A stretch of 59,294 nt of DNA, taken from positions 1 to 59,294 of the forward strand of contig JAGALB010000042.1 of the NCBI GenBank assembly GCA_017625405.1, in the 5' to 3' direction. The notes under the pieces are model-generated. The model was not told where the DNA came from and ran no database searches. It saw nothing but the letters and a program-made list of their open reading frames with translations. A program made the position numbers and the translations under genes. The stretch is from Ruminiclostridium sp. Lineage in GTDB: Bacteria; Bacillota; Clostridia; Oscillospirales; Ruminococcaceae. This document shows, piece after piece, positions 1-59,294 of the stretch (its first letter is position 1; every line of letters begins with the position of its first letter).

Positions 1-1000
1 GCGTCACTATCTGCGTCACTGTCCGCATCGGAGTCTGCGTCGCTGTCTGCATCAGAGTCTGCGTCGCTATCGGAATCGCTATCTGCATCAGAGTCCGCGT
101 CACTATCTGCGTCGCTATCAGCATCACTGTCTGCGTCGGATTCTGCATCTGAATCAGCATCTCTGTCTGCGTCTCTGTCTGCATCGGAATCCGCATCACT
201 GTCTGCGTCAGAGTCCGCATCACTGTCTGCATCGGAATCTGCATCGCTATCTGCGTCAGAATCTGCATCGGAATCAGCATCGCTGTCTGCGTCGGAGTCG
301 GCGTCGCTATCGGAATCACTGTCTGCGTCGCTATCGGAATCACTGTCTGCGTCGCTATCGGAATCACTGTCTGAGTCGCTATCTGCATCGGAGTCTGCGT
401 CAGAATCTGCATCGGAATCTGCATCGCTGTCTGCATCGGAATCTGCGTCGGAGTCGGCGTCGGAATCTGCGTCGGAGTCGGCGTCGGAGTCGGCGTCGCT
501 ATCGGAATCACTGTCTGCGTCGCTATCAGCATCACTGTCTGAGTCGCTATCTGCGTCGGAGTCGGCGTCGGAATCTGCGTCGGAGTCTGCATCACTGTCT
601 GCATCAGAATCTGCATCGCTATCTGCATCAGAGTCAGCGTCAGAGTCAGCATCGGAATCCGCATCGCTGTCTGCATCGGAGTCTGCGTCAGAATCTGCAT
701 CGGAATCTGCATCGCTGTCTGCATCGGAGTCGGCGTCACTGTCTGCATCGGAATCTGCGTCAGAGTCAGCATCGGAGTCTGCATCACTATCGGAATCGGA
801 GTCTGCATCGGAATCCGCGTCGCTGTCGGAATCGCTGTCTGCATCAGAGTCTGCGTCGCTATCGGCGTCAGAATCTGCGTCGGAGTCAGCATCGCTGTCC
901 GCGTCGCTATCTGCATCAGAATCTGCGTCACTGTCGGAATCGGAGTCTGCGTCGGAATCTGCGTCGCTGTCGGAATCGCTGTCAGAGTCTGTATCGCCGT
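1..1000 (-). repeat. Low-complexity Asp-Ser/Asp-Ala coding repeat
   Basis: About 1 kb of repeats of GAY-TCN and GAY-GCN codon pairs, read on the minus strand in the frame of the surface protein. The third base and the Ser/Ala choice vary, so the DNA repeat is degenerate while the protein periodicity (Asp at every second position) is strict. It continues past the left edge. Repeats like this change length by slippage and are often collapsed in short-read assemblies, so the true length is uncertain. Confidence 0.95.
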
Positions 1001-2003
1001 CTACGTCAGTGTCATCTTCGCCTTCGGGATTATCATCGTCTATATCAATATTTTCATCAAGCTTGTCATTTACGTCTTCGTCACCTGTAAATGTGCTGGA
1101 ACCGAACTGGTTAACACCGTCAAAATTATCACAAATGAGCTGACCTTCAAAGTGGTTGTGACCATATTCGCCGGCAGAGCTTACAGAAGCGTTGGGCGCA
1201 AGAAGAGAACCCATGCTATCCTGAATTGTTATTCTATCTGCATCAGGAACGTTAAAAAGAATATTGCTGTTGTTTCCGGATGTGTTTGTAATTGTTTCAC
1301 CTGCGTACTTGCTGGTAGCATTAGCAGCAAGATTTACAGAACCTTCACCGACAATATTTACTACAACAGTTGAACCTGCAGGAACGTCAAAATTAAAGCA
1401 TAACTTTCCTGCTTCACCTGTCTGTTCATTGGCAAGAAGAGCATTATACTCATCAACTGTAAGATTAAATACGTTGATCTTCTCATTTGTGCCGACAAAC
1501 TTGATTTCAGCAGCCCAGTCACCCTTCTGAACAGTACCGTTTGCTGCAATACCGGAAAGGTCCTGAGAAACATTCTTGAGATTTTCAAATTCGCTGTCAA
1601 AATCCACACCGGCCTCTTCGCCTGTTACAACGTTACCGGACTGGGTTGAACCACTTCCGACATTGTTGATTACAGTGCTGGAGCCTGTGTAGTAATTTTC
1701 GGGGAGTGTTGCAGTTCCGCCTACAGCAATATTACCGGGACAGTCAGCGCCGTTTACTGTAAAGTTATTCTTTACAAAAACGTTGTAATCAGCAGCAGCG
1801 CCGAGAAGCTTCTTGACAGTTGTGGTGGTGCTTTCTTCAGAGCTTGCGCCCGCCTCAGTATCGCCGACATTGCTTAAAAGATCGTCAACGGAAGCTGCTG
1901 TTTCTGCGGAAGCGGAAACTGAAAGCGCATTTGAAGACATAACGGAAACAGCTGCAGCAAACGCCATAGCTGATCTTATTCTTCTGCGTCTTTTTTCGCT
2001 CAT
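1..2003 (-). CDS. Ser-Asp/Ala-Asp repeat surface protein with choice-of-anchor-A-like domain (3' end off the window)
   Basis: I read this frame directly. It opens with ATG at 2001-2003 behind AAGGAGG and has no stop before the left edge, so at least 667 residues are present and the C-terminus, with any cell-wall anchor, is missing. Residues 1-33 are a signal peptide (basic MSEKRRRR start, hydrophobic core, Ala-rich cleavage region). Residues about 70-300 resemble a choice-of-anchor A adhesin domain: an early '[14 protein letters not shown]' and a late '[14 protein letters not shown]' segment. An acidic linker follows, then about 330 residues in which every second one is Asp and the others alternate between Ser and Ala. 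Sdr/MSCRAMM proteins carry comparable Ser-Asp stalks that hold a binding head away from the wall. Surface adhesion is inferred; the ligand is unknown. The gene has its own promoter and lies downstream of, but apart from, the pilus operon. Confidence 0.85.
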
Positions 2004-2073
2004 AACGGATTCCTCCTTATGTATTTTTCATAGATTTAAGATTTCATAGATTAAATCGGGATTTTGTGGTACG

Positions 2074-2114
2074 CCGGAAAATGGGGAAATCCGGAAAAAG
2101 GGTATACTTACCCT
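2074..2114 (-). promoter_or_regulatory. Two hairpins in the adhesin 5' leader, one attenuator-like
   Basis: The leader between the promoter and the ATG at 2003 is about 120 nt. In the mRNA sense the first hairpin has stem AGGGTA/TACCCT (2099-2114) and is followed directly by TTTT. The second has stem CCGGA/TCCGG (2074-2094). The first looks like a very short intrinsic terminator. Control by attenuation is inference. Confidence 0.4.
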
Positions 2115-2133
2115 ACTATACCTATTCTATGTC

Positions 2134-2162
2134 ATTATACCATATTTTGGCTTTGTTGTCAA
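2134..2162 (-). promoter_or_regulatory. Sigma-A promoter of the repeat surface protein
   Basis: On the minus strand TTGACA (2157-2162) and TATAAT (2134-2139) are both perfect consensus and are separated by exactly 17 bp. This is one of the strongest promoters in the window and predicts high expression unless the leader attenuates it. Confidence 0.85.
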
Positions 2163-2248
2163 CAAAATCAGGTATTTTTATCACAATTTCCATTGTTGTA
2201 TTTTAACAAAGTTTAAGTGTTGTTTTGTTCACTATAAACAAAAATAAT

Positions 2249-2297
2249 TAAAAACGGGCTTAATCGGCTTTATTTAGCCTTTTAAGTCCGTTTTTTA
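2249..2297 (-). terminator. Intrinsic terminator of the pilus operon
   Basis: An inverted repeat AAAACGGGCTTAA / TTAAGTCCGTTTT (one mismatch) with a nested GGCT/AGCC stem lies just after the pilT stop. In the minus sense the stem ends in GTTTTTAATTATTTTTG. It separates the operon from the surface-protein gene. Confidence 0.75.
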
Positions 2298-2299
2298 AG

Positions 2300-3358
2300 T
2301 TATAAACTACTTACCCTTTTCTTCATAATTTCAGGGTTATAAGCAAACTCAACCGCTGTTTCTGAAGTAATAATTCCTTTACGGAACATATCGAGAATAC
2401 AGCTGTCCATTGTCTGCATTCCGGGGGAGGACTGAAGTATCGTATCGATCTGATGAGTCTTCTCCTCACGTATCATTGTTTTTATCGCACTGTTCATTGA
2501 CATTATTTCAAACGCAGGAACAAGCGTTCCGTCAACAGACGGCAGAAGCTGCTGGGAAACAACGCCCTTAAGCACCATGGAAAGCTGGATTCTTATCTGA
2601 CGCTGCTGATTTATGGGGAACACGTCGATAATTCTGTCAATAGTGCTTGCTGCGCCCAGTGTATGAAGTGTTGAAAGCACAAGCTGACCTGTTTCGGCAG
2701 CAGTCATGGCAACGCTGATAGTTTCATAGTCACGCATTTCACCCAGCAGAATTACATCGGGAGATTGTCTGAGGGCTGCACGGAGCGCATCAAGGTAGCT
2801 GTTTGTGTCAAGATTGATTTCACGCTGGCTTATAATACTCTTATCATGACGGTGGAGAAACTCGATAGGATCTTCGATTGTGATAATATGATTCTTCTGA
2901 GTGGAATTAATGCGGTTTATAATACAGGAAAGAGTTGTTGATTTACCGTTACTTGCCGCACCTGTGATAAGCACGATGCCGCCCTTGCATTTGCTGAACT
3001 CCATAACCTGCTCGGGTATACCCAGCTTTTGTGCATCGGGAAGTTCGAAAGGCACAAATCTGAGAACAGCCGCAAAAGAACCACGCTGTTTGTATATGTT
3101 TGCTCTGAAACGTCCCATTCCGCTTACAGAGAACGAAAAGTCCATTTCCCTTTCAGGAAGCTTGTCATTTTCAAGCGGCATGTTTGAAATTTTAAAAATC
3201 TCACGGACAAGCGCTTCCGTATCAGCTGTTGTCAGAATTCCTTCACCAAGCCTTGAAATAACGCCGTGCGCTTTATAACTGAGAGGTGCACCGCCGACAA
3301 TAAATATATCCGAAGCTGAATTATCAGTCGCAGTTTTTAAAATTGAAAATAAATCCAT
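2300..3358 (-). CDS. pilT: PilT-family type IV pilus retraction ATPase
   Basis: A hexameric ATPase of the PilT/GspE superfamily, expected on the cytoplasmic face of a type IV pilus, where it depolymerises the fibre. Visible motifs: Walker A GAASNGKST (Asn where Ser is usual), Asp box 'TIEDPIEF', Walker B 'PDVILLGEMRD', His box 'LSTLHTLGAASTIDRI' and the C-terminal PilT region around 'AIKTMIREEKTHQI' and 'GMQTMDSCI'. That C-terminal region favours PilT over PilB. The ATG at 3358 is chosen because AGGAGAA lies 8 nt upstream; a longer frame from 3424 would overlap the preceding gene. The protein has 352 residues, a normal PilT length. It is the last gene of the operon, 22 nt after its neighbour, and is followed by a terminator. 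No PilB, PilM or prepilin peptidase gene is in the window. Confidence 0.92.
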   Translation of the reverse strand: MDLFSILKTATDNSASDIFIVGGAPLSYKAHGVISRLGEGILTTADTEALVREIFKISNMPLENDKLPEREMDFSFSVSGMGRFRANIYKQRGSFAAVLRFVPFELPDAQKLGIPEQVMEFSKCKGGIVLITGAASNGKSTTLSCIINRINSTQKNHIITIEDPIEFLHRHDKSIISQREINLDTNSYLDALRAALRQSPDVILLGEMRDYETISVAMTAAETGQLVLSTLHTLGAASTIDRIIDVFPINQQRQIRIQLSMVLKGVVSQQLLPSVDGTLVPAFEIMSMNSAIKTMIREEKTHQIDTILQSSPGMQTMDSCILDMFRKGIITSETAVEFAYNPEIMKKRVSSL

Positions 3359-3380
3359 AAAATATTTCTCCTGTATAATT

Positions 3381-3911
3381 TTATCCCAGTGCCGAACCGT
3401 CCCAGACACCGAGAGTTTCTTCACTATCTTCGCCGGAAGCAGCCACGGTTTTCCACTCCTCTATGCGATAACGCCCTCCGTCACGGGGAGTATCAAAAAA
3501 CAGTATTTTTACTGAAATCTCAGTATTATCGGTAACAGGACAGGCATAGGATGCAAGGAAGCCTTCCTGCACTCTTTTTAAGACGGGAGTAACCGCATAA
3601 ACCCTGTCATTTTGTTCTGCAAGCTTTTCTTCGCATATTGCCTCAAAGCTGTCAGAGAAAAATCCTGTTCCGTGCGCCTCGTAAGCCGCTTCATCCAATG
3701 CACAAAGCACTTCATTCGCTATACCGTCGGCAAGATAATAAGATGATGTATAATAAATACTTTTTTCATTGAGCTTGTCATTTGCTCTTGCCGCCTGGTA
3801 GGATAAGGAAGCAAGCACCGTAAGGCAGATGACTGCAAAAAGCATAATAAGCGTGACATAGCCTACACCCATGCCTCTTTCCTGGAACAGTGACTTTCTG
3901 TTATCATTCAT
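3381..3911 (-). CDS. Pilus-associated membrane protein (PilX/minor-pilin-like)
   Basis: A protein of 176 residues with one N-terminal membrane helix at about 14-36 and a polar, probably extracytoplasmic remainder. Such proteins between PilC and PilT usually act as minor pilins or assembly factors, but no prepilin cleavage site (G-F-T-L-x-E) is visible. The ATG at 3911 has GGGAGGT 7 nt upstream; a GTG at 3920 overlaps that site and is less likely. It overlaps the previous gene by 8 nt, which points to translational coupling. Family-level function is inferred from position. Confidence 0.7.
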   Translation of the reverse strand: MNDNRKSLFQERGMGVGYVTLIMLFAVICLTVLASLSYQAARANDKLNEKSIYYTSSYYLADGIANEVLCALDEAAYEAHGTGFFSDSFEAICEEKLAEQNDRVYAVTPVLKRVQEGFLASYACPVTDNTEISVKILFFDTPRDGGRYRIEEWKTVAASGEDSEETLGVWDGSALG

Positions 3912-4371
3912 CTGCGGCACCTCCCTTAGTCGGGAAATACGCTTCGCAGATTACAGGCGAAAACAGTTTTCCTTTGTTCGTCCTGAACTCAAACTCCAGA
4001 CATGAAAGTCTGCCCGCTTCGGTTTCATTGGTGTTCTGAAGCATTGACAGTATAATTTCCCCATCCTCACAGGGCATCATATTATCATCAAGACGGATTT
4101 CAGCAATATGACCATCAGAAACGCCTGCATCCCCGCCGAAAACAATTTCAGCAGCTTCGGTGAAATCACCTGTAACAGCAAATGCTTCCGCTATTGACTG
4201 AGAACAGATAAGCGCATTCTCCACAAGTTCACTGTGCTTCTGCCTGTGATCTGCCGCCGCAAAAATACCCAGTATTACTGCCGCTGAAAAACTGAAGAAA
4301 AGCAGTATGACAATCAGCTCGATAAAAAACAGATTGGCAGGTCTCAGCCTTGCTTTACTGTTGGTTTTCAA
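3904..4371 (-). CDS. Minor-pilin-like protein
   Basis: The N-terminus carries 'RPANLFFIELIVILLFF', which resembles the (F)xxIELIVvi helix of type IV prepilins, including the Glu at the usual +5 region. The Gly before the cleavage site is not present, so processing is uncertain. The rest is a soluble domain of about 110 residues. The start is not certain: TTG at 4371 is spaced 8 nt from GGTGG, while GTG at 4383 abuts the ribosome binding site. It overlaps the preceding gene by about 17 nt and the next by 8 nt. Assignment rests on the pilin-like helix and operon position. Confidence 0.65.
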   Translation of the reverse strand: MKTNSKARLRPANLFFIELIVILLFFSFSAAVILGIFAAADHRQKHSELVENALICSQSIAEAFAVTGDFTEAAEIVFGGDAGVSDGHIAEIRLDDNMMPCEDGEIILSMLQNTNETEAGRLSCLEFEFRTNKGKLFSPVICEAYFPTKGGAADE

Positions 4372-4828
4372 CGTGACTACCACCCTTTCTTACAAGCACG
4401 GACGCTGAATTTTCACCGCAGGAAACAGAAATTTCATACAATCCGTTATTTTCAGTAACATTCAAATCATCAGCAGGAACTATAAGCTCTCCGCCATCAG
4501 CTGCTGCCTCTGAGCCGGCAGGAAGATTTCTTTCGTAAATTCCATTTTCGGAAGAATAGATAACACAGAGAATGTTTCCGTTTTCAAGAACGATTCCCTT
4601 TCCGCCATCCATAATTTTACAGCTGTCGGAGGCTCTGATTTTATTCGAAACATATTTTATAGCGGCAGAAGAACCATAAGTCGCTTCGTAACCGCCCGTT
4701 ATACGGCTGTAAATGCCTGCACCCGCACCGATTATCACAATCATGCAGATTGCAAAAATCAGGAACAGCAGCAGACTCGCCGCAGTACCGAGGACACGTG
4801 ATGTTCCCTTGTATCTTACGCCTTTCAT
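4355..4828 (-). CDS. DUF4860-like pilus-cluster membrane protein
   Basis: A short cytoplasmic N-terminus is followed by a strong helix ('LLLFLIFAICMIVIIGAGAGIY', within residues 17-38) and about 115 mostly polar residues. It resembles DUF4860 proteins found beside type II/IV secretion genes in Clostridia; this is recognised by appearance, not by search. The ATG at 4828 has AAGGAG upstream; a TTG at 4849 would run into the previous gene. It starts 1 nt after the preceding stop, so it is translated with its neighbours. Probably a minor pilin or assembly factor. Confidence 0.6.
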   Translation of the reverse strand: MKGVRYKGTSRVLGTAASLLLFLIFAICMIVIIGAGAGIYSRITGGYEATYGSSAAIKYVSNKIRASDSCKIMDGGKGIVLENGNILCVIYSSENGIYERNLPAGSEAAADGGELIVPADDLNVTENNGLYEISVSCGENSASVLVRKGGSHVENQQ

Positions 4829-4829
4829 A

Positions 4830-5144
4830 TCAGGACTCCTTTTCAACAACGGTTACGGAAGGACGGATATTTGCCGCAAAGCATTCGTAATGCACTATGT
4901 AACGGTCATCATCATAATTAAGACCGTAATTTTCAGTAAGGTACGCAAGGTTTTCAGGATATGCACCCTCAAGGGAATAACAGAGGGTTATATCATTTTC
5001 AACCGAGCGTTTTATTGCTTCAAGCTGCTCGGAACGTGTTGCACCGTCAGCGGAATCCATCGCTGCCAGAAACCACACAACCGCAGCAGCAAAGCCTGCT
5101 ATTGCTATCAGCGGAGCTATATACCGTGAAGTCTTGTTTTTCAT
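4830..5144 (-). CDS. Small pilin-like membrane protein
   Basis: 104 residues: a basic start (MKNKTSRY), one membrane helix at about 10-28, then a soluble part containing 'DITLCYSLEGAYPENLAYL'. That segment is reminiscent of the 'A...Y....G.YP..L..L' pattern after the helix in pseudopilins of the GspG type. No prepilin peptidase site precedes the helix. It sits 10 nt after pilC and 1 nt before the next gene. The pseudopilin-like role is inferred. Confidence 0.6.
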   Translation of the reverse strand: MKNKTSRYIAPLIAIAGFAAAVVWFLAAMDSADGATRSEQLEAIKRSVENDITLCYSLEGAYPENLAYLTENYGLNYDDDRYIVHYECFAANIRPSVTVVEKES

Positions 5145-5154
5145 AAATTCACCT

Positions 5155-6192
5155 TTATCCCAGTGCGGACATTATATTCATAAGCGGAATCATTATTGTA
5201 AGAAGAACAGCACCTATCATCACCGCAAGGAGCAGTACAATCACAGGTTCAACCAGCGAAAGAAGATTTGAAACCGTGCGCTGCGCTTCCTCATTTGTGC
5301 GGATGCTGATTTTTCGCCATACTGCATCAAACGAACCCGATGTATACGCAATTTTCAGTGAACGGGCATACATTTTGGGAAGGATACCCGATTCGCATAT
5401 TGCTTCCGAAAAATATTCACCCTTACGCACTCTCTCAAGGCAGTCAGAAAGCTGTGCGGAAAGTTTTTTATCGGATATAAGCCCTGCACAGTGTTCCAGT
5501 GCTTCTTCAGGCTCGATTCCGCTGGTTATCATAAGGCACATGGCGTCTGCAAGCTTCGCCTGGGCAAGTGTACGTGAAATACCCCTTGTCAGCGGGAATA
5601 CCGAAGCGAGCTTCAGCACGGCCTTTTTCACAGGCGGTACAAGAAGAATAATTCCGATAAGCACTATCAGGGCAATCAGCACAATCAGAATAATCTCGCC
5701 TGCTCCGTAGGCAATACTTACTATATCCTGTACGGCAGAGCCGATGCCTGTATCGAACTGAGAGAAAATCTCGGTAAACATAGGTATGATTTTCACTACG
5801 AGAATTATCATAACTACGGTCATCATCACAAGCAGCATACACGGATGGAAAACCGCATACCTGACAGTGCGCTCCATATCGGCACGGCCTTCGTAATATT
5901 CAGAAAGACCCTTCAGGGTTTCGTCAAGCTTACCCGACATACCGCCTATTTCGGTCATTCTGACAGAATATTCGGGAAAAGCACCGCTTTCGGCTATCGC
6001 TTCGGAAAGAGGCATTCCCTGTTCGGTCTTTTCAGCAAGAAATCTGCATATTGCAGAAATATTGCTGTCCTCCATATCCTCGGAAAGTATTTCAAGACCA
6101 TCATCAAGCTGCATACCAGTATTGATCATAAGCCACAGCTGTTCAAAAAAGAATGCAGTCTGTTCAAAATTCAGCTTTTTCAATTTTGCCAT
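5155..6192 (-). CDS. pilC: PilC/GspF-family inner-membrane platform protein
   Basis: 345 residues with the two-repeat architecture of the T2SS F domain. Each half has a soluble helical part ('FEQLWLMINTGMQLDDGLEIL' and 'LADAMCLMITSGIEPEEALEHC') followed by membrane helices. A pair of helices lies at about 113-190 and a C-terminal helix at about 310-340. In type IV pili this protein forms the membrane platform on which the ATPases act. It begins 17 nt after the transglutaminase-like gene and precedes the pilin-like genes. The start ATG has GAAAGGACG upstream. Confidence 0.88.
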   Translation of the reverse strand: MAKLKKLNFEQTAFFFEQLWLMINTGMQLDDGLEILSEDMEDSNISAICRFLAEKTEQGMPLSEAIAESGAFPEYSVRMTEIGGMSGKLDETLKGLSEYYEGRADMERTVRYAVFHPCMLLVMMTVVMIILVVKIIPMFTEIFSQFDTGIGSAVQDIVSIAYGAGEIILIVLIALIVLIGIILLVPPVKKAVLKLASVFPLTRGISRTLAQAKLADAMCLMITSGIEPEEALEHCAGLISDKKLSAQLSDCLERVRKGEYFSEAICESGILPKMYARSLKIAYTSGSFDAVWRKISIRTNEEAQRTVSNLLSLVEPVIVLLLAVMIGAVLLTIMIPLMNIMSALG

Positions 6193-6209
6193 GAGATTTA
6201 CGTCCTTTC

Positions 6210-7463
6210 TCAGTATCTGTAAACTGATGCATAATTTCCGCTGTCGGAAATATAATCAGCTATACTTTTCTTGTTTTCAGCACTTGCATAAAATGTCGCA
6301 TCAACAATATTGTACCCTTTGTTCTTCAGCAGAAGCTCAGGCGTTATCCAGCCCGTCTCCTTTGTGTAGACTTCATTCCATGCATGGTATATGTCATCTG
6401 CGGCATATCCGATGACAAGACGTGTAGGTATACCCTGCGAACGGCACATTGCCGCAAACAGGGATGCATAATCAAAACAGATACCCTTTTTCACCTTAAG
6501 CACCTTGTCGGGGTCAGGGATATAACCGCTCTGGACCGTAGCGGCAAGATTATAGTCATAGGTCACGTTATCTGTTATAAACGCAAATATCGCCGCTATT
6601 TTTTCTATATCATCCTTTGCACCTCCGCAAAGCTCTGCGGATTTAATGACACAATCGGATTTTTCATCAAACATTGAATAACTGTTGGGATACAGATACA
6701 TTCCGACTTCATCGGCAATTTTCACCTTAACCGAAATATCAAGAACGGACATATACATTTTGCCGTCATACTGCTCGTAAATCTGTATACGATAATCGCC
6801 GCTTCCCTGCATAAGCGGAAAATATGTTTTTTCTCCCGTAACGGGAAGGTCATGGTCGCAGGTCACACCGTTACAGACAATTCTCAGCTTCGCCTTTTTA
6901 CTGCTGCCGCTGTACGAGGCGCTTATATAACCGTCAGAAGCGTTGCTGTAATCAACCGAAGCTGTACCCGCATCCTCTTTTTCTGTACCGGGAGAGCTTA
7001 CCTTGCTGACCTTTATTTCAGCAGGCGGCTTCTGTGCTGCAGGCACGCTCGTTTCCGAAATCAGCTGAGTCTGCGACGTCGCCGTAACGGATTCAGTTGT
7101 CTGTGACGTGGTAGTTGTGGTAGTTACAGAAACAGAGGTTATCGTTTCCGTTGTTTCTTCAGAAGAAATCGTTGTTTCCTGAACAGATGTAATCTCTTCG
7201 GAAACAGTCGTTGTTTCTTCTTCCGATGTGGTTGATACGGTTGTAGTTGTTTTTTCTTCCGTAGTTATAACCGCCGATGTTGTCGTCTGCGACGGCTCTG
7301 AAGAGCTGTCAGTTGCTTCAGTTGTGGTGATGACAGCAGTCACAGGCGGATTATCCGACGCATAAGTATGTACGGAGGAAGATACCTGATTTGCCGCACA
7401 TGACGAACAGAGCAGAATCGCCGCACAAAGCGACAATATCCGCATTAATGGCGATTTACGCAT
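6210..7463 (-). CDS. Transglutaminase-like lipoprotein with Thr-rich linker
   Basis: The N-terminus has a lipoprotein-type signal ending in 'LLCSSCAAN'. Residues about 35-150 form a low-complexity Thr/Ser/Glu linker, then an all-beta stretch, then a transglutaminase core near residues 320-400: 'GICFDYASLFAAMCRSQGIPTRL' with the catalytic Cys, 'HAWNEVY' with the His, and 'IVDATF' with the Asp. Such domains act as proteases, amidases or crosslinkers, so the reaction is not set by sequence alone. The ATG at 7463 has GAAAGGAGGAAG upstream; an ATG at 7481 overlaps that site. It lies between the CapA fusion and pilC in one operon, so it may process or crosslink pilus or surface components (inference). 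Confidence 0.82.
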   Translation of the reverse strand: MRKSPLMRILSLCAAILLCSSCAANQVSSSVHTYASDNPPVTAVITTTEATDSSSEPSQTTTSAVITTEEKTTTTVSTTSEEETTTVSEEITSVQETTISSEETTETITSVSVTTTTTTSQTTESVTATSQTQLISETSVPAAQKPPAEIKVSKVSSPGTEKEDAGTASVDYSNASDGYISASYSGSSKKAKLRIVCNGVTCDHDLPVTGEKTYFPLMQGSGDYRIQIYEQYDGKMYMSVLDISVKVKIADEVGMYLYPNSYSMFDEKSDCVIKSAELCGGAKDDIEKIAAIFAFITDNVTYDYNLAATVQSGYIPDPDKVLKVKKGICFDYASLFAAMCRSQGIPTRLVIGYAADDIYHAWNEVYTKETGWITPELLLKNKGYNIVDATFYASAENKKSIADYISDSGNYASVYRY

Positions 7464-7495
7464 ATATCTTCCTCCTTTCATTATTATAAATAATA

Positions 7496-10400
7496 TCAGC
7501 GTTCCAGTCTGAGATTTCTCATAGAAATATAGGCGTCGTCAGCCTTGGTGAATTTACGCTGTTTTCCTCCGCTGAGAATATGTGCAAGGAATACGCCTGC
7601 TTCACGGTAGAATTCGTGCTCATAGTGCACCATACGTGCACCGCCCAGGGGATATTTATCAGAAGCATAGAAATGCTTTGAAATATCAATGACAGCACAA
7701 TCTGTCTGGTTGATGAACAGATCTTCACAATAAGCAATGAATTCACGCTTGCGTTCAAGATAAGGATCTTCATCCATCTTTTCAATACGCTTGTAGAGAT
7801 TTACAAAGCAGTCCTTGAGATCCGCTTTTATCAGCACTATGTTATTGCCATAAAGATTCATCATATCAAAGGCAAAGTGAGTAATCGCATCACGGCATTC
7901 CTGCATCGTGCGCTTATCAAACAGATAACAGGGCTCGCATTTGCTTTCGATACCCTTATAAAAGGCAGTCTTGCGGATAAAGTCGTCAACTTCAAAAAGT
8001 CCGCCCTTATATTCATTCATATTGCAGATAACGTCATAGAAATCCACAACAAGCCATTTCGCATGTTCTGCTTTCAGCTGCTCCAGACCGTTACGGGCAA
8101 AGGAATCAGCCATCGTGCGCCTGCGCCATGCATTGTTTTTAAATTCAGACAATTCCTCGGGTACTTCAACAGGAACAGGCTTGTCATATGCAAGAACAGG
8201 ACACTGCTTGAAAATATATTTTCCTATACCCGAATTCTTGCAGCAATTGAAAATTTCTCTTGAAATACAGCTGCCCCAGATATCGGCTGTGCGGTTTCTG
8301 AGCTGAACAGCATACTGTTCAAACTGTTCAGGCTTGTCTCTCAGCAGGAAAACACGCTCAGCAGATTCGGCACTTACATATATTCCGGTTTCATCGGAAA
8401 GAAGCTTTGCTATCTTCTTCACTATATTGAATTTTCCTTCAAATGCAGGAGCATAGAAAGAATATGAACGGCTGATATCGCCCGCCAGCACCGCACGTAT
8501 AAGCTTTGCAACCGTAATAAGCTCCGCAGCACCCGGATCATCCGCAAAGAATGTGGAAATTTTTCCAAGACTTGCAGTTCCGCACTTTTTAAGCTTTAAA
8601 AGACGGCTCTTATTGGCTGCGGTAAATTCCTTGCTTGTGTAGGCAATAATCACATCTGCCGCATTGTTCATATCAAGCAGCCAGCTCTGGAAGGATCTCG
8701 CAATCATATTTTCATAGCAATTAAGTACTCGTTCCATCCATATATCCAGGTCAGGCATATCGACACAGCGACGGTTGTTTCTGACAATTTTCTTTACAGC
8801 ATTATATGCGTCATTGAAATAATACTGTTCAAAATTACTGGGAGAGCTTCCTGCTGTAAAATAATGGCGGGAAAGATTTACCACAGACGGATCTGTAAGA
8901 TTGATGAAATATTCTTCCATCTCGGCAATCTGGTTGTTGAGCGAGCTGCGCAGAGGAATATTACGCAGTTCGGTTCCGCCCTTTACAAACTTATCAGGGA
9001 ACTGATATCTGAAAAGAATTATACGCTCGGATGGGAATTCAGACAATACCGCCTCAGCATACTTCTTGACAAGGGGTTTCCAGAATCTTTCCTCATATGG
9101 CGGCTTTATACGTGTGAATTCTTCCATGCGGTTATTATAGAAATTGGATTTCAGGAAACGGTTGTTGCCTGTATAGAGTGTACCGTTTCTTTCATAGCAG
9201 GAAACGCCTGCGGCTGTGTAGAAATCCACCGCAATATAATCGGCATCGCTGTTTTTGAGATATTCGGCAAAGCCCTTTCCCACATCAAGCTCAAGGGATG
9301 TTGTCATACCCTTTGTAGGCAGTGCTTCTCCACTGCATGACGTGAGCTGAGAAACAAGCAGAGGGTATTTATCCACATCGGCAAAATTGCCTGCATCAAA
9401 TATTCTTTCAAGGATAACCGAGCCGCTGAGCAGAATTTCGGGACGGTATTCAAAAGGCTGTATCTCTTCACCCATTGTTTCCTTTGTTCTCGCAAGGGAT
9501 CTCTTTGAAGCGTCATTGAAATAGTTATCAACGGGATGAACGGTAACACCGCAGGGAGAGTTTGCGCTCATACAGGGAATATAGGAAATGTCAGCTTCAA
9601 TTTCCTCACCTGCACGGAAAAGCTCTACACGCAGAATTACACTGTCACGGTTTTCGTTAAGCTCAGCCTGAGAGCTTATGAAATTGCCGAGAGAATATGC
9701 ACAGGGCACTCTTCTTCCTCTGGGAGTTGTGACATAACGGAATTCCTGAATCATGTGGGGATGAGAACCCACAATAAGGTCAACACCGCAAAGCGCCATG
9801 AACTGTGACTCCTGAATCTGCTTCTCCTTTACCGTTTTTGAGTTCATACTTCCCCAGTGCTGGTATGCAACCACATATTCCGCACCGCCGCCTCTTGCAA
9901 GATCGTACATACGCTGGAAGTATTCACGGCTGTATGTGCCTCTGGTATCGGGAGTTATTTCGGGTATATTATTTTCGTGACCGTTGGATATCATTGTAAA
10001 GGCTATAAAGCCCACACGTATTCCGTTTATGTCACGGAACACGGGGTTATCGCCGAGAGAGCCGAGATTGTACATACCCAGCTGCTTTACACTTTCAACA
10101 GTGGCGCAAAGACCCTCATAGCCTGTATCACAGGAGTGATTGTTTGCAGTTACAAGCATATCAAAGCCTGCTTCCGCCACCGCTGAAAGGAAGGTTGACG
10201 GAGAGTTGCAGTTGGGAGCGCCGCTGTCAAGACGGAGCTGCTCATATTCATAAGGCACAGGGTCATAACAGGTGGTTTCAAGAACACCTACGCTGAAATC
10301 GGCCTCTTTAAGTATTTTACGTACAGGATTGAAGCTGTCGTGAAAGTCAAACTGGCGTGAGGAGCAGGCACGCTGATGGTTTACAGCGCACATAAGGTCG

Positions 10401-10960
10401 CCTGTGAACATAAGCACAGCCTTTGCCTGAGCCATTGTCTGGCCACGTTCAACATATACCTTTACAGCAATTTCCTGACCTTCGGACACAATTGCAATTT
10501 CAGTTCTGCCGGGAGCAAGAGCACGCACTATACCGTTACGGTCAACATCAACAATATCCTCGTCTTCCGCATAGAAAAGCGCATATGGTCTTGTATTGCG
10601 GTATTCCCAGTCTATCTGGGCAATCTCGCCTGTTGTCATACAAAGGACCTTCTGAGCTTTAAGCTCCATGGAAATAGGTGTAAACGGTATTTTGGCAGAA
10701 GCTTCACCTTCGCACTCCTTACCGTCTTCATAGTAAAAGGCACGCACTGCTACAAGGTACTTTTCGCCGTTGAAAAAGCCAAGCACCTGCTTTTTATTCT
10801 TCTGTGAATAGCGTCTTTTAATGCATACACGTGGTTTTTCTTCCCTGAAGAAAAACAGCATATAGCCGTCGGCACCCTCAACGGGGTCCCACTTGACACA
10901 AACGGCATTATCACGAGGCTCGGCAACTACATTTTCGGGAGCCGCAAGTGTTAAAGGCAT
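7496..10960 (-). CDS. CapA-like metallophosphatase fused to FN3, Big2-like and two DUF6270 domains
   Basis: 1154 residues. Order read from sequence: fibronectin-III-like (about 7-95), bacterial Ig-like (about 97-173), CapA/PgsA metallophosphatase-like (about 180-475), DUF6270-like copy 1 (about 530-780) and copy 2 (about 920-1140). The CapA part has 'FTGDLM', 'ANNHSCDTG', 'YQHWG' and 'VGSHPHMIQ'. Copy 2 has the 'GSCISREIF' motif of SGNH-like domains and 'VVDFYD'; copy 1 has 'VSQLTSCSG' and 'AVDFYTAAG'. DUF6270 domains usually occur in polysaccharide loci. There is no signal peptide or membrane helix, which is odd for a CapA protein. It begins 3 nt after the preceding stop, behind AGGAAA. A role in making or modifying a surface glycopolymer is inference. 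Confidence 0.82.
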   Translation of the reverse strand: MPLTLAAPENVVAEPRDNAVCVKWDPVEGADGYMLFFFREEKPRVCIKRRYSQKNKKQVLGFFNGEKYLVAVRAFYYEDGKECEGEASAKIPFTPISMELKAQKVLCMTTGEIAQIDWEYRNTRPYALFYAEDEDIVDVDRNGIVRALAPGRTEIAIVSEGQEIAVKVYVERGQTMAQAKAVLMFTGDLMCAVNHQRACSSRQFDFHDSFNPVRKILKEADFSVGVLETTCYDPVPYEYEQLRLDSGAPNCNSPSTFLSAVAEAGFDMLVTANNHSCDTGYEGLCATVESVKQLGMYNLGSLGDNPVFRDINGIRVGFIAFTMISNGHENNIPEITPDTRGTYSREYFQRMYDLARGGGAEYVVAYQHWGSMNSKTVKEKQIQESQFMALCGVDLIVGSHPHMIQEFRYVTTPRGRRVPCAYSLGNFISSQAELNENRDSVILRVELFRAGEEIEADISYIPCMSANSPCGVTVHPVDNYFNDASKRSLARTKETMGEEIQPFEYRPEILLSGSVILERIFDAGNFADVDKYPLLVSQLTSCSGEALPTKGMTTSLELDVGKGFAEYLKNSDADYIAVDFYTAAGVSCYERNGTLYTGNNRFLKSNFYNNRMEEFTRIKPPYEERFWKPLVKKYAEAVLSEFPSERIILFRYQFPDKFVKGGTELRNIPLRSSLNNQIAEMEEYFINLTDPSVVNLSRHYFTAGSSPSNFEQYYFNDAYNAVKKIVRNNRRCVDMPDLDIWMERVLNCYENMIARSFQSWLLDMNNAADVIIAYTSKEFTAANKSRLLKLKKCGTASLGKISTFFADDPGAAELITVAKLIRAVLAGDISRSYSFYAPAFEGKFNIVKKIAKLLSDETGIYVSAESAERVFLLRDKPEQFEQYAVQLRNRTADIWGSCISREIFNCCKNSGIGKYIFKQCPVLAYDKPVPVEVPEELSEFKNNAWRRRTMADSFARNGLEQLKAEHAKWLVVDFYDVICNMNEYKGGLFEVDDFIRKTAFYKGIESKCEPCYLFDKRTMQECRDAITHFAFDMMNLYGNNIVLIKADLKDCFVNLYKRIEKMDEDPYLERKREFIAYCEDLFINQTDCAVIDISKHFYASDKYPLGGARMVHYEHEFYREAGVFLAHILSGGKQRKFTKADDAYISMRNLRLER

Positions 10961-10963
10961 AAC

Positions 10964-12688
10964 TTAATTTCCTTTCTTCTTTTCTTCTGCCTGTGTACGC
11001 AGAGCATCCAGCTTTTCATAATTCCTGTAAAGCGAATAATACGCTCCGCAGAAATGCTGGATATCATCAATTCTGATACGATACCCGTCATGGCGTACAA
11101 AGAACGAACCGAGAATCTTTTCGGGGTATTTCAGATACATTGCATATTCGGGATAAGCATAACCGTTGAGCATGTAATGCGCACGGTGGAAAATTGTTTC
11201 AACAAAATAATCCACATCAAATTCCTTGAGATAATCAACCTCAAGATTTTCAGTGATTATGCGGTCGTAAAGCTCAAATGTAATACATAAAAGCTCAAGA
11301 TATGTATGATAAGTTGTTCTCTGCTTGTGAATCTTCTTAAGATTCACCTGGGCATTACGCAGCGCAAAGGAAAGGTATTCATTTGTAGGCTTATACTTTG
11401 TGATTTCATTCATCGCATAGCCAACCCAGTGGTCACGGTACTTTGTGTAATCCTCACGGATAAATCGGTCAACCGCCAGCGACGCAGCATCAAGCCAGCG
11501 CTGCTCCTTTGTGATACCATAAAGCCTTGTAAGACCGAAAACAGCTTCACCGTCATAATAGACAGTACGCATTTTAGCCTTGACATTAAGGTCTGGAATG
11601 CTGAGAACGTGGGTAAATTCTCCCGTTTCCTTGTCAAGCAGCTCAAGAATACCGTTTGCAAGCTCCTGGCAGAGCTTTACATACTTGTCGCTGCCTGTGA
11701 GATTCATATATTCGGTAAGCATTATAATCGCAAGACCGTTTCCGCCCAGTTTGACCTCCATTTTGTCAATGTCAGCGATAAAGGCGGTATTTTCTTCGTC
11801 ACGGGGCTTCTTGTACTTGTAGAAGGAATTTTTTACAAGATAACCGATTGCGCCTTCAACCTGTTTCAGTATAAAAGCGTCACCGGTAATGCGGTAGGCA
11901 CAGATAAGACTCCACAGGGAGCTTGCGTGACGGAGGATATTATAACCGGGAATAAAGCTGTGTCGGATAGGATAAACGCCGTATTCAAACTTTCCGTTAA
12001 GGTCAAGCTGATTTGAAAGATATGTAGACGAGGTAGTGATGACATCCAGCGCATGCTTCTTTTCAAATCTCTTCAGGACACGTCTGCCGATGTTCATGCC
12101 ACGCCAGTAAAGCCTGTGCGTCTTTTTATTTTCATCGCACAAGGCGCTGCGGCAGTCAAAAGTGATTACTTCCTCGGGAAGCTCAGTCAGTGAAATTCCG
12201 CAGGCTTTCGGAAGATATCTGTTGACCTGCTCAACTTTTATGGTTTTTTCCTTATATGAAATTACACGGTTGCCGTTTATTTCGGCTTCAATAAGGGCGG
12301 TTTTATATTCAGGGTCAAAGGAAATACCGTGACGGTAAAATTCATTGAAGTCTTTAGAAATGGTTTCGATAAGGTCAGTAAGCTTTACCTTCTCGGATTT
12401 GCACATTATATCCGCTTTTACCCATACAGGCTTGCATTCCTTGAGGGAAATATATTTTACTGCCGCCTTGCATGCATCATGCCACGCCTGCTCAAGAGTA
12501 GACGCAGATGCGTGTACTACCTTTGCACGTGTGATGGTATTGCAGACAGAAAAAAACACTGTGAAAAGACCGCTTATGCAAAGTGCGGGAGCATACTGTT
12601 CCTCCAGTTCTTCAAATGTTTTTCCGGAAAGGAGCTTGTTTTTCAGCAGTTCGGCTTTTTCATTGAATTCGAGTACATATATTTTCAT
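10964..12688 (-). CDS. Six-hairpin (alpha/alpha)6-barrel-like protein with unidentified N-terminal domain
   Basis: 574 residues, no signal peptide. The N-terminal about 200 residues are mixed alpha/beta and not recognised. From about residue 230 the helical pattern ('HASSLWSLICAYRITGDAFIL', 'GGNGLAIIMLTEYMNLTG', 'YDGEAVFGLTRLYGIT', 'WVGYAMNEITKY') resembles the six-hairpin glycosidase/epimerase fold of GH88, GH105 or AGE-like proteins. Catalytic residues cannot be assigned. The ATG at 12688 follows GGAGGG; the frame upstream to 12703 runs over that site. It is the first gene of the operon, 3 nt before the CapA fusion, so the two probably act on the same polymer. The substrate is unknown. Confidence 0.6.
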   Translation of the reverse strand: MKIYVLEFNEKAELLKNKLLSGKTFEELEEQYAPALCISGLFTVFFSVCNTITRAKVVHASASTLEQAWHDACKAAVKYISLKECKPVWVKADIMCKSEKVKLTDLIETISKDFNEFYRHGISFDPEYKTALIEAEINGNRVISYKEKTIKVEQVNRYLPKACGISLTELPEEVITFDCRSALCDENKKTHRLYWRGMNIGRRVLKRFEKKHALDVITTSSTYLSNQLDLNGKFEYGVYPIRHSFIPGYNILRHASSLWSLICAYRITGDAFILKQVEGAIGYLVKNSFYKYKKPRDEENTAFIADIDKMEVKLGGNGLAIIMLTEYMNLTGSDKYVKLCQELANGILELLDKETGEFTHVLSIPDLNVKAKMRTVYYDGEAVFGLTRLYGITKEQRWLDAASLAVDRFIREDYTKYRDHWVGYAMNEITKYKPTNEYLSFALRNAQVNLKKIHKQRTTYHTYLELLCITFELYDRIITENLEVDYLKEFDVDYFVETIFHRAHYMLNGYAYPEYAMYLKYPEKILGSFFVRHDGYRIRIDDIQHFCGAYYSLYRNYEKLDALRTQAEEKKKGN

Positions 12689-12714
12689 ACTGACCCTCCT
12701 CATAACCGCATAGT

Positions 12715-12733
12715 TATACTTATTATAAGTATA
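12715..12733. promoter_or_regulatory. 19-bp perfect palindrome over the operon -10 box
   Basis: TATACTTATTATAAGTATA is a perfect palindrome with a one-base centre. Its right end is the -10 hexamer of the pilus/CapA operon promoter. This is the expected geometry of a repressor operator, or of a 5'-end hairpin in the mRNA. Confidence 0.5.
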
Positions 12734-12756
12734 TCATAAAAAACTGATTTTTTCAA
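12728..12756 (-). promoter_or_regulatory. Sigma-A promoter of the nine-gene CapA/pilus operon
   Basis: On the minus strand TTGAAA (12751-12756) and TATACT (12728-12733) are 17 bp apart. Intervals in the following 10.4 kb are all 32 nt or less and contain no terminator, so this promoter probably serves 12688 down to 2300. Confidence 0.65.
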
Positions 12757-12778
12757 GCCTAATTGAGTTATTTACAAA

Positions 12779-12815
12779 ATAAAAAAAAGCCGTTTCCGAA
12801 AGGGAAACGGCTTTC
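12779..12815 (-). terminator. Terminator of the chemoreceptor gene
   Basis: Perfect stem AAAGCCGTTTCC / GGAAACGGCTTT with a short loop, followed on the minus strand by eight T. It starts 11 nt after the chemoreceptor stop. Confidence 0.92.
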
Positions 12816-12825
12816 ACTATCTCAA

Positions 12826-14157
12826 TTATTCTTCTCTAAGGCTGAACTGAGCAACAAGTTCCTTTAACATGGAAGCCTGACCGGAAAGCTCTTCAGAAGC
12901 AGCCGCAGACTGTTCGGATGTTGCAGAGTTGTTCTGTACAACAGAGGAAATCTGATCAATACCTGTTGTAACCTGAGTGATGGCATCAGCTGCACCATTG
13001 GAGGAATCAGCGATTCTTGCGTTGATTTCAGCAACTGCACCTGCAGCGGCAGCAACACTTGACATCTTTTCAGCAACTTCCTTAACAAGGTTGTTACCCT
13101 TTTCGATGGAGTTAACAGTGTTTTCGATAAGAATTGTTGTATTGTTTGCAGCTTCAGCAGACTTACCTGCGAGGTTACGTACTTCGTCAGCAACTACTGC
13201 GAAGCCCTTACCTGCATCACCTGCACGTGCAGCTTCAACAGCAGCATTGAGAGCAAGGATGTTTGTCTGGAAAGCGATATCTTCGATAGCCTTGATAATC
13301 TTGTGAATTTCTTCAGAGGAATCACTGATTTCCTTCATAGCTACAACGAGTTCAGCCATTCTGTCGTTTGCTTCGCTCATCTGAGCACCTGCAATACCTG
13401 TCTTCTTGTTTGCTTCAGTAGCATCAGAAGCATTTGCAACGATCATTTCGGAAATAAGGTTGATTGTAGCGGAAAGCTCTTCGATAGAAGAAGCCTGTTC
13501 GGTAGCGCCCTGAGAAAGTGCCTGTGCGCCGCCGGAAACCTGTTCGGAACCGCTTGCAACCTGACCGGAAGCGGTATTGATCTGAACAAGTGTGCCGTTG
13601 AGCTGTGCAAGGAAGCTCTTGAGGGAAACGAGGATGCGTTCAAACACACCTGTGTAGATAGCTTCGTCAGAAACGTTGACATTAAGATTACCGTCAGCAA
13701 CTTCTTCGAGTACTACACTGATATCATCAATAACAGTCTTTGTGTTGGAAGCAAGTGCAGTAAGAGATTCACCGGTCTTGCTGATTTCATCCTTATAAGG
13801 ATATACAAACGCAACTTCAAAATCACCGTTTGCCATCTTTTCGGCAGCAGTGGAGATCTGTTCAAGACCCTTTTTGATATTGCGTGTAAGGATTACCGCC
13901 ATACCAACGCCTGCAAGAACGCCTAAAATGGAAACAATAACGATAATAGTGATTGTAAGTTCACACTGTGTTGAAACGTACTGTATACGAGCCTCATCAA
14001 GTACAGCTCCTGCTGTTGTTGCTTCTGCCACTACCTCATTATATGCATTATAGAATGTACTGAGTGCGTTGACGGAGATTCCGATTAAAATCAGAACAAC
14101 AACAAGAATAATACCGAATACTGCAATAAGTTTTTTCTGGACGCTTAAATTTTTCAT
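12826..14157 (-). CDS. Methyl-accepting chemotaxis protein with minimal external domain
   Basis: 443 residues. TM1 at about 10-31, only about 35 residues outside the membrane, TM2 at about 67-90, HAMP at about 90-145, then a coiled signalling domain with the near-invariant tip '[21 protein letters not shown]...[13 protein letters not shown]'. The tip binds CheA/CheW in known receptors. The external part is far too short for a Cache or four-helix ligand domain, so it may sense within the membrane or cytoplasm, or through a partner protein. No che or flagellar genes are present; the nearest motility genes are the type IV pilus genes next door, which suggests control of twitching (inference). 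Single gene with its own promoter and terminator; ribosome binding site AAGGAAGGA. Confidence 0.93.
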
Positions 14158-14247
14158 AAAAATTAAATCCTTCCTTAGATTTTTAATGCGTTTCCGCTAT
14201 GACCATAGCAGGGATACTCCAAAAAACGCATTCTTTATATAGTACTA

Positions 14248-14276
14248 ATTATTACATATTTGGGCAATATTGTCAA
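14248..14276 (-). promoter_or_regulatory. Promoter of the chemoreceptor gene
   Basis: On the minus strand TTGACA (14271-14276), 17 bp, then AATAAT (14248-14253). The gap 14158-14506 also holds the divergent GH74 promoter; I saw no gene in it. Confidence 0.55.
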
Positions 14277-14429
14277 TAATAAAAAAAAATAATCGGAAAA
14301 TCTCCCACAAAAATTATTAAAACATCCAACCGTTTAACGAATTTAATATTGTTTTTTTAGCCAAAATCACAAAACAGTTGTATAAATTGAACAAAAAGCC
14401 GTATTTTGCCGATTTGTTACACAAAGGGC

Positions 14430-14458
14430 TTGTTTTTTAAAAATCCTCATTGTATAAT
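14430..14458 (+). promoter_or_regulatory. Promoter of the GH74-like gene
   Basis: TTGTTT (14430-14435), 17 bp, TATAAT (14453-14458). The ribosome binding site AAGGAG follows at about 14494 and the ATG is at 14507. Confidence 0.7.
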
Positions 14459-14506
14459 GAAAAAAATCATTAAGCACTTATTATACTCAGATAAAGGAGT
14501 ATTGTC

Positions 14507-16813
14507 ATGATAAGAAATCCCGACGTCTGTTACCGATTCAGCAGTCTGTCCGTGCCCGGCGGCGGTTTTGTCACAGGGTTTGTCTTTCACCCGCGTGAAC
14601 AGCTGCTTTATGCAAGGACGGATATAGGCGGAATATACGGTTTTGATTTTGATAACAACAAGTGGTTTTCGTTGAATGCCTCGCTTACAGAGTTCCAGCA
14701 TCATCTTACAAGACCGCTTTCCATTGCGGTTGCAGAGGAAAACCCCTGCATGCTGTTTGCAATGTGCGGTGACAGCTGGATAAATCACGCAACCGGCGAA
14801 AGAAACGGCAGCTCTGCTTTTCTTGTTTCTTACGACAAGGGTATGTCATTTACAGAAAAAAACGTACCCTTCAACGTAAACGGCAATGCCCCTGCAAGAG
14901 GCTCAGGCGAAAGGCTTGCATACAGAAACGGAAGACTGTTTTTCGGTTCACAGGGTGACGGATTATGGTTTTCCGACAATCTGGGGGACAGCTGGAACAG
15001 AACTTCTTTTCCCGAAGAAAACTGTGCCTTTGTGTATATTCATCGGGAAAGCGGAATACTTATAGTTTCCTGCACGGGTGAAACGGCAGCAGTGGGAAAC
15101 AGAAGGGGCCACAACCTTTTTGCAAGCTATGACAACGGAGCAAGCTTTGTAAAGCTCGCTGTTCCCGATGCTCTTAATGACACACGTTGCGATTACGACG
15201 GCTTTGTGGCAAACGGTATTACCAATTACGAAAACAAGCTTTATGTAACCTTTACGCATTCATACAAAAACTCCTTCGGCGGATGGAACAGCTACGCCTG
15301 TGATAACGGCAGCGGCTTTGACGGAAGAGTCTTTGTATATGATATAAACGATGGAGAACTTGAATTTTCAGAGGATATCACGCCTTCATGGAAAGGCTTT
15401 TCCGACGAAAACCCCGAAAGAAGACTGCCTTTCGGGTTAAGCGGAATCGATGTATTCAGAAACAATATCGTTCTTTGCTCCGTGGGAGGACACGGCGACG
15501 GTGTATTTATATCACGTGACGGAGGTAAAAGCTACGATATTATCAAAAGCACGGATACAGAACGGTTTACAATTGATGTTCCCTATCAGAAACCCGGATA
15601 CAACGGCGGAAGAGTACCTCTTCACTGGATGAGCAGTCTGAGAATAAACCCGCACAATCCTGATTTTGCGGTATTCACCACAGGTACAGGTCCATTCGCC
15701 GTTAAAAACATTACTACGGGAAAACCCTGCATTACAAGCCTGAGCTACGGTATGGAAGAAACCGTACATCTTAATATATACGGAATTCCAAGCGGAAAGA
15801 ACAAGGTTATCGACATTGTGGGAGATCTGGGCGGTTTTGCTTTCCGTGACCTCGACAAGCCGTGCGAAAACTCCTTTGCAGATAAAAACAATCACCGCTA
15901 TATAACCTGTATAAATGCTGATTTTGTACCCGAAAACCCTGATGTCTTCGTTGCAACGGCACGAGGCAACTGGACAGGTCAGACAAAAGGCGGTGTGATT
16001 CACACCACGGATGGCGGCGACAGCTTCAGACACATAGGCTATCCTGAAAATATCTCGGAAAAGCTTGACGAGCTGATTGACGCAATAAGAAAACCCAACA
16101 CCAACAGCGGCTGGACTGCAATTTCTTCCGACGGAAGAATCATTCTGTGGACTCTTGCGGAAAAATGGAGATTTCTGCCTGCTTACGGTGCGGTGAGATA
16201 CGACACGCTGACAGGAAGCTTCAGCAAAATAAAGATTTTCAGTTCTGACGGCACGGATATTTCAGAAACCGACGAGCAGATAAAGCTGTTCTCCGACAGA
16301 ACAGACAGCAATACGTTCTATGGATTCGGCGACAACGGTCAGTTATATATCAGTACCGACAAGGGTGTAAGCTTTAACGAGTGCGCTGTTCCCGAACACT
16401 TTCCGAAATGCCGCATGACAGGCTTTGACGGATTCAAAGGCGGAGAAATCAGATTTCACCCATTCCTGAAAGGCGTCTGTTACGCCGCACTGATGAAGCA
16501 CGGTCTGTGGAGAATACATTTCGACACCAGCATTACCGCTGAAAGAATCACAGGAAATGACGATTTTGTAAAATCGGTAGGATTCGGAAAAGGCGATGAC
16601 GACAACACCCCCGCCCTGTACATAAGCGGAACTCTCTTCGGCGAATACGGTTTCTGGCGGAGCTTTGACTGCGGCAGAAGCTGGGCAAGAATCAACAACG
16701 ACAATCAGATGTATGGTCAGATTACATCCATGGACGGAGATTTCAGAAAAAAAGGCAGAGTTTACCTTGCGACAGGTTTTACAGGCGCTTTGTATGGTGA
16801 AGAAACACATTAA
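14507..16813 (+). CDS. GH74-family beta-propeller (xyloglucanase-like), no signal peptide
   Basis: 768 residues. The start 'GGGFVTGFVFHPREQLLYARTDIGG' is the hallmark opening of GH74; the Asp at position 39 ('RTDIGG') matches one catalytic acid, and 'IVGDLGGFAFRDLD' in the second half matches the region of the other. Many BNR/Asp-box segments follow ('VSYDKGMSF', 'ISRDGGKSY', 'RSFDCGRSW'), consistent with two seven-bladed propellers. GH74 enzymes cut xyloglucan or its oligosaccharides. The absence of any signal peptide, dockerin or CBM suggests intracellular action on imported oligosaccharides rather than on polymer (inference). It has its own promoter; the downstream c-di-GMP gene has a separate one. 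Confidence 0.88.
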   Translation: MIRNPDVCYRFSSLSVPGGGFVTGFVFHPREQLLYARTDIGGIYGFDFDNNKWFSLNASLTEFQHHLTRPLSIAVAEENPCMLFAMCGDSWINHATGERNGSSAFLVSYDKGMSFTEKNVPFNVNGNAPARGSGERLAYRNGRLFFGSQGDGLWFSDNLGDSWNRTSFPEENCAFVYIHRESGILIVSCTGETAAVGNRRGHNLFASYDNGASFVKLAVPDALNDTRCDYDGFVANGITNYENKLYVTFTHSYKNSFGGWNSYACDNGSGFDGRVFVYDINDGELEFSEDITPSWKGFSDENPERRLPFGLSGIDVFRNNIVLCSVGGHGDGVFISRDGGKSYDIIKSTDTERFTIDVPYQKPGYNGGRVPLHWMSSLRINPHNPDFAVFTTGTGPFAVKNITTGKPCITSLSYGMEETVHLNIYGIPSGKNKVIDIVGDLGGFAFRDLDKPCENSFADKNNHRYITCINADFVPENPDVFVATARGNWTGQTKGGVIHTTDGGDSFRHIGYPENISEKLDELIDAIRKPNTNSGWTAISSDGRIILWTLAEKWRFLPAYGAVRYDTLTGSFSKIKIFSSDGTDISETDEQIKLFSDRTDSNTFYGFGDNGQLYISTDKGVSFNECAVPEHFPKCRMTGFDGFKGGEIRFHPFLKGVCYAALMKHGLWRIHFDTSITAERITGNDDFVKSVGFGKGDDDNTPALYISGTLFGEYGFWRSFDCGRSWARINNDNQMYGQITSMDGDFRKKGRVYLATGFTGALYGEETH

Positions 16814-16852
16814 TTTATTTGATTTCTTTCTATTAATTATGCATTTATTATA

Positions 16853-16881
16853 TTGACACAACAATTTATTGGTGTTAAAAT
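16853..16881 (+). promoter_or_regulatory. Promoter of the GGDEF-EAL gene
   Basis: TTGACA (16853-16858), 17 bp, TAAAAT (16876-16881). A ribosome binding site GAGGT lies 6 nt before the ATG at 16929. Confidence 0.75.
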
Positions 16882-16928
16882 TATATCAAACCAAGGCAGA
16901 TACAGAGATATTTATATGAGGTAAAGAT

Positions 16929-18620
16929 ATGAAAAACAGACTTTGCAGTGAAGGTTATCTTAAATTCTTTTCCTGCATCGACAAAATCGGCCTTTCAACA
17001 GAAGAACTCGTTGATGTTATACGTGATAACATGCCGCTGATTGCTGATGACATTGATCTGGGAAAGCTTAACATCAGGTTCTATACTCCGCCCACCCCTC
17101 TTGAGTCTAAAGGTCACGATGTTGAAATTGTGCTTTTTGAAAACGATTTCGGTTACGAAGAAGCAGGCGAAACACGCAAATTCGATACAAGCAGCGGCGG
17201 TTCGGTAACTTTTACTGCTCATAGCAAAAAGGGCATCGTCTGGGATACTGACGGAAAAGAAAATCTCGACTTTCTCCTTAAAAATATTTTTGCAATGTGC
17301 GGACGTGCACGTCTTTCCGACATTGTAAAAAAATCCCTCTCATGCGATATGTCCACAGGACTTGTAAACGCAAACGGCTTTGTTGCAGCAGGCAACCGTC
17401 TTGCAGCAAACGGAACACTTCATGAATATACCGCATTTTACATCAACCTGAAGAATTTCAAATACATAAACGGTCAGATAGGCAACAGATACGGCGACAC
17501 AGTTATCAGAAAATATGCCCATACACTTGCAAAGCTCGTTGGCAATGACGGTATCACCTCAAGACTCGGCGGCGACAACTTTACTGTTCTGATAAAGAAA
17601 GCGCGTGTTGACGATATCCTTGATTATCTTTCGGGAGCTGATCTTGAAATTGAAATTGCAGGCTCGGTTTCACATTTCAGCATGCAGGCACGTGCCGGCA
17701 TGTACGATATTAAAGAAGGGGACGCAATGCCCCATGTCATGAACTGCATTTCTGCCGCAATAAGTACTGCCAGAAGACACCCCACAAAACACATCATCAC
17801 ATTCACACCAGAGGTTCTTTATAAAATCATGCAGGAACAGGAAATTACAGCCAGCTTCCCTGCTGCTATCAGAAACAAGGAATTTTTAGTTTATTTTCAG
17901 CCCAAGGTAGACCTCAAAACCAGGGAATTGTGCGGATGCGAGGCTCTTGTGCGCTGGCTCAAGGACGGAAATCTTATTCCGCCTATGAACTTTATCCCCT
18001 TATTTGAACATAACGGCAGCATCTGCTCCCTTGACTTCTATATGCTTGAGAGTGTCTGCCTCAGCATATGCTAATGGAAGAGCAAAGGTCTTGAACCTGT
18101 AACCGTTTCGGTGAACTTCTCGAAAACTCATCTGCACAACCCCAACATTGCAGAGGATATCCTTAAAATTATAAGGAAGTACGACATTGAAAGCAGATAT
18201 ATCGAAATTGAAATGACTGAAATGTCTGATTTCAATGATTATGAGGCTTTCAGAAACCTTGTAAACAAGCTCAAGGCTAACGGCGTAACTACCTCCATCG
18301 ACGATTTCGGCACAGGCTACTCCTCGCTTAATCTTCTTACCGACTTCATGTTCGATATTGTAAAGCTGGATAAGTCTTTCATTGACAATATAATCCGCAA
18401 CAACAGCAAAACCGATGAAATCGTTGTAAGAAATATCGTCAGAATGATAAACGAGCTGAAAATGACTTCCATTGCCGAAGGTGTTGAAACCGCAGAACAG
18501 GCAGATTTCCTGGAGGATATCGGCTGCGGCATGGTACAGGGTTACCTCTTCGACAGACCCCTTCCCGAAGAAGAATTCATCAACAGACTCAAAACAAGAG
18601 TATATAAAAATGTTGTATAA
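16929..18620 (+). pseudogene. GGDEF-EAL c-di-GMP protein interrupted by one in-frame TAA
   Basis: The frame from ATG 16929 encodes 381 residues and stops at TAA 18072-18074. The same frame continues from the next codon to a TAA at 18618-18620, which would give 563 residues. The GGDEF domain is degenerate (GGDNF at about 220), so it probably binds rather than makes c-di-GMP. The EAL domain spans the stop: 'CEALVRW' lies before it and 'IEIEMTE', 'IDDFGTGYSSLNLL', 'DKSFID' and 'AEGVETAEQADFL' after it, all intact phosphodiesterase motifs. The stop falls just before a conserved Trp where a polar residue is usual, so a single AAA-to-TAA change explains it. Readthrough, recent inactivation or a sequencing error are all possible. 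Confidence 0.85.
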
Positions 18621-18622
18621 AC

Positions 18623-18655
18623 AAAAAACGCAGTTCAATGAACTGCGTTTTTTTA
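18623..18655. terminator. Bidirectional terminator
   Basis: AAAAAACGCAGTTCA-ATG-TGAACTGCGTTTTTT-type hairpin (stem 18628-18648) with A-runs on one side and T-runs on the other, between convergent genes. Confidence 0.92.
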
Positions 18656-18656
18656 T

Positions 18657-19793
18657 TTATACTTGTTTTTTCATTTCCTTTTTCTTTATTTCAAGGCGCT
18701 TATCCGTATCCTCTTTCACAAGAGTATAGATAACGGATACAACGGGAATAAAGAAAATCATACCCATGAGCCCGAAAAGATTACCACCGATAAGAACGGC
18801 AATAAGCGTCCATAAGGGAGAAAGTCCTACCGAGCCGCCCACTACATAAGGATAAATGAACTGGGTTTCAATAAACTGCACCGCAAGATATACAATAAGG
18901 CATATAACCGCTTTCTGGGGGCTTTCAAGCAATGCCAGCAGAACGCCCAGCGCACATGAAATGAACGCACCCACATAAGGAATAAGCGCACAGATTGCCG
19001 TTACCACGCCAAGAAGCGGAGCATACGGAAGCCCGAATATCGTAAATGAAATAAAAATCAGAATACCGAGAATAATAGCCTCAAGGCACTGTCCTGAAAG
19101 GAACTTTGCAAAGGAATCCCTTGCAAGCTCTCCTACATAGCACACCCTGTCAGCTCTTTCAGGCTTAAGATAAGCGTAAAGCACCTTTTTCGCCTGTCTT
19201 ATAAGCGTATCACGGCCTGAAAGTACATAAATCGCTATGATAATACCGATTACCGAAGAGAAAATTGTTGATGCAGTTGTGGATGCGGCGGAAGCAACCG
19301 AGCCGAGGACTGTTCCTGCACCTTCCATAATCTTCTTTATTGCTCCTTCAAAATCAAAGCCTGCAAGATATTCATTTATCTTAGTGGTATCAATATTCTG
19401 CTGTTCGAGGAAGGCTATAAAACGAGGCCAGTTTTCCTTTACATATTCCGAAAGAGTCCTTACCGTACGGACAAGCTCAGGAATTACCAGTGTAAACAGC
19501 AATGTCAGCACCAGCAGAACACACACAATGGAAAGCACCATGCTTATAATATGAATTGTCTGCTGCTTCGGCTTTTTCTTTGCATTTTTTGTAAGCTTTG
19601 CAAAGAGATTTTCAAAGCCTGTAACGGGAACGTTAAGGATAAACGCAAGCACAAAGCCTATTACAATAGGAAGAAGAAGTGTCCATAAGGAATTCCATAG
19701 AGAGCCGAGAAGCTCAATGTGAGTAAGACCTATAAGCAGGAAGATTCCTGCGATTATGAGAATGAAGTTTATTTTTTTCTTGTTCTTTTCCAT
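18657..19793 (-). CDS. AI-2E family transporter
   Basis: 378 residues with about eight membrane helices and the family pattern: two N-terminal helices ('FILIIAGIFLLIGL', 'LLLPIVIGFVLAFILNVPV'), a long amphipathic region ('TVRTLSEYVKENWPRFIAFLEQQ'), then 'SGQCLEAIILGILIFISFTIFGLPYAPLLGVV' and a final 'PLWTLIAVLIGGNLFGLMGMIFFIPVVSVIYTL'. The family includes the disputed AI-2 exporter TqsA and Na+/H+ antiporters, so the substrate is unknown. The ATG at 19793 follows AAGGAGG; an upstream start at 19826 lacks one. Confidence 0.88.
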   Translation of the reverse strand: MEKNKKKINFILIIAGIFLLIGLTHIELLGSLWNSLWTLLLPIVIGFVLAFILNVPVTGFENLFAKLTKNAKKKPKQQTIHIISMVLSIVCVLLVLTLLFTLVIPELVRTVRTLSEYVKENWPRFIAFLEQQNIDTTKINEYLAGFDFEGAIKKIMEGAGTVLGSVASAASTTASTIFSSVIGIIIAIYVLSGRDTLIRQAKKVLYAYLKPERADRVCYVGELARDSFAKFLSGQCLEAIILGILIFISFTIFGLPYAPLLGVVTAICALIPYVGAFISCALGVLLALLESPQKAVICLIVYLAVQFIETQFIYPYVVGGSVGLSPLWTLIAVLIGGNLFGLMGMIFFIPVVSVIYTLVKEDTDKRLEIKKKEMKKQV

Positions 19794-19814
19794 AACTGCC
19801 TCCTTTTTACAATG

Positions 19815-19843
19815 ATTATAGCACATTTATTGAAAAAAGTAAA
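19815..19843 (-). promoter_or_regulatory. Extended -10 promoter of the AI-2E transporter gene
   Basis: On the minus strand TGTGC-TATAAT (extended TGn -10; hexamer 19815-19820) with TTTACT 17 bp upstream. The same TGTGCTATAAT string occurs in the promoters at 19951-19964 and 31734-31744. Confidence 0.6.
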
Positions 19844-19876
19844 TAATAATTACCATATTTTTACCGTTTTTTAATC

Positions 19877-19935
19877 TGTAACCACTTTGTAATAATTTGT
19901 AACCACTTTGTAAACATTTTGTAATCAGTTTGTAA
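19877..19935 (+). repeat. Six helically phased TGTAA repeats upstream of a promoter
   Basis: TGTAA starts at 19877, 19888, 19898, 19909, 19920 and 19931, with spacings of 11, 10, 11, 11 and 11 bp. Most copies read TTTGTAA, and two neighbouring pairs share TGTAACCACTTTGTAA. The array ends at 19935, one base before the -35 hexamer of the lipoprotein gene. One array face therefore lies on one side of the helix, as expected for cooperative binding of an activator or for phased bending. No known consensus was recognised. Confidence 0.85.
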
Positions 19936-19964
19936 TTGAATTACGAAAAATCATGTGCTATAAT
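19936..19964 (+). promoter_or_regulatory. Promoter of the lipoprotein gene
   Basis: TTGAAT (19936-19941), 17 bp, then TGC-TATAAT (hexamer 19959-19964, extended -10). It directly abuts the phased repeat array. Confidence 0.75.
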
Positions 19965-19992
19965 TAATAAAAAAGGGAGAGGAAATTATGAT

Positions 19993-21195
19993 ATGAAAAA
20001 ACTGACTTCACTTGTACTTTCGGTAGCGTTGCTACTCTGCTCCTGTGAAAAAGCACCCGAAGAACAGCTTAGTACAACAACATCGGAAGAAATCATCCCT
20101 GTTACCGCTACAATAACAACAACACCGGGTGCAACGGAGGCAAGCACGGAAGAAACAATTCTGCCTGCAGAAAATGAAGCCGTACAGCTGCCTGAAAACA
20201 TTATGTTTATTGAAACGGGATACTATGGAGATTTTGAAATTCTCGGAAATTATCTGTGCTGCGAAACCTATAAGAATCCGAATCTTGCTTATGACGACCG
20301 CACTTCGGTAATCAGATTCTATGACCTTGACGCAGGTGCTCTCGCAGGCTCGGTAACTATGCCCGACAAAACACATATAAACGCAATTTATAAGGGTGAG
20401 GGCGACGTGCTGTGCAATCTCGTCCTTGAAAAAGCAAAAAATGATAAAGGCGGAAGATACTACGAACACTCCTCTGCCACAATTTTTACGGACTTCACCT
20501 GTGATATAAGGCAGGACGGACTTACTGAACCAGAAACGGCAGTATGGCAGGGTGGCTATTCCGTTGTCAGAAAAGGTCTTGACCTCGTAGAAGGAAAAAG
20601 CAACGGGTATGTACTGGTTGAAGGATATGAGGAAGAGGGCGACCTTTACGGTTTCAAGACACGCTGTCCCGAATATGCCTTTGCAATGGACAAAAACCGC
20701 TTTGTGTACGAAATGAGAGGCTATGAATGCGTCCCCGGCTTCGGCTTCTATGATTTTGAAACAAACACCGACACCTTTATACCCGATTCGGAAAATCATG
20801 TACCCATAGGCTTTCGTGACGGAAAAATCTATTCCTATGAAACCGTATGGGACGGATTTCCTCAGGGACTTTATGCCACCGACACCGAAACGCTGGAAAC
20901 AGTGCTTATTGCAGAAGTGCCTTTTCCTATGGGAAACTATGATCGGATAGATTATGAAATGCCGTCTGACAGAGATTACATAATGATTTACAGGGAATGG
21001 TACACAGACGAGGGGCATACCGACAGGCATTATGCAGTTTACAAGGCTGATATCGGAACAGGAGAAATCTTTGAAGAAACAGAGCTTCCGCAGGATCTTA
21101 TGCTGAATTGGTGCGTGGGTTATATCGGCAATGACCGTTTTATGTTTGCTTCCGATTACGGTTACAGAGGCTTTATAATTGTTGATATGAAATAA
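19993..21195 (+). CDS. Lipoprotein of unknown function with Thr-rich linker
   Basis: 400 residues. 'MKKLTSLVLSVALLLCSCEK' is a lipoprotein signal (Cys at about 18), followed by a Thr/Glu-rich linker to about residue 65. The remaining about 335 residues have repeated beta-type segments ('VIRFYDLDAGALAGSV', 'YAVYKADIGTGEIFEE', 'GNDRFMFASDYGYRGFIIVD') that suggest a beta-propeller-like fold facing outside. No family was recognised and no catalytic motif is seen. The ATG at 19993 follows GGGAGAGG; an upstream TTG frame start lies inside the promoter and is rejected. Monocistronic, with an unusual repeat-bearing promoter and its own terminator. Confidence 0.75.
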   Translation: MKKLTSLVLSVALLLCSCEKAPEEQLSTTTSEEIIPVTATITTTPGATEASTEETILPAENEAVQLPENIMFIETGYYGDFEILGNYLCCETYKNPNLAYDDRTSVIRFYDLDAGALAGSVTMPDKTHINAIYKGEGDVLCNLVLEKAKNDKGGRYYEHSSATIFTDFTCDIRQDGLTEPETAVWQGGYSVVRKGLDLVEGKSNGYVLVEGYEEEGDLYGFKTRCPEYAFAMDKNRFVYEMRGYECVPGFGFYDFETNTDTFIPDSENHVPIGFRDGKIYSYETVWDGFPQGLYATDTETLETVLIAEVPFPMGNYDRIDYEMPSDRDYIMIYREWYTDEGHTDRHYAVYKADIGTGEIFEETELPQDLMLNWCVGYIGNDRFMFASDYGYRGFIIVDMK

Positions 21196-21199
21196 ATAT

Positions 21200-21234
21200 A
21201 CGCTGTTCATTGCGATGCAACGAACAGCGTTTTT
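21200..21234 (+). terminator. Terminator of the lipoprotein gene
   Basis: Stem ACGCTGTTC / GAACAGCGT with an inner TTGC/GCAA pairing, followed by TTTTT. It sits between convergent genes; on the minus strand the T-tract is poor. Confidence 0.85.
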
Positions 21235-21235
21235 A

Positions 21236-22867
21236 TTATGACAAGTCAAGGCTTCTTACCTTTTCCCTTACTTTAAGCACAAAGGCGGGTGAAACAGAAA
21301 GCTCATCTATTCCCATTCTGAGAAAACGCTCTGTAAGGTTTGTATCTGCCGCAAGTTCACCGCAGATACCTATCCATTTGCCATGCTTATGGGCATTATC
21401 TGCCGCAAGTTCAATAAGCCTCATTACAGCCTCATGGTAATTGTCGCAGAAGCTTTCAACATGTCTGTTCTGTCTGTCGCAGGCAAGAGTATATTGTATC
21501 AGGTCATTTGTACCTATACTGAAAAAATCAACTTCGGGGGCAAGTATATCGCTGATAATTGCCGCTGCGGGAGTTTCAATCATAATCCCTGTTTCGGTTT
21601 CATCCGAAAAGACCATACCCTCGTCAGTCAGCTCCCTCTTCACCTGAACGCTGATTGATTTTATCTCATCAATCTCCCATTTGCTCGTTATCATGGGAAA
21701 CATTATTCCAAGCCTGCCGAAAGCCGACGCACGATAAAGCGCTCTTAGCTGTGTTCTGAAAATTTCCCTGTGTGCAAGACAGAGCCTGATACCACGCAGC
21801 CCAAGTGCAGGATTTTCTTCCTTTTCATGATAAAAATATCCGCACTGCTTGTCCGCGCCTATATCCACAGTACGTATTATCACCTTTTTTCCTGCCATAC
21901 TTTCCAGAACCCTTCTGTAAACCAGAAACTGCTCCTCTTCCGTGGGAAAGCTGCTGTTTTCAAGATACAGGAATTCACTTCGGAAAAGGCCGATTCCTCC
22001 GGCATCGTTCAGCAGCACCTCACCGATACCTGCTGCGCTTCCTATATTCGCAAATATATTTATTCTTCTGCCGTCGGCGGTTATGTTTTCCTTACCCTTG
22101 AGCTTACGGAGAAGCTCCTTTTTCTGTTGTTCCTCCTGCTGACGCTTTTTTGTTTCAGCCATTGTCTTCTCGTCGGGATTCAGTATAAATTCACCGCTGA
22201 AGCCATCCGCAATAGCGATATCGCCGTCTTTTACAGCAGAAAGGAACTCTTCCCCCAGCCCTATAACAGCAGGAACGTTCATACTTCTTGCAAGGATTGC
22301 CGTGTGGGAATTTGATGAGCCGTATGCCGTGGCAAACGCAAGCACCTTATCCTTATCAAATGCAACCGTTTCGCTGGGGGCAAGATCGTCAGCGCAGATT
22401 ATCACTTTTTCATCGGGAATATTTCCGTTTCCGCTGTTTCCCGAAAGCTTTGCAATAAGCCTGTTTGAAATATCACGGACATCGGCGGCCCTCGCCTGCA
22501 TATATGCATCTTCCATATTTTCAAACATATGTGAAAAATTATCCGCAGTAACAGCAACCGCATATTCCGCATTCACGTTCTGACACTTTATTACCTCGGC
22601 TATGGCTTCGTTATAATCTTCGTCCTCAAGCATCATCATATGAATATCAAATATATCTGCGTTGGCTTCACCCAGTTCTCTTACAGCCTTTTCGTAAATT
22701 TCGCCCAGTTCACGTATCGCAGTCTTTTTTGCTTCTTCCAGCCGCAAAAGCTCCGCTTCTGTATCATCGGTTTTTAACCGCTTTACCTGAATATCGGCAC
22801 GCCTGAACACAGATATCCTGCCTGCCGCAACGGCAGGACATACGCCTTTTCCGTTAAAAATAACCAT
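21236..22867 (-). CDS. ptsI: PTS enzyme I (PEP-protein phosphotransferase)
   Basis: Transfers phosphate from PEP to HPr in the cytoplasm. 543 residues, slightly short of the usual about 570. The phospho-His domain has 'SSNSHTAILARSMNVPAVIG' with His at about 188 (GGxTSHxAI in most members). The PEP-binding barrel has 'GIGLFRSEFLYL', 'IIRTVDIGADK', 'GLRGIRLCL', 'MFPMITS', 'IGIMIETPAA'-like and 'FSIGTNDLIQYTLACDR', and ends with 'GELAADTNLTERFLRMGIDELSVSP'. It starts 12 nt after ptsH, behind GGGAGAAA, as last gene of the PTS operon. Having EI, HPr and an EII in one operon suggests a complete, possibly dedicated, sugar uptake chain. Confidence 0.95.
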   Translation of the reverse strand: MVIFNGKGVCPAVAAGRISVFRRADIQVKRLKTDDTEAELLRLEEAKKTAIRELGEIYEKAVRELGEANADIFDIHMMMLEDEDYNEAIAEVIKCQNVNAEYAVAVTADNFSHMFENMEDAYMQARAADVRDISNRLIAKLSGNSGNGNIPDEKVIICADDLAPSETVAFDKDKVLAFATAYGSSNSHTAILARSMNVPAVIGLGEEFLSAVKDGDIAIADGFSGEFILNPDEKTMAETKKRQQEEQQKKELLRKLKGKENITADGRRINIFANIGSAAGIGEVLLNDAGGIGLFRSEFLYLENSSFPTEEEQFLVYRRVLESMAGKKVIIRTVDIGADKQCGYFYHEKEENPALGLRGIRLCLAHREIFRTQLRALYRASAFGRLGIMFPMITSKWEIDEIKSISVQVKRELTDEGMVFSDETETGIMIETPAAAIISDILAPEVDFFSIGTNDLIQYTLACDRQNRHVESFCDNYHEAVMRLIELAADNAHKHGKWIGICGELAADTNLTERFLRMGIDELSVSPAFVLKVREKVRSLDLS

Positions 22868-22879
22868 TGTTTCTCCCGT

Positions 22880-23137
22880 TTAAAGATTAGCTTCAAAGAA
22901 TTCACGTATTGCCGCTTCCGCTGCGGTTTCGTCTTCACCTGACACCGTTACGGTTACGGTATCGCCCTGCTTTACGCCAAGCCCCATCAACGCCATAAGC
23001 TTTGAAGCCGACGCAGATTGCGTTCCTTTGAAAACGGTTATTGCGCTTCTGAAATTCTTTGCGATTTTTGCAATACCGCCTGCAGGTCTTGCATGAATTC
23101 CCAGTTCATCCTTTATGGTGTACTCAAATTTTATCAT
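22880..23137 (-). CDS. ptsH: HPr phosphocarrier with altered regulatory site
   Basis: 85 residues. His15 is in 'LGIHARPAG', the normal phosphorylation site for enzyme I. In Bacillota HPr the regulatory Ser46 sits in 'LKSIMG'. Aligning 'ASKLMALMGLG' to that region puts Ser at 45 and Lys at 46, so the HPrK/P target is shifted or lost. That would affect CcpA-type catabolite control if this were the only HPr. It lies 6 nt after the phosphodiesterase-like gene and 12 nt before ptsI. Confidence 0.93.
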   Translation of the reverse strand: MIKFEYTIKDELGIHARPAGGIAKIAKNFRSAITVFKGTQSASASKLMALMGLGVKQGDTVTVTVSGEDETAAEAAIREFFEANL

Positions 23138-23143
23138 AAAATA

Positions 23144-23962
23144 TCAATCCTTTGTTTCGATTATTACTCCGTAGTGGTCAGAAATAACGGGATACTTTTT
23201 GCCGTTGAAAATCACCGTTGAAGAAAGAACATCCGCCTTTTCACTGCACCATATATGGTCAATTCTCATCTCATTACTTTCTGTCCATCCGTCTATTTTT
23301 CCTACCGCTGTAACTCCGCTGTCACGGCGCTTTGCAAGCAGGAAGCTGTCAAAAAATCTGCTGTCCTTAATCAGGTCATAGCCTTCATCTCTTTTGTCAG
23401 CAGGAGAATTGAAATCCCCCATAAGCCATACCCTGCCCTTGTTTCTTATATGATTATTCAGTCTTTCCCACTGCTTCGAAAACGGTTCTTCCTTGTCCTC
23501 CCACCAACCGAGATGAACACTGTAAAACCAAGTGTCGGGATGATTCTGTGTGCGTACACCGATTACTCTGCGTGTTTTCCAGCTTCTGTAATCGTCAGTA
23601 CTGCTGACGGTAACCGTATCCGTTTCAATTATCGGGCTTCGGCTGAGAAGTGAGATTCCCTCGTCGTATTTTCCGTAACCTTCCTTTATTCCCAGCCATG
23701 TCCAATAGTAGCCGGCACCTTTCTCCGAAAGCATTTTAACCGCATTATACGCATGGTTATCAGCTTTCACAGGTATTGCGCCGCAATACGTGAAATTCTG
23801 CAGCCCTGCAGCCGCAGCCTCCTCTGAAGATATGCTCTGATTTACCTCCTGAAGAGCGATAATATCAGGCAGTTCTTCCGCTGCTGCAGAAACGAAGGCT
23901 TTAAGCTTGCAAGGGTAATCAGCTTCAACAAGCGAATGGGTATTAAGAGTCATAAGCTTCAT
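23144..23962 (-). CDS. Endonuclease/exonuclease/phosphatase-family hydrolase in the PTS operon
   Basis: 272 residues of the EEP fold: 'TLNTHSL', 'DIIALQEVN' (metal Glu), 'VHLGWW', 'WLMGDFNSPAD' (catalytic Asp/Asn) and 'RIDHIWCS...ISDHYGV' (Asp-His pair) are all present in order. The family cuts phosphodiester or phosphomonoester bonds in nucleic acids, inositol phosphates or sphingomyelin. No signal peptide, so it is cytoplasmic. The ATG at 23962 has TGAGGT upstream and lies 8 nt after the EII gene, with HPr 6 nt downstream. The setting suggests a sugar-phosphate or phosphodiester substrate linked to the imported sugar (inference). Confidence 0.85.
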   Translation of the reverse strand: MKLMTLNTHSLVEADYPCKLKAFVSAAAEELPDIIALQEVNQSISSEEAAAAGLQNFTYCGAIPVKADNHAYNAVKMLSEKGAGYYWTWLGIKEGYGKYDEGISLLSRSPIIETDTVTVSSTDDYRSWKTRRVIGVRTQNHPDTWFYSVHLGWWEDKEEPFSKQWERLNNHIRNKGRVWLMGDFNSPADKRDEGYDLIKDSRFFDSFLLAKRRDSGVTAVGKIDGWTESNEMRIDHIWCSEKADVLSSTVIFNGKKYPVISDHYGVIIETKD

Positions 23963-23970
23963 AACAGACC

Positions 23971-26124
23971 TCACAGAATATCATTTATATCTGATTTCAG
24001 AACGTCTGCCTTAGGACCGTATACCGCCTGTATGCCGTTATCCTTTTTCATAAGGCTGAGTGCTCCCTCAGAACGCCATTTATCAATATCCGCCACAAGA
24101 TCGGGATTTTTTACCGTTACACGCAGTCTTGTCATGCAGGCGTCCACAAATTCAATATTTTCCCTTCCGCCGAGAAGAGCAATTATTCTTTCAGGCTGGG
24201 AATCTGCATCTGTCCGTCTGACGCCGCTTTCTTCAATTTCCGTACCGTCAACGGTATAATTGCCCAGTCTGCCGGGGGTTGCAAGCCTGAATTTTCCTAT
24301 CATGAAATATGCCACAAAATAACCGATTGCAAAAAATGCGGCAACGGCTATCAGGAAATTTATGATATCTCCTGTCAGTCCTGCTTCCACTGACATGGGA
24401 ACACGGGTCAGAAATTCAAGGTTACCGAATGAATGAAGCCTTAAATCGAAAATGCCTGCCATTGCAAAGGCGATTCCCTGTAAAACCGCATATACAGCAT
24501 ATAAAGGCAACGCACAGAACATGAACATAAATTCAATAGGCTCGGTTACACCCGTAAGGAAAACCGCGAGAGAAGTGGAAACGAACATGGAGCGATAGCG
24601 TTTGCGCTTATCGTGGTCTACCCTGCGGTACATTGCAAGAGCCACACCCAGCAGCAGACCCGTAGCGCCTATCATCTGACCCACCTTGAAGCGTGCGGGG
24701 GTAACTGTTTCCAGAAGATCATTATAAGCGGTAATATCTCCCGCATTTTTCAGATTTATAAGGTCAGCTATCCATGCAAGCCATAAGGGGTCCTGTCCGA
24801 AAACGATATTACCTGCATTCGCACCTGTTAGAATTTCGTAAGTTCCGCCGAAGCTGGTGTAATTCATAGGGATGGTCAGCATATGGTGAAGACCGAAGGG
24901 CAGCAGAATACGCTCAAGGGTTCCGTAGATGAACGGTGCCAGTACAGGGGAAGTATCCGCAGAATTTGCTATCCAGATACCGAAAGCGTTGATACCCGAC
25001 TGCACAATCGGCCATACAATACAGAGAATCAATGACACAATAACCGAATAAAGAATTATTGCCAGCGGAACAAAACGTTTTCCGTTGAAAAACGAAAGCG
25101 CATCGGGCAGCTTTCTGAAATTATAGAAACGGTTATACACAGCACCGCCCAGAAAGCCCGAAATAATACCGATAAAGACGCCCATGTTCAGAGCAGGCGC
25201 ACCAAGCACCGAGGTAAAATAGCTTTCGACAGGTATTTCCTGTCCGAAAAGTGACATTACCATCGCATCAGGGTCGCTGAGCATTGCGTTTGTGACACCG
25301 AAGACGGCACCTGTGATGTTATTGATAAGAATAAAGGCAAGAACTGCAGCAAAAGCGCCGCCTGCTTTTTCCTTCGCCCAGCTTCCGCCTATTGCCGCTG
25401 CAAAAAGGATGTGGAGATTGCTGATTACCGCCCAGCCGATGTTTTCCATTACGCTGCCGATTGTAACAACTGCGGCAATATCCGCTCCCAGCATTGCCGT
25501 AAGCTTACCGAGGCTTATCATCAGCCCCGCAGCAGGCATTACCGCAATTACCGTCATCAGCACCTTGCCAAGCTTCTGAAGGAAATCAAAGTTCAGCCTT
25601 CTTTTTTTCTTTTCAGGTGGCTTTTCTTCCTCCGCATATACAAGGGGAGATATTTCCTCCTCTGCGGTTTTTACCGTTATGAGGTCGTCACCCGCCTTTA
25701 TCTTTCCGCTTCTTACAGTTATTTCCGCATTATCAGACAGGTCGCAGACAAGCACTGGTGTAACAGGGTTTATATTATGCGTACGCAGTATTTCCATATC
25801 CGCTTCAGCAACAAGGTCACCTTTTTTTACCCTTTCACCCACACTTACAAGACTTTTAAAACCCTCACCCTTCAGCGAAACAGTTTCCAGTCCGAAATGC
25901 ACAAGAATTTCCATACCGTCATCCGACGAAAAGCCGTAGGCATGGCGTGTTTCGGCAACGGTGGAAACCACGCCGTCAACAGGGCTGTATATCCTGCCGT
26001 CTGACGGTATCAGCGCACAGCCGTCGCCAAGCACCTTTTCAGCAAAAACAGGGTCGGGCACATCTTTTATCGGTATTGCTCTGCCGTTTACGGGAGAAGC
26101 TATAACCGTTGTTCTGTATTTCAT
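23971..26124 (-). CDS. PTS glucose-family permease, domain order EIIA-EIIC-EIIB
   Basis: 717 residues. EIIA (about 1-140) has 'MEILVHFGLETV' with the phospho-His and 'SPVDGVV'. A basic/Pro linker follows ('EEKPPEKKKRR'). EIIC (about 190-610) has many membrane helices and the 'TGVTEPIEFMFMF' signature. EIIB (about 640-717) has 'DACMTRLRV' with the phospho-Cys. The EIIC type is that of the glucose/maltose/N-acetylglucosamine family; the exact sugar cannot be told. Most family members are C-B-A or B-C-A, so A-C-B is less usual. First gene of the PTS operon. No PRD antiterminator or RAT hairpin was seen upstream. Confidence 0.92.
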   Translation of the reverse strand: MKYRTTVIASPVNGRAIPIKDVPDPVFAEKVLGDGCALIPSDGRIYSPVDGVVSTVAETRHAYGFSSDDGMEILVHFGLETVSLKGEGFKSLVSVGERVKKGDLVAEADMEILRTHNINPVTPVLVCDLSDNAEITVRSGKIKAGDDLITVKTAEEEISPLVYAEEEKPPEKKKRRLNFDFLQKLGKVLMTVIAVMPAAGLMISLGKLTAMLGADIAAVVTIGSVMENIGWAVISNLHILFAAAIGGSWAKEKAGGAFAAVLAFILINNITGAVFGVTNAMLSDPDAMVMSLFGQEIPVESYFTSVLGAPALNMGVFIGIISGFLGGAVYNRFYNFRKLPDALSFFNGKRFVPLAIILYSVIVSLILCIVWPIVQSGINAFGIWIANSADTSPVLAPFIYGTLERILLPFGLHHMLTIPMNYTSFGGTYEILTGANAGNIVFGQDPLWLAWIADLINLKNAGDITAYNDLLETVTPARFKVGQMIGATGLLLGVALAMYRRVDHDKRKRYRSMFVSTSLAVFLTGVTEPIEFMFMFCALPLYAVYAVLQGIAFAMAGIFDLRLHSFGNLEFLTRVPMSVEAGLTGDIINFLIAVAAFFAIGYFVAYFMIGKFRLATPGRLGNYTVDGTEIEESGVRRTDADSQPERIIALLGGRENIEFVDACMTRLRVTVKNPDLVADIDKWRSEGALSLMKKDNGIQAVYGPKADVLKSDINDIL

Positions 26125-26185
26125 ATAAAGCTCCTTCAGAAATTCAATATATGTTTATAATGCTTTTTCATTTTAAAAATATACA

Positions 26186-26219
26186 GAAAAAAACAGAGCA
26201 CGCATAAGCGTACTCTGCT
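26186..26219 (-). terminator. Terminator of the ABC-exporter operon
   Basis: Stem CAGAGCACGC / GCGTACTCTG (one mismatch) with an ATAA loop; the minus strand continues with seven T. It lies just after the stop of the Thr-rich exported protein. Confidence 0.85.
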
Positions 26220-26225
26220 GTAAAA

Positions 26226-27257
26226 TTATGCCAGACCTGTATCAAGCACAAGTGCGGGATTTGTTATAATATCAGAAACTTCATCACGGGAAAGAAGTCT
26301 TGTTCCCTGGGTTCCTTCAAGGAAAATCTCCTGCGTTATTTCCACAAGACCGAAGGACTGCTCAAGAACTGCCATAATTTCAGGGATTATTACCTCTTCC
26401 ACGGTTCTTGCAAGCACAATGCCTGCAAGAAAAGCGTTTGTTGACTGTGAATATTCTCTTGACGATTTTTCAAGCTTTTCAACAGCAACAATCAGTCTGT
26501 CAAGGAACAGAAGACTTTCATCATACAGCTTTTTATACTGTTCACCATATTCTGCTGCATTTTTATACTTTTCCTTAAAGCTGTCACGGATTGTTTTTAT
26601 TTCACCGCCGATATAACCGTAATCGGCAGTCATGATACTTGTAATATCCGAAAGATTAATACTTTCCATTACAAGATTAAGAGCCGCAATTGCGCTTTTT
26701 TCCATTTCATTGGCAACAGCCTTTTTCTCCCTGAGTGCAGGGCGTGTTTCTTTTTCAACGTATATATCGCCGTTGAGGAAATAATGCTCAACAAGGAAAT
26801 TCGTGAATCTGAGCTGTTCGCCCTCCGTAAGCGTGAATATCGTCTTTATGGGTATTCCCCATCTGTCTTCGGGAAGTATTCCGCCACGTGTAAACTCAGT
26901 TATTATTTCTTCTTCCGGAGATAAGGTTGTTGTCGTAGCATTTGTAGTTGTAGTAGTTGTTGTCACCGCTGTCGTTGTGACGGTTGTTGTGGTGGTAACC
27001 GTTGTGGTGGCAGGGATTGTTGTGGTTGTAACAGGCTTTGTTTCAAGAACTGTTGTTATAAGCGCTTCGCCAAGCTCTTCCTTTGCCTGCTCTTCAGCCT
27101 TGTTCATTTCAGCTTCAAGCTGATTCTGTATGATAACCTGTGCAAGGGTCTTCTCCTTTGCATTTACTTCCGCAACATACAGCTCCGTAAAATAAACGGC
27201 AGCGAAAAGGCTGAGCGCACTCACGGCAAGTATTGCAAGAATTTTCAGTATTTTCAT
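26226..27257 (-). CDS. Exported or membrane-anchored protein with long Thr tract
   Basis: 343 residues. A single N-terminal hydrophobic segment (about 5-23) is followed by a Lys/Glu-rich helix, then about 55 residues that are nearly all Thr with scattered Val/Ala (about 73-118), then a helical domain with 'ALREKKAVANEMEKSAIAALN' and 'EKSSREYSQSTNAFLAGIVLARTVEE'. The Thr tract resembles O-glycosylated linkers of Ruminococcus exported proteins. No family was recognised. The ATG at 27257 follows AAAGG; GTG at 27263 is an alternative. It starts 19 nt after the ABC permease, so it probably works with that transporter. Confidence 0.7.
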   Translation of the reverse strand: MKILKILAILAVSALSLFAAVYFTELYVAEVNAKEKTLAQVIIQNQLEAEMNKAEEQAKEELGEALITTVLETKPVTTTTIPATTTVTTTTTVTTTAVTTTTTTTNATTTTLSPEEEIITEFTRGGILPEDRWGIPIKTIFTLTEGEQLRFTNFLVEHYFLNGDIYVEKETRPALREKKAVANEMEKSAIAALNLVMESINLSDITSIMTADYGYIGGEIKTIRDSFKEKYKNAAEYGEQYKKLYDESLLFLDRLIVAVEKLEKSSREYSQSTNAFLAGIVLARTVEEVIIPEIMAVLEQSFGLVEITQEIFLEGTQGTRLLSRDEVSDIITNPALVLDTGLA

Positions 27258-27276
27258 AAACACGAGCCTTTCCTTT

Positions 27277-28032
27277 TCAGTACATTTTCTTTCCGCCGAA
27301 ATCCTTTTTCAAGGCGGCAGAATTGGCAACAACGCACACAAGCACGGCAGCAACCGCAAGAACCACACAGCGGTTAATCTGGCTTGTAAAGCTTTCGGTG
27401 ACAATAAGCATATCGCCTATACCAAGAAGTATACCTGCCACAAGAGAAGCGAAGAGTCCTACCGATTCCCTGTCGGTAATAAGAGAAAACAGCATATTCA
27501 CCGTTCCGCAGAAAACGTACAGCATAAGCACCGCAAAAGATGCGGCAACAATTGTAGGAACGGGAGAATGCGAAAAATCGGAAGCAGATTGTCCTGCCAT
27601 AACACGAAAACCGATGAAATCGCCACTCCACACATCACTTAAATTGAACACTCTGTAGCTTACCGCAAAATTGAGAAGCAATATTATTCCGAAGAAAACC
27701 AGCGTATTGACAATGTATGTCACAAGCTTCACCGAAAGCCATTCACGGCGGCTTTCATACCGCAGCACCGCAATTTCTCCGAAGCCGCTGTCAAACATTA
27801 TTCCGCTTACCGCAAAAAGGTAAAGGGGAAGATAGATAAATACAATATTCATTGTATCGGTAAGTATCAGATACATGACTTCAAGGCAGGAAAATGCCGC
27901 CATATCCGCCATATCAATATACTTATGCACGCTTACAACCGCAGTAAAGGCGATAACCGCAATTGCAAAGCACCATCTTGCCGCAGGAAGATGACCTGTG
28001 ATTCCGTAAATAAGTCTTGATAATCGTTTCAT
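27277..28032 (-). CDS. ABC transporter permease (second)
   Basis: 251 residues with about six membrane helices ('FAIAVIAFTAVVS', 'LPLYLFAVSGIMF', 'LVFFGIILLLNFAVS', 'TIVAASFAVLMLYVF', 'LFASLVAGILLGIGDML', 'VVLAVAAVLVCVVAN'). No solute-binding or large external domain. The ATG at 28032 overlaps the preceding stop as ATGA, so translation is coupled. Together with the next two genes it forms a small exporter of the ABC-2 kind; substrate unknown. Confidence 0.75.
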   Translation of the reverse strand: MKRLSRLIYGITGHLPAARWCFAIAVIAFTAVVSVHKYIDMADMAAFSCLEVMYLILTDTMNIVFIYLPLYLFAVSGIMFDSGFGEIAVLRYESRREWLSVKLVTYIVNTLVFFGIILLLNFAVSYRVFNLSDVWSGDFIGFRVMAGQSASDFSHSPVPTIVAASFAVLMLYVFCGTVNMLFSLITDRESVGLFASLVAGILLGIGDMLIVTESFTSQINRCVVLAVAAVLVCVVANSAALKKDFGGKKMY

Positions 28033-28709
28033 CTGCGGCCACCTGCCTTTCCGAGAAGAGTAAGCAGAAAGCCTACCGCTGCAAGACACAGAGGAATGAT
28101 AAATCTTTCGATTGTTATATCGCTGCCATAGACAGAGGGCGAAATATCAAGGGGCGGATAGAATCTTTCCAGCTTCAGAAGCGGAAATGCGTATATGCAG
28201 AGCAGATATATAACCTGGGGCATTACAAGCGGCACATAACGCTGACGGTTTACAAAGGTAAGACCGTAAGAAATCACCGCATAGGAAAAGCCGAAGGAAA
28301 GTGACATCATCAGAACGGAAAAATCATACGGGAATTCCTTTATTCCGTCCATGAAAAAGCATACGACAAACAATATGAGCTGAGGTATGAAAAGGGCTGC
28401 CGCACCTGAAATTCCGCAGGTCAGCATGCGTCTTAGTTCATATCCGCCTGCACGGAGCTTTATCTTCATAAGCGTATCATAACGTGTTTCCTTTTCCTGC
28501 ATAATCATAACCGCATATGGCATAGCCGCAAGCACAGGCGCTACAAATGGCAGTGCAAGAGACTGGGAACACAGATAAAGCATTTCACTGTCGCATGTGC
28601 CCATGACGGACAGCATTCCGCCGAAAAGCAGAAAAAGATCAAGTACAACGCTTATGTAAAAAGCAGGCTCTGTAAAAATACGTTTCAGATCAGTAACAAT
28701 AAATCTCAT
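28029..28709 (-). CDS. ABC transporter permease (first)
   Basis: 226 residues with six predicted helices and no signature beyond the ABC-2-like layout ('FIVTDLKRIFTEPAFYISVVLDLFLLF' at the start). Both ends overlap neighbours by ATGA (28706-28709 and 28029-28032), a strict coupling that usually fixes subunit stoichiometry. Confidence 0.75.
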   Translation of the reverse strand: MRFIVTDLKRIFTEPAFYISVVLDLFLLFGGMLSVMGTCDSEMLYLCSQSLALPFVAPVLAAMPYAVMIMQEKETRYDTLMKIKLRAGGYELRRMLTCGISGAAALFIPQLILFVVCFFMDGIKEFPYDFSVLMMSLSFGFSYAVISYGLTFVNRQRYVPLVMPQVIYLLCIYAFPLLKLERFYPPLDISPSVYGSDITIERFIIPLCLAAVGFLLTLLGKAGGRR

Positions 28710-29365
28710 ACGGTTACCTTCTTTGCTTCAAGCTCAGTCACCTGTGCGTTTTCAATACGGAATATCCTTGTGCAGAGTGCTTCGATATCCTCGGAAATAT
28801 GGCTTGCTATGACTATCGTCGCACCAGCTTCGTTAAGCTCTGAAAAAAGCTTTCTGATTTCATTTACCGATTCTGCGTCAAGGCTGTTCATAGGCTCGTC
28901 CAGCACAAGCAGCTCCGGCTTGTTCATGACCGCCTGTATTATGCCCAGCTTCTGACGCATACCGAGAGAATATGTCCGCACAGGGCGGCGGTTTTTAGGG
29001 TCAAGCCCCAGCCTTGTCATAAGCGCACAGATTTCTGCCTTGGGCACGGGATTATGGCTCATGGAATTAAGGATTTTCAGGTTCTTAAGACCACTGTAAT
29101 GAGGAATAAAGCCGGGAGTTTCAATCATGACTCCTACCGAAGGGAAAAAGCTGCCCTTACCCGAATAATTTTCGTTATCAATGATAACTTTGCCCTCATC
29201 AGGCACAAGGAGTCCTGTCATAAGCTTGAAAATAACGGTCTTACCGCTTCCGTTGCGGCCGATAAATCCGCATATTTCACCTTTTTCTATCATAAAATCC
29301 GCAGACTTTACCACGGGAATCCTGTTGAAACTCTTACTTACATTTTTAAAGCAGATATAGCTCAT
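28706..29365 (-). CDS. ABC transporter ATPase (BcrA-like)
   Basis: 219 residues. Walker A 'GRNGSGKT', signature 'YSLGMRQKLG', Walker B 'LLVLDEPMNSLD' and H-loop 'IASHISED' are all intact. The sequence type is that of BcrA-like ATPases that drive peptide or lipid exporters and bacitracin-type resistance pumps. First gene of an operon of ATPase, two permeases and a Thr-rich exported protein, with a consensus promoter. No GntR or two-component regulator is next to it. Confidence 0.92.
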   Translation of the reverse strand: MSYICFKNVSKSFNRIPVVKSADFMIEKGEICGFIGRNGSGKTVIFKLMTGLLVPDEGKVIIDNENYSGKGSFFPSVGVMIETPGFIPHYSGLKNLKILNSMSHNPVPKAEICALMTRLGLDPKNRRPVRTYSLGMRQKLGIIQAVMNKPELLVLDEPMNSLDAESVNEIRKLFSELNEAGATIVIASHISEDIEALCTRIFRIENAQVTELEAKKVTV

Positions 29366-29395
29366 GAAATCTGTCCTTTCAAATCAGTTTCTTTA

Positions 29396-29424
29396 AGTAT
29401 AATATTTTTCCCTGTAAATGTCAA
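29396..29424 (-). promoter_or_regulatory. Consensus promoter of the ABC-exporter operon
   Basis: On the minus strand TTGACA (29419-29424), 17 bp, TATACT (29396-29401); the ATG at 29365 is close behind, leaving a short leader. Confidence 0.85.
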
Positions 29425-29425
29425 C

Positions 29426-29455
29426 GTGCGTCTGCGAAAAAGCACGCAGACGCAC
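29426..29455 (-). terminator. GC-rich hairpin after the P-II-like gene
   Basis: Perfect 11-bp stem GTGCGTCTGCG / CGCAGACGCAC with an 8-nt loop, 12 nt past the stop of the P-II-like gene. No T-run follows, and the stem abuts the -35 of the ABC operon promoter. It may be a weak terminator or protect the mRNA end. Confidence 0.5.
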
Positions 29456-29467
29456 ATAACATAATGA

Positions 29468-30148
29468 TTATTTTACCATTTCCTCGATATTGAGGTGCTT
29501 TCCTGCAAGACCGAGAGCGCTGTCAACAGGAAGAGAGAAGCATATACCACGGTTTTCGGTAAGTATTCCTGCGGTTTCGAGAATACCGCTCATAACCTTT
29601 TCCCTGTCTTCCCTGGGCACTACAATAAGCACCACATCCTTTTCAGGCTGAATGGAAATGCCAAGGAATTTTGCAGCCTCCTCGCCGCCGAGTCCAAGAC
29701 CGTGAATAAGCGTACCGCCTCTTGCGCCTGCTGCCTTTGCGGCTTCCTTTACCGCTTCAAAACCGCCGCGGTTTACGATTGTTATTATAAGCTCATGCTT
29801 TATTTCATTCATTTCAGTTGTACCCTCCGTTTCAGGTTTAGTTCCGTTCAGAGCAAATGCCGAGCCAGACGCTCCTGTAAGCGGCATTGTAAATGCAATA
29901 CCCTTACCCGCTTCGGTAAGCGAAAGCTTTTTATTGTAGACGTCATAGAGCTGCATAACCTTATTATCAGCCACAAACGAAACTGTAACTATCTTCTTGT
30001 TTTCGCCGAGTCCGAGATAATCAAGCATTCTCGAATCGGCAGAGCCGAAGCCGTGAGTCATAAAACGGCACGGAACATTTTCTTCTGCGGAAATATTCTG
30101 AACCAGCTGCATACAGCTGTAATCAGCAATAAGCACCATAGCCTTCAT
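29468..30148 (-). CDS. Tandem P-II-like regulatory protein
   Basis: 226 residues that read as two ferredoxin-like P-II-type halves: about 1-95 ('MKAMVLIADYS...MTHGFGSADSRMLDYLGLG') and about 115-215 ('HELIITIVNRGGFEAVKEAAKAAGARGGTLIHGLG', 'DVVLIVVPREDREKVMSGI'). Classical GlnB is about 112 residues, has a Tyr-bearing T-loop and forms trimers; here the halves are fused and the T-loops look short. The start overlaps the stop of the DUF1538 gene by 1 nt (TAATG). P-II-like proteins often gate a neighbouring membrane channel in response to nucleotides, so control of DUF1538 is the likely role (inference). Confidence 0.82.
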   Translation of the reverse strand: MKAMVLIADYSCMQLVQNISAEENVPCRFMTHGFGSADSRMLDYLGLGENKKIVTVSFVADNKVMQLYDVYNKKLSLTEAGKGIAFTMPLTGASGSAFALNGTKPETEGTTEMNEIKHELIITIVNRGGFEAVKEAAKAAGARGGTLIHGLGLGGEEAAKFLGISIQPEKDVVLIVVPREDREKVMSGILETAGILTENRGICFSLPVDSALGLAGKHLNIEEMVK

Positions 30149-31710
30149 TATAACGCACCGTCCTTTCCGTTATCAAGCCATACAGCCTTGTCACACTGCG
30201 CATCCAGCACAATCGGGAAAACACCGGCAGGTGCTTTTGTGGCAGGAGCAGCCTTGAATTTACTGATAAGACCAAGAATCTGAATTGTAAGCAAAGGAGT
30301 CATGGCAACCATTGCTACTATACCGAATGCGTCTTCCGCAATATTACCGCCTACCGCACTGCACGCACCCATTGCAAGAGGAAGCAGGAATGTGGCTGTA
30401 AGAGGTCCTGACGCTACGCCGCCGGCGTCGAAAGCTACCGATGTGAAAATCGGCGGAACAATACAGCTGATGATAAGCGCAAGAGCATATCCGGGAATGA
30501 TGAACCAGAGAATGGAGATACCTGTAAGGCATCTGAGCATTGCAATACCTACCGACGCCGCAACACCGAGAGCAAGGCTTGTTCCCAGCGCTCTGGCGGA
30601 AATTCTGCCCTCTGTTATGGTTTCAACCTGCTGCTTCAGCACGTGAACCGCAGGCTCGGCGGAAACTATGAAATAACCGATAAGCATTCCTATGGGGATA
30701 ATAAGCCAGGAAAACTTGCTGCCAGCAAGACTTTCGCCCAGATACTGACCGATGGGCATAAAGCCTACATTTGCGCCTGTAAGGAAAAGTACAAGGCCTA
30801 TATATGTAAAAGCAAGACCTACAAAAATCTTGATGAGTGTTTTCTTGTCAAGCTTCAGGGAAATCAGATTGAACACAAGGAAGAATGCAACAACAGGGAG
30901 AAGCGCCGATGCTACTTCCTCCATATAATGGGGAAATGCCTTAAGAAACTGAGCAAACGCTTCAGAAACAGACTCATAGCTTCCCGCAGGGGTAAGCGTC
31001 TGCTCAATTGTATCGGTGTTGTTCATTGCGCCGAGAATAAGAACGGTGAGAATAGGTCCTATCGAACACATGGCTACAAGACCGAAGCTGTCTTCTGCGG
31101 AGGTTTTATCGCCACGGATTGAAGAAAGACCCAGACCAAGCGCCATAATGAATGGAACCGTGATAGGTCCTGTTGTAACACCGCCCGAATCAAATGAGGT
31201 AGGAATGAAGCCCGATGAAATAAGCGGCGAGCAGGCGAATCCGAAAACCAGTGCATAGAAAATTATAAACAGCATAGATATTCTTATCTGCAGGAATATA
31301 CGCAGAAAAGCCAGTGCAAGGAAAAGACCCACACCGATACCCACAGCCCAGATCATAACGGTGGAATCAACAATCGGCGTCTGATCCGCAAGAACTTTAA
31401 GATCAGGCTCTGCAACCGTAACCAGCGCACCTATCAGAAAGCAGACCGGCAGAATAAGCCATATCTTCCGCATTTTGACAAGCTTTGCGCCTATCTGTTC
31501 GCCGATAATGATCATGGATGTATCAGCACCCAGCGTAAACAGGCCTATGCCAACAACCAGCAGAACAGTTCCCACAAAGAACATGAAGAACAGTTCACCG
31601 CTTATAGGTACGATTGATATCATCAACAGGAATACAACTGCAGCAACAGGAAGTACTGATGCCAGTGATTCCTTGATCTTTTCTATAAGATTCTTCTTCA
31701 ATGCACTCAC
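30148..31710 (-). CDS. DUF1538 integral membrane protein
   Basis: About 520 residues with at least twelve membrane helices in two related halves. The repeated motif is 'FDSGGVTTGPITVPF' in the first half and 'FDAGGVASGPLTATF' in the second, each followed by '(A)EDSFG/EDAFGLVAM'. The duplication suggests a transporter or channel with pseudo-twofold symmetry. DUF1538 proteins have no established substrate. The start is uncertain: GTG at 31710 overlaps GAAAGGTG, and TTG at 31701 is better spaced. It is coupled to the tandem P-II-like gene, a pairing that points to nucleotide- or nitrogen-responsive gating. Confidence 0.85.
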   Translation of the reverse strand: MSALKKNLIEKIKESLASVLPVAAVVFLLMISIVPISGELFFMFFVGTVLLVVGIGLFTLGADTSMIIIGEQIGAKLVKMRKIWLILPVCFLIGALVTVAEPDLKVLADQTPIVDSTVMIWAVGIGVGLFLALAFLRIFLQIRISMLFIIFYALVFGFACSPLISSGFIPTSFDSGGVTTGPITVPFIMALGLGLSSIRGDKTSAEDSFGLVAMCSIGPILTVLILGAMNNTDTIEQTLTPAGSYESVSEAFAQFLKAFPHYMEEVASALLPVVAFFLVFNLISLKLDKKTLIKIFVGLAFTYIGLVLFLTGANVGFMPIGQYLGESLAGSKFSWLIIPIGMLIGYFIVSAEPAVHVLKQQVETITEGRISARALGTSLALGVAASVGIAMLRCLTGISILWFIIPGYALALIISCIVPPIFTSVAFDAGGVASGPLTATFLLPLAMGACSAVGGNIAEDAFGIVAMVAMTPLLTIQILGLISKFKAAPATKAPAGVFPIVLDAQCDKAVWLDNGKDGAL

Positions 31711-31733
31711 CTTTCAAAAATATTCATTTATTA

Positions 31734-31762
31734 ATTATAGCACATTTTTTTATTATTAGCAA
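31734..31762 (-). promoter_or_regulatory. Extended -10 promoter of the DUF1538/P-II operon
   Basis: On the minus strand TTGCTA (31757-31762), 17 bp, TATAAT (31734-31739) preceded by TGTGC. The string TGTGCTATAATTAATAAA is shared with the lipoprotein promoter at 19954. Confidence 0.7.
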
Positions 31763-31870
31763 CTTAAAACCGGCAAAGAATCGTATAAGCATGAAAATAA
31801 CAATAATTCCCCCAAAAGGACTTTATAAAGCAAATAAATCCATGAACAGTGAAATTCAAACGAGGAGATT

Positions 31871-31891
31871 ATGAAGCTTATATCCGAATAA
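31871..31891 (+). other. Six-codon open frame with good ribosome binding site
   Basis: GAGGAG at 31863-31868 is followed by ATG and a frame MKLISE then TAA. No promoter or downstream plus-strand gene is evident; a terminator follows at 31908-31950. It may be the stub of a deleted gene or chance. Confidence 0.25.
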
Positions 31892-31907
31892 TACTTTTAC
31901 AATTTCA

Positions 31908-31950
31908 AAAACAAAGCTGACACAAATAAATTGTGTCAGCGTTTGTTATT
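31908..31950. terminator. Terminator of the nitroreductase gene
   Basis: Stem GCTGACACAA / TTGTGTCAGC with flanking AAACAAA/TTTGTT. The minus strand continues with TTTGTTTTT, so it serves the nitroreductase; the plus side is weaker. Confidence 0.85.
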
Positions 31951-31957
31951 TTCTGCT

Positions 31958-32476
31958 TTAAAAGCTGTCGTAGAACACAACCTCTTCCATAGGTCTTGAT
32001 TTGAAATGCATATCCAGCGGCTTCGCTTCTTCGGAAGGATAGCCCATAACCAGTAAAGCTGTCGGTTCGTAGTTTTCAGGAATATTGAAAGTCTCACGCA
32101 TTGACGCAGGATTGAAATGCATTACCCAGCAGCAGCCCACGCCGATATTATGTGCGGCAAGCATCATATGAGTTGCGACAATGTCAGCGTCAACAGGCGA
32201 TGACAAAGCACCGTCATAAGGTCTTTTCCAGCTTTCCTCCCTGTTGTGGCAGACCAGCATTGCTGTCGATGCATTGAAATGGCACTTTGTACAGCCTTTC
32301 AGCTTTTCTATTGACGTATCACTGTTCAGAACAAGTATTCTCTGTGGCTGGTAGTTGCAGCCTGTGGGCGCTTTGTGCCCTGCATCAAGAATTATGTCAA
32401 TATCGTTCTGCTTTAAATGCTCGTTTTTAAATTTCCTTACCGAATAACGCTCGGCAATAAGCTTTTCAAATTCCAT
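31958..32476 (-). CDS. Nitroreductase-family flavoprotein
   Basis: 172 residues. 'RYSVRKFKNEHL' at the N-terminus is the FMN-phosphate binding signature, 'HKAPTGCNYQPQRILV' the second FMN contact, and 'VDADIVATHMMLAAHNIGVGCCWV' the dimer/FMN helix. These FMN enzymes reduce nitro compounds, quinones or flavins with NAD(P)H; the true substrate is unknown. Monocistronic, AAGGAGAA before the ATG. Confidence 0.9.
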   Translation of the reverse strand: MEFEKLIAERYSVRKFKNEHLKQNDIDIILDAGHKAPTGCNYQPQRILVLNSDTSIEKLKGCTKCHFNASTAMLVCHNREESWKRPYDGALSSPVDADIVATHMMLAAHNIGVGCCWVMHFNPASMRETFNIPENYEPTALLVMGYPSEEAKPLDMHFKSRPMEEVVFYDSF

Positions 32477-32555
32477 AACATTCTCCTTATAAAATGTATA
32501 ACAATTACATTTTACTATTACTTCGGAAATATGTCAACAGCAGATATAAATATGC

Positions 32556-32592
32556 AACGGCCCTACACAGTTAAATCCTGCGGAGAGCCGTT
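32556..32592 (-). terminator. Possible weak terminator after the Gfo/Idh operon
   Basis: AACGGC / GCCGTT 6-bp stem around a 25-nt loop, downstream of the Gfo/Idh gene. No T-run follows on the minus strand. Confidence 0.25.
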
Positions 32593-32641
32593 ATAATTCT
32601 GATTTATTCAAGACCGATGAGCATGCCGCATTATGCCTGCA

Positions 32642-32712
32642 TTACCATCTGACCTTCCACCGCTCACGAAGCTTTTCGATGTTTTCGCCGTGAGCGGATG
32701 TTATTTTTTTGA
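32642..32712 (-). promoter_or_regulatory. Candidate -1 frameshift signal at the end of the Gfo/Idh gene
   Basis: In mRNA sense, TC A AAA AAA TAA: a slippery A heptamer (32710-32704) in the correct phase, directly followed by the zero-frame stop. A six-base spacer leads into a perfect 9-bp stem CCGCTCACG / CGTGAGCGG (32697-32660). A -1 shift adds 20 residues, starting ITSAHGENIEKL and ending RWKVRW, then stops at 32642-32644. A one-base error in the A-run would look the same. Confidence 0.5.
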
Positions 32713-33813
32713 GCAGCTCTCGTTTCCGCACAGCTCGTTGAGGTGCTTTTCGAAAAGAGCTTCATCTGTGGGAATTTCAGCCCAGTCGTTTGTCCAGGTT
32801 GAAATATATGCGGCATTGGAGATAGAAAGGGAGTTAAGACCTTCTTCGCCTCTTGCAATCATTTCTGTGCCGTTAAGAATTGACTGTGCAAACGCTTCAA
32901 GCACTTCGGGATGACCCTCAGGCTCGGGTGCGGTAAATTCTTCGTAAGTATTGGAGGGAGTTGCAAAGCCTTCCTTGGATGTAAAGCAGAATTCACGTTC
33001 GGGAACATCCAGTTTCCACCAGCAGAGTTTACCGTGTTCGACAACAATCTTGCCCTTGTCGCCTGTGATTTCAAGACGGTTGGTACCGCAGGCATCGCCT
33101 GTTGTGGTAATGAAAGTAGCGGTAGCGCCGTTTTCGTATTCACCGAAGATTGTTACATCATCTTCTACCTTGATGTTATGATATTTACCAAACTCGCAGA
33201 AAGCACGTACTCTTTTCGGCATACCGAATATCCACTGCCAGAGGTCAAGGTTGTGGGGAGCCTGATTCAGAAGTACGCCGCCGCCCTCGCCGTTCCAGGT
33301 TGCACGCCATGTGCCGGAATCATAATACGCCTGTGTTCTGTACCAGTTTGTGATTATCCATACCATTCTCTTCAGCTCACCGAGCTGTCCGCTCTGCACA
33401 ATTTCACGTGCTTTTGCAAACATGGGATTTGTACGCTGATTGAACATGATACCGAACTTAACGCCTGATTTTTCAGCAGCTTCGTTCATCTCACGCACCT
33501 GTCTTGCGTAAACGCCTGCGGGCTTTTCGGTCAGAACGTGAATGTTGTGTTTGAAGCATTCCTTTGCAACGGTGGGATGGTCATAATGGGGAACAGCAAT
33601 AAGAACAGCATCAACAAGTCCGCTTGCCAGCATTTCCTTATAATCTGTGAAGCAGGCTACTTCGGGATGCTCCTTTGCCTTTTCCATCTTTTCGGGATTT
33701 ATGTCGCATACTGCCGCTATTTCAACAGAGGGGCACTTGCCGCCGAATACATTGTAAAAATGTCCGCTGCCCATGTTACCAAGGCCTACAATACCAAGTC
33801 TTATCTTATTCAT
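32701..33813 (-). CDS. Gfo/Idh/MocA-family sugar oxidoreductase
   Basis: 370 residues in zero frame. N-terminal Rossmann domain with 'LGIVGLGNMGSGH' (NAD(P) loop), 'LTEKPAGVYARQV' (the EKP motif with the catalytic-region Lys) and 'GGGVLLNQAPHNLDLWQW' (the metal/substrate HxxD-like motif). It oxidises or reduces a sugar or inositol using NAD(P); substrate unknown. It follows the TIM-barrel isomerase by 13 nt, a pairing usual for inositol- or ketosugar-type catabolism. The zero-frame ending in 'CSKK' is abrupt; see the candidate frameshift signal. Confidence 0.9.
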   Translation of the reverse strand: MNKIRLGIVGLGNMGSGHFYNVFGGKCPSVEIAAVCDINPEKMEKAKEHPEVACFTDYKEMLASGLVDAVLIAVPHYDHPTVAKECFKHNIHVLTEKPAGVYARQVREMNEAAEKSGVKFGIMFNQRTNPMFAKAREIVQSGQLGELKRMVWIITNWYRTQAYYDSGTWRATWNGEGGGVLLNQAPHNLDLWQWIFGMPKRVRAFCEFGKYHNIKVEDDVTIFGEYENGATATFITTTGDACGTNRLEITGDKGKIVVEHGKLCWWKLDVPEREFCFTSKEGFATPSNTYEEFTAPEPEGHPEVLEAFAQSILNGTEMIARGEEGLNSLSISNAAYISTWTNDWAEIPTDEALFEKHLNELCGNESCSKK

Positions 33814-33826
33814 AATGTTACTCCTT

Positions 33827-34645
33827 TTATAAAAGTTCCTTAAGTGCGTTTACCGCAGCATCGAATGCTGCTCTTAAAGAGGGATAGCAATATCCCATCT
33901 TTGTCTTTTCGCTGGCTTCCAGCTTGTCAAAGCCGTCAAAAACCGACAGATGCGGTTCTAGTGTAAGCACGCTGCCCTTGTAGTTTTTGAGAAGATAAGG
34001 CAGATTTCCGATACCTTTTCCTGCAGGTACAACCGAGCCGTCTGCCATAGCGTCCTTGATATGCATATACTCAACGTAGGGTGCAAGCTTTTCCCAGGCT
34101 TCCTTTGTATCCTGACCGCACTGAATGAAGTTTGCAGGGTCAAAAACAGCTCTCAGCTGAGGGAATTCCTTGTGTATTTCTTCACATCTGGAAGCAATAT
34201 CGCCGTAGATGCCCTTTTCGTTTTCGTGACAGAGGATAATTCCGCTTCCGTTTGCAGCGTTTATAAGCTTTTCAAGGCGGCTGAACACCTCGTCCTTGTA
34301 GCGTGCCGCATCTTCCGACGGAACATAGAAGCTGAACATTCTGATATGCTTTGCACCGAGAATATCAGCCAGTTCAAGCCCGTGTCTGAATTTATCAAGA
34401 TGTGCCTCGAAATCATCGCAGATTCCTGCCTTGCCGTAGGGAGAGCCAAGTGACCAGACACCAAGACCTGCGTCGTCAAGCTGCTTACGTACCTCACGTG
34501 CTTTTTCAAGTGAAATGTCGGAAATGTTCTGTCCGTCAACGCCTCTTATTTCGAGAAAATCAACGCCGTTTTCCTTCATTGCCTTTATCTGTTCGGATAT
34601 TCTGCCGTCTGCTTCATCTGCAAAAGCTGCAAGCTTAAAATTCAT
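33827..34645 (-). CDS. Sugar phosphate isomerase/epimerase (AP endonuclease 2-like TIM barrel)
   Basis: 272 residues with the metal-binding pattern of the xylose-isomerase-like barrel: Glu in 'DFLEIRGV', 'LCHENEKG', 'AVFDPANFIQCG', 'YMHIKDA' and 'LTLEPHL'. Enzymes of this family isomerise or epimerise ketosugars or inositols and usually sit with a Gfo/Idh dehydrogenase, as here. No signal peptide. Divergent from an AraC regulator that probably controls it. Confidence 0.88.
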   Translation of the reverse strand: MNFKLAAFADEADGRISEQIKAMKENGVDFLEIRGVDGQNISDISLEKAREVRKQLDDAGLGVWSLGSPYGKAGICDDFEAHLDKFRHGLELADILGAKHIRMFSFYVPSEDAARYKDEVFSRLEKLINAANGSGIILCHENEKGIYGDIASRCEEIHKEFPQLRAVFDPANFIQCGQDTKEAWEKLAPYVEYMHIKDAMADGSVVPAGKGIGNLPYLLKNYKGSVLTLEPHLSVFDGFDKLEASEKTKMGYCYPSLRAAFDAAVNALKELL

Positions 34646-34677
34646 AAGAACTTACCTCCGTTTTATTTATTGCTTTT

Positions 34678-34701
34678 ATTTTACCACAAATGAATTTGCA
34701 T
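34678..34701 (-). promoter_or_regulatory. Promoter/operator of the isomerase-oxidoreductase operon
   Basis: On the minus strand TGCAAAT-TCA-TTTGTGG-TAAAAT; TAAAAT (34678-34683) is the likely -10. The TGCAAAT...TTTGTGGTA core recurs at the promoters of uxaC and of the second AraC gene. Confidence 0.5.
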
Positions 34702-34726
34702 TTCCATTGTCTTTTTAAGCATAATA

Positions 34727-34757
34727 TATTGCAAATTCACGCAATATGTGTTATAAT
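34727..34757 (+). promoter_or_regulatory. Promoter and inverted repeat of the first AraC gene
   Basis: TTGCAA (34729-34734), 17 bp, TATAAT (34752-34757). A perfect inverted repeat ATATTGC-N8-GCAATAT (34727-34748) covers the -35 and fits autorepression. Confidence 0.65.
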
Positions 34758-34775
34758 TCAGCCAGAGGTGATATG

Positions 34776-35591
34776 ATGCTTAACGAATACAGCTTCGATG
34801 ATGTATATATACGTCACGCAATAGACAAGAACCCCGACGGAAAAGACTTCACCATGCACATCCATGACCGCTGTGAGATATATTTCTTTATTTCGGGGAA
34901 TGTTGAATATCTTGTAGAAGGTTCAAAATATCCTCTTGCAGAAAACAGCCTTATGATAATGCGGCCTGCAGAAGCTCACTCGCCGAAAATAAACGGCGGC
35001 GGCACATATGAACGCTATGCGGTTAACTTTCCTCTTGACCTTCTTAAAGGAATCGATACAGAAATGCGGCTTATGGCTCCTTTTACAAATCGTATCTTAG
35101 GTAAGGACAATATGTTTTCCGCCGAAGAATTTGATACAAAGCTTGTGCACAGGCTTTTCTCCGAAATGTGCAGCGATAATGACGATTACGGGAAAAGGCT
35201 GACAATAAACACTCATCTTATTGCTCTGCTGGATCTGATAAACCGTGCATGGAGCGAAAAGAAGAAAACGGGACAGAAGCGGCAGAGCACAGCAGAACGC
35301 ATTGTAATGTATGTCAACGACCACCTGACGGAGGATATTTCTGTTCCGCAGCTTGCTGAACATTTCTATTTAAGCGCATCACAGTTCAACCGTGTGTTCA
35401 GGCAGGCTACCGGTGCCGCACCATGGGATTATGTTATCAAAAAAAGACTCACTCTTGCCAAGGAACTGCTGCGAAAGGGCATTTCCGCACAGGAAGTGGC
35501 AGAAAGCTGTGGCTTTAAGGACTATTCGGTGTTTTACAGGGCTTACACAAAACACTTCGGACATCCACCAAAGCACAGTCAGATGAATTGA
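34776..35591 (+). CDS. AraC-family regulator (cupin plus HTH)
   Basis: 271 residues. N-terminal cupin with 'MHIHDRCEIYFFISGNVEYLVEG' and 'MRPAEAHSP'; C-terminal double HTH with 'ISVPQLAEHFYLSASQFNRVFRQATG' and 'AQEVAESCGFKDYSVFYRAYTKHFGHPP'. It probably senses a sugar or hexuronate and controls the divergent isomerase operon. ATG at 34776 is chosen because GAGGTG is 5 nt upstream; 34773 is possible. A convergent terminator separates it from kdgK. Confidence 0.92.
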   Translation: MLNEYSFDDVYIRHAIDKNPDGKDFTMHIHDRCEIYFFISGNVEYLVEGSKYPLAENSLMIMRPAEAHSPKINGGGTYERYAVNFPLDLLKGIDTEMRLMAPFTNRILGKDNMFSAEEFDTKLVHRLFSEMCSDNDDYGKRLTINTHLIALLDLINRAWSEKKKTGQKRQSTAERIVMYVNDHLTEDISVPQLAEHFYLSASQFNRVFRQATGAAPWDYVIKKRLTLAKELLRKGISAQEVAESCGFKDYSVFYRAYTKHFGHPPKHSQMN

Positions 35592-35626
35592 TGAAATTTT
35601 CGGATGGATATCCTGTATTATCACAG

Positions 35627-35665
35627 AAAACAGCGGAGAAAGTGAAATTTCTCCGCTGTTTTTTA
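35627..35665. terminator. Bidirectional terminator between AraC and kdgK
   Basis: Stem AAAACAGCGGAGAAA / TTTCTCCGCTGTTTT with a short loop and T-tracts on both strands, between convergent transcripts. Confidence 0.92.
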
Positions 35666-35702
35666 TAATTGAAGATGTTAGAGGAATATATCTGCCATGC
35701 TG

Positions 35703-36731
35703 TTATCTCTGTATTCTTCCGCTGCCGTCACCCTTTGCAAGCTTTTCCACTTCCGCAGCAGTGACCATATTGTAATCTCCTTCAACAGAATGCTTCAGTG
35801 CAGATGCAGCCACCGCAAATTCTACCGCTGCTTGCGTATCCTTACCATTGAGCAGAGAATATATAAGACCGCCGCCGAAGGAATCTCCGCCGCCTACTCT
35901 GTCAATAATGTGAAGATTGTATTTTTTTGAAAAGCAGTATTCATCATCCGCTGCATTGTAAAGCATCGCACTCCATCCGTTGTCTGATGCGGAGCGGCTT
36001 TCTCTCAGCGTTATCGCTACCATCTCAAAGCCGAATTTGTCAGCAAGCTGTTTTGCCACAGACCTGTAACCATCACGGTCAATGACACCGCCGTATATAT
36101 CCGCTGTCTCAGCTTCAATACCGAACACATCCTTTGCGTCCTCTTCGTTTCCGATACAGATATCAACATACTGACAAAGCTCTGTCATCACTTTCTGTGC
36201 GTGTTCTCTTGTCCAGAGCTTTCCTCTGTAATTGAGATCGCAGGATATTTTTATACCACGTGCCTTTGCAGCAATGCACGCCTGTCGGCATAGTTCGGCA
36301 ACATTATCTCCCAGTGCGGGTGTAATTCCTGTAAAATGAAACCAATCCGCACCATCAAAGATGCTGTTCCAGTCAAAATCATCTGCCGATGCAAGCCCGA
36401 TAGCAGATCCTGCACGGTCATATATACATACCGAACCACGCTGTGATGCACCCTTTTCGTTGAAATAGATTCCCACACGCTCACCGCCACGGACTATAAG
36501 AGAGGTGTCAACTCCATAACGTCTGAGGCTATTTACCGCAGCCTGACCGATGGAATGTGCAGGGAGCTTTGTCACGAACGCCGCATCCATACCGAAATTT
36601 GCCAGTGACACGGCAACATTTGCCTCGCCGCCACCAAAGGAAAACTGCACATGATCGCACTGAACGAAACGCTCGTAATTATAAGGCTGCAGTCGCAGCA
36701 TAAGTTCACCGAATGTTATTATTCTTGCCAT
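35703..36731 (-). CDS. kdgK: 2-keto-3-deoxygluconate kinase (PfkB family)
   Basis: 342 residues. 'GGGEANVAVSLANFG' (substrate loop), 'DLNYRGKLW' and the C-terminal 'VGGGDSFGGGL' with the catalytic Asp mark a PfkB sugar kinase. Specificity for KDG is inferred from the operon: it follows KDPG aldolase by 22 nt and mannonate dehydratase lies upstream. Phosphorylates KDG to KDPG in the cytoplasm. ATG at 36731 with GAGAGGAG upstream; the frame from 36779 overlaps eda. Last gene of the hexuronate operon. Confidence 0.93.
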   Translation of the reverse strand: MARIITFGELMLRLQPYNYERFVQCDHVQFSFGGGEANVAVSLANFGMDAAFVTKLPAHSIGQAAVNSLRRYGVDTSLIVRGGERVGIYFNEKGASQRGSVCIYDRAGSAIGLASADDFDWNSIFDGADWFHFTGITPALGDNVAELCRQACIAAKARGIKISCDLNYRGKLWTREHAQKVMTELCQYVDICIGNEEDAKDVFGIEAETADIYGGVIDRDGYRSVAKQLADKFGFEMVAITLRESRSASDNGWSAMLYNAADDEYCFSKKYNLHIIDRVGGGDSFGGGLIYSLLNGKDTQAAVEFAVAASALKHSVEGDYNMVTAAEVEKLAKGDGSGRIQR

Positions 36732-36753
36732 GATATAGCTCCTCTCCGCTGTG

Positions 36754-37386
36754 TCAGCACTCGCCTCTTGCCGCTGCACGGGCTTCGGCGCAGAGCTTTG
36801 TTATATTCTCGAAATTGCCTGCTGTTATGTCATTTCTCGGGCAAACCCATGAGCCGCCCACTGCATGGATAAACGGCATATCGGTATATTCCTTTATATT
36901 TGAAGTGCTTATTCCGCCTGTCGGCATGAATTTCACACCTGCAAAGAGCACAGAAAGATTTTTGATTGCATTCAGCCCTCCGTATATGTTGGCGGGGAAG
37001 AACTTGACCACCTTAAGGTTCTTGTTTACTGCTGCCATTACTTCAGTGGGAGTAACACAGCCGGGAGTAACCGGAATATTATGTTCGATACACCAGTCAA
37101 CAACTTCTGCATTGTAGCCGGGCGACACGATGAACTCAGCACCCATTTCAACTGCCAGTTTGCACTGTTTGATATCAAGTATCGTTCCTGCACCTACCAG
37201 CATATCGGGACAGTTTTCCGACACCTCTTTGATTGCCTGTGCTGCTGCAGGTGTACGGAAGGTGATCTCCATTACATGCACGCCGCCTGCTGCCAGTGCT
37301 TTTGCAGTGGAAACAGCGTCCTTTGCATCATCTATCACAACGACAGGAACAACAATGGCTTGTGCAAGTCTTTCAAGTACTGTCAT
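36754..37386 (-). CDS. eda: KDPG/KHG aldolase
   Basis: 210 residues of the class I aldolase family. Schiff-base Lys in 'KVVKFFPAN', catalytic Glu in 'VMEITFRTPAA', and 'VGAGTILD', 'FIVSPGYN', 'VTPGCVTPTE' and 'MPTGGIS' all as in Eda. Splits KDPG to pyruvate and glyceraldehyde 3-phosphate. Full usual length. 18 nt after the mannonate oxidoreductase gene. Confidence 0.95.
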   Translation of the reverse strand: MTVLERLAQAIVVPVVVIDDAKDAVSTAKALAAGGVHVMEITFRTPAAAQAIKEVSENCPDMLVGAGTILDIKQCKLAVEMGAEFIVSPGYNAEVVDWCIEHNIPVTPGCVTPTEVMAAVNKNLKVVKFFPANIYGGLNAIKNLSVLFAGVKFMPTGGISTSNIKEYTDMPFIHAVGGSWVCPRNDITAGNFENITKLCAEARAAARGEC

Positions 37387-37404
37387 TATTCTGAGCCTCC
37401 TGTT

Positions 37405-38250
37405 TTATACGCCCGAGTAAGCAGAGAAGCCTGCGTCAACGGGAAGGACAACACCTGTTATAGCAGAAGCGCTGCGGTCATCACAGAGGAACAGCGTTGC
37501 TCCGATAAGCTCCGACGCATCCACATAACGGTTTGTAGGCGTGCCGTTAAGTATCTTTGCAGAACGTGCTGTGGGAGTTCCGTCATCATTGAACAGAAGT
37601 GCTCTGTTCTGTGCGGAAACAAGGAATCCGGGAGCGATTGCATTGCATCTGATACCCGTGCCTGCGAAATGTGTTGCAAGCCACTGGGTAAAGTTGGATA
37701 CAGCAGCCTTTGCAGCGGAATATGCAGGTATCTTTGTCAGAGGAGTATATGCATTCATCGAGGAAATATTGAGGATACAGCCGCTCTTCTTTTCGGTAAG
37801 ATCCTTTGCAAACACCTGTGTGGGAAGAAGTGTTCCCTGGAAATTCAGCTTGAACACAAGATCAACTCCATTGGCTTCGAGGTCAAAAAATGTCTTGCTG
37901 TTCTGCTGAGCTTCATGCTGATATTCGTTGGTCGTGGTTGCACTGGGATGATTTCCTCCTGCACCGTTTACAAGTATATCGCATTTACCAAGTTCACGGA
38001 TGACCGACTGGTGTACCTGCTCCAGCGCTTCAGGATCAAGAACATCTGCCTTATAGCCCTCGCAGGTATATCCCTCAGCTTTAAGCTCATCTGCAAGCTT
38101 TTTTACAGCCTCCTCATTGAGGTCGAGAGCGGCTACCTTTGCGCCGCTTTGTGCAAAAGCTCTTGCCATAGCGCCGCAGATAAGACCGCCTGCGCCTGTT
38201 ATTACTACTACCTTACCTGTATAATCAATATTGATCGGAAGTTCCATCAT
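37405..38250 (-). CDS. uxuB: SDR-type D-mannonate oxidoreductase (fructuronate reductase)
   Basis: 281 residues. Rossmann 'ITGAGGLICGAMA', the 'NGAGGNHP' motif specific to the Bacillota SDR-type mannonate oxidoreductases (YjmF-like), Ser in 'NISSMNAYTP' and 'YSAAKAAV' with the catalytic Tyr-Lys. Reduces fructuronate to mannonate with NAD(P)H. This form is unrelated to the E. coli long-chain UxuB. Starts at 38250 or the adjacent ATG, behind GAGGT; 14 nt after uxuA. Confidence 0.92.
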   Translation of the reverse strand: MMELPINIDYTGKVVVITGAGGLICGAMARAFAQSGAKVAALDLNEEAVKKLADELKAEGYTCEGYKADVLDPEALEQVHQSVIRELGKCDILVNGAGGNHPSATTTNEYQHEAQQNSKTFFDLEANGVDLVFKLNFQGTLLPTQVFAKDLTEKKSGCILNISSMNAYTPLTKIPAYSAAKAAVSNFTQWLATHFAGTGIRCNAIAPGFLVSAQNRALLFNDDGTPTARSAKILNGTPTNRYVDASELIGATLFLCDDRSASAITGVVLPVDAGFSAYSGV

Positions 38251-38264
38251 TTTATTACCTCATT

Positions 38265-39356
38265 TCAGTTTTTGCTTGAAAGTCTGTCCAGCATATCCCA
38301 CACACCAAGCATATACATTATACCAAGTGCACGATCATAAAGTCCGTATCCCGGACGGACATTACCGGGTCCCTCATTCCACAGATGACGTCCGTGGTCG
38401 GGGCGGATATATCCTTCGTAACCGCAATCGTGATACGCTTTCAGGATGCTTAGTATTCCTGTATCTCCGTCGCAGTCACGATGGCTCGCTTCGGAAAAAT
38501 CTCCGTTTTCAAAGTGCTTTACATTGCGTATATGTGCAAATGCTATGCGGTCGCAGTGCTTTCTGACTATATCTGCCACATTGTTGTTCGGGTCTGCACC
38601 AAGCGAGCCTGAGCAGAGTGTCAGACAGTTGCAGGGATGGTCAACCATCTTCAGGAAACGATCGATATTTTCTTCGTTTATCAGCAACCGCGGCAGCCCG
38701 AAAATATCCCATGGCGGATCGTCCATGTGTATCGCCATTTTGATATTGCATTCCTCGCAGGTCGGCATGATAGCTTCAAGGAAATACCTGAGGTTTTCCC
38801 AGAGCTTTTCATTATCCACACCCTCATAGTCCTTGAAAAGCTGATCCAGTGCCGCCATCCTTTCAGGCTCCCAGCCCGGGAACGACATACCGTACTTCTC
38901 GGTAAAGCTGAGGATATATTCTGCCATAGCATTATAATCGCCCTGTATCATATTCTTTTCGTAGTACAATGCGGTAGAGCCGTCACCCACGGGATGGAAA
39001 AGATCGGAACGTGTCCAGTCAAATACAGGCATGAAATTATAGCAAATGACCTTTACGCCGAACTTCGAGAGATTGCGGATACATTGCTTATAATTTTCTA
39101 TATACATATCTCTCGTGGGCTTTCCGATCTTTATATCGTCATGCACATTGACCGATTCCACAACATCCATATTGAAGCCGTATTCGTCAAGCTGACGTTT
39201 TACCTCGGCTATTTCGTCTATCTCCCATACCTCGCCGGGAAGCTTATGATGAAGCGCCCAGACTATGCTTGTAACTCCGGGTATCTGTCTGATATCACCC
39301 AGCGTGATATTGTCGTTACCTTCGCCATACCAACGAAATCCCATCTGCATTGGCAT
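38265..39356 (-). CDS. uxuA: Mannonate dehydratase
   Basis: 363 residues, normal length. 'MQMGFRWYGEGND', 'VWALHHKLPGEVW', 'CYNFMPVFDWTR', 'HMDDPPWDIFGLPR' and 'DHGRHLWNE' are diagnostic UxuA segments with the metal His/Asp/Cys ligands. Dehydrates mannonate to KDG. GGAGGATAAGG precedes the ATG. Confidence 0.96.
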   Translation of the reverse strand: MPMQMGFRWYGEGNDNITLGDIRQIPGVTSIVWALHHKLPGEVWEIDEIAEVKRQLDEYGFNMDVVESVNVHDDIKIGKPTRDMYIENYKQCIRNLSKFGVKVICYNFMPVFDWTRSDLFHPVGDGSTALYYEKNMIQGDYNAMAEYILSFTEKYGMSFPGWEPERMAALDQLFKDYEGVDNEKLWENLRYFLEAIMPTCEECNIKMAIHMDDPPWDIFGLPRLLINEENIDRFLKMVDHPCNCLTLCSGSLGADPNNNVADIVRKHCDRIAFAHIRNVKHFENGDFSEASHRDCDGDTGILSILKAYHDCGYEGYIRPDHGRHLWNEGPGNVRPGYGLYDRALGIMYMLGVWDMLDRLSSKN

Positions 39357-39384
39357 ATCCTTATCCTCCTGTGTGTTTTCCTAA

Positions 39385-40785
39385 TTAAAGGTTAAAGTAG
39401 CGTGCGGCATTATCATGACAGATGTCTGTTACCAGCTCACCGAGCTGCTCCATATCGGCAGGATATTCCCCGTTTTCCACCCATTCACCGATAAGGCTGC
39501 ACAGTATTCTGCGGAAATACTCATGACGGGTATAGCTTAAAAAGCTTCTGGAATCTGTAAGCATTCCTACAAAATTACCGAGCAGGCTAAGATTCGCAAG
39601 CGAGATAAGCTGCTCACGCATACCCTGGAGATGATCGTTGAACCACCATGCGCTGCCATGCTGGAGCTTTCCTGCAACCTCCGTTCCCTGGAATGATCCT
39701 ATAAGAGAATCAAGGAATGCATTGTCAGTGCCGTCAAGGCTGTAAAGTATCGTTTTGGGAAGCGCATCCGCTGCGTACAGTTTATCAAGCAGCTTTGCCA
39801 GCTTTTCACTTCCGTTCTGCGGGCCTATACAGTCGAATCCCGTATCAGGTCCGAGTTTCATAAACATAGCTGTATTCGGGTTCCTCAGACAGTTATAATG
39901 CAGCTGCATTACCCATCCCATGCGTTTGTATTCGCCTGCGCAGAACATAAGGAGTTCTGTTTTGAACGCTTCTGCCTCTGCCGCGCTTATGTTGCCGCCA
40001 TTGAGTGCCCTATGTATAACATCGTCATTTTCTTTCCGGGTGGCTTCAGCGAAGACCATGTGATCTAATCCGTGGTCGCTCACCTTGCATCCCATAGACG
40101 CAAAATATTCCATCCTCTTTGAAAGAGCTTTTTTCAGTGATGCCATATCATAGATCTTTACACCCGAAACAGATGAAAGCTCAGCAATATAATCCTGCCA
40201 TCCGAATTTATCAATATTCAATGCTTTGTCGGGGCGGAAGGAAGGTGCTACCACAGTTTTGAAGGTGTCGTCGGCAGCGAGCCTGCTGTGCCATTCAAGG
40301 CTGTCGGTAGGGTCGTCGGTAGTTCCGATGAATTCAACTTCTGACTGTTCAATAAGTCCACGGACACTCATGTTGTCCTCTTTCAGCTTTTCACAGGTGA
40401 GCTGCCATACCTCCTCGGCAGTTTTTCCATTGAGGATACCATCATAGCCGAAATATTTCTTCAGCTCCAGATGACACCAGTGAAACATCGGATTGCCAAT
40501 TGCCCTGGGAAGTACCTCGGCGAACTTCTGAAACTTTTCACGGGCTGATGCAGCACCCGTAATATAATACTCATCCACACCGTTGGATCTCATGATACGC
40601 CACTTGTAGTGATCGCCCGAAAGCCATGCGTCAGTCAGGTTTTCAAAGTGCTTATCCTCATATATCTCTTTGGGGCTGACATGGCAGTGATAGTCGATTA
40701 TCGGGCATCTTGCTGCGTATTCATGAAACAGTACTCGAGCTGTTTCGGTGGACAGAAGAAAATCATTATCCATAAAGGCTTTCAT
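39385..40785 (-). CDS. uxaC: Uronate isomerase
   Basis: 466 residues. 'PIIDYHCHVSPKEI' (metal HxH), 'HWCHLELKKYFG', 'LHYNCLRNPN' and 'TDSRSFLSYTRHEYFRRI' are UxaC signatures. Converts glucuronate to fructuronate, and in known enzymes galacturonate to tagaturonate. ATG at 40785 has AAAGGAG upstream; the open frame upstream to 40974 crosses the divergent promoters and is not coding. First gene of uxaC-uxuA-uxuB-eda-kdgK. No tagaturonate reductase or altronate dehydratase is present, so only the glucuronate branch is complete here. No transporter lies in the operon. Confidence 0.96.
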   Translation of the reverse strand: MKAFMDNDFLLSTETARVLFHEYAARCPIIDYHCHVSPKEIYEDKHFENLTDAWLSGDHYKWRIMRSNGVDEYYITGAASAREKFQKFAEVLPRAIGNPMFHWCHLELKKYFGYDGILNGKTAEEVWQLTCEKLKEDNMSVRGLIEQSEVEFIGTTDDPTDSLEWHSRLAADDTFKTVVAPSFRPDKALNIDKFGWQDYIAELSSVSGVKIYDMASLKKALSKRMEYFASMGCKVSDHGLDHMVFAEATRKENDDVIHRALNGGNISAAEAEAFKTELLMFCAGEYKRMGWVMQLHYNCLRNPNTAMFMKLGPDTGFDCIGPQNGSEKLAKLLDKLYAADALPKTILYSLDGTDNAFLDSLIGSFQGTEVAGKLQHGSAWWFNDHLQGMREQLISLANLSLLGNFVGMLTDSRSFLSYTRHEYFRRILCSLIGEWVENGEYPADMEQLGELVTDICHDNAARYFNL

Positions 40786-40818
40786 ACCAAATACTCCTTT
40801 AGCATCTTTTGTGCTTTC

Positions 40819-40847
40819 AGTATACCACAAATTATTAGCAATGTTAA
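40819..40847 (-). promoter_or_regulatory. Promoter of the hexuronate operon
   Basis: On the minus strand TTAACA (40842-40847), 17 bp, TATACT (40819-40824). The spacer holds TTGCTAAT-A-ATTTGTGG, a version of the shared motif. Confidence 0.7.
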
Positions 40848-40860
40848 TTGCGAAATTTGC

Positions 40861-40889
40861 TTGCATTATTGCAAATGTTGTGGTAAAAT
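40861..40889 (+). promoter_or_regulatory. Promoter of the second AraC gene
   Basis: TTGCAT (40861-40866), 17 bp, TAAAAT (40884-40889). The spacer reads TTGCAAATGTTGTGG. Together with the divergent promoter it forms a near mirror image, with ACCACAA at 40825 and TTGTGGT at 40878. Confidence 0.7.
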
Positions 40890-40925
40890 AAATATATATA
40901 CCAGACACGAAGCGGAGGGAGCAAT

Positions 40926-41774
40926 ATGCGTCAAAGGACACAGCATTTCGATCAGCGTCAGGAAATGAAAACATCCAGCTATGAGGTTTTCCACTATAAT
41001 GAGCCTATGATTAATGAGGTTGAAGTACACAACCACGATTTTTATGAGATATTCTTTCTTCTGGGCGGCAACATTTCTTACTGGATGGAAGGCGAGGTAT
41101 TTCATCCCTGCCACGGGGACATCATGCTCATTGACCCTATGCTGCTGCACCGCCCTATAATCCCCCCTGATGAGCCTTCCTACGAAAGAATAGTAATGTG
41201 GATACAGAAGAAATATCTTGACAGCTTCTCGGTGGGAGATATGCGGTTATCCGCCTGCTTTGATAACAAATCCACCTGCCTTATACACCTGAATCCCACG
41301 CAGCGTGCAGAGCTGACCGACAAATTCAGCGAGCTTGTACGGGAACACTACTCCACGGATTACGGTGCTTCAATATATGCCGATGGGCTGTTCATGCAGA
41401 TAATGGTGGAGATCAACCGACTTGGTATGAGATCCGCAGAACCGCTTCGCTCTGAAAATACATCACCATTGATTTCGAGAGTTGTAGAGTATATTGGTGA
41501 ACATTATGAGCAAGAACTTTCTCTGGATATACTTGCTGAAAGATTTTTTGTGAGCAAATACCATCTGTCGCACGAATTCAGCAGCAATGTCGGCACAAGC
41601 GTATACAGATATATAATGCTCAAACGGCTGAGCGCAGCAAAACGTATGCTGATGAATGACGCCGCTCCCGGAGAAGTGTGTGTCAGATGCGGCTTCGGGG
41701 ATTACACAAGCTTTTTCCGTGCATTTAAAGCAGAATACGGAATAAGTCCGAGAGATTATGCTTCCAGACTATAA
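40926..41774 (+). CDS. AraC-family regulator of the hexuronate operon
   Basis: 282 residues. Cupin with 'VEVHNHDFYEIFFLLGGNISYWMEG' and 'MLLHRP'; HTH with 'LSLDILAERFFVSKYHLSHEF' and 'APGEVCVRCGFGDYTSFFRAFKAEYGISPRDY'. Divergent from uxaC, so very likely its regulator, with a hexuronate or pathway intermediate as effector (inference). GGAGGG 6 nt before the ATG. Confidence 0.93.
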   Translation: MRQRTQHFDQRQEMKTSSYEVFHYNEPMINEVEVHNHDFYEIFFLLGGNISYWMEGEVFHPCHGDIMLIDPMLLHRPIIPPDEPSYERIVMWIQKKYLDSFSVGDMRLSACFDNKSTCLIHLNPTQRAELTDKFSELVREHYSTDYGASIYADGLFMQIMVEINRLGMRSAEPLRSENTSPLISRVVEYIGEHYEQELSLDILAERFFVSKYHLSHEFSSNVGTSVYRYIMLKRLSAAKRMLMNDAAPGEVCVRCGFGDYTSFFRAFKAEYGISPRDYASRL

Positions 41775-41883
41775 CGAACCGCTTAAACAGATAGTTATAA
41801 AAATAAATCAGATTTCATTAAGACACAAGCGATTTACAGAGTCTTTTTCACTAAAGAAAATTTAAAACAGAAAATCTGCCTGC

Positions 41884-41926
41884 AAAAAATGCACAAGACC
41901 GTCAAAAGCGGACTTGTGCATTTTTA
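41884..41926. terminator. Bidirectional terminator
   Basis: Perfect 13-bp stem AAAAATGCACAAG / CTTGTGCATTTTT with a 15-nt loop, serving the AraC gene on the plus strand and the GH42-like remnant on the minus strand. No gene lies in 41775-41884. Confidence 0.9.
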
Positions 41927-41928
41927 AT

Positions 41929-42102
41929 TTATTCTACATCAATTTTCATCTCAAAAGGTGCGAGAATCAAATTTTTTCCGTTGAAAATGAATTCCTGCTC
42001 TTTATCTGTATTATTGAAAATAAAGCGTGCAGTAATATCTTCATTTGTACGTGTGGTAATTTCTACATTATCAGGTATATTTTCAAAATACGCTATGCCG
42101 CT
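41929..42102 (-). pseudogene. C-terminal remnant of a GH42-like beta-galactosidase
   Basis: The minus frame ending at TAA 41929-41931 reads 'AYFENIPDNVEITTRT', '...ARFIFNNTDKEQEF' and '...LILAPFEMKIDVE'. This matches the final beta domain of GH42 enzymes ('VEvttR....yyFllNhtd', 'L.L.pyev.vl'). It has no start and runs into a stop at about 42103. Its terminator is still in place. The family call is from the motif pattern only. Confidence 0.65.
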
Positions 42103-42237
42103 TCAAAACTCATGTGTATTTCTGTAAACAGTAATGTTTACGCTGAACAGGAAACAGTTCAGATTACTGTACCGCCATCGGAAGAACAAAAATCTATTTC
42201 ACCCTATATTTATGGCGTAAACAATTGTATAGATTAA
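42091..42237 (+). pseudogene. N-terminal remnant of a secreted GH44-like glycosidase
   Basis: The plus frame reads 'MCISVNSNVYAEQETVQITV', 'PPSEEQ' and then 'KSISPYIYGVN', stopping at TAA 42235. The sequence looks like the end of a signal peptide (cleavage after VYA), then the first strand of GH44-type endoglucanases, which open with 'ISPYIYGxN'. The rest of the gene and its start are missing. It abuts the GH42-like tail head to head, which implies a deletion or rearrangement. Confidence 0.55.
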
Positions 42238-42300
42238 GTTTTATGCTATAATAAATTAATAACTCAAGGACGGTTATCTTATAAAAATCCAAAAAACATA

Positions 42301-42329
42301 TTGACAAACCTCTATATGTGGTATATAAT
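42301..42329 (+). promoter_or_regulatory. Consensus promoter of the ArsR-type regulator
   Basis: TTGACA (42301-42306), 17 bp, TATAAT (42324-42329). CTATAT / ATATAG arms at 42312 and 42328 could be part of an ArsR/SmtB operator, which normally overlaps the promoter. Confidence 0.85.
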
Positions 42330-42357
42330 ATAGAAAATGCCAATGTGAGGTGAGCAG

Positions 42358-42672
42358 ATGGAACTTAATCCTAAAAAGACAGCCGTTATCTTCAAGGCGT
42401 TCTGTGACGAAAACCGAATCAAGATATTGCAGCTTTTGCTGGATGGCGAAAAATGTGCCTGCAGGCTGCTTGAGGCAATGAACATCACACAGCCTACGCT
42501 TTCACATCATATGAAAACACTGCTTGACAGCGGAATTGTAAACGGGCGAAAGGAAGGAAAATGGATGTACTATTCCATTTCCGCAGAAGGTGTTGAATAT
42601 GCCAGACAATGCTTTAATGCTCTGACTGCTGTAAGTGGTACAAATGAAAATCAGTCGTGCTGTAAGAAGTAA
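42358..42672 (+). CDS. ArsR/SmtB-family metal- or thiol-sensing repressor
   Basis: 104 residues, winged HTH. 'GEKCACRLLEAMNI' at about residues 30-43 places a Cys-x-Cys pair in the alpha-3 helix, as in ArsR sensors (ELCVCDL). 'TQPTLSHHMKTLLDSGIV' is the recognition helix. The tail 'QSCCKK' adds two more Cys. In related genomes such regulators precede a permease of the PF03773 type; here only a deleted remnant follows. Sensing of arsenic or another soft metal is inferred from the Cys positions. Confidence 0.92.
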   Translation: MELNPKKTAVIFKAFCDENRIKILQLLLDGEKCACRLLEAMNITQPTLSHHMKTLLDSGIVNGRKEGKWMYYSISAEGVEYARQCFNALTAVSGTNENQSCCKK

Positions 42673-42707
42673 CCTCGGTTTCTTCTTCGCACGACTAAAA
42701 TTCAAAA

Positions 42708-42735
42708 CTAAACATAGACGCATTTCTATGTTTAG
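42708..42735 (+). repeat. Perfect inverted repeat between ArsR gene and permease remnant
   Basis: CTAAACATAGA-N6-TCTATGTTTAG, an 11-bp perfect stem. No T-run follows. It may be a second repressor operator or an mRNA hairpin that tunes expression of the downstream gene. Confidence 0.7.
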
Positions 42736-42765
42736 ATATATCTATATAAGAAAGGAGCTATCCTT

Positions 42766-42894
42766 ATGGAAACACTGAAAACAATCTGGGATTTCTTTCA
42801 GAATGAAATTCTCGGCGTTTTCACAACAATCTGCGTTATCGGAATAATTATTACGGGCTATTTTTTCAATTTAATTCAATCAATACTGATATAA
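42766..42894 (+). pseudogene. Internally deleted permease remnant (42 codons)
   Basis: GAAAGGAG precedes an ATG that opens 'METLKTIWDFFQNEILG', the typical start of ArsR-linked PF03773 permeases. It then jumps to 'TTICVIGIIITGYFFNLI', which looks like the last membrane helix of the same family, and stops. The whole middle (about 270-300 residues in full-length relatives) is absent and the frame is kept. It could still make a one-helix peptide. Confidence 0.55.
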
Positions 42895-43009
42895 AACGAA
42901 GACATAAGCATGGAGATAAAAATTTCAGGAGAGAGTGAATTTCCTGCAAAAGCTTTACGAAAAGATTTTTGGTTTACATGACCGGTAAGCTGTGTGGGCA
43001 GACAATTTA

Positions 43010-45313
43010 TCAGTATAGAATAGTAACCGTTCCTGCTGTTCCGTCTACCTTTGCCCTGTCGCCTGTTTTAAGAACACCCGAAGCACATTGACAGCTTACA
43101 ACGGCAGGAATGCCCAGTTCTCTTGCGACAATTACTGCGTGGGAAAGGGGCGCACCAATATCCGTAACAAGTGCGGCAGCTTTAGGGAAAAGCTTTATCC
43201 AGCCGATATTTGCAGCCTTTACAACAAGTATTTCGCCTTTTTCAAATTTATCGGCTTCATCTATGGAATTCATCACTCTTACGATGCCTTCTGCCTGTCC
43301 GCAGGAACCTGCAACGCCTCTGATAACCCCGTCTGTTTCGTCTGAGCAGTTTTCGCCGGAACGATAAAATCCTGTTGCGCCGCCGCTTTGCTTCCATTCG
43401 TCATAAGTGAATCGTCCGCAGATAATGCTGGGGAAATTGGGCATTGACATCTGCTCGGTGTAAATTTTGCGGCGTACAGATATTTTTTTGGACAGGTCCG
43501 TCCTACCTGAGAGGTATTCTTTAACCTCGCTGAGATATAGCATAAAAATATCATCCTTAAGGCCTGTGAATTCTCCTGCTTTCAGCAGATATTCCCTTAT
43601 TACGCAGAAAAGACGCAGAGCGTCGCTTCTGACCTTTTCACGGTCGTATACTGCGGTAGAATATTTATTCAGCAGCTTGTCAAGCCAGGCGGATTTTGAT
43701 GGATAAAGCTTTTTGAATTCGGCGACTGCTTCCTTGTGTCGCTGCTCCTGTGCTGATTTCATTTCATAAGCGTTTATGCCTGATTCAACATAATCACGGA
43801 TTACATTTTCGGGGAAATCAGGATTCTCGTAAGGATAGGGCATTGAAAGCTCAAGCTCGTCTGCATGACGGTGACCGTATCTCAGAATATATTCTTCCCG
43901 TGTCATTCTGCCGTTTATGACATCATCAATGGCAAGAAGAGAGCCGATACTTTCAATATTGCCATTTCCTGAGCTGTCGGAAAGAAGCTTGTCTGCAAGC
44001 TCGGCACCGCATAGTTTTTCCAGCTGTTCTCTTGTGGAAAACAGTGATTTAAGCGAAAGCGCAGTTGCAATCGCCGATAGTGTTTTCATCATATACGGCT
44101 CGCATTTCCCGCTCCATATTTCGCTGAGTTCTTCAGGGGAAGAGGTGTTTCTTATTTCATCAATAAGACTGTTTCCTGTTTCAATAATTCTGTTTTTGAA
44201 ATTCTTGCCGAAATCGTATTTTCTTATATTTTTTGCAGGAGCACCTGTAACAAGCCCGGCTATTCTTTTCAAAAACGTTTTTTTATCAAAAGGATAAACA
44301 GGAATTTCAAAATCGGGCGGTATTCCTCCTGCAAGCTCGGATATGGCTTTGAAGGCTTTTTCCTTTGACATGCTGAATGACATTATCATTGAGCATAATC
44401 CGCTTATATTAAGATAAAGCTGACCGCAGACGTTTGAAACAAGAGGTATTCCCAGCGTATCAACAAGCAATTTCAGAATCCCGTATGTTACGGGCGAAAC
44501 GGGACGCAGGAAGATTTCGCCCACATTTGTTTTTGAAAGGAGAAGCTCACCGCATAATGAATCATTTATTCTGAATTCGTCATAGCTGTTTTCAAAAATG
44601 GTTGTTATGGGCCGTGCCTGTAAAATATAGAGCTTTCCTTTGCATACTGCCCATTCCATATCAAGCTGACAGCCGAAGATTTTAACGGCCTTTTTTGCAT
44701 ATTTACACATCTTTTCGGCATAAGGCCTGATTTCGTCCGGTCCGTCGAAGCTGTATCTTACAGCGTTGATTCTGAAGCTTCCGTCAAAGCCTTCGCCTGA
44801 TACAAGCTCCTCTCCTGCCCCTTTTACATAGTTGCCTGTGATAAATTCAGTTCCTGCTGTAACTGCGTCGGCAGTAAAGAGCACGCCTGCAAATTCGGCA
44901 GGTATATAACGCTGTATGATGACTGCGATTTTTCCGCTTCCGGTATTTCTTTCATCTGCATAAATTCCTACACGATCATTCCCGACAGAGGATGCAACAG
45001 TTACGACTGCTTCAGGGATTTTATTTACAGGAACATCAAGTACTGTTTCATACGCTCCCGCAAAGGAATCTGCCTTGCCGTCCTCGCCATCAGCAGATGA
45101 GCGTACAGCGTATGTATAGCTTGCAGGAAGCTTTTTTACAAGAGCTGTCAGTTCCTGTTCCGCCTCCTTTTTAAGCGCTCCGTTTTCAAATGCTTCCGAA
45201 GCTATGGCATATCCTGACGGAACAGGAAATCCCGATTCAATAAGGACATTCAATGCTTCAGCCTTGCCTCCGAAGCTCATTTCCTTCAACTCAGAAAGTT
45301 TTTTGATATACAT
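43010..45313 (-). CDS. PEP/pyruvate-binding phosphotransferase (rifampin phosphotransferase- or PpsA-like)
   Basis: 767 residues in three parts. N-terminal ATP-grasp (about 1-240) has 'SFGGKAEALNVLIESGFPVPSGY', 'YAVRSSADGEDG...SFAGAYET', 'FAGVLFTAD', 'DMEWAVCKGKLYILQARPIT'. The middle is helical and poorly conserved. The C-terminal swivelling domain has 'LVTDIGAPLSHAVIVAREL' with the phospho-His and 'VVSCQCASG'. PpsA would also have a PEP/pyruvate barrel, which is missing, so it is closer to rifampin phosphotransferase in layout. The phosphate acceptor is unknown. Co-transcribed 12 nt after a TetR regulator, which fits an inducible detoxification gene. Confidence 0.85.
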   Translation of the reverse strand: MYIKKLSELKEMSFGGKAEALNVLIESGFPVPSGYAIASEAFENGALKKEAEQELTALVKKLPASYTYAVRSSADGEDGKADSFAGAYETVLDVPVNKIPEAVVTVASSVGNDRVGIYADERNTGSGKIAVIIQRYIPAEFAGVLFTADAVTAGTEFITGNYVKGAGEELVSGEGFDGSFRINAVRYSFDGPDEIRPYAEKMCKYAKKAVKIFGCQLDMEWAVCKGKLYILQARPITTIFENSYDEFRINDSLCGELLLSKTNVGEIFLRPVSPVTYGILKLLVDTLGIPLVSNVCGQLYLNISGLCSMIMSFSMSKEKAFKAISELAGGIPPDFEIPVYPFDKKTFLKRIAGLVTGAPAKNIRKYDFGKNFKNRIIETGNSLIDEIRNTSSPEELSEIWSGKCEPYMMKTLSAIATALSLKSLFSTREQLEKLCGAELADKLLSDSSGNGNIESIGSLLAIDDVINGRMTREEYILRYGHRHADELELSMPYPYENPDFPENVIRDYVESGINAYEMKSAQEQRHKEAVAEFKKLYPSKSAWLDKLLNKYSTAVYDREKVRSDALRLFCVIREYLLKAGEFTGLKDDIFMLYLSEVKEYLSGRTDLSKKISVRRKIYTEQMSMPNFPSIICGRFTYDEWKQSGGATGFYRSGENCSDETDGVIRGVAGSCGQAEGIVRVMNSIDEADKFEKGEILVVKAANIGWIKLFPKAAALVTDIGAPLSHAVIVARELGIPAVVSCQCASGVLKTGDRAKVDGTAGTVTILY

Positions 45314-45325
45314 CTGATTTCTCCT

Positions 45326-45901
45326 TTATTTCAGGAACATATTAATATGTTCTGTCACATATCTTCTTAATTGTCCGTCATCGGTGAGATCGATTCCGCA
45401 TTCCTTTTTTATTTCTTCATAACGAAGAATTGCCAGTTCATGCAGACTCGAAAGCTCAAATGCAATAAGACGGCATTCACCTTCGCTCTTTGTGTCGCCA
45501 AAATACTCCTGTATAAATCGCAGGCTTCCTCTTTTGCCCGATATTTCACGATTGAGCAGAGCATATTTTGATATGGCCTTTGCGAATTTATAATGTTTAA
45601 GCATCATTTTCATAGACTCAAAATGAACTTCAACAAGCTTTTCTTCAGGCGAGAGTTTACCCGAAATGATTTCCGCAAATGAAGGATTGCACCTGAATGC
45701 GTCAGCCTGTATTTCTTCATATACCGCCATCAGCAAGGCTTCCCGTGAGCCGAAACAGTAGTTTATCATAGCGAGATTTACGCCTGCTTCTTTTGTAATG
45801 GCACGAGATGTCACTTCAGACGGGTCGCTGCACTCTGTCATCAGCTTTTCCGCTGCTTCAAGCAGAGCTTTTTTTGTATGATCAATATTACGCTTATCCA
45901 T
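45326..45901 (-). CDS. TetR-family regulator
   Basis: 191 residues. HTH 'TSRAITKEAGVNLAMINYCFGSREALLMAVY' is typical TetR; the C-terminal ligand domain is unremarkable. First gene of a two-gene operon with the PEP-utilising phosphotransferase. A palindrome in its own upstream region fits autoregulation. Ribosome binding site AGGAGGAAC. Confidence 0.9.
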   Translation of the reverse strand: MDKRNIDHTKKALLEAAEKLMTECSDPSEVTSRAITKEAGVNLAMINYCFGSREALLMAVYEEIQADAFRCNPSFAEIISGKLSPEEKLVEVHFESMKMMLKHYKFAKAISKYALLNREISGKRGSLRFIQEYFGDTKSEGECRLIAFELSSLHELAILRYEEIKKECGIDLTDDGQLRRYVTEHINMFLK

Positions 45902-45914
45902 TTGTTCCTCCTGA

Positions 45915-45951
45915 ATTAAACGTGTTTAATTATTATTATACATGTTTAATT
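45915..45951. promoter_or_regulatory. Candidate TetR operators
   Basis: ATTAAAC-GT-GTTTAAT (45915-45930) is a near-perfect palindrome just upstream of the TetR start, and ATGTTTAATT (45942-45951) repeats one half-site about two helical turns away. This fits binding by the adjacent TetR protein. Confidence 0.6.
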
Positions 45952-45979
45952 GGATTTGTCAAGTCTTTTTTCAATATAA

Positions 45980-46010
45980 AAAACGGCTCTTTTTAAAAAG
46001 AGCCGTTAAA
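45980..46010 (-). terminator. Terminator of the dfx-bcp operon
   Basis: Stem AACGGCTCTTTTT / AAAAAGAGCCGTT followed on the minus strand by GTTTTTTATA. Confidence 0.9.
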
Positions 46011-46038
46011 ATATATGAAAACCAGTACGTTTAATTCA

Positions 46039-46494
46039 TCAACCCAGTTCTGCAAGAATATCCGCAGCGTTTGTGTCGGGTTTGACTTTAGGCATTACTT
46101 TTTCGATAACACCCTTTTCATCAATTATAAATGTGGTACGCACTACACCCATACTTACTTTTCCGTAAAGCTTCTTTTCCTGCCATACACCGTATGCCTG
46201 TATAGCTTCAAGCTCAGGGTCAGAAAGAAGGATGAAATTCAGATTATGCTTTTCTGCAAATCTTGCATGAGAAGCTGTACTGTCCTTGCTGATGCCGATT
46301 ACTTCTATACCTCTTTTCTGAAATTCGCTGTATAATCCCGAAAAGGCACACGCCTGTCTTGTACATCCGGGAGTGTTATCCTTTGGATAAAAATACAGCA
46401 CGACTTTCTTTCCGATGAAATCCGAAAGGGAAACATCCTTTCCGTTCTTGTCCCTGAGTGTAAAATCAGGCGCTTTCTGTCCGCTTTCAAGCAT
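46039..46494 (-). CDS. bcp: Thiol peroxidase, Bcp/PrxQ type
   Basis: 151 residues, thioredoxin fold. The peroxidatic Cys is in 'YPKDNTPGCTRQACAF' with a resolving Cys five residues on, the atypical 2-Cys PrxQ pattern. Reduces peroxides with electrons from thioredoxin, whose genes trxA and trxB are nearby. Starts 29 nt after desulfoferrodoxin, in the same operon, with AGGAGGAAG upstream. Confidence 0.95.
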   Translation of the reverse strand: MLESGQKAPDFTLRDKNGKDVSLSDFIGKKVVLYFYPKDNTPGCTRQACAFSGLYSEFQKRGIEVIGISKDSTASHARFAEKHNLNFILLSDPELEAIQAYGVWQEKKLYGKVSMGVVRTTFIIDEKGVIEKVMPKVKPDTNAADILAELG

Positions 46495-46523
46495 ACATCT
46501 TCCTCCTTACGGGTTTATTGCAA

Positions 46524-46901
46524 TCAGATATCAGCCTTCCAGAGTCCGTGGAGATTGCAGTAAGCGTATACGGCAACAGGCTTTTCATCAGCAAGTGCAA
46601 AGGTTACAGCAGGTGCGCTGCCTACTTCAAGGTTCTTGCGCTGGCCGCCTCTGTCCGTCTGGAGGTATACCCAGAGAATGCTGTGTTCTTCAGTCATGGG
46701 GTGTGCTACCGAACCGATTTCAACCTTGACTGTATTTCCTTCAACCGTTACAACGGGGATATGCTTTTCGTGGCTCGCTTCAACTGTACCCGGCTTGAGC
46801 TCGGTCATCTTCTGTCCGCAGCACATCATAGGTACGCCTGCATCGTTGATCATTCCGATTAAGTTTCCGCAGTGTTCGCAAATGTAAAATCTGTTGTTCA
46901 T
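46524..46901 (-). CDS. dfx: Desulfoferrodoxin (superoxide reductase, class I)
   Basis: 125 residues. N-terminal desulforedoxin site 'YICEHCGN' and 'PMMCCGQ' binds one rubredoxin-like iron; the SOR domain has His in 'EASHEKHIP', 'GSVAHPM', and 'YAYCNLHGLW' with the Cys-His ligands of the catalytic iron. Reduces superoxide to peroxide without making oxygen, an anaerobe strategy; Bcp, the next gene, can remove the peroxide. The promoter carries a Crp/Fnr-like palindrome. Confidence 0.95.
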   Translation of the reverse strand: MNNRFYICEHCGNLIGMINDAGVPMMCCGQKMTELKPGTVEASHEKHIPVVTVEGNTVKVEIGSVAHPMTEEHSILWVYLQTDRGGQRKNLEVGSAPAVTFALADEKPVAVYAYCNLHGLWKADI

Positions 46902-46929
46902 ATTTTTGTCCTCCGTATTTGTTTTTTTA

Positions 46930-46971
46930 ATAATAACATAATTTATAAATAAATTCTGTGACTATGTCACA
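46930..46971 (-). promoter_or_regulatory. dfx promoter with Crp/Fnr-type palindrome
   Basis: TGTGAC-TAT-GTCACA (46957-46971) is a perfect palindrome centred at 46964. On the minus strand a -10 hexamer TATTAT begins 29 bp downstream of the centre (46935-46930), placing the site near -41, the class II activator position. The same geometry occurs at trxA. Confidence 0.7.
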
Positions 46972-46974
46972 AAA

Positions 46975-47895
46975 CTATTTTCCTGCAAGATATTCTTCTG
47001 CATAATGTGCAGCTACAGCTCCGTCAGCCGCCGCTGTAACAACCTGCCGCAGAGCTTTTGTGCGTATATCACCTGCGGCAAAGACGCCCTCAACACTTGT
47101 GCGTGTACTTTCATCCGCAATTATATATCCGTTTTTGTCAAGCAGTACATTTCCTTTTAAAAAGTCTGTGGCCGGCTTTCTTCCGATGCTTACAAAAACA
47201 CCGTCGCACAAAATATCGGTCTTTGCTTCTGTTTTAACGTTTTTTATACTTATTCCCGTTACTCTTGTGTCGGTTATAAATTCAGATACCGTGCTGTACC
47301 AGAGAAATTCAACATTTTCCGCTTTCATAAGAGGCTCGTGATAAATTCTTTCGGCTCTCAGGGTATCACGCCTGTGGATTACGTAAACTTTTTTCGCCAG
47401 TCTTGAAAGGTACAGGGCGTCAGCTACTGCCGAATTGCCGCCGCCGATTACCGCTACGGTTTTATCCTTATAGAATCTTCCGTCACAATGTGCACAGTAA
47501 TGAACGCCTTTTCCAATCAGTTCCTGTTCACCCGCAATGCCAAGCTCTCTGGGGTTTGCACCAGCGGCAATTATAACTGTTTTTGAAAGGTAAGCGCCTC
47601 CTGTGGTTTCTGTTCGTTTTACGGGTTGCGAAAAATCCACGGAGCTTACCTCGGCATATTCTGTTTTTGCTCCGAAACGTTCTGCACACTGCTGCATTTT
47701 CATCCCCAGAGTAAAGCCGTCTATTCCTTCTTCAAATCCTGGGTAATTGTCTATATCCCCGGTAAGAGCCATCTGACCTCCTGCTGACATACGTTCTAAA
47801 AGAACGGTATCAAGTCCACCTCTGGCCGCATACAGGGCGGCAGTGTAGCCTGCGGGTCCGCCGCCGATTATGATTGTGTCGTAAATATGCTCCAT
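46975..47895 (-). CDS. trxB: Thioredoxin-disulfide reductase
   Basis: 306 residues. FAD loop 'IIGGGPAGYTAALYAARG', redox pair 'YCAHCDGRFY', NADPH loop 'VIGGGNSAVADALYLSRL' and the C-terminal FAD motif 'VFAAGDIRTKALRQVVTAAADGAVAA'. Uses NADPH to reduce thioredoxin. Divergent from the Crp/Fnr-type regulator gene; the dfx promoter lies directly past its stop. Confidence 0.95.
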   Translation of the reverse strand: MEHIYDTIIIGGGPAGYTAALYAARGGLDTVLLERMSAGGQMALTGDIDNYPGFEEGIDGFTLGMKMQQCAERFGAKTEYAEVSSVDFSQPVKRTETTGGAYLSKTVIIAAGANPRELGIAGEQELIGKGVHYCAHCDGRFYKDKTVAVIGGGNSAVADALYLSRLAKKVYVIHRRDTLRAERIYHEPLMKAENVEFLWYSTVSEFITDTRVTGISIKNVKTEAKTDILCDGVFVSIGRKPATDFLKGNVLLDKNGYIIADESTRTSVEGVFAAGDIRTKALRQVVTAAADGAVAAHYAEEYLAGK

Positions 47896-47926
47896 AAAAT
47901 TTATTGTTCCTTTTCCTGTGTTTTTA

Positions 47927-47955
47927 TTGACATCTGACCTAAGCGATAGTAAAAT
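47927..47955 (+). promoter_or_regulatory. Promoter of the Crp/Fnr-type regulator gene
   Basis: TTGACA (47927-47932), 17 bp, TAAAAT (47950-47955). No copy of the GTGAC-N3-GTCAC palindrome was seen here. Confidence 0.75.
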
Positions 47956-47991
47956 ATACTTAAGAAATTCCGTAAGAGAAGGAGTCGTAAA

Positions 47992-48666
47992 ATGTCACGT
48001 GCTATGTTTGAACCCATATACAGGGATATTTTCCCGTTCTGGAATAAAATTTCAGAGGAAGAACGCAGAATTATCTGCGATAATTCCGTTGCATTGTCAT
48101 ATCCTGAAGGAACAACAATCCACGACGGAACCGAATGCTCAGGGATATTCTTTGTCCGTTCGGGGTGCCTCAGGGTCTACATAATGTCAGATGAGGGCAA
48201 GTCTGTAACCCTTTATCGTCTGCATGAAGGGGATATGTGTATGCTTGCTGCTTCCTGCGTATTGCAGTCTGTAACCTTTGATGTGTTCATTGATGCGGAA
48301 GAAAACAGTGAATGCTATATTGTAGGCGGTTCAGCCTTTGAAAGGGTTTCGGAAAATAACCCCGATATAAAGATTTTCGCCCTGGAAACTGCAGTAAGCC
48401 GTTTTTCCGATGTCATGTGGGTAATGCAGCAGATACTCTTTATGAGTATGGATAAAAGACTTGCCATATTTCTCTGGGATGAAGCCGCAAGAACAGGCTC
48501 TGATACTATAACGCTCACCCACGAGCAGATTGCAAAATACATTGTTTCTGCCCGTGAGGTTGTTTCCCGTGTTCTGAAATATTTCTCAGGCGAGGGAATT
48601 GTCGAGGTATCAAGAAAGGGTGTAAAGATTCTTGATAAAAAGCGTCTTAAGGAATTAACCCTCTAA
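47992..48666 (+). CDS. Crp/Fnr-family regulator of the redox group
   Basis: 224 residues. Cyclic-nucleotide-like beta roll (about 20-130: 'SYPEGTTIHDGTECSGIFFVRSGCLRVY') and winged HTH ('LTHEQIAKYIVSAREVVSRVLKYFSGEGIVEV'). It lacks the N-terminal four-Cys cluster of FNR, but has Cys in the roll ('TECSGI', 'SGCLRV', 'AASCVLQ'), so thiol sensing is possible. Flanked by trxB and trxA on the other strand; its 3' end overlaps trxA tail to tail by 12 nt. Probable activator of dfx and trxA through the matching palindromes (inference). Confidence 0.88.
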   Translation: MSRAMFEPIYRDIFPFWNKISEEERRIICDNSVALSYPEGTTIHDGTECSGIFFVRSGCLRVYIMSDEGKSVTLYRLHEGDMCMLAASCVLQSVTFDVFIDAEENSECYIVGGSAFERVSENNPDIKIFALETAVSRFSDVMWVMQQILFMSMDKRLAIFLWDEAARTGSDTITLTHEQIAKYIVSAREVVSRVLKYFSGEGIVEVSRKGVKILDKKRLKELTL

Positions 48667-48963
48667 CATTGCCATAATCTGCGCCTTGGGTCTTGCGCCC
48701 ACTGACTGATTTACAATCTTACCGTTCTTCATAACGGCGAGCATGGGAATGCTGGAAACTCCGAATTCCTGAGAAAGCTCGGGTTCATCATCCACGTTCA
48801 CTTTTCCCACAAGATACTGGGGATTCTCCTTTGCAATTTCATCCACAATGGGAGATACCATGCGGCAAGGGCCGCACCAGTCTGCGTAGAAGTCCAGAAG
48901 AACGGGCTTTTCGCTGTTTCTGATTTCTTCAAAATTATCTATACTTACCTTTACTACTGACAT
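48655..48963 (-). CDS. trxA: Thioredoxin
   Basis: 102 residues with 'FYADWCGPCRMVSPIVDEIA' and cis-Pro 'SSIPMLAVMKNGK'. Start ATG at 48963 has AAAGG 9 nt upstream; the ATG at 48972 abuts it. Supplies electrons to Bcp and other thiol enzymes, reduced by TrxB. Own promoter with a Crp/Fnr-type site. Confidence 0.95.
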   Translation of the reverse strand: MSVVKVSIDNFEEIRNSEKPVLLDFYADWCGPCRMVSPIVDEIAKENPQYLVGKVNVDDEPELSQEFGVSSIPMLAVMKNGKIVNQSVGARPKAQIMAMLEG

Positions 48964-49013
48964 ATTATACATCCTTTCTGTTGTTTCGTTACAAGCTTTC
49001 CTTGTACAATTAT

Positions 49014-49054
49014 ATTGTACCCGGTTTCTGAAAAAATTTCAGTGACAAAGTCAC
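49014..49054 (-). promoter_or_regulatory. trxA promoter with Crp/Fnr-type palindrome
   Basis: GTGAC-AAA-GTCAC (49042-49054) centred at 49048. On the minus strand TACAAT begins 29 bp downstream (49019-49014), the same spacing as at dfx. TATAAT five bases further on is an alternative -10. Confidence 0.7.
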
Positions 49055-49100
49055 AAAATGCAGAAACAATATAATTACATGCAGAAGGAAATAAATCTCA

Positions 49101-49145
49101 AAAAACAACCAGCTCTCCGCTTTGCTGACAGGAGAGCTGGTTTTG
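49101..49145 (-). terminator. Terminator of the galactoside operon
   Basis: Perfect 10-bp stem CCAGCTCTCC / GGAGAGCTGG extended by AAAAC/GTTTT-type pairs; the minus strand continues with GTTGTTTTTTG. Confidence 0.9.
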
Positions 49146-49147
49146 TA

Positions 49148-52100
49148 TTATGTTTCGTCAGGATGCTTTAAAATTTCAAAGCTGTCAAAATCGAAATCAC
49201 AGCCGGGGAGGAATCTGAATTCAATATCGCAGTTTTCTCTGATATCGGGGAGCTTTACAGAAACGGTAATGCTTTCATCGCTGTAAGGGAATTCGATGAT
49301 TTCCTTTACTGCATCGCCCTTTTCGGGAGTAATAACCAGATGAATGGTGTCATTATCATGATGTGTTTTTCCTGTAAGGCGTATTTCGCTTGTGCCGTGA
49401 ACAAAATTCATATCGCTGAAGGTGAAGAATACATTATTTCCGATATTGAGTACACGGTTGCCTGCGATTTCAAAGGTGTCACCGTGAAGCACGTCGTTAT
49501 CGGCAGCATTTATTCTTTCATAAGCCTTAAGCTTTGGGATAAATTCAAAGCCGCCGAAATCAATCCTGAGGTCGGTCTTGTCGAACTCAAAATAAAGATC
49601 ATGCATTCCGCATATTCTGCTTTCAAGAGTGTAGCTGTTGGCGATATATGTCTGCCAGATAAAGTTAGCCTGATACGTGAAATCACCCAGCTTTACAGAG
49701 CCACTTTCAAAGGGCTTGCCTGACCAGAGCCTGAAGCCGAAGGGGCAGTCTTTATGCCAGTTTATAATGCGTACACTGAAGCTGTCTGAGCCGTATCTGC
49801 CGAAATCCGTCTTGCCGAATCCCACAATATTATTGTCAGGCTTGATATTTACACCGCCACGCTGAACCTCGTCCATAATCTTTATGCTGTCGGTATAAAG
49901 GCATCCCGTTACAAACTCATAGGGATTTATATGAGCCTGACCAAAGCCCTCTGCGGTATATTCAAGCTCTGAAATAATTTCAGGCTGTTTTCTTCCGTTC
50001 AGGCTATAACAGCGCAGACGGAAACTTCCGTCGCCTATGGGGCGTACAATCACTTTTCTCCCGTTTGTTTCAAGCTCGGCAATCTTTGTTTCAATACCGC
50101 TGCTTGTTACTGCTTTCCAGAAAATGTCGCTGTACGTGGTGTTTTCAGGGAGCAGCTCTGCGGTAACTTCCGAAACAGGACAATCGGGAGTAAGAACAGC
50201 CCCTGTTGTTCTCACAAGCTCAATTTTACGAAGAGGTATTTCATCTGCGTAAATATCGGTTGTTATATTTTCAAGAGTGTTTATGCCCTTGCGGACAGGT
50301 GCGGGGATTGCCTTTACGGTGACGGATGCACTTTCAAGTCCCTGCCCCTCGGCAGTTACGGTTATATCGCAGGGAGAAACGGGTGCGGCGATATAAGCTA
50401 CCGCCTTACCTGAAAAGAGTCGTCTTGAAGCGGATTTATACAAATCATAATCGGTGCTGTCGCCGTTGTCAAATCCCAGCAATCTTCCTCCGTCAACCCT
50501 TATGCGTATGCGGTCACGTGCGTTCTTTACTTCATATCCGTCCTGGTCAGTTACAGAAACAGTAACGGTGAATAAATCCTCGCCGTCTGCCATGATTTCG
50601 TTTTTGTCGGCTTCAAGGACTATGCTTCTGCTGTCACCGAAGCTGTGTTCGGATGCTGTCATTTCAGTTCCGTCAGCAGAATTTGCCTTAACGACAATTT
50701 CGCCTTTTTCATAAGGCACCTGCCATACTGCGGTATATTCTTCCACCGTTTTTCTGCCTGCGGATTTTCCGTTTACAAAAAGTTCAGCTTCGGAAAGATT
50801 TGTGTATGCCACAACGTCAATAAGCTGACCTTCGTTGAAATCCCAGTAGGGCATTATGTGAAGCACGGGCTTGTCTGTCCATGCCGCCTGATACAGCCAG
50901 AAGCTGTCCTTTTTAAGACCTGCGGTATCAACGTTCCCGAAATATGCGTTTTTTGTTGAGTAGGGGGAGGGTTCACCGATATAGTCTGTACCTGTCCAGA
51001 TATACATACCTGCGCAGAAATCGGTGTCACGGTTTATCGCAATTATTTTCTGTGCAGTGTCCGCAGAAACACCTGCACGGCAATTACCAAGGGAGGAGCA
51101 CTGTAAGTCATCATGAGTCATGAAAGCGCATTCTCTCGGGAAATGATACACACCACGGCTTTTTACTCCCGAAGTTGTTTCGCTTCCGTAGATTTTCCAG
51201 TGAGGATATTTTTCATGATGCTCGCTGTAAAGTCCTTCGCCGTAATTGTAGCCTGCAAGGTCTACCACCTGAGCACAGTTCTGAGCGCCCTCCCAGGGCA
51301 TATAGTTTGAGCCTATGGTTGTGGGCGCATTTTTTCTGAAATCGTGCTTTCTCACTGCATTATGGAGCATTTCAGCCACTTCCCTGCCCCTTGGCGAAAC
51401 GTGCGTATCGTAAATTTCATTACCAACGCTCCACATGATGAGGGAGGGGTGGTTGCGGTCACGCCGTACCCATGAAGCAACATCCTTTTCATACCAGTCA
51501 TCAAAAAATCTGGCGTTATCAAATTCAGTCTTGGGGCGTTCCCACATATCATACGCTTCGCTGTTTACGAGAATACCCATCTCGTCGCACAGCTCCATAA
51601 GCTCCTTTGCAGGCATATTATGAGAGGTACGCACAGAGTTTGCGCCCATTTCCTTCATTGTGCCAAGCTGTCGTCTCAGCGCCGACTTGTTTACCGCCGC
51701 ACCAAGACAACCAAGGTCGTGATGCAGGCATACACCGTTTATTTTTATGTTTCTGCCGTTAAGGAAAAAGCCCTTATCGGTTGTATATCCGATAGTACGC
51801 AGGCCAACACGCTGTTCGGCGCGGTCAAGCTCTTCGCCGCTTTTTTTCAGTGAAACAGAAAGATTCAGAAGATTCGGAGAAGCCATATCCCAGATGTCTT
51901 CAGCGCCGACATTTTCGAGAATGAAACGGTGCTCTGCAAATGCTTCCGCAGGAATTTCTGCACAGTAGGAAAGATTCTTTCCGCTGAGAGAAATTTCAAG
52001 AACGCAGTCTTCGGGATTTTCGACTTCGGCGGAAATTGTACATTCCCATTTGCTTTCATTTTTTACTGCGGAAAAATAAACACCGTCGGTTTTAAGATAT

Positions 52101-52525
52101 TCCTTGCCTGTTTCGTAAAGCCAGATATTACGGAAAATTCCTGCACCCGAATACCAACGGCTGTTGGGAGCGTCGTGACGGACAAGAACGGCAATTTCAT
52201 TTTCGCCGTCACGAAGAAAGGCAGTAATATCAGCTTCAAAGGAGGAATAACCGTATTTCCAGTCAAAAGCCTTCTGACGGTTTACAAAAACTGTGCTGTT
52301 CATGTAAACACCTTCAAAATAAATTCTGAAGCTTTTATCTTTTACATTGCCGAAATTATATGTCTTTATGTATCTGCCGTAAGAGCTTTCGTACAGATTT
52401 TCGGTATTGTATATCAGCCAGTCATGGGGAATATGAACAGGAGAAAACTCGAAGCTCCATTCATCATCTGCACTGCCGGCAGGAGTTTTGGCAAATTTCC
52501 AGTTGTCATTAAAAAGTGTTTTCAT
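49148..52525 (-). CDS. GH2 beta-galactosidase-like enzyme with C-terminal Ig/CBM-like extension
   Basis: 1125 residues, no signal peptide. Sugar-binding and Ig-like domains (about 1-250), a barrel with acid/base Glu370 in 'LIMWSVGNEI' and nucleophile Glu449 in 'IYGSETTSG', then Big2/DUF4982-like modules (about 560-780) and a carbohydrate-binding-like end (about 850-1120, 'DLYFEFDKTDLRIDFGGFEF'). The subfamily differs from LacZ and includes beta-galactosidases and some beta-glucuronidases. Cytoplasmic location suggests cleavage of imported oligosaccharides. Last gene of the operon; AACGGAGG before the ATG. Confidence 0.9.
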   Translation of the reverse strand: MKTLFNDNWKFAKTPAGSADDEWSFEFSPVHIPHDWLIYNTENLYESSYGRYIKTYNFGNVKDKSFRIYFEGVYMNSTVFVNRQKAFDWKYGYSSFEADITAFLRDGENEIAVLVRHDAPNSRWYSGAGIFRNIWLYETGKEYLKTDGVYFSAVKNESKWECTISAEVENPEDCVLEISLSGKNLSYCAEIPAEAFAEHRFILENVGAEDIWDMASPNLLNLSVSLKKSGEELDRAEQRVGLRTIGYTTDKGFFLNGRNIKINGVCLHHDLGCLGAAVNKSALRRQLGTMKEMGANSVRTSHNMPAKELMELCDEMGILVNSEAYDMWERPKTEFDNARFFDDWYEKDVASWVRRDRNHPSLIMWSVGNEIYDTHVSPRGREVAEMLHNAVRKHDFRKNAPTTIGSNYMPWEGAQNCAQVVDLAGYNYGEGLYSEHHEKYPHWKIYGSETTSGVKSRGVYHFPRECAFMTHDDLQCSSLGNCRAGVSADTAQKIIAINRDTDFCAGMYIWTGTDYIGEPSPYSTKNAYFGNVDTAGLKKDSFWLYQAAWTDKPVLHIMPYWDFNEGQLIDVVAYTNLSEAELFVNGKSAGRKTVEEYTAVWQVPYEKGEIVVKANSADGTEMTASEHSFGDSRSIVLEADKNEIMADGEDLFTVTVSVTDQDGYEVKNARDRIRIRVDGGRLLGFDNGDSTDYDLYKSASRRLFSGKAVAYIAAPVSPCDITVTAEGQGLESASVTVKAIPAPVRKGINTLENITTDIYADEIPLRKIELVRTTGAVLTPDCPVSEVTAELLPENTTYSDIFWKAVTSSGIETKIAELETNGRKVIVRPIGDGSFRLRCYSLNGRKQPEIISELEYTAEGFGQAHINPYEFVTGCLYTDSIKIMDEVQRGGVNIKPDNNIVGFGKTDFGRYGSDSFSVRIINWHKDCPFGFRLWSGKPFESGSVKLGDFTYQANFIWQTYIANSYTLESRICGMHDLYFEFDKTDLRIDFGGFEFIPKLKAYERINAADNDVLHGDTFEIAGNRVLNIGNNVFFTFSDMNFVHGTSEIRLTGKTHHDNDTIHLVITPEKGDAVKEIIEFPYSDESITVSVKLPDIRENCDIEFRFLPGCDFDFDSFEILKHPDET

Positions 52526-52557
52526 CGGGGAAGCCTCCGTTGTTTTTGCGTTAATAT

Positions 52558-53550
52558 TTATTCTTTCAGAATTGATTCAATAAGGCTGATTTCTTCGGCT
52601 GTGAAATCAAGCTTTTCAATGCAGGCTGCATTTTCGACAATCTGTTCGGGACGGCTTGCGCCGATAAGAACAGTAGTAACTGCCTTGTTGTTAAGCACCC
52701 AGGAAAGCGCCATCTGTGACAGCTTCTGGCCACGGTTTTCAGCTACTGCATTAAGTTTATTCAGTCTTGCTATCATCTTTTCGTCGAGCTGGTTTCCTAT
52801 CCAGGTTTCGCCCTTGCCGACTCTTGAATCGGCAGGCACACCGTTCAGGTATTTGTTTGTAAGGAAGCCCTGATAAAGAGGTGAGAATACAGCAAGTCCG
52901 AAGCCGTTATCAATTGCGTATTCGTCAAGACCGTCACTTTCAATCCAGCGGTTGAGCATAGCATAAGAAGGCTGATTTACAATAAAGGGAGTACGCAGCT
53001 CCTTGAAAATCGACATAATTTCTTCGGTCTGCTGTCTGTTGTAATTGGATATACCCACATAAAGCGCCTTGCCCTGTTTTACAGCATTGTCAAGAGCCAG
53101 CGCCGTTTCTTCAACGGGAGTTCCGGGGTCGGGAACGTGATGATAGAAAATATCAACATAGTCAAGCTTCATGCGTTTAAGGCTCTGATCGAGAGAGGCG
53201 GTAAGATACTTGCGTGAGCCGTTCTTGTCGCCGTATGGACCTGGCCACATATCATAGCCTGCCTTGGAGGAAATACACATTTCGTCACGGTAATGACGCA
53301 TACCGTCAAGTATCTTGCCGAAATTTTCCTCAGCACTGCCATTGTAAGGATTGCCGTAATTATTTGCAAGGTCAAAGTGTGTAATACCAAGATTAAATGC
53401 GGTATGCACCATATTCTCCATATTGGCAAAGCAGCCCTTATGACCGAAATTCTGCCAGAACCCGAGGGAAACCGCAGGCAACTTGAGACCGCTTTTTCCG
53501 CAGCGGTTATAAATCATTTTGTCGTATCTTTTTTCGTCGGCTAAAAACAT
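52558..53550 (-). CDS. Aldo/keto reductase (YghZ-like)
   Basis: 330 residues. Catalytic tetrad visible: Asp in 'ITHFDLANNYG' with its Tyr, Lys in 'CISSKAGYDM' and His in 'DIFYHHVPD'. 'IGASRPEQIVENA' binds NADP phosphate. Most like the L-glyceraldehyde-3-phosphate reductase (YghZ) branch; natural substrate unclear. ATG at 53550 has AAGGAG 7 nt upstream; the longer frame overlaps that site. Between two GH2 genes in the same direction; the 98-nt gap upstream holds no clear terminator or promoter. Confidence 0.9.
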   Translation of the reverse strand: MFLADEKRYDKMIYNRCGKSGLKLPAVSLGFWQNFGHKGCFANMENMVHTAFNLGITHFDLANNYGNPYNGSAEENFGKILDGMRHYRDEMCISSKAGYDMWPGPYGDKNGSRKYLTASLDQSLKRMKLDYVDIFYHHVPDPGTPVEETALALDNAVKQGKALYVGISNYNRQQTEEIMSIFKELRTPFIVNQPSYAMLNRWIESDGLDEYAIDNGFGLAVFSPLYQGFLTNKYLNGVPADSRVGKGETWIGNQLDEKMIARLNKLNAVAENRGQKLSQMALSWVLNNKAVTTVLIGASRPEQIVENAACIEKLDFTAEEISLIESILKE

Positions 53551-53648
53551 ATTTTTTCTCCTTATCATAATTCAATATTTCAGTCAGCTGTAACAGCGGA
53601 AGAAAACAAGCAATGATGAGTATATTCACCTTGATTGTTTATAGATGC

Positions 53649-56651
<3,003 letters not shown>

Positions 56652-57497
56652 TTATAAATTAATGTCGGCATTGTTTTTGCGTCGGTATTCTACGGGCGAA
56701 ATATTTTCGTATTTCCTGAATACCGTACTGAAATAGCCTGCATCGGTGAAGCCTGATTTTACACAGATTTCCTGAATGGGAATATCCGTTTCGGTAAGCA
56801 GCCGTTTGGCTTCCTGCAGGCGGCGACAGGTTATATATTCGTTGGGGCGGATGTTCATCGTCTGCTTGAAAATCCTGCACAGGTACTGCTGAGATATTCC
56901 TGTTATTTCCGCAAGCACCGCAACGGAAAAATCCTTTTGGAAATTTTCTTCAATATAGTTGAGGGCAGGCATGAGAATGTTGCTTCTGTCAGTGCCGCCG
57001 ACGGTATCGTTGTTTGATACAAGGCGGTGAAATTCGATAAGATACTGATATACAAGCCCTGAACAGGTGTAGTTTCCGAACACCTTATCGCTTTTCAGTG
57101 TAATGAACATTTTGTCAAAAAGCTTATTAAGGGCAGCACTGTCGTCGGGAGCTACGATAACAGGCTTTGTAAGCTTCATTTCATTTAAAATCCTGTTGCA
57201 GTCGTAACCGTCAAAAACCACCCAGCATACTTCCCATTTATCATCCTCGGAAAAATATTCATGTGGATAATAAGCAGGCAGAAAGAAGAAGCTTCCCTTT
57301 GTGATATTTACCGTGACATCGTCATATTTCAGCAGACCGTTTCCGCTGCCGCAGTAAAGAATCTGATGCCAGTAATAACCTTCAGGGCGTTTTGTATGAC
57401 CCTGATACTGTGTTCCGCCTATACCTGTAAGGAAAATCGGATAATTCTTTACCTGTTCGGTGTACGGGTACATCCATTGATTTATTTTCGAGGGCAT
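56652..57497 (-). CDS. AraC-family regulator of the galactoside genes
   Basis: 281 residues. Cupin-type sensor ('YYWHQILYCGSGNGLLKYDD', 'FFLPAYYPHEYF') and C-terminal double HTH ('FSVAVLAEITGISQQYLCRIFKQTMNIRPNEY', 'PIQEICVKSGFTDAGYFSTVFRKYENISPVEYR'). First gene of AraC-lacZ-AKR-GH2 and divergent from the alpha-galactosidase, so it may control both. ATG at 57497 is 7 nt from AAGGTGG; the ATG at 57503 is too close. Confidence 0.92.
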   Translation of the reverse strand: MPSKINQWMYPYTEQVKNYPIFLTGIGGTQYQGHTKRPEGYYWHQILYCGSGNGLLKYDDVTVNITKGSFFFLPAYYPHEYFSEDDKWEVCWVVFDGYDCNRILNEMKLTKPVIVAPDDSAALNKLFDKMFITLKSDKVFGNYTCSGLVYQYLIEFHRLVSNNDTVGGTDRSNILMPALNYIEENFQKDFSVAVLAEITGISQQYLCRIFKQTMNIRPNEYITCRRLQEAKRLLTETDIPIQEICVKSGFTDAGYFSTVFRKYENISPVEYRRKNNADINL

Positions 57498-57530
57498 ATT
57501 CATTCCACCTTCCTTATAGGAGTTGATTTA

Positions 57531-57559
57531 AGTATATCCCTGTTTTTATAAAATGTCAA
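57531..57559 (-). promoter_or_regulatory. Promoter of the AraC-lacZ operon
   Basis: On the minus strand TTGACA (57554-57559), 17 bp, TATACT (57531-57536). Confidence 0.85.
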
Positions 57560-57677
57560 TAGCAAATTGTGATTTTTGAAATTTAAATTTTGCTGAAAAT
57601 CCTATTGTATGCGTGTTAAAGTTTAAACGATTTAGAGTTTTGAAACTGAACTGATGTTTCTATTTCATAATTTAAAA

Positions 57678-57706
57678 TTGACTGAAATCTCATTGAATGT
57701 TATGAT
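57678..57706 (+). promoter_or_regulatory. Promoter of the alpha-galactosidase gene
   Basis: TTGACT (57678-57683), 17 bp, TATGAT (57701-57706). An imperfect second copy of the region lies about 85 bp upstream near 57589. Confidence 0.65.
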
Positions 57707-57746
57707 TCAATTATAGAATCTTTGTTTTACAGAAAGGATATTTATT

Positions 57747-58904
57747 ATGAAAACACCTATTGCACACACTCCTCCTATGGGCTGGAATTCCTGGAACACT
57801 TTCGGCTGGAATATTAACGAAGAACTCATAAAGACTACCGCAGATTTCTTTGCGGAAAGCGGGCTTCGTGATGCAGGCTACGAATATATTGTAATTGATG
57901 ACTGCTGGAGCGAAAAGCAGCGTGACGAAAACGGCAGACTGGTGCCTGACAAGGAAAAGTTTCCCAACGGCATGAAGCCTGTGGCAGACTATATCCATTC
58001 AAAAGGAATGAAATTCGGTATGTATTCCTGTGCAGGCACACATACCTGTGCAGGCTATCCCGGCAGCTTCGAGCACGAATTTACGGATGCAGAAACCTTT
58101 GCGGAATGGGGAGTAGATTATCTGAAATATGACTACTGCTACAAGCCGAAGGCAGCTGACGGAGAAAACCTCTATAAGCGTATGGCAATGGCGCTGCGCA
58201 ATTGCGGCAGGGATATTCTTTTTTCAGCCTGCAACTGGGGCAATGACGGCGTACACAACTGGATACGTGAAACAGGCGCAAATATGTTCCGTTCAACAGG
58301 AGATATTCAGGATAACTGGCTTTCTATCAAGGGTATTATCGAGTCCCAGCTGGGCAAGCAGGCATACGGTGGAGTATACTGCCATAATGACATGGATATG
58401 CTGGTTGTTGGTATGCACGGAAACGGCGATAATGCTGAGGTTTTAGGCAATGTGGTAGGCGGCTGCAGCGATACCGAATACAAGACTCATTTTGCTCTCT
58501 GGTCGATTATGAATTCTCCTCTTATGATAGGCTGCGACGTAAGAAAAATGACTGATGCAACAAAGGAAATCCTTACAAACAAGGATATTATTGCTATCAA
58601 TCAGGATATTGAGGTAAGAGGTCCTTACTGCATCCGTCAGTGGAATAATCCCGAAAATGTATTTTCCCTTATAAAGCCTTTAAGCGGCGGAGAATACGCA
58701 ATCGGTATGTTCAATTTCAGCGACAAGAAAAGCGAAATGTCGCTTCAGTTCTTTGATATCGGTCTTCCCGCTTCCTGCGGCAGAGGTCTGGAGCTTTATG
58801 ACTGCTACACACATTCAGTAATCGGAACATTTACCGAACGCTATGCGGCGCAGATTGAATCCCACGATTGTCTTATGTTCCGTGCAAAAGTAGTGAAGCC
58901 GTAA
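57747..58904 (+). CDS. GH27 alpha-galactosidase
   Basis: 385 residues without a signal peptide. 'TPPMGWNSWNTFGWNI' opens the barrel, 'YIVIDDCWSE' binds galactose, nucleophile Asp in 'VDYLKYDYCY', acid/base Asp in 'FRSTGDIQDNW', then 'HFALWSIMNSPLMIGCD'. Removes alpha-linked galactose, as in raffinose-type sugars or galactomannan oligosaccharides; beta-L-arabinopyranosidase activity is known in the family. AGAAAGGA precedes the ATG. Its stop overlaps the start of a small Cys-rich gene. Confidence 0.95.
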   Translation: MKTPIAHTPPMGWNSWNTFGWNINEELIKTTADFFAESGLRDAGYEYIVIDDCWSEKQRDENGRLVPDKEKFPNGMKPVADYIHSKGMKFGMYSCAGTHTCAGYPGSFEHEFTDAETFAEWGVDYLKYDYCYKPKAADGENLYKRMAMALRNCGRDILFSACNWGNDGVHNWIRETGANMFRSTGDIQDNWLSIKGIIESQLGKQAYGGVYCHNDMDMLVVGMHGNGDNAEVLGNVVGGCSDTEYKTHFALWSIMNSPLMIGCDVRKMTDATKEILTNKDIIAINQDIEVRGPYCIRQWNNPENVFSLIKPLSGGEYAIGMFNFSDKKSEMSLQFFDIGLPASCGRGLELYDCYTHSVIGTFTERYAAQIESHDCLMFRAKVVKP

Positions 58905-59107
58905 TGGCAAATTACAAAACCTGTATGAAGTGCGGTGCAGAGCTTCTTTCCGATGATATATCCATTCATCGCAAACTTATCATGAGAAATGCAGAAGAGT
59001 TTTACTGTATAGATTGTCTTGCAGAACATTTCAGATGTACACGTGCAGACGTGGAAAAGCTGATTGCATACTATCGTGAAAGCGGAGAATGCACATTGTT
59101 CAGATGA
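58904..59107 (+). CDS. Small zinc-ribbon-like protein coupled to the alpha-galactosidase
   Basis: 67 residues. Two CxxC pairs, 'CMKCG' at 7-10 and 'YCIDC' at about 35-38, separated by about 25 residues, look like a zinc ribbon. A helical tail 'TRADVEKLIAYYRESGECTLFR' follows. The start ATG overlaps the preceding stop by one base (TAATG), so it depends on translation of the alpha-galactosidase. It has no own ribosome binding site. Function unknown; it is not recognised as any glycosidase partner. Confidence 0.8.
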   Translation: MANYKTCMKCGAELLSDDISIHRKLIMRNAEEFYCIDCLAEHFRCTRADVEKLIAYYRESGECTLFR

Positions 59108-59184
59108 ATACATAGTTGTTTATAAAGAGTAAATAAACCCGTAGTTATAAGGCGGATATCCGTATAGAAGCTTTACAGGCATTA

Positions 59185-59221
59185 CTGAGGAAAACCCTTT
59201 TGTAAAAGGGCTTTTCCTCAG
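59185..59221 (+). repeat. Long hairpin after the small Cys-rich gene
   Basis: CTGAGGAAAA-CCCTTTT-GT-AAAAGGG-C-TTTTCCTCAG: a 17-bp stem with one bulge. No T-run follows, so it is a poor intrinsic terminator; it looks like a mobile or recurrent palindromic element. Confidence 0.75.
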
Positions 59222-59249
59222 ACTCCTTTCCGAAAACTTTTAATTTTAA

Positions 59250-59288
59250 TTTAAGCCTGACAGGGTAATTTACCCTGTCAGGCTTAAA
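59250..59288 (+). repeat. 39-nt perfect palindrome at the right edge
   Basis: Arms TTTAAGCCTGACAGGGTAA (59250-59268) and its exact complement (59270-59288) around a single T. It begins 28 nt after the previous hairpin. It may be a terminator whose T-tract lies beyond the window, or a repetitive palindrome. Confidence 0.8.
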
Positions 59289-59294
59289 TCATTA

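Follow-up and report, generated by a model that had tools for sequence, protein, structure and literature searches.

A nine-gene operon of Ruminiclostridium sp. joins a CapA-DUF6270 gene pair to a putative accessory type IV pilus cassette beside a gene for a predicted Ser-Asp-stalk surface protein

The window analysed here, the whole 59,294-nt stretch of contig JAGALB010000042.1 (from the gut bacterium Ruminiclostridium sp., GCA_017625405.1), carries on its minus strand a nine-gene operon (12688-2300) that joins two units also found apart: the gene pair g1-g2 and the seven-gene cassette g3-g9, encoding a transglutaminase-like protein, PilC, four atypical pilin-like proteins and PilT. Beside it lies a tenth gene for a probable adhesin. 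The arrangement was interpreted, with slightly less than even confidence, as a surface-adhesion locus in which an accessory pilus machine and an adhesin with a Ser-Asp (SD) stalk would be produced together with g1 and g2, which would modify the stalk. More tentatively, g1 and the CapA-DUF6270 protein g2 may form a novel type of system for modifying adhesins with Ser/Thr-Asp repeats, in which g1 is the shared core and the partners are interchangeable (an SdgB-like glycosyltransferase, CapA-DUF6270, CapA-LicD or radical SAM), co-made with an accessory pilus that has PilT as its only own motor and would handle or position the decorated adhesin. No described system with this gene combination was found in the open-access literature.

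All nine open reading frames, the terminator after them, the promoter matches before g1 and the tenth gene, and the tenth gene itself were located on the minus strand. The earlier genes were separated by gaps of 3, 32, 17 and 10 nt, and the later genes overlapped or nearly touched, depending on the choice of start; the starts at 12688 (g1) and 7463 (g3) were backed by ribosome-binding sites. The hairpin after g9 (2300-2242; -19.6 kcal/mol, z -5.1) was a strong intrinsic terminator, and none of 200 shuffles was as low in energy. With the reading frames, the flanking signals and the conserved gene order in agreement, the same-strand operon with one terminator at its end, as given in the original prediction, was confirmed. 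The single front promoter of that prediction has a 10-of-12 match before g1 (12756-12728), behind the hairpin terminator of the upstream gene, but it was not proven, since a scan of positions 1-14500 returned 33 matches against 26.8 expected by chance. These matches included another 10-of-12 match at 6578-6549, inside g3 and within the interval 7496-6192 where a second transcript start had earlier been considered. The tenth gene has its own sigma-70-type match (2162-2134, 12-of-12) and is outside the operon transcript.

Family searches gave no match above cut-off for g1, g5, g7 or g8. The product of g1 (10964-12688; 574 aa from the ATG at 12688), which was not placed in a family by its matches, showed no signal peptide on reading and contained the conserved motifs YDGEA and RIDD.QH. 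Its family matched solved structures only weakly and not significantly (YteR, 0.19; D-glucuronyl C5-epimerase, 0.97), so the (alpha/alpha)6-like architecture first proposed is retained as a barrel fold that serves as a lead. A glucuronyl-epimerase activity for g1 and an SGNH fold for the DUF6270 half of g2 were both dropped because the corresponding solved-structure matches were insignificant. The second gene, g2 (7496-10960; 1154 aa), was confirmed as a fusion of CapA with two DUF6270 domains. Its CapA/PGA_cap domain (183-431), of the type found in polyglutamate synthesis, matched PGA_cap at 3e-47, and DUF6270 matched two stretches (1e-16), with a weak Big_2-like match ahead of them; no signal peptide was seen by reading. 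The G-D and GSHPH-type His motifs of CapA were kept in 16/16 operon rows and the NNH motif in 11-13 of the 16, while the Ser and His of the second DUF6270 domain were present in all 16. CapB/CapC-type partners were absent from the nine genes in family searches of the operon proteins. CapA and DUF6270 are not known to act on proteins, and no paper on DUF6270 or DUF4860, the latter matched by g6, was found in the open-access literature; the operon gives a functional context to both families.

The cassette begins with g3 (6210-7463), a transglutaminase-like protein (Transglut_core, 8e-27) in which the catalytic triad was conserved, with Cys and His in 52/52 aligned rows and Asp in 49, replaced by Glu in 3. 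It is probably a lipoprotein, in line with the first annotation; a simple lipobox pattern fitted 11/16 operon rows but not the window's own sequence, which reads LLCSSC. The PilC/GspF-type membrane protein g4 (5155-6192; 345 aa, a short form) matched T2SSF above the Pfam cut-off (8e-43), as type IV pilus (T4a) platform proteins do, and fell below the cut-offs of all NCBIfam equivalogs. The last gene, g9 (2300-3424, with the start probably downstream of 3424), encodes a PilT-type ATPase (PilT family, 7e-118; solved PilT 2ewv, E 1.4e-100) that scored 393.7 bits against the TIGR01420 cut-off of 319.1 for T4a retraction ATPases. Between them, g5 (4830-5144) is a small pilin-like membrane protein without a prepilin motif; g6 (4355-4849, start uncertain) is pilin-like with one family match, to DUF4860 (1.5e-6); g7 (3904-4383) has Glu at +5, with the residue at -1 read by eye as Asn in 14/16 operons, including this one, and as Val or Ile in 2; and g8 (3381-3920) has Gly before the hydrophobic segment and no Glu at +5. 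In the 16 operons read by eye, no g5-g8 protein combined Gly or Ala before the hydrophobic stretch with Glu at +5, as in T4a prepilins. PilC and PilT were thus upheld by family match, whereas the four pilin-like proteins named with them were atypical. Among 40 further cassettes in the genus, the transglutaminase-like gene preceded PilC in 39 and PilT followed in 36, the misses being contig ends, and these seven genes define a putative accessory pilus cassette common in the genus.

The original prediction had listed PilB, PilM and prepilin peptidase as missing. They were absent from the operon (for PilB, by reading frames and family searches of the nine genes) but present in the same genome, where contig C48 carries a core PilC, PilM, two N_methyl prepilins, a prepilin peptidase and PilB. 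PilB had one copy and Peptidase_A24 one match in the genome, both on C48. PilB-type ATPases were detected at E<=1e-60 in 58/60 genomes of the genus and in 36/36 good ones, with none above the model cut-off. The cassette may be pictured as building an accessory type IV pilus-like assembly on its own PilC platform with its own PilT motor; it would probably borrow PilB, PilM and the peptidase from the core locus, and g3 would act outside the membrane on the cassette products.

The CapA pair was also adjacent to the pilus genes in relatives, so the refuting case of a pair never next to them did not apply: of 80 loci retrieved with g1 as the query, 15 had all nine genes in unchanged order on one strand, with identities of 49-68% for g1 and 69-85% for PilT, which supported the gene content and close linkage. 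In a near-relative (G004), g2-g9 lay on one contig headed by the end of g1. Each unit was also found without the other. Only 2 of the 40 further cassettes had g1 nearby, and the other 38 showed none in the fetched stretch; g1 and a CapA-DUF6270 protein of ~1229 aa occurred as a pair without a pilus in many genomes, and in ~10 genomes of the genus g2 orthologues (38-46%) were linked neither to g1 nor to pilus genes. These orthologues and pilus-free pairs must do something else. A search for a plasmid origin gave no megablast match. Adjacency of two units locked together by descent, with no functional link, agrees with their separate occurrence and with the PilT tree, on which operon and sister rows formed one set of 27 (99/96). 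However, the nine genes stayed in order and their overlaps were mostly kept even though the pilin-like proteins fell to 30-58% identity, and relatives G022 and G045, elsewhere on the tree, carry a separate g1-pilT junction, which makes this explanation improbable.

The tenth gene (3-2003), cut by the contig end, encodes a predicted wall-anchor-type surface protein with a pAdhesive_15 head and a stalk of S-D-A-D repeats, an SD-repeat protein like the wall-anchored substrates of SdgA/SdgB, with its own C-terminus off the contig. The C-terminus of its complete relatives shows an NPxTG- or NPxMG-like motif, a hydrophobic stretch and K/R, and the anchor of one of them (L289) scored above the NCBIfam cut-off. 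Stalks with 30 or more [S/T]D per 100 aa were found in 10 of the 12 readable g1-g2 loci and in 0/10 sister loci without g1-g2, some with partial stalks (L158 has 98 masked bases); the ten sister loci are one clade, so the contrast may reflect a single loss. This count omits seven operon loci because the sequence obtained did not extend to or include the stalk (L211, L215, L218, L219, L221, L222 and L224), three loci cut in g2 (L208, L209 and L213) and sister L155 at a contig end. The two exceptions with g1-g2 had other stalks, namely PTTDEPDV repeats with 13 per 100 in G067 and EP repeats up to the contig end in L268, so that an SD stalk as an invariable companion of g1-g2 was rejected. L268 is close kin of the window. 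Despite the difference in stalk, the head of the window's adhesin shared 39% identity with the head in sister L160. The heads as a whole fell into more than one group, those of the L214 type lacking clear similarity to the window's. No pAdhesive_15 match was obtained in L210, L215, L219, L220 or L221, and 13/21 genomes matched in another search. At L220, g1-g2 lie directly before a TD-stalk gene, and no cassette-type PilT was found in that genome. Among g1 loci without g2, 4/31 adjoining large proteins were SD-rich against 0/138 others, and g1 relatives elsewhere adjoined SD-rich or anchored proteins above chance.

In G022 and G045, g1 was fused to a glycosyltransferase whose nearest models were SdgB and SdgA (NCBIfam, 1e-78 and 2e-74); both scores lay far under the models' cut-off of 800 bits. 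The fusion gene directly follows pilT in G022, and in G045 one other gene lies between the two. Next to the G022 fusion, on the opposite strand, is a TD-repeat fragment whose end is anchor-like, and a different contig from this record set terminates in a choice-of-anchor-A protein carrying a TD stalk; in the choice-of-anchor-A protein adjoining the G045 fusion, the [S/T]D count is only 10 per 100 aa. Co-occurrence of an SdgB-like enzyme with g1-g2 was not borne out, as the SdgB model at 1e-15 matched none of 19 genomes carrying the pair, this genome included. For SdgA/SdgB-type GT4 enzymes, 3/33 genomes matched at 1e-15, none above the cut-off, and the SdgB model, which matched 9/14 control genomes, is not specific. 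Alternatively, g1 and g2 could make or trim a capsule or teichoic-acid-like wall glycopolymer and share the operon for surface co-regulation only. This would suit the PGA_cap family of g2, the CapA that is linked to LicD and follows g1 in G046, and TarM as one of the structures matched by the fused glycosyltransferase, but polymerase, flippase and transporter genes were not recognised among the nine genes, SdgB (1e-78) was a closer match of the fused enzyme than GtfA (1e-29), and TarM (2e-27) trailed the best match (8e-66); we consider a wall glycopolymer unlikely.

Modification of the pilus itself was also weighed, whether of the pilin-like proteins or the core-locus pilin, or through a polymer coating or anchoring the fibre. 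All 15 complete loci keep g1-g2 and the pilus genes in one operon, g1 follows pilT in G022 and G045, and a paper on R. flavefaciens (PMC3672088) proposes modification of pilin in that species and refers to such modification in R. albus. The cassettes without g1, the pairing of g1-g2 with an adhesin but no cassette at L220 and the SD-rich or anchored neighbours of g1 relatives elsewhere argue against it. The fibre or tip modified or anchored by a polymer, as first envisaged, is thus not favoured, and pilus modification in general seems rather unlikely. The surface protein at 2003-3, which the original prediction had not included, appears better linked to g1-g2 as a target. Stalk modification is suggested because stalk type tracks g1-g2 and because g1 is fused to an SdgB-like glycosyltransferase in relatives: g1 and g2 would modify Ser/Thr of the long Ser/Thr-Asp stalk in the cytoplasm, in place of SdgA/SdgB-type glycosyltransferases, and the adhesin may be physically linked to the pilus. 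If stalk modification is true, it would be another way for bacteria to decorate Ser-Asp adhesins, distinct from the SdgA/SdgB route, and commensal adhesion could be tested with two genes.

The operon resembles the ComG competence pseudopilus in having a short PilC-like protein followed by several small, tightly overlapping pilin-like proteins, but it has a PilT-type rather than a ComGA-type ATPase and no canonical ComGC-like pilin. With the core type IV pilus cluster of Ruminococcus flavefaciens 007 (PMC3672088) it shares a PilC/F-type protein and PilT. The set on C48 is similar to that cluster, whereas the present operon forms an additional locus that lacks PilB, PilM and the peptidase and encodes both a transglutaminase-like protein and pilin-like proteins of atypical form. 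Two pil loci per genome, as here, are described for two-cluster Gram-positive pil systems (PMC3244431; Pseudoruminococcus massiliensis, PMC8726730); the second operon of the former lacks pilT, whereas the second operon here has pilT and lacks pilB. In the staphylococcal SdgA/SdgB system (PMC3794999), the modification genes adjoin those of SD-repeat wall-anchored adhesins, as the putative ones do here. A further parallel is the fusion of g1 to an SdgB-like enzyme in G022 and G045; unlike that system, this genome has no SdgB-model match and carries CapA-DUF6270 in its place, with a predicted role in modification.

The nine genes (g1-g9) at 12688-2300 were confirmed as minus-strand ORFs that overlapped or were separated by 32 nt or less, and the expected strong hairpin terminator was found behind the last of them. 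The operon was preceded by a promoter match and by the terminator that closes a methyl-accepting chemotaxis gene upstream. Because a promoter-like match was also located inside g3 (6578-6549), a second transcript may start there, as judged from the sequence. Family searches agreed with the original prediction on gene content, with CapA and two DUF6270 stretches in g2, a transglutaminase (TG) core, T2SSF (PilC), DUF4860, and PilT, and gave no match above the cut-off for g1, g5, g7, and g8. The CapA G-D, the GSHPH His, and the Ser and His of the second DUF6270 were kept in 16 of 16 operon rows, and the TG triad was conserved. These conserved residues suggest active enzymes and nothing further; we know of no activity of DUF6270. 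A profile search of genome contigs with a 12-row g1 alignment was used to collect relatives; 250 were confirmed, of which the best 80 were retained. The predicted adjacency of the CapA pair and the pilus genes held in the tblastn neighbourhood check, which found the full set of nine genes, co-oriented and in unchanged order, in 15 of these 80 loci (L206, L207, L210, L214-L219, L221-L224, L226, and L268). Identity to the window across the 15 loci was 49-68% for g1 and 69-85% for PilT, and fell to 30-58% for the pilin-like proteins; the g6-g7 and g7-g8 overlaps were retained in nearly all operon loci. Locus L211 was cut within g4, and L208, L209, and L213 within g2, while L220 carried g1-g2 followed by a TD-repeat gene. 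Among the stretches fetched from 60 genus genomes, g2 stood beside pilus genes only in the window's own genome and in G004, in which one contig carried g2-g9 preceded by the end of g1. The operon is almost certainly real, conserved, and composite.

The cassette formed by g3-g9, which runs from TG through PilC and four pilin-like proteins to PilT, was general in the genus, with TG directly before PilC in 39 of 40 further loci and PilT behind in 36 of 40; all five misses were at contig ends. DUF4860 was present in 33/60 genus genomes. The reported absence of PilB, PilM, and prepilin peptidase was true of the operon but not of the genome, since all three were found on its contig C48, together with a second PilC, two N_methyl prepilins, and another PilT homologue. 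PilB-type ATPases (E<=1e-60, none above the model's cut-off) were found in 58 of 60 genus genomes, including 36 of 36 good ones. No full prepilin site was found in the pilin-like proteins of the 16 operons read: g7 kept Glu at +5, but its residue at -1 was Asn in 14 operons and Val or Ile in the other two; g8 had the Gly without the Glu. As the simplest reading, we infer that the cassette encodes an accessory assembly that relies on the core pilus locus. We regard the pilus part of the operon as a new form of type IV pilus locus. A further PilT homologue was located outside both pilus loci, on contig C7 of the same genome (L054, 7904-8953).

Next after pilT, on the minus strand at 2003-3, was a tenth gene with a promoter match of its own (12 of 12), encoding a pAdhesive_15 protein whose SDAD stalk ran off the contig. 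A surface-protein ORF was located behind pilT in 15 of 15 complete operon loci and also in the sister cassettes without g1-g2. The heads of these adhesins belonged to more than one family: that of the window matched L040, L206, L207, and the sisters L160 and L156 well, and the L214-type heads matched one another and L216/L217, with a weak match to L206. A search for pAdhesive_15 was positive in 13 of 21 genomes, not always in the tenth-gene position. The C-terminus of complete adhesins consisted of an NPxTG- or NPxMG-like motif followed by a hydrophobic stretch and K/R. The window's contig ended inside the SDAD repeats (1-1100), and the contigs of G004, L206, and L220 likewise ended in the adhesin gene; in all of them the assembly probably broke within the repeats. 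Contig C38 of the window's genome encoded another pAdhesive_15 protein (L294, 1117-4530), which had a stalk of DSDK repeats and ended in an anchor-like sequence.

The stalks of 10 of the 12 readable loci with g1-g2 (window, G004, L206, L207, L210, L214, L216, L220, L223, and L226) contained 30 or more [S/T]D per 100 aa; the count excludes seven operon loci whose stalk was not reached or fetched. The exceptions were L217/G067 (13 per 100 aa, PTTDEPDV repeats) and L268, which had EP repeats as far as its contig extended. Each of the 10 sister loci lacking g1-g2 (L150-L154 and L156-L160) scored 1-8, several stalks being partial and L158 having masked bases. Fisher's test gave 1e-4 for stalk type against g1-g2, counting related loci as independent, and hence is not to be taken at face value. 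In the PilT tree the sister loci were one clade (98/100); the operon loci fell on both sides of it in the best tree and formed a single group in 31% of bootstraps. The TD-stalk gene of L220 lay directly after g1-g2, in a genome with one PilT match (48%), located in a core-type cluster. Where g1 stood without g2, 4 of the 31 large proteins next to it were SD-rich versus 0 of 138 others, and an anchor-like C-terminus was found by a simple rule in 10 of 75 g1 neighbours versus 4 of 235, operon loci included. Against the link, the adjacent choice-of-anchor-A protein of G045 was not SD-rich. Another role for g1-g2 is possible, because many relatives paired a g1-type protein with a longer CapA-DUF6270 protein (~1229 aa) without a pilus, and about 10 genus genomes had g2 orthologues (38-46% identity) away from g1 and pilus genes. 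The g1-g2 pair is a candidate new SD-stalk modification system, and we give the adhesin stalk slightly less than an even chance of being its target.

Upstream of the operon in L214 (6687-9946), Pfam matches identified ZapA and a U32 peptidase. Since similar-looking ORFs stood ahead of the operon in other loci, and in G014, G025, and G031 ahead of g2 orthologues that lie by themselves, this neighbourhood hints at an ancestral place of g2. The window's genome carried another member of the g1 family on contig C56 (L191, 8004-9728), with a start resembling a signal peptide and in a neighbourhood that recurred in several genus genomes. Relatives of g1 also lay behind large surface proteins in L242, L253, and L234 (record names Lachnospiraceae, Parablautia, Oscillibacter or Eisenbergiella), one with FctA isopeptide domains and two with sub-cut-off thioester-domain matches.

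In S. aureus, SdgA and SdgB attach GlcNAc to Ser-Asp repeats, and their genes adjoin sdr genes (PMC3794999). G003 carried a fusion of g1 with a radical-SAM domain, G022 and G045 carried fusions with a GT4 domain, and in G046 g1 was placed before a CapA-LicD protein. The nearest models of the fused GT domain were SdgB and SdgA (1e-78 in G022 and 2e-74 in G045), with scores of roughly 250-265 bits in both, far short of the models' 800-bit cut-off. The best solved structures for the G022 domain were 7ec1, 7ec3, and 7ec7 (8e-66 to 9e-66), labelled group 1 glycosyltransferases, which we take to be SdgB and SdgA, followed by TarM (2e-27). The fusion gene lay directly after pilT in G022 and second after pilT in G045, both isolates presumably being from termite guts. 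A 959-aa ORF in the genome of L279 (L308, 7851-10730) was the third sequence to match the SdgB model (1e-43); the ORFs next to it are presumably flagellin-like. At 1e-15 the SdgB model matched none of the 19 genomes with g1-g2, many of them incomplete, and the model gave matches in 9 of 14 control genomes. CapA-DUF6270 could therefore stand in place of the SdgB-type enzyme.
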